Below, piece after piece: positions 1 through 14,966 of a DNA stretch of 14,966 bases. Source of the stretch: a bacterium. Its GTDB lineage: Bacteria > ARS69. Position numbers and translations under genes: made by a program. Within the stretch, counting starts at the first letter, position 1. The number at the start of each line of letters is the position of its first letter. The notes below the pieces were generated by a model that saw nothing but the letters and a program-made list of their open reading frames with translations, ran no database searches and was not told where the DNA came from. Location: positions 1 through 14,966 of the forward strand of contig JALGZO010000040.1 in NCBI GenBank assembly GCA_025774865.1, given 5' to 3'.

Positions 1-95
1 CAGGGTGGCGCTTCCACCGAGAGCAGGCATGTGAGATTCTGAGACCAACCCGCCGGGACTCGTCGTTCCGGCCGTTCTCCTGAACCCGGGCGGGG

Positions 96-3000
96 ATGCG
101 TATGCGTATGCGGCCCCAGCCCGGGCTCATGTCATCGCTCGCGCTCGGGCTCGGGCTCGCGCTCGCGCTCGCGACGGTGGCGCCGGCGGCCGGCGGCGGA
201 ACCGGCTTCCCCTCGAACCAGCCGTTCGCGTCCTACTGGTTCCCGAACGAGCTCCTCACGTGGACACCGGGCACCGACCCCGATTCGGACTACAACCGCG
301 GGACCGTCCCGCTCGTCGACCGATTCACGAACCCCGATACGCAGGTCAACCCGAACGCCCGCGACGGCGAGGCCCTCGTGGCCGCGCTCGGCGTCATGTA
401 CCCATCGACGTCGAACAACCCTTCCCAGGGCTCCGACCAGTTCGACGTCTACGCCTTCGGCTACTGGCAATACGTCGACCTGCTCGTCTTCTGGGGCGGC
501 TCCGCCGGCGAAGGATTGATCCTGGCCCCGAGCCCCGGCGTCATCGACGCCGGGCACCGCCACGGCGTTCCGGTGCTGGGGACGATCTTCTTTCCGCCGA
601 ACGTCTTCGGAGGGCAGATCCAGTGGGTCCACGACCTCGTGCAGAAGGACGGCGCCACGTTCCCGGTGGCCGACAAATTGATCGAGGTGGAGGAGTACTA
701 CGGCTTCGACGGCTGGTTCCTGAACCAGGAGACGAACGGCGGCGACTCGACCCTCGCGCTCCAGATGCAGGACTTCCTCAAGTACTACCAGGCGAACAAG
801 CCGGCGGGGCACCACATGATGTGGTACGACGCCATGATCGACAATGGCAACGTCGCGTGGCAGAACGAGCTCAACGAGCGCAACGAGATGTTCTTCGAGG
901 ACATGGGCCGCGTCTCGGACTCGATCTTCCTCAATTTCAACTGGGCGAGCGGAACGCGGCTGGCCGATTCACGCGCCAAGGCGATCTCGCTCGGCCGTAG
1001 CCCCTACGACGTCTTCGCCGGCATCAACGTCCAGCCGACCGGCTACAACACGTCGGTGAACTGGGCGAAGCTCTTTCCGGACTCGATGGTACACACGACG
1101 TCGATGGGCTTCTTCGGGACGGAGTGGACGTACGCGAGCTCGTCGAGCCCTTCGGACTTCTATCAACGCGCGAGCACGTTCTGGGTCGGTCAGAACGACG
1201 ATCCCAGCAACACGACGACCGCCCTCGCCTGGAAGGGAGTCGCGCACTACTTGCCGGCGAAGTCGTCGATCAACGACGTGCCCTTCGTCACGAACTTCAA
1301 CGCGGGTCAGGGCGACTTCTACGCCGTCGACGGTGAAGTACTCCACGTCGATCCGTGGAACAACCGGAGCCTCCAGGACGTGCTGCCGACCTGGCGCTGG
1401 ATCGCCGAGAGCGCGGGCACGGCCCTCTCGGCCGAGCTCGACTTCACGGACGCGTACGACGGCGGCGCCTGCCTGAAGGTGTCCGGAGCACTCGATCCCT
1501 CGAGCACGACGCATCTCAGGCTCTACAAGACGAGCCTCGTCGTCCCGGCGGGCGGAGCGCTCACGATCGCCTACAACACGGGCGCGATCGGACCATCGTC
1601 GATGCAGGCAGGGCTCGCGTTCGAGAGCGACGAGAGCTCGTTCGTGTTCTTCGATGTCGACTCGACCGGCACGACCGGATGGGACACGCAGACGATCGAT
1701 GTGAGCGCCCATGCCGGCGAGACGATTGCCGTCATGTCGCTCAAGTTCGAGGCCCCGGGTTCGATCCCTGCCTACGAGATGAAGGTCGGGCGATTCGGAC
1801 TGCTCGACGGACCGGTGGATGTTCCCGCGGCGCCGGCGAACGCAGTGCTCGACGACGTGGTCTTCTCGATCGACAAGCGCATGGCGAGTGTCCGACTCCA
1901 GTGGGACCACTCCGCCGATCCGACTTACTCGTACTACGTCTATCGCCGGAATCCCGACCTTTCGCGAACCTACCTCGGCGGCACACCGAACAACGCGCTC
2001 TTCATCACCGAGCTGGTCCGGGCCGACGCCGAAACGACCGCCGTCCTCGAGATCGAGGCGGTGAGCCCCGAGTTCGGGCGCTCCGCACCGGGTACCACGA
2101 GCGTCTTCTGGGGACTCGATCCCCCGAACACGCCGCCGACCTCTCACGCGAACGGCCCGTATTGCGGCACGCCCGGCCAGGCCATCCGGTTCCACAGCCA
2201 GGGGACGCTCGACCCGGATGGATCGATCGTCACGTATCTGTGGGAGTTCGGCGACGGCGACACGAGCCCGCTCGCGGACCCCACACACTCCTACGCCGCG
2301 ACCGGTGACTACGAAGTGATCCTCACGGTGACCGACGATCTCGGGAGCGTGATCGCCGACACGACGCAGACCAGCGTCGTCTCCGTGCCCGCGGACCTCG
2401 CGGGGAACGTCGCGTGGTACCCGTTCGACGACGGCAGCGGCGCCGTGGCCGCCGATTCCTCCGGCAACGGCAACGACGGCACCGTCGTCGGCGCCACGTG
2501 GACTACCGGGAAGTTCGGCGGAGCTCTCGATTTCGACGGCGGCGACGATTACGTCATCGTGAGCGACTATCCGAAACCCGAGAGCACGATCACGGTGTCA
2601 GCCTGGGTCTGGGCCGAGAGCCGCCCCGCCTGGGGATCGATCGCCAAGAACTGGGCGACGCAGAAGGGTTCGTTCCACTTCGGGCTGTACTCCGACGACG
2701 GTGACCTGCAGGTGACCGTGGGCGAGGCCGACGAAGAAACGGCCGACATTCGGGAAGGCCCGACGAGTCCACTGCCCCTGCAAACGTGGGAGCACGTGGC
2801 GTTCGTCGCGGACGGCACCGAGGCACGCCTCTACCGGAACGGAGTCGAGGTCGGCGCGGCGTCCTACGACGGGACTTTGAAGACCAATCGCCCAGGGCTC
2901 GGGATCGGCGTGAAGCTCAGCAACAACGGGAGTGGGCCGAACGCCGGGGTACCTGCGTACTGGGACGGGATCATCGACGACGTCCGCATCTGGGATTGGA

Positions 3001-3359
3001 GCCTTTGCCAGTCCGAGATCGAGTCGCTGCACTTCGACGGTGTGACCGACGTGGTGATCGGCCCGACCGGTGCTGCATTTCGCGAGTTTTCCCTCGGCCA
3101 AAACCATCCGAATCCGTTCCGGGCCGCGACCGAAGTGGCGTACGCCGTCCCGCACCCGGGGCACGTGACGATCGCGGTGTACGACATCGCGGGGCGGAGG
3201 GTCGTCAACCTCGTCGATCGTGAGCAGGAAGCGGGCGCATACGTGGTCCGGTGGCACGGCCGCAACCAGGATGGTCAGATCGTCGCCCCCGGCGTGTATT
3301 TCTACCGGATGGCCGCCGGGGATTTCACGGCGGTCAAGAAGCTCATCGTTCTCCGCTAG
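96..3359 (+). CDS. Secreted GH85 endo-beta-N-acetylglucosaminidase with PKD, LamG-like and C-terminal sorting domains
   Basis: GH85 enzymes cut the chitobiose core of N-linked glycans, leaving one GlcNAc on the protein. The 1087-residue product begins with a signal peptide (basic MRMRMR, Leu/Ala/Gly core about 15-26, likely cleavage near residue 33). The GH85 barrel spans about 45-400; FDGWFLNQET carries the family's catalytic Asn/Glu pair as N210 and E212. A beta-sandwich (about 400-590) and fn3-like region (590-680) follow, as in known GH85 proteins. Next come a PKD domain (680-765, YLWEFGDGDTS near 714), a LamG/concanavalin-like domain (770-980) and a FlgD/type IX-like tail (997-1087) starting FSLGQNHPNPF and ending KKLIVLR. 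The product is probably secreted and surface-attached or released. Three in-frame ATGs (96, 102, 108) compete as starts and no clear Shine-Dalgarno is seen. The family call is firm; the secretion route is inferred. Confidence 0.88.
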   Translation: MRMRMRPQPGLMSSLALGLGLALALATVAPAAGGGTGFPSNQPFASYWFPNELLTWTPGTDPDSDYNRGTVPLVDRFTNPDTQVNPNARDGEALVAALGVMYPSTSNNPSQGSDQFDVYAFGYWQYVDLLVFWGGSAGEGLILAPSPGVIDAGHRHGVPVLGTIFFPPNVFGGQIQWVHDLVQKDGATFPVADKLIEVEEYYGFDGWFLNQETNGGDSTLALQMQDFLKYYQANKPAGHHMMWYDAMIDNGNVAWQNELNERNEMFFEDMGRVSDSIFLNFNWASGTRLADSRAKAISLGRSPYDVFAGINVQPTGYNTSVNWAKLFPDSMVHTTSMGFFGTEWTYASSSSPSDFYQRASTFWVGQNDDPSNTTTALAWKGVAHYLPAKSSINDVPFVTNFNAGQGDFYAVDGEVLHVDPWNNRSLQDVLPTWRWIAESAGTALSAELDFTDAYDGGACLKVSGALDPSSTTHLRLYKTSLVVPAGGALTIAYNTGAIGPSSMQAGLAFESDESSFVFFDVDSTGTTGWDTQTIDVSAHAGETIAVMSLKFEAPGSIPAYEMKVGRFGLLDGPVDVPAAPANAVLDDVVFSIDKRMASVRLQWDHSADPTYSYYVYRRNPDLSRTYLGGTPNNALFITELVRADAETTAVLEIEAVSPEFGRSAPGTTSVFWGLDPPNTPPTSHANGPYCGTPGQAIRFHSQGTLDPDGSIVTYLWEFGDGDTSPLADPTHSYAATGDYEVILTVTDDLGSVIADTTQTSVVSVPADLAGNVAWYPFDDGSGAVAADSSGNGNDGTVVGATWTTGKFGGALDFDGGDDYVIVSDYPKPESTITVSAWVWAESRPAWGSIAKNWATQKGSFHFGLYSDDGDLQVTVGEADEETADIREGPTSPLPLQTWEHVAFVADGTEARLYRNGVEVGAASYDGTLKTNRPGLGIGVKLSNNGSGPNAGVPAYWDGIIDDVRIWDWSLCQSEIESLHFDGVTDVVIGPTGAAFREFSLGQNHPNPFRAATEVAYAVPHPGHVTIAVYDIAGRRVVNLVDREQEAGAYVVRWHGRNQDGQIVAPGVYFYRMAAGDFTAVKKLIVLR
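138..173 (+). repeat. Six tandem hexamers CTCG(C/G)G in the signal peptide
   Basis: Six consecutive 6-base units (CTCGCG, CTCGGG twice, CTCGCG three times) encode residues 15-26, the Leu-Ala/Leu-Gly hydrophobic core of the GH85 signal peptide. The unit length is a multiple of three, so gain or loss of a unit would lengthen or shorten the core by two residues without a frameshift. Confidence 0.85.
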
Positions 3360-4570
3360 ACCAGGATCTCCTCGAAGACACTGTCGGCCAGGAGCAATCC
3401 CCGGCGCGTGAGCCGGAATCCCGGGCCATCGCGGTTCAGCCAGCCGTTCTCCAGGGCGGCATCCAGCTTCGAACGAAGCCGCTGCCGGGCGTCGGCCGGT
3501 ATCCGCGCGAGTCGCGCGTCGGCGTCGATGCCCTCCACGGTGCGAAGCCCGAGGTACAGGTCCTCGGCCGCCCACGTCTCCTCGTCCAGCACCTCCGGCG
3601 GCTCGGCGACCGGCCGGCCGGCCGCGATCCGGTCCATGTACCCGCGAAGATCCCGCACGTTCGTCCACCGCGTGTTCGCGACGTGCGAGGCCGCGCTCGC
3701 GCCGATCCCGAGATTGTCGCCGCTGCGCCACGTGTTCCGATTGTGCCGGCACTCATGCCCCGACCGTGCGAAATTCGAGATCTCGTAACGCTCGATGCCC
3801 GCTTCCTTCAGCACCTCTGCCGCTAACTCGAACATCTCGGCCCGCGCGTCTTCGTCGGGGAGGGCGAGCTCGCCGCGTCGCCGGAAGAAGCGCGTCCCCT
3901 CCTCCATCGTGAGCTCGTAGGCGCTGACGTGATCCGGACCGAGCTTGGCCGCCGCCTCGATCTCTCGCCGCCAGTCGCTCACCGACTGCCCCGGCAGTCC
4001 GAACATGAGGTCGACGGCGACGTTCTCGAAGCCGGCCGCGCGTGCGAGCTGCCGCGACCGCACATTGTCGTCGACCGAGTGGGTCCGCCCGAGTGCCCGG
4101 AGCCGGTCGGCGTCGAAGGACTGCCAGCCGAGCGTGAGCCGGTTGACGCCCGCGGTCCGGTAGCCGGCCAGCCGCTCCTCGGTGAGACCATCCGGATTCG
4201 ACTCGAGGGTCACTTCGGCGGTTCCGACGGGGAAGGCGTCGTGTACTCGCCGCAGCAGGGAATCAACGGCAGCCGGCTCCAGGAGGCTCGGCGTCCCGCC
4301 GCCGAAGTAGATCGTCGCGACCTCGCGGCCGGCGAAACGGGGGTCTCGCGCCATCCGCTCGATCTCCGACTCGAGCGCGGAAACGTAGGGATCGCGCGCT
4401 TCCCTCTCCCCCACGACGAAGTAGAACGCGCAGTAGGGACAGCGGGCCGGGCAGAATGGAAAGTGAAGGTACAGGCCGAGCGGCGTGGCCGTCGGCTTCG
4501 TCGAGTCGGTCGCGGGGATCTCGCGTGGGCTCACGGCGTCAGTATCGCACGGCACCCGACCGGACTCCAT
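3356..4570 (-). CDS. hemW: HemW-like radical SAM protein (coproporphyrinogen III oxidase-like family)
   Basis: HemW proteins are radical SAM enzymes related to HemN; characterised members bind heme and act as heme chaperones rather than as coproporphyrinogen dehydrogenases. The 404-residue product has the iron-sulfur motif CPARCPYCAF (C40, C44, C47), the SAM-binding GGGTPS at 90-95, ESNPD at 123-127, GLPGQ at 191-195 and a HemW-type C-terminal domain. The heme-binding motif HNxxYW appears as HNRNTW (276-281), with Thr in place of Tyr. The first ATG is at 4570 with no evident Shine-Dalgarno; a GTG at codon 13 is an alternative, and both precede the conserved LGLYLHFPFC. Its stop overlaps the stop of the converging GH85 gene. 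Divergent from the small gene at 4650. Confidence 0.9.
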   Translation of the reverse strand: MESGRVPCDTDAVSPREIPATDSTKPTATPLGLYLHFPFCPARCPYCAFYFVVGEREARDPYVSALESEIERMARDPRFAGREVATIYFGGGTPSLLEPAAVDSLLRRVHDAFPVGTAEVTLESNPDGLTEERLAGYRTAGVNRLTLGWQSFDADRLRALGRTHSVDDNVRSRQLARAAGFENVAVDLMFGLPGQSVSDWRREIEAAAKLGPDHVSAYELTMEEGTRFFRRRGELALPDEDARAEMFELAAEVLKEAGIERYEISNFARSGHECRHNRNTWRSGDNLGIGASAASHVANTRWTNVRDLRGYMDRIAAGRPVAEPPEVLDEETWAAEDLYLGLRTVEGIDADARLARIPADARQRLRSKLDAALENGWLNRDGPGFRLTRRGLLLADSVFEEILV

Positions 4571-4582
4571 ACCGGGAGCGGC

Positions 4583-4611
4583 TTGACCTCACACGCGCGA
4601 TCGGCCACCAT
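4583..4611 (+). promoter_or_regulatory. Weak candidate promoter for the Rho-N-like gene
   Basis: TTGACC at 4583-4588 is 17 bases from CACCAT at 4606-4611. The -35 matches five of six consensus positions, the -10 only three. A start of transcription near 4618 would leave a short leader that still holds both ribosome sites. This is suggestive only. Confidence 0.3.
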
Positions 4612-4624
4612 CGCCGCCCCAGCC

Positions 4625-4646
4625 AAGGAGGCGCGACAAGGAGGCG
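4625..4646 (+). promoter_or_regulatory. Duplicated strong Shine-Dalgarno
   Basis: AAGGAGGCG occurs twice, at 4625-4633 and 4638-4646, 13 bases apart. The second AAGGAGG ends 5 bases before the ATG at 4650 and fixes that start. The first copy is too far upstream to serve this ATG directly. Confidence 0.8.
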
Positions 4647-4649
4647 AGA

Positions 4650-4967
4650 ATGGACTGGCACGAGCTGGAAAAGAAGAAGGTCACCGAGCTCCGCGAAATG
4701 GCGAAAGAAGAAGCGGGGGTCGAGGGCACGACCGGGCTCTCCAAGGATCAGCTGGTCGCGACCCTGGCGAAAGCGCTCGGGATCGAGCGACCACACCTGG
4801 TTGCGAGCGGGATCAACAAGTCCGACATCAAGAAGAAGATCAAGACGCTCAGGGTCGAGGTGAAACAGGCCCTGGAAGCGAAGGACCGGCAGCTGGTGAG
4901 GAAAAAGCGTCGTCAGATCCACCGGTTGAAGCGGCGGATCCACCGGGCCGCGCACCTCACACACTGA
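4650..4967 (+). CDS. Small Rho-N/SAP-like basic protein
   Basis: The 105-residue product has an N-terminal helical segment (about 4-45; ELEKKKVTELREMAKEEAG, then LSKDQLVATLAKALG) resembling the Rho termination factor N-terminal (SAP-like) fold, which often contacts nucleic acid. The rest (about 57-100) is a Lys/Arg-rich helix, probably a coiled coil, ending in KKRRQIHRLKRRIHR. There is no ATPase domain, so it is not Rho itself. The start is set by an excellent Shine-Dalgarno. It diverges from hemW and converges with lepA, ending 4 bases from the lepA stop. Nucleic-acid binding is inferred from charge and fold resemblance; the role is unknown. Confidence 0.85.
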   Translation: MDWHELEKKKVTELREMAKEEAGVEGTTGLSKDQLVATLAKALGIERPHLVASGINKSDIKKKIKTLRVEVKQALEAKDRQLVRKKRRQIHRLKRRIHRAAHLTH

Positions 4968-4971
4968 CGGT

Positions 4972-6771
4972 CTAGCGCTCGATCTTCAGTACCGAGAGAA
5001 AGGCTTCCTGCGGAACGGTGACGGATCCCACCTGCTTCATCCGCTTCTTGCCCTCCTTCTGCCGCTCGAGGAGCTTGCGCTTCCGCGTGATATCTCCGCC
5101 GTAGCACTTCGCCGTGACGTTCTTGCGGAGCGCGGACACCGTCTCGCGCGCGATCACCTGGCTCCCCACCGCAGCTTGGATCGCGATCTTGAACTGCTGT
5201 CGCGGGATCACTTCCTTCAGCCTCTCGACGAGGTTCTTCCCCCAGCCGTACGCCTTTTCCTTGTGGACGATGATCGAGAGAGCGTCGACCTTGTCGCCGT
5301 TCAGAAGAATGTCGAGCTTTTGCATCGGCGCCTCGCGGAACCCGTCGAACTCGTAGTCGAAGCTCGCGTACCCGCGCGTGATCGATTTCAGTCTGTCGTA
5401 GAAGTCGAAGATGATCTCCGAGAGCGGAAACTCGTAGTGGAGGACGGCGCGCGTCGGATCGAGGTACTCCATTCCGCGCTGAACACCCCGACGGTCCGAG
5501 CCGAGCTTCATGATGTTGCCGATGTATTCCGTGGGTGCGACCACCTCGGCCCGGATGATGGGCTCGCGGATGCTCGCGACGTCGCCCGGCGGCGGGAGCT
5601 GGTGCGGGCTTTCGATCTCGCGGAGAGCACCGTCGTTCATGACCACATGGTACGGAACCGTCGGGACGGTCGCGATGAGCCCCAGGTCGAACTCCCGTTC
5701 CAGACGCTCTTGCACGATTTCCCGGTGCAGGAGCCCCAGGAAACCGCAGCGGAACCCGAATCCGAGCGCGGTGGAGGTCTCTGGCTCGTAATGGAGCGAC
5801 GCGTCGTTGAGCTTGAGCCGGTCCAATGCGTCGCGCACGTTCTCGTAGTCTTCCGCATCGATCGGATAGAAGCCGGAGAACACCATCGACTTCGCTTCAG
5901 CGTAGCCGGGTAACGGCCCCGACGCCGGACGATCGCGGTCCGTGATCGTATCGCCCACCTTCGCGTCGGCGATGTTCTTGACGCCGGCGATCATGTATCC
6001 CACGTCGCCCGCCTCGAGCTTCTGCTGTTTCTGCATCTCGAGACGAAGCGTCCCCACTTCGTCCACGAGATACTCCCGGCCGTTCGAGAAGAAACGAATC
6101 GTTTGCCCCGCCTGGATCGTTCCCTCGACGACACGAATGTAGGCGATCGCCCCGCGATACTGGTCGAACGCCGAGTCGAAGATGAGCGCCCGCAGCGGCG
6201 CCGCCGAATTCCCCTGAGGGCCCGGGATTCGGCGGATCATCTCGTCGACCAGCGGCTCGATGCCCACGCCCGACTTCGCGCTGATCCGCAACACCGGCCC
6301 GTCCCCGCCGAGGAGATCGCGGATCTGGGCCTCCACGCGGTCCGGAGCCGCGCCGGACAGGTCGATCTTGTTGATGACGGGTATGATCTCGAGCTCGTGG
6401 TTCAGCGCCAGATGGAGGTTGGAGATCGTCTGGGCCTCCACGCCCTGACTCGCATCGACCACGAGGACGGCCCCCTCGCACGCCGCGAGGCTCCGCGATA
6501 CCTCATACGAGAAGTCCACGTGTCCTGGTGTATCGATGAGGTTGAGTACGTAGTCGCGGCCCTCGGAGGACCGCCAGTTCATGCGGATCGCGTGCGCCTT
6601 GATCGTAATGCCCCGCTCTTTCTCGAGATCCATATTGTCGAGAACCTGCCCCTGCGCTTCCTCCTCGGAGAGCGTGCCGGTGAGCGCGAGCAGACGATCG
6701 GCCAGCGTGGACTTGCCGTGATCGATGTGCGCGATGATGCAAAAGTTGCGGATGTGCGAGAGGTCCGTCAT
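4972..6771 (-). CDS. lepA: Elongation factor 4 (LepA), ribosome-associated GTPase
   Basis: LepA/EF4 is a translational GTPase that acts on the ribosome during initiation or elongation. The 599-residue product is full length for the family. GTPase motifs are AHIDHGKS at 14-21, RGITIKA at 53-59, DTPGH at 80-84 (with the catalytic-type H84), NKID at 134-137 and SAKSG. The LepA-specific C-terminal domain is present (AYGWGKN, then a basic stretch with [15 protein letters not shown]), replacing EF-G domain IV. The start ATG overlaps the lepB stop in ATGA (6768-6771), so the two are translationally coupled as in many bacteria. The stop lies 4 bases from the end of the converging Rho-N-like gene. Confidence 0.98.
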
Positions 6772-7622
6772 GGAGCGTCGGCGCTGGCTTCCTTTGCTTC
6801 CGTCAGCGGAGCGGCGGCCGCGGCGCCCGGACCGGGCGACGACGGGAGCGCCGGCTCCCCCTGGAGTGTTTCAGCGTAGAGCCCCCGATAGTCCTTCGCG
6901 AGCCAGGTGCCGATACGCCGGATTCGCGGGCGCCCGAGGAACAGCTGGAGGAATCCCTTGATCCATCCCTCCGACATGTTCTGCACCCAGAGAGGAGAGC
7001 GTTGCGGATCGGTCGACCAGTACAGGACGAACGCGCGGCCCACGACGCGTATGGGATCGAGCTCGTTGCTGTAGCGGCTGTCCTGGCTGTTGTTTCGATT
7101 GTCCCCCATCATGAAGAGCGCCTTCGGGGAGATCTTCAGCGGGCCGTAGTCGTCTCGCGGGTTACCGCCGCGGACGAACTTCAGCGCCTTGTACGGTTCC
7201 TGAATCGGACGCCCATTGATGTACACGTCGTTCGACTTCAGCTCGATGGTCTCGCCACCGACCGCAATGCAGCGCTTGATGTAGTCACGGCTCGTCAGCG
7301 GATCCTTGAATACGATGATGTCTCCGCGGCGAGGTTCGCGGAACCCCGGCAGGCGCCACCGTGTTCCGGGAACTCTGGCTCCGTACGTGATCTTGTCCAC
7401 GAGCAGAAAGTCGCCGATGAGGAGCGTGTCCTCCATGGATCCGGAAGGAATCCGAAACGCCTGCACGATGAAGGTCCGGATGACCAACGCGATCAGCAGG
7501 GCGTAGATCAACGTCTTCAGCGTCTCGTGGCCGCCGGAACGCTTGGGCGGCTTGGACGGTTTGGGCGCCGTCCCCGGTCGAACGGTTCCGGTGCGGCGAG
7601 CGCGTGTCTTTGTCTTGGCCAT
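6768..7622 (-). CDS. lepB: Signal peptidase I
   Basis: This membrane serine protease removes signal peptides from exported proteins. The 284-residue product has a basic, Pro-rich cytoplasmic start (about 1-30), one membrane segment (about 34-55), and the S26 family boxes: [10 protein letters not shown] with catalytic S62, [12 protein letters not shown] with general-base K116, and [12 protein letters not shown] at 172-183. After the family core it carries a C-terminal extension of roughly 70 residues ending in an Ala/Pro/Gly-rich tail, which is not catalytic. A Shine-Dalgarno (GAGG) lies 4 bases before the ATG. It is in an apparent operon with lepA downstream and the DUF5683-like gene 41 bases upstream. 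Confidence 0.97.
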
Positions 7623-7663
7623 GGTTCCTCAGTGTCGGTGCGGTGCGCTTTGTCTTGCTTCCT

Positions 7664-8131
7664 CTAGAACCGGACCCCGAATTCCAGGGAAGTTCCGTCC
7701 TCGGCTACTCCGGCGAAGAGCTCCCGCCCTTCTTCGAGATCTTTCTCGAAGTCCCCCAGGTACGCATCGACGTAGGCGTCGATCGCTCCGTAGAAGCTCG
7801 CCACAATCCCCCAAAAAAACAAGTCCCGGCGACGACCGTAGTGATCCTCCGCCGCCGCCTCCGCCACTTCCATCCGTCCGGGATCGGTTTCTCCCGCCGC
7901 GATTCGATCCCACTCCCGCGCTGCTCTCGTCTCCTGAATCACCCTCGTCAGGAGATATGTCTCGAACGTGAAGAGAACCGCCGCCTTCTTGTACTTCCCG
8001 TTCGTGACCTGCCCCCACGCCGGGAAGACCGCGCTTCGAACCGCTCGTCGGAACGGCGAGGGACCCTCCCAGTCGTCCGCCCGGGCGTCACGCGGGACCG
8101 CCGTCGTGCAGAGAGCCGCCGCCACGAGCAC
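7664..8131 (-). CDS. DUF5683-like exported or membrane protein
   Basis: The function is unknown. With the GTG start proposed here the product has 155 residues: a hydrophobic signal-like start (about 1-22, cleavage after ARA before DDWEG), then SAVFPAWGQVTNGKYKKA, typical of DUF5683-like proteins, a hydrophobic helix, a charged linker, and FFWGIVASFYGAIDAYVDAYLGDF near the C-terminus. The open frame continues upstream to an ATG at 8221, but those 30 codons are the tRNA-Sec gene, so that start is rejected. AAGG at the tRNA 3' end precedes GTG 8131 by 7 bases; GTG 8125 is an alternative. The signal start lacks the usual N-terminal basic residues, which leaves some doubt over the start. Upstream of lepB by 41 bases. 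Confidence 0.7.
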   Translation of the reverse strand: MLVAAALCTTAVPRDARADDWEGPSPFRRAVRSAVFPAWGQVTNGKYKKAAVLFTFETYLLTRVIQETRAAREWDRIAAGETDPGRMEVAEAAAEDHYGRRRDLFFWGIVASFYGAIDAYVDAYLGDFEKDLEEGRELFAGVAEDGTSLEFGVRF

Positions 8132-8141
8132 CAGCAGACCT

Positions 8142-8239
8142 TGGCGGGAATGTGTGGGAATCGAACCCACCTCGGATGGTATCAGCACCCGACGGAAGGA
8201 TTTGAAGTCCTCGAGGTTCACCAGAACCTACCCATTCCC
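8142..8239 (-). tRNA. selC: tRNA-Sec (anticodon TCA)
   Basis: Selenocysteine tRNA, read by SelB at in-frame UGA codons. The 98-base minus-strand sequence folds as follows: an acceptor of 8 pairs (GGGAATGG with ACATTCCC; seven Watson-Crick pairs and G-A at the eighth), a 6-bp D stem AGGTTC/GAACCT with a 4-base loop, an anticodon arm with loop CTTCAAA (anticodon at 8203-8205), a long variable arm of 7 bp (TCGGGTG/CATCCGA, one G-U), a 5-bp T stem GTGGG/CCCAC with loop TTCGATT, discriminator G and an encoded CCA. The 6-bp D stem, long variable arm and TCA anticodon are diagnostic. The 5' end overlaps ridA by 12 bases, and a protein gene begins 10 bases past the CCA. Confidence 0.96.
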
Positions 8240-8620
8240 TCGGTCCAACGCCACGACTTCGATCTCCACCTTCGCACTCAGCGGCAACTGCTTCACCGCG
8301 ACCGTCGAACGCGCCGGCGGTTGTCCGGAGAAGTACTCCGCGTAGACCTCGTTCATCTCCGCGAAATCCGCCATGTCCGTGAGAAAGACCGTCGTCTTGA
8401 CGACACGGGACAGGTCCGTCCCGGCGGCTTCCAGTACGGCGCTGACGTTATCCAGCACCTGGCGGGTCTGCTCGGAGACCCCGCCCGGCGCCAGCTCCGT
8501 GGTTCCGGGAATCAGGGGAACCTGCCCGGCGGTAAAGACGAAGCCCGCCGCGCGAATGGCCTGATGGTACGGGCCAATCGCCGCCGGGGCAGCTGAGGTC
8601 GAGACTACCGTTCGATCCAT
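8228..8620 (-). CDS. ridA: RidA family reactive enamine/imine deaminase
   Basis: RidA (YjgF/YER057c/UK114) hydrolyses reactive enamine/imine intermediates such as 2-aminoacrylate. The 130-residue product fits the family: IGPYHQAI at 15-22, FTAGQVPLIPGT, a central ADFAEMNEVYAEYF, and PPARSTVAVKQLP with the conserved Arg at 104. A longer open frame extends upstream through glmS in another frame; ATG 8620 is chosen because the family begins here and GAAGGA lies about 7 bases before it. The last residues (RGNG) and the TAG stop are encoded inside the 5' end of tRNA-Sec, and extend slightly past the usual VEIEVVAL ending. Lies 95 bases after glmS; no promoter is evident between them. Confidence 0.95.
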   Translation of the reverse strand: MDRTVVSTSAAPAAIGPYHQAIRAAGFVFTAGQVPLIPGTTELAPGGVSEQTRQVLDNVSAVLEAAGTDLSRVVKTTVFLTDMADFAEMNEVYAEYFSGQPPARSTVAVKQLPLSAKVEIEVVALDRGNG

Positions 8621-8714
8621 CGGACGTCCTTCGGAAAATGGCCTGCCACGCGCGCCCGCCCTGGACCCTGGCGTCCTGGCCGCCGGCGGGATGCCGGATC
8701 TCGGCCTCGGGACC

Positions 8715-10545
<1,831 letters not shown>

Positions 10546-10570
10546 GGGATGTGGTCTCCTCAGTCGCTTT

Positions 10571-10579
10571 CCCCCCCCC
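10571..10579 (-). repeat. Nine-base homopolymer (G9 on the coding strand) in the glmS leader
   Basis: A run of nine C on the plus strand (nine G on the minus strand) lies between the glmM stop and glmS, about 26 bases before the glmS ATG. It is the longest homopolymer I noticed in the window. Confidence 0.8.
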
Positions 10580-10622
10580 GCGTCGATCACGAGCGAGAGG
10601 GCTGTTTCAATCTGTCGCGATA

Positions 10623-12011
10623 CTACACTTTCGGCGCGGCGGCGGCTTGAGCCACCAGTCGCCGGGTCTTTCGGACCATCTCGTCCACCGAATCGGCGGT
10701 CCGACCCTCGGCGAGGAGCCGGAGAATGGGCTCCGTATTGGACTTCCGCACGTGGACCCATCCGCCGTCGAGGAGGAGTTTCAGGCCATCCGTCCGGTCC
10801 ACGACGGCTCCCGGGAAGCCGCTCTCCAGCCCTTCCAACACTTGATCGACCGAAATCCCCTTGATCTCCAACTTCTCCTTCCTCATCACGGTGGCCGGGA
10901 TCCGGCCAGCCAGCTCCGAGGTCTTGGCCCCCTCCCGGGCCAGGGCGGTCACCCACAGGGCCATTCCGAGGAGACCGTCGCGGCCAGGGTTCACGGCGGG
11001 GACGATCACGCCGCCGTTGCCCTCCCCGCCGATCCGTGCGCCGATTTCCAGCATCCGCTCGGTCACGTTCACCTCGCCGACCGGCGTTCGATGCACGCTC
11101 GCGCCGTGGCGGGCCGCGACGTCATCGATCGCCATCGTCGTCGAGACGTTCACGACCACGTCTCCCCCCACCTGTGGCAGGACGGTGTCCACGACGACCG
11201 CGAGGGTGACCTCTTCTCCGATCGGGCGCCCGGTCTCGTCGACCACCGCCACCCGGTCCGCATCCGGATCGAGCGCGAACCCGATGTCGGCGCCGGCCGC
11301 CGGAACGGCTGCCGCGAGCTCGCCGAGGTTCTCCGGGACGGGTTCGGGATTCCTCGGGAACCGCCCCGTGGGCTCCCGGTGGAGCCACGTCGCTTTCAGC
11401 CCGAGGCGCTCGCACAGGATCCCGGCGATCTCGCCCCCCGCTCCCGCCACACAGTCCACGACAGCGTGGAGCCGCGCCGCCGCGACCCGCTCGCGGTCGA
11501 CGAGAGGAGAAGCGAGAATCTCGTCGACATGAACCCCGGAGAGATCGGACCGGGCGGAGCGGGACCCGAGCCGGTCCCAGACCTGCCACGACGGAGGCCC
11601 ACCGTGAATCCGCGCCTCGAGCTCGGTGGCTTCCGCTTTCGTCAGGAAGATCCCGCGGCTCGACAGCAGCTTGAGCGCGTTCCAGGCGGCGGGGTTGTGG
11701 GAGGCCGAGATCTGAATGCCACCGACGGCCGCGAGCTTGCGGACGGCCACCTCGACCGTCGGGGTGGAGACGATTCCGAGGTCGACGACGTCACAGCCGA
11801 CGCCCAGAAGCCCGGAGGTCACCGCCGCCATCGCCATCTCGCCGGAAACCCGGGAATCGCGCCCCACGACGACGAGCCCGCGCCCCGCCCACCCGCCGAA
11901 GTGGCCGGCGAGTCCGGCCAGGACGCCCGGATCGAGTCCCTTCCCGACGATCCCCCGCGCTCCCGAGACCGAGAAGATCAATCCTTCCAAGGCGGGCTCC
12001 CGGACGGGCAC
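10623..12011 (-). CDS. glmM: Phosphohexomutase, probable phosphoglucosamine mutase
   Basis: Alpha-D-phosphohexomutase; next to glmS its likely reaction is glucosamine-6-phosphate to glucosamine-1-phosphate. The 462-residue product carries the phosphoserine loop ISASHNP (S104), metal-binding DPDADR (D248, D250, D252), the sugar-binding loop GGEGNGG (328-334) and the phosphate-binding RKSNTEP (422-428). Typical bacterial GlmM has EQSGH in the sugar loop; EGNGG resembles archaeal-type phosphoglucosamine mutases, so phosphomannomutase or phosphoglucomutase activity cannot be excluded. The start is GTG 12011, giving PVREPALEGLIFSVSGARGI; no upstream ATG fits and the Shine-Dalgarno is weak. The start codon abuts a 7-bp hairpin. 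It follows tRNA-Thr with no clear terminator between. Confidence 0.88.
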   Translation of the reverse strand: MPVREPALEGLIFSVSGARGIVGKGLDPGVLAGLAGHFGGWAGRGLVVVGRDSRVSGEMAMAAVTSGLLGVGCDVVDLGIVSTPTVEVAVRKLAAVGGIQISASHNPAAWNALKLLSSRGIFLTKAEATELEARIHGGPPSWQVWDRLGSRSARSDLSGVHVDEILASPLVDRERVAAARLHAVVDCVAGAGGEIAGILCERLGLKATWLHREPTGRFPRNPEPVPENLGELAAAVPAAGADIGFALDPDADRVAVVDETGRPIGEEVTLAVVVDTVLPQVGGDVVVNVSTTMAIDDVAARHGASVHRTPVGEVNVTERMLEIGARIGGEGNGGVIVPAVNPGRDGLLGMALWVTALAREGAKTSELAGRIPATVMRKEKLEIKGISVDQVLEGLESGFPGAVVDRTDGLKLLLDGGWVHVRKSNTEPILRLLAEGRTADSVDEMVRKTRRLVAQAAAAPKV

Positions 12012-12028
12012 GAGACCCTGAGGTCTCG
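12011..12028 (-). promoter_or_regulatory. Hairpin at the glmM start codon
   Basis: A perfect 7-bp inverted repeat, CGAGACC and GGTCTCG with a 4-base loop, spans 12011-12028. On the minus strand its last base is the G of the glmM GTG, and its loop and 3' arm include the only purine-rich stretch upstream. No T-run follows, so a factor-independent terminator for the upstream tRNAs is unlikely. Translational control or a tRNA-processing element are possible. Confidence 0.55.
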
Positions 12029-12061
12029 GCCGCGTAGATCGAGCCGAGTCAGCGGAGGGAG

Positions 12062-12137
12062 TGGAGCTGGTGAGCGGAGTCGAACCGCTGACCTACGCAT
12101 TACGAGTGCGTTGCTCTACCAACTGAGCTACACCAGC
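12062..12137 (-). tRNA. tRNA-Thr (anticodon CGT)
   Basis: A 76-base cloverleaf: acceptor GCTGGTG/CACCAGC, D arm beginning AGCTC, anticodon arm ACGCA-CTCGTAA-TGCGT with anticodon CGT at 12102-12104, T arm AGCGG-TTCGACT-CCGCT, discriminator T and an encoded CCA. It reads ACG codons. It lies 35 bases after tRNA-Phe, probably in the same transcript, and 50 bases before glmM. Confidence 0.97.
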
Positions 12138-12172
12138 CCACAACGATGGACCGCAACTGGGATGCACCCGGG

Positions 12173-12248
12173 TGGTGAGCCGGCCCAGAATCGAACTGGG
12201 GACACCAGGATTTTCAGTCCTGTGCTCTACCGACTGAGCTACCGGCTC
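12173..12248 (-). tRNA. tRNA-Phe (anticodon GAA)
   Basis: A 76-base cloverleaf: acceptor GAGCCGG/CCGGCTC, D arm GCTC-AGTCGGTA-GAGC, anticodon arm CAGGA-CTGAAAA-TCCTG with anticodon GAA at 12213-12215, T loop TTCGATT, discriminator A and an encoded CCA. It is the first gene after a good promoter. Confidence 0.97.
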
Positions 12249-12291
12249 GTCCTCCCGGAATCCGGAGCATTCCCGAGGCGGAGGACATTGC

Positions 12292-12320
12292 AGGTTAGGC
12301 GAGGTCCCTGTCACTGTCAA
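12292..12320 (-). promoter_or_regulatory. Sigma-70-type promoter for the tRNA-Phe/tRNA-Thr (glmM) transcript
   Basis: On the minus strand a perfect TTGACA (12315-12320) is followed after exactly 17 bases by TAACCT (12292-12297). Transcription would start near 12285, about 37 bases before tRNA-Phe. With no clear terminator after the tRNAs, it may also drive glmM and genes beyond. Confidence 0.7.
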
Positions 12321-12344
12321 TCCTGCCCCCGGTCGCCGTGACCG

Positions 12345-13334
12345 TCAGGTAGCCGCGCTTCGATACCCATCCGGACGGGCGAGGTGCCACTGCCACGCGC
12401 TCTCGATGATCCCCTTCAAGTCACCGCGTTGCGGATTCCAGCCGAGGATCTCGCGGGCACGTTTCGATGACGCGACGAGACTTGGCGGATCGCCCGGCCG
12501 GCGAGGGGCGACCCGTGAGCGAATCGACTTTCCGGTGACCGCCTCGGACACCTGGATCACTTCCCGCACGGAAAACCCCGCGCCGTTGCCCAGGTTGAAC
12601 GGGCCCTCGATTCCACGTTCCATCGCCCGCATCGCGTCGAGATGCGCGTCGGCGAGATCCCGGATGTGAATGTAGTCGCGGACGCAGGTGCCGTCGGGCG
12701 TCGGATAGTCGTCCCCGAAGATCTGGACTTCCCCGCCCTCGGCGGCCGCCTTGAGCACGAGCGGGATCAGGTGGGTCTCCGGATCATGGTCCTCGCCACG
12801 TTCCTCGGAGGCCGCGCCGGCTGCGTTGAAATAGCGCAGTGCGATCCACTTGAGTCCCTTCAGCCGCGAGTACCAGGCGAGGACACTCTCGAAGAGGAGC
12901 TTCGACGCTCCGTACGAGTTCGTCGGTTCGGTCGGAAAGTCCTCGGTGATGGGGATCGTCTCGGGATCGCCGTAAGTCGCCGCGGTCGACGAGAAGACGA
13001 TGCGGTCGACGCCGAGCGGCATCGTCTCCTCGAGCAGGTTGACGCCCGCGGACAAGTTGTTCTCGAAGTACTTGCCGGGATTCTCCATCGACTCGCCGAC
13101 CAGACAGGACGCGGCGAGATGCATCACTGCCTCGAACGAGCGACCCGCGAGAGCCCCGCGCAGCGCCGCGCGGTCTCGCAGATCGACTTCGACGAAGCTA
13201 GCGGCGGCCGGGATGGCGTCACGATGGCCTTCGCTCAGGTCATCGAGCACGGTCGTTTCGTGACCCTCGGCGAGGAGACGCTCGGTGACCACGCTGCCGA
13301 TGTAGCCCGCGCCGCCCGTGACCAGCACCTTCAT
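12345..13334 (-). CDS. galE: UDP-glucose 4-epimerase
   Basis: A short-chain dehydrogenase-fold enzyme that interconverts UDP-glucose and UDP-galactose (some members also UDP-GlcNAc and UDP-GalNAc) with bound NAD. The 329-residue product is of normal length: GGAGYIGS (7-14) NAD site, MHLAA at 71-75, FSSTAATYG (114-122), catalytic YxxxK as Y141 and K145, RYFNAAGA, and VRDYIHIRDLADAH. The start ATG has AGGGAG about 7 bases upstream. It has its own promoter and lies just before the tRNA promoter, so it may be a single-gene unit. Substrate range among UDP-hexoses is not readable from motifs alone. Confidence 0.96.
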   Translation of the reverse strand: MKVLVTGGAGYIGSVVTERLLAEGHETTVLDDLSEGHRDAIPAAASFVEVDLRDRAALRGALAGRSFEAVMHLAASCLVGESMENPGKYFENNLSAGVNLLEETMPLGVDRIVFSSTAATYGDPETIPITEDFPTEPTNSYGASKLLFESVLAWYSRLKGLKWIALRYFNAAGAASEERGEDHDPETHLIPLVLKAAAEGGEVQIFGDDYPTPDGTCVRDYIHIRDLADAHLDAMRAMERGIEGPFNLGNGAGFSVREVIQVSEAVTGKSIRSRVAPRRPGDPPSLVASSKRAREILGWNPQRGDLKGIIESAWQWHLARPDGYRSAAT

Positions 13335-13414
13335 GTCCCGCTCCCTCCCGACCCGGAAACGACCCCAGACGTGAGCCGGCGCATCTCACCGGTTTCCGTG
13401 TTCAGCGTCGGGGC

Positions 13415-13444
13415 ACGTTAGCGACGCCGAAGCTCGATTGTCAA
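13415..13444 (-). promoter_or_regulatory. Sigma-70-type promoter for galE
   Basis: On the minus strand a perfect TTGACA (13439-13444) is followed after 18 bases by TAACGT (13415-13420). Transcription would begin near 13408 with a leader of about 74 bases before the galE ATG. Confidence 0.65.
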
Positions 13445-13516
13445 TCACAGGCTCCCCAAACGTCCATTTGGCACGGATTTCCGTCACTGGCACAGTTCGC
13501 GCAAGACTCGGCGTTC

Positions 13517-13546
13517 TTGACTTCCCGAAGAACAGTTTGATAGGCT
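13517..13546 (+). promoter_or_regulatory. Candidate promoter for the small gene at 13635
   Basis: TTGACT (13517-13522) and TAGGCT (13541-13546) are separated by 18 bases. The -35 matches five of six; the -10 keeps the key first T, second A and last T. It points to the small gene about 80 bases downstream. Confidence 0.5.
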
Positions 13547-13634
13547 CTTCCTTGCTTGATGACACCGGATCGTCCCGGGTGGGCGGCTTCTTTCGGGCCG
13601 AATCCCACCCAGAGTTGCATCCAGACAGGACAAC

Positions 13635-13862
13635 TTGCCGGGCATAATGGTCTACCTAACCAAGGACCGCAGCTTCACCAAAGACATCGCCGAACGGCAC
13701 GGTGTGGGGTCCATGCAGCACTCGGTCGCCCGCATCTACGGTCGTCCCGATGACATGGTCGAATGCGATCCCATGCAGACCTGGTATTACTACCATGAAC
13801 GAGTCGCTTTCGTTTTCGAGAGCGACAAAATCTCCAGAATCACGGAGCTGAAGTCCTTCTAG
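13635..13862 (+). CDS. Small protein of unknown function (71-75 aa)
   Basis: I do not recognise a family. The product is 75 residues from TTG 13635 (AGGA 4 bases upstream) or 71 from ATG 13647, which lacks a good ribosome site; the TTG start is marginally favoured. It has no signal peptide or membrane segment. The C-terminal half (ARIYGRPDDMVECDPMQTWYYYHERVAFVFESDKISRIT would be strands) runs YGRPDD, WYYYHE, VAFVFESDKISRI, loosely like the beta-hairpin of BamE/SmpA-type folds, where W/Y-rich strands end in a D-K-I turn; this is a weak resemblance only. A single Cys lies in VECDP. A promoter before it and a strong terminator after it suggest an independent, real gene. Confidence 0.72.
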   Translation: MPGIMVYLTKDRSFTKDIAERHGVGSMQHSVARIYGRPDDMVECDPMQTWYYYHERVAFVFESDKISRITELKSF

Positions 13863-13914
13863 CGAGCGACCCGGCTTCGCCCGGAGTCTCTCGCCACCCC
13901 AAGGACACCCCATC

Positions 13915-13954
13915 GAAGGAAGCCGGGCCCAGAGGTTAGGTCCCGGCTTCCTTC
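13915..13954 (+). terminator. Strong hairpin terminator
   Basis: A perfect 13-bp inverted repeat pairs 13915-13927 (GAAGGAAGCCGGG) with 13942-13954, with a 14-base loop, and is followed by TTCTTGG; the 3' arm itself ends CTTCCTTC. It closes the small gene 53 bases after its stop. Confidence 0.75.
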
Positions 13955-14009
13955 TTCTTGGTCGCGAATCGAACGCCGGCCGGCCCAGGGTGAAGCGCGG
14001 CCCTTCTCG

Positions 14010-14038
14010 GTGACCGGACGCACGGGACCGGCTACGAT
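14010..14038 (+). promoter_or_regulatory. Candidate promoter for the YfhO-like gene
   Basis: GTGACC (14010-14015) and TACGAT (14033-14038) are 17 bases apart, each matching four of six consensus positions. Transcription would start near 14045, only about 3 bases before the ATG at 14048, which would make a nearly leaderless message and fit the absence of a Shine-Dalgarno. Confidence 0.35.
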
Positions 14039-14047
14039 CGACCCTCC

Positions 14048-14966
14048 ATGAATCCAGTGCGGTGGCCACCTCTTCTTTTCGCGGTGATTTCGATCGCGCT
14101 TCTCGCCGACGTTTCGTTGACGGGTCGCGCGTACGTCCTCCGCGACATCGTGACCTTCTTTCACCCCTGGCAGCACGCGGTCCGGGAATCCATCCGGAGC
14201 GGCCACCTACCGTTGTGGAACCACCATACGCTCTGCGGCGTACCGCTCCTGGCCAACCTGCAAAGCGGGTTCTTCTACCCGCCGAACTGGCTCTACTGGT
14301 TTCATCCGTTCGACCGGGCGCTCACCATCGGCATGGTCTTGCACCTCTCGATCGCCGGGGTGCTGATGCACGGGTTCCTACGGCGCGTCGGGGCCGGGGA
14401 GGCCGCCGCGTTCTTCGGGGGAGCATCGTTCGCGTGGGGAACGTGGTCGATGGCGCATCTCGAGTTCCCGATGAAACTGGGTTCGGCGGTGTGGCTGCCT
14501 TTGGTGTGGAGCGGGATTTGGGAGGCGACGAGCCGCGGACGGGCACGCGGCATCGCGTGGGTCGCCGTGGCCGTCGCGCTCTCGATCTTCGCCGGCTACC
14601 CGCAGATCACGCTCTTCGGCTTGATCTCGGGCGGCCTCCTCTGGCTCGTGTCGCTACCGAGCGCCGTGCGCACGGAGGGATCACGGTCGAACCGCGTCGT
14701 CCGCCTCGCCGGCGCACCGATCGCAGTCGCGCTCGGTGGATTGCTCGCCGCCGTGCAGCTCGCGCCCGCGGCGGAAATGACGGCTCTGTCATCGAAGGCC
14801 GTACCGTACGAGGCCGCGGTTGCGCTCACGCGCTCCTTGCCGCCCCGAACCCTGCTCGGTCTCCTGGATCCGTTTCTCTTCGGCTTCCCGGGGATCGATC
14901 GGTTCTGGGGCGGCGAAATCGTCGAGTTCGCGTTCGGCACGTTCTACCCCGGCGGGCTCGCGGTCC
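14048..14966 (+). CDS. YfhO-like multispanning membrane protein, 3' end outside the window
   Basis: The frame from ATG 14048 is open for 306 codons to the window edge, so the gene is partial. The product begins with a hydrophobic segment (about 8-24), then LRDIVTFFHPW (31-41) and a conserved-looking block PLWNHHTLCGVPLLANLQSG followed by FFYPPNWLYW, which is typical of YfhO-family and related GT-C-fold membrane proteins; the acidic D33 after the first helix is the expected catalytic-type residue. Several further membrane segments follow, with AGYPQITLFG and LLAAVQLAPAAEM. Such proteins are thought to transfer sugars from lipid carriers, but substrates are mostly unknown. It starts 94 bases after the terminator of the preceding gene and has no Shine-Dalgarno. 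Confidence 0.82.
   Translation, partial: MNPVRWPPLLFAVISIALLADVSLTGRAYVLRDIVTFFHPWQHAVRESIRSGHLPLWNHHTLCGVPLLANLQSGFFYPPNWLYWFHPFDRALTIGMVLHLSIAGVLMHGFLRRVGAGEAAAFFGGASFAWGTWSMAHLEFPMKLGSAVWLPLVWSGIWEATSRGRARGIAWVAVAVALSIFAGYPQITLFGLISGGLLWLVSLPSAVRTEGSRSNRVVRLAGAPIAVALGGLLAAVQLAPAAEMTALSSKAVPYEAAVALTRSLPPRTLLGLLDPFLFGFPGIDRFWGGEIVEFAFGTFYPGGLAV

Follow-up and report, generated by a model that had tools for sequence, protein, structure and literature searches.

How can a bacterial gene for selenocysteine tRNA (selC) share its nucleotides with protein-coding genes, and what can a single transcript of such a locus then deliver? The question is raised by the window, the whole stretch of 14,966 nucleotides analyzed here, which is one contig (C40) of a MAG fragmented into 785 contigs, with a completeness of 92.65% and a contamination of 8.3%. 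The host genome is about 4.7 Mb in size and shows no extreme compaction. On the minus strand of the window, the gene order is galE, two tRNAs, glmM, glmS, ridA, selC, DUF5683, lepB, lepA and hemW. Positions 96-3359 code for a 1087-aa GH85 (endo-beta-N-acetylglucosaminidase family) protein, probably secreted, with PKD, LamG-like and FlgD-type C-terminal domains. Five genomes represent the phylum of the window; a further lineage, L039, came from a DNA-pattern scan of GTDB contigs and brings the number to six. The own group in the comparisons consists of these six lineages (the window, L025, L027, L030, L031 and L039), with no more known, and the wider comparison set comprised 136 deduplicated selC loci from several phyla. 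The features around selC are as follows:

8228 to 8620, minus strand: ridA (TIGR00004, PF01042), with its TAG at 8230-8228 inside selC
8146 to 8239, minus strand: selC, tRNA-Sec nucleotides 1-94 with a UCA anticodon, from ARAGORN, Rfam RF01852 and the predicted cloverleaf
8142 to 8145, minus strand: discriminator G and CCA end of the tRNA-Sec, encoded in the sequence as GCCA
8228 to 8239, minus strand: 12-nt overlap of ridA and selC in the sequence, where GGG AAT GGG TAG (Gly-Asn-Gly-stop) equals tRNA nucleotides 1-12; the only overlap among 70 ridA-selC pairs
7664 to 8221, minus strand: DUF5683 open frame (PF18935), open through selC from tRNA nucleotide 19, in a frame common to all six lineages
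6768 to 7622, minus strand: lepB (TIGR02227), the next gene downstream of DUF5683

Judged by its sequence, the tRNA-Sec looks functional. ARAGORN called it at 8239-8142 on the minus strand with the anticodon UCA, RF01852 scored 72.7 bits at 8239-8146 on the same strand (gathering score, 47), and the predicted fold was a cloverleaf with a long variable stem. Other tRNA-like matches in the MAG scored far under this true selC. The tRNA-Sec is probably also in use in the group, since SelB was found in all five genomes (selB of the window genome lies on a separate contig, C584) and SelA in three of the five, the remaining two being incomplete. The eighth acceptor pair is non-canonical in the own group (G-A, or G-G in L027) and also in L018, L080 and L082, the stem being seven pairs plus a mismatch. 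In other groups, a selD-like gene lies directly upstream of selC, with its stop about 7 nt before the tRNA (L080) or abutting it (L084). The promoter scan of 7600-8800, using the sigma-70 consensus only, recognized no selC promoter. No tmRNA above the cut-off was found in the MAG, itself fragmented, where the best match was a 28.6-bit tRNA-like partial; this absence may reflect incompleteness or a divergent tmRNA. In the predicted fold, the ridA leader and the DUF5683 trailer pair over 5 bp beside the acceptor stem, but the longer fold was not clearly better than shuffles.

On the upstream side, ridA was identified by 169.5 bits to TIGR00004 (cut-off 106.25) and 146.8 bits to PF01042 (27.3). 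The preliminary description had placed the last four codons of ridA, including TAG, in the first 12 bases of selC on the same strand, and the coordinates 8228-8239 proved to be exact. The TIGR00004 match stops at residue 125 of 130, ahead of the tRNA. This overlap is not conserved and is a one-off of the window genome. A ridA gene ends within 150 nt upstream of selC in 70 of the 136 loci (own group, 5/6; phylum of G065, 14/30; phylum of G176, 49/59; phylum of G138, 1/6; other families, 1/35). Only the window pair overlaps, and the other 69 have a gap of 3-131 nt. In the four ridA-bearing relatives, the ridA stop precedes the tRNA by 26, 39, 60 and 67 nt, and in L030 glmS, not ridA, precedes selC. 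The nucleotides T10-A11-G12 are present in selC of all six lineages, so that a spacer deletion joining ridA in-frame to tRNA nucleotide 1 would gain a stop instantly; the overlap and its stop need no selection. A 518-codon frame of L035 that also ends inside selC was rejected, as it is of low complexity and looks like a spurious GC-rich frame.

The preliminary description overlooked a second overlap, at the DUF5683 end of selC, and this is the more telling one. The DUF5683 protein matched PF18935 with 40.8 bits (gathering score 26.7), and in every lineage of the group its frame can be read back without a stop as far as nucleotide 13 of selC. The PxWGQ motif follows the tRNA at a distance of 111, 114, 117, 126, 138 or 237 nt, a multiple of three in all six. 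Over the first 60 nt past the tRNA, the codon score summed over the six lineages was +27 bits for the DUF5683 frame and −77 and −87 bits for the other frames. With signal peptides assessed by hydropathy, a hydrophobic core starts about 1-13 codons past the CCA in the group, and signal-peptide-like cores follow the CCA in the window (GLLVLVAAALC), L025 (LVVALLVAL), L031 (FLVLFGVVLLAL), L030 (PLLFALLAGVIL) and L039 (RGFAAGVAALLAAVFLG). Between the tRNA and this core, no ATG, GTG or TTG occurs in five of the six lineages; L025 is the exception, with one such codon after the tRNA, inside the core and lacking a Shine-Dalgarno. The DUF5683 proteins of the group form one clade (support 100/99). Four start codons were considered in the window:

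8168 to 8170, minus strand: candidate start GTG at tRNA nucleotide 70 (T stem), giving MGSIPTHSRQGLLVLVAAAL..., present in six of six lineages
8219 to 8221, minus strand: candidate start GTG at tRNA nucleotide 19 (D loop/stem), with TAGG 5 nt upstream (anti-SD −7.1 kcal/mol)
8159 to 8161, minus strand: candidate start ATT (AUU) at tRNA nucleotide 79, with GAGGTG 6 nt upstream (8173-8168; anti-SD −7.1 to −7.9 kcal/mol)
8129 to 8131, minus strand: alternative start GTG outside the tRNA (nucleotide 109), with AAGG upstream, inside the hydrophobic core (anti-SD −3.3 kcal/mol)

The GTG at nucleotide 70 would most likely be the start, with the GTG at nucleotide 19 and the AUU at nucleotide 79 as alternatives. 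It has no well-spaced Shine-Dalgarno; proteins read from it begin MGSIPTHSR(Q/H), a normal-looking n-region. The code for this positively charged n-region of the signal peptide would lie in the T loop, 3' acceptor strand and CCA end. AUU starts are rare. The predicted cloverleaf would bury every start inside the tRNA and also forms in the longer transcript, so that translation from inside the tRNA would need unfolded or nascent RNA.

A different explanation is that DUF5683 starts just past the tRNA from a weak start (GTG at nucleotide 109 in the window, ATG at nucleotide 121 in L027, CTG or TTG elsewhere) and that the open frame of selC is incidental. AAGG lies a few bases before the GTG at 8131, and the ATG of L027 has a fair Shine-Dalgarno (−7.5 kcal/mol), so that DUF5683 may start outside the tRNA in these two lineages; taken by itself, the window allows such a start. 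In other phyla, too, selC is by chance crossed by open frames (L116, L120 and L134). However, L025, L030, L031 and L039 contain no downstream ATG, GTG or TTG with a Shine-Dalgarno that would leave an intact signal peptide, and the sequence scores as coding from the first codon after the CCA. Across the group, the frame is kept in all six lineages, and a usable downstream start is absent from four, weak in the window and fair in L027. We consider a start beyond the tRNA rather unlikely as the general explanation.

It had also been proposed from the window that RidA output and tRNA-Sec supply are antagonistic, selC processing by RNase P leaving the ridA mRNA without a stop. RNase P cleaves at tRNA nucleotide 1, and 3' processing exposes the CCA end. 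A cut at 8240/8239 removes the TAG, and one transcript therefore cannot yield both mature tRNA-Sec and normally terminated RidA. This part of the proposal stands as a matter of logic, following from the anatomy of the window, and a ridA mRNA cut there would still code the whole family match, so that only release would be affected. Conservation of the ridA-selC adjacency across several phyla makes co-transcription plausible, and a like logic has been proposed for selB-selC (PMC8124441). Nevertheless, an evolved trade-off gained no support and is quite improbable: the relatives, in which a gap between the genes had been named beforehand as refuting the proposal, do have gaps, of 26, 39, 60 and 67 nt, with the ridA stop upstream of the tRNA in all that carry ridA; 69 of the 70 pairs have no overlap; the RidA family match is complete before the tRNA begins; and RidA is not known to have a role in selenocysteine insertion.

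The neighbourhood itself extends well beyond the window, with ridA directly upstream of selC in 69 further loci across several phyla (e.g. L016, L091, L103, L149 and L151). It possibly marks a functional link, given that 2-aminoacrylate is removed by RidA and that SelA acts via an aminoacrylyl-tRNA intermediate. Among the papers searched, none linked ridA with selC, and a Rid-family survey makes no mention of tRNA (PMC4433059).

An assembly or contamination artefact, as might be feared from 785 contigs, 92.65% completeness and 8.3% contamination, can hardly account for the locus, because the codon structure is intact, L039 comes from a separate named record, and on the DUF5683 side the idea is refuted by five other lineages, assembled independently, that share the gene order and the frame relation.

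The history of the cluster was approached through other phyla. DUF5683 also follows selC in the phyla of G176 and G138, with the complete ridA-selC-DUF5683 order in G176, and a clear GGAG-type site lies directly past the CCA in several other-phylum loci (L143, L144 and L114). In those two phyla, all 30 of the 30 selC-DUF5683 loci have an in-frame ATG, GTG or TTG between the tRNA and the hydrophobic core or at the core itself, often with a strong Shine-Dalgarno (as in L143 and L144). This contrast with the window group does not represent independent events, because the six lineages share descent and the loss of the start may be a single event. It is likely that ridA-selC-DUF5683 is an old co-directional cluster of genes that were separate at first. 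The selC-DUF5683 spacer and the start region of DUF5683 would have been lost in the ancestor of the small uncultured phylum-level group of the window. Later, in the window lineage alone, the ridA-selC spacer would have been lost, and the TAG already in the tRNA would have become the ridA stop.

In conclusion, we favour the reading, with a probability of about 0.6, that DUF5683 starts within selC, that transcripts of ridA, selC and DUF5683 are used either for tRNA-Sec or for the proteins, and that the arrangement arose by compaction. One DNA stretch thus probably codes for tRNA and protein alike. The three genes would be on a shared transcript; its processing to tRNA-Sec would leave the ridA message without a stop and the DUF5683 message without a start, and unprocessed transcripts would give RidA and DUF5683. 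With the start and the n-region of DUF5683 in selC, each transcript would give tRNA-Sec or DUF5683, never both. Tolerated compaction is a likelier account of the conflict between tRNA and protein than an evolved switch, given that a single lineage has the ridA junction and that the analysis revealed no regulatory element. More tentatively, a conserved membrane protein may draw its start codon, ribosome-binding site and n-region from the tRNA gene throughout the group, each transcript being committed to tRNA-Sec or to DUF5683 and, in the window, also to terminated RidA; processing of tRNA-Sec could then be tied to envelope or metabolite-repair functions. If the favoured reading is right, translation of a secreted or membrane protein would begin within the 3' part of a bacterial tRNA gene, which would thereby have two uses, and gene callers that put DUF5683 starts past the tRNA would mis-annotate them. 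The nesting idea known from selB-selC would then widen to new partners.

Nesting of selC in selB, or overlap with it, has been described in Alphaproteobacteria, Dyella/Luteibacter and Nitrospirae (Mukai 2021, PMC8124441). There, an either/or use of the transcript was proposed, in which the upstream mRNA is left without a stop and the downstream mRNA is leaderless; the overlap is conserved yet non-essential and lost in some species, and the model was proposed without experiments (PMC8124441). As in selB-selC, the tRNA-Sec of the window overlaps protein code on the same strand and an either/or use of the transcript is proposed, with the ridA overlap missing from relatives. The stop inside the tRNA-Sec lies at nucleotides 46-48 in Dyella/Luteibacter (PMC8124441) and at nucleotides 10-12 in the window. 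Unlike in selB-selC, the tRNA-Sec gene is paired with the 3' end of ridA and the 5' end of DUF5683 instead of with selB, the phyla are different, and the start and n-region of the downstream gene appear to lie inside the tRNA in the window group. Animal mitochondria have tRNA-ORF overlaps, such as tRNA-Lys within cox1 of Armadillidium (cited in PMC8124441), where, as would hold here, excising the tRNA strips coding sequence off the neighbouring message; the window differs in being from a bacterial genome of about 4.7 Mb, with no extreme compaction, and in involving tRNA-Sec. In the selCAB operon, the tRNA-Sec ends at position −2 of the selA start codon (cited in PMC8124441). There, as in the window, selC abuts the start of the next gene, but those genes only abut, whereas in the window DUF5683 is the downstream gene and its start appears to be inside the tRNA. 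The either/or model is thus known already from selB-selC, and what is new here is that the partners differ and that the downstream gene appears to start within the tRNA.
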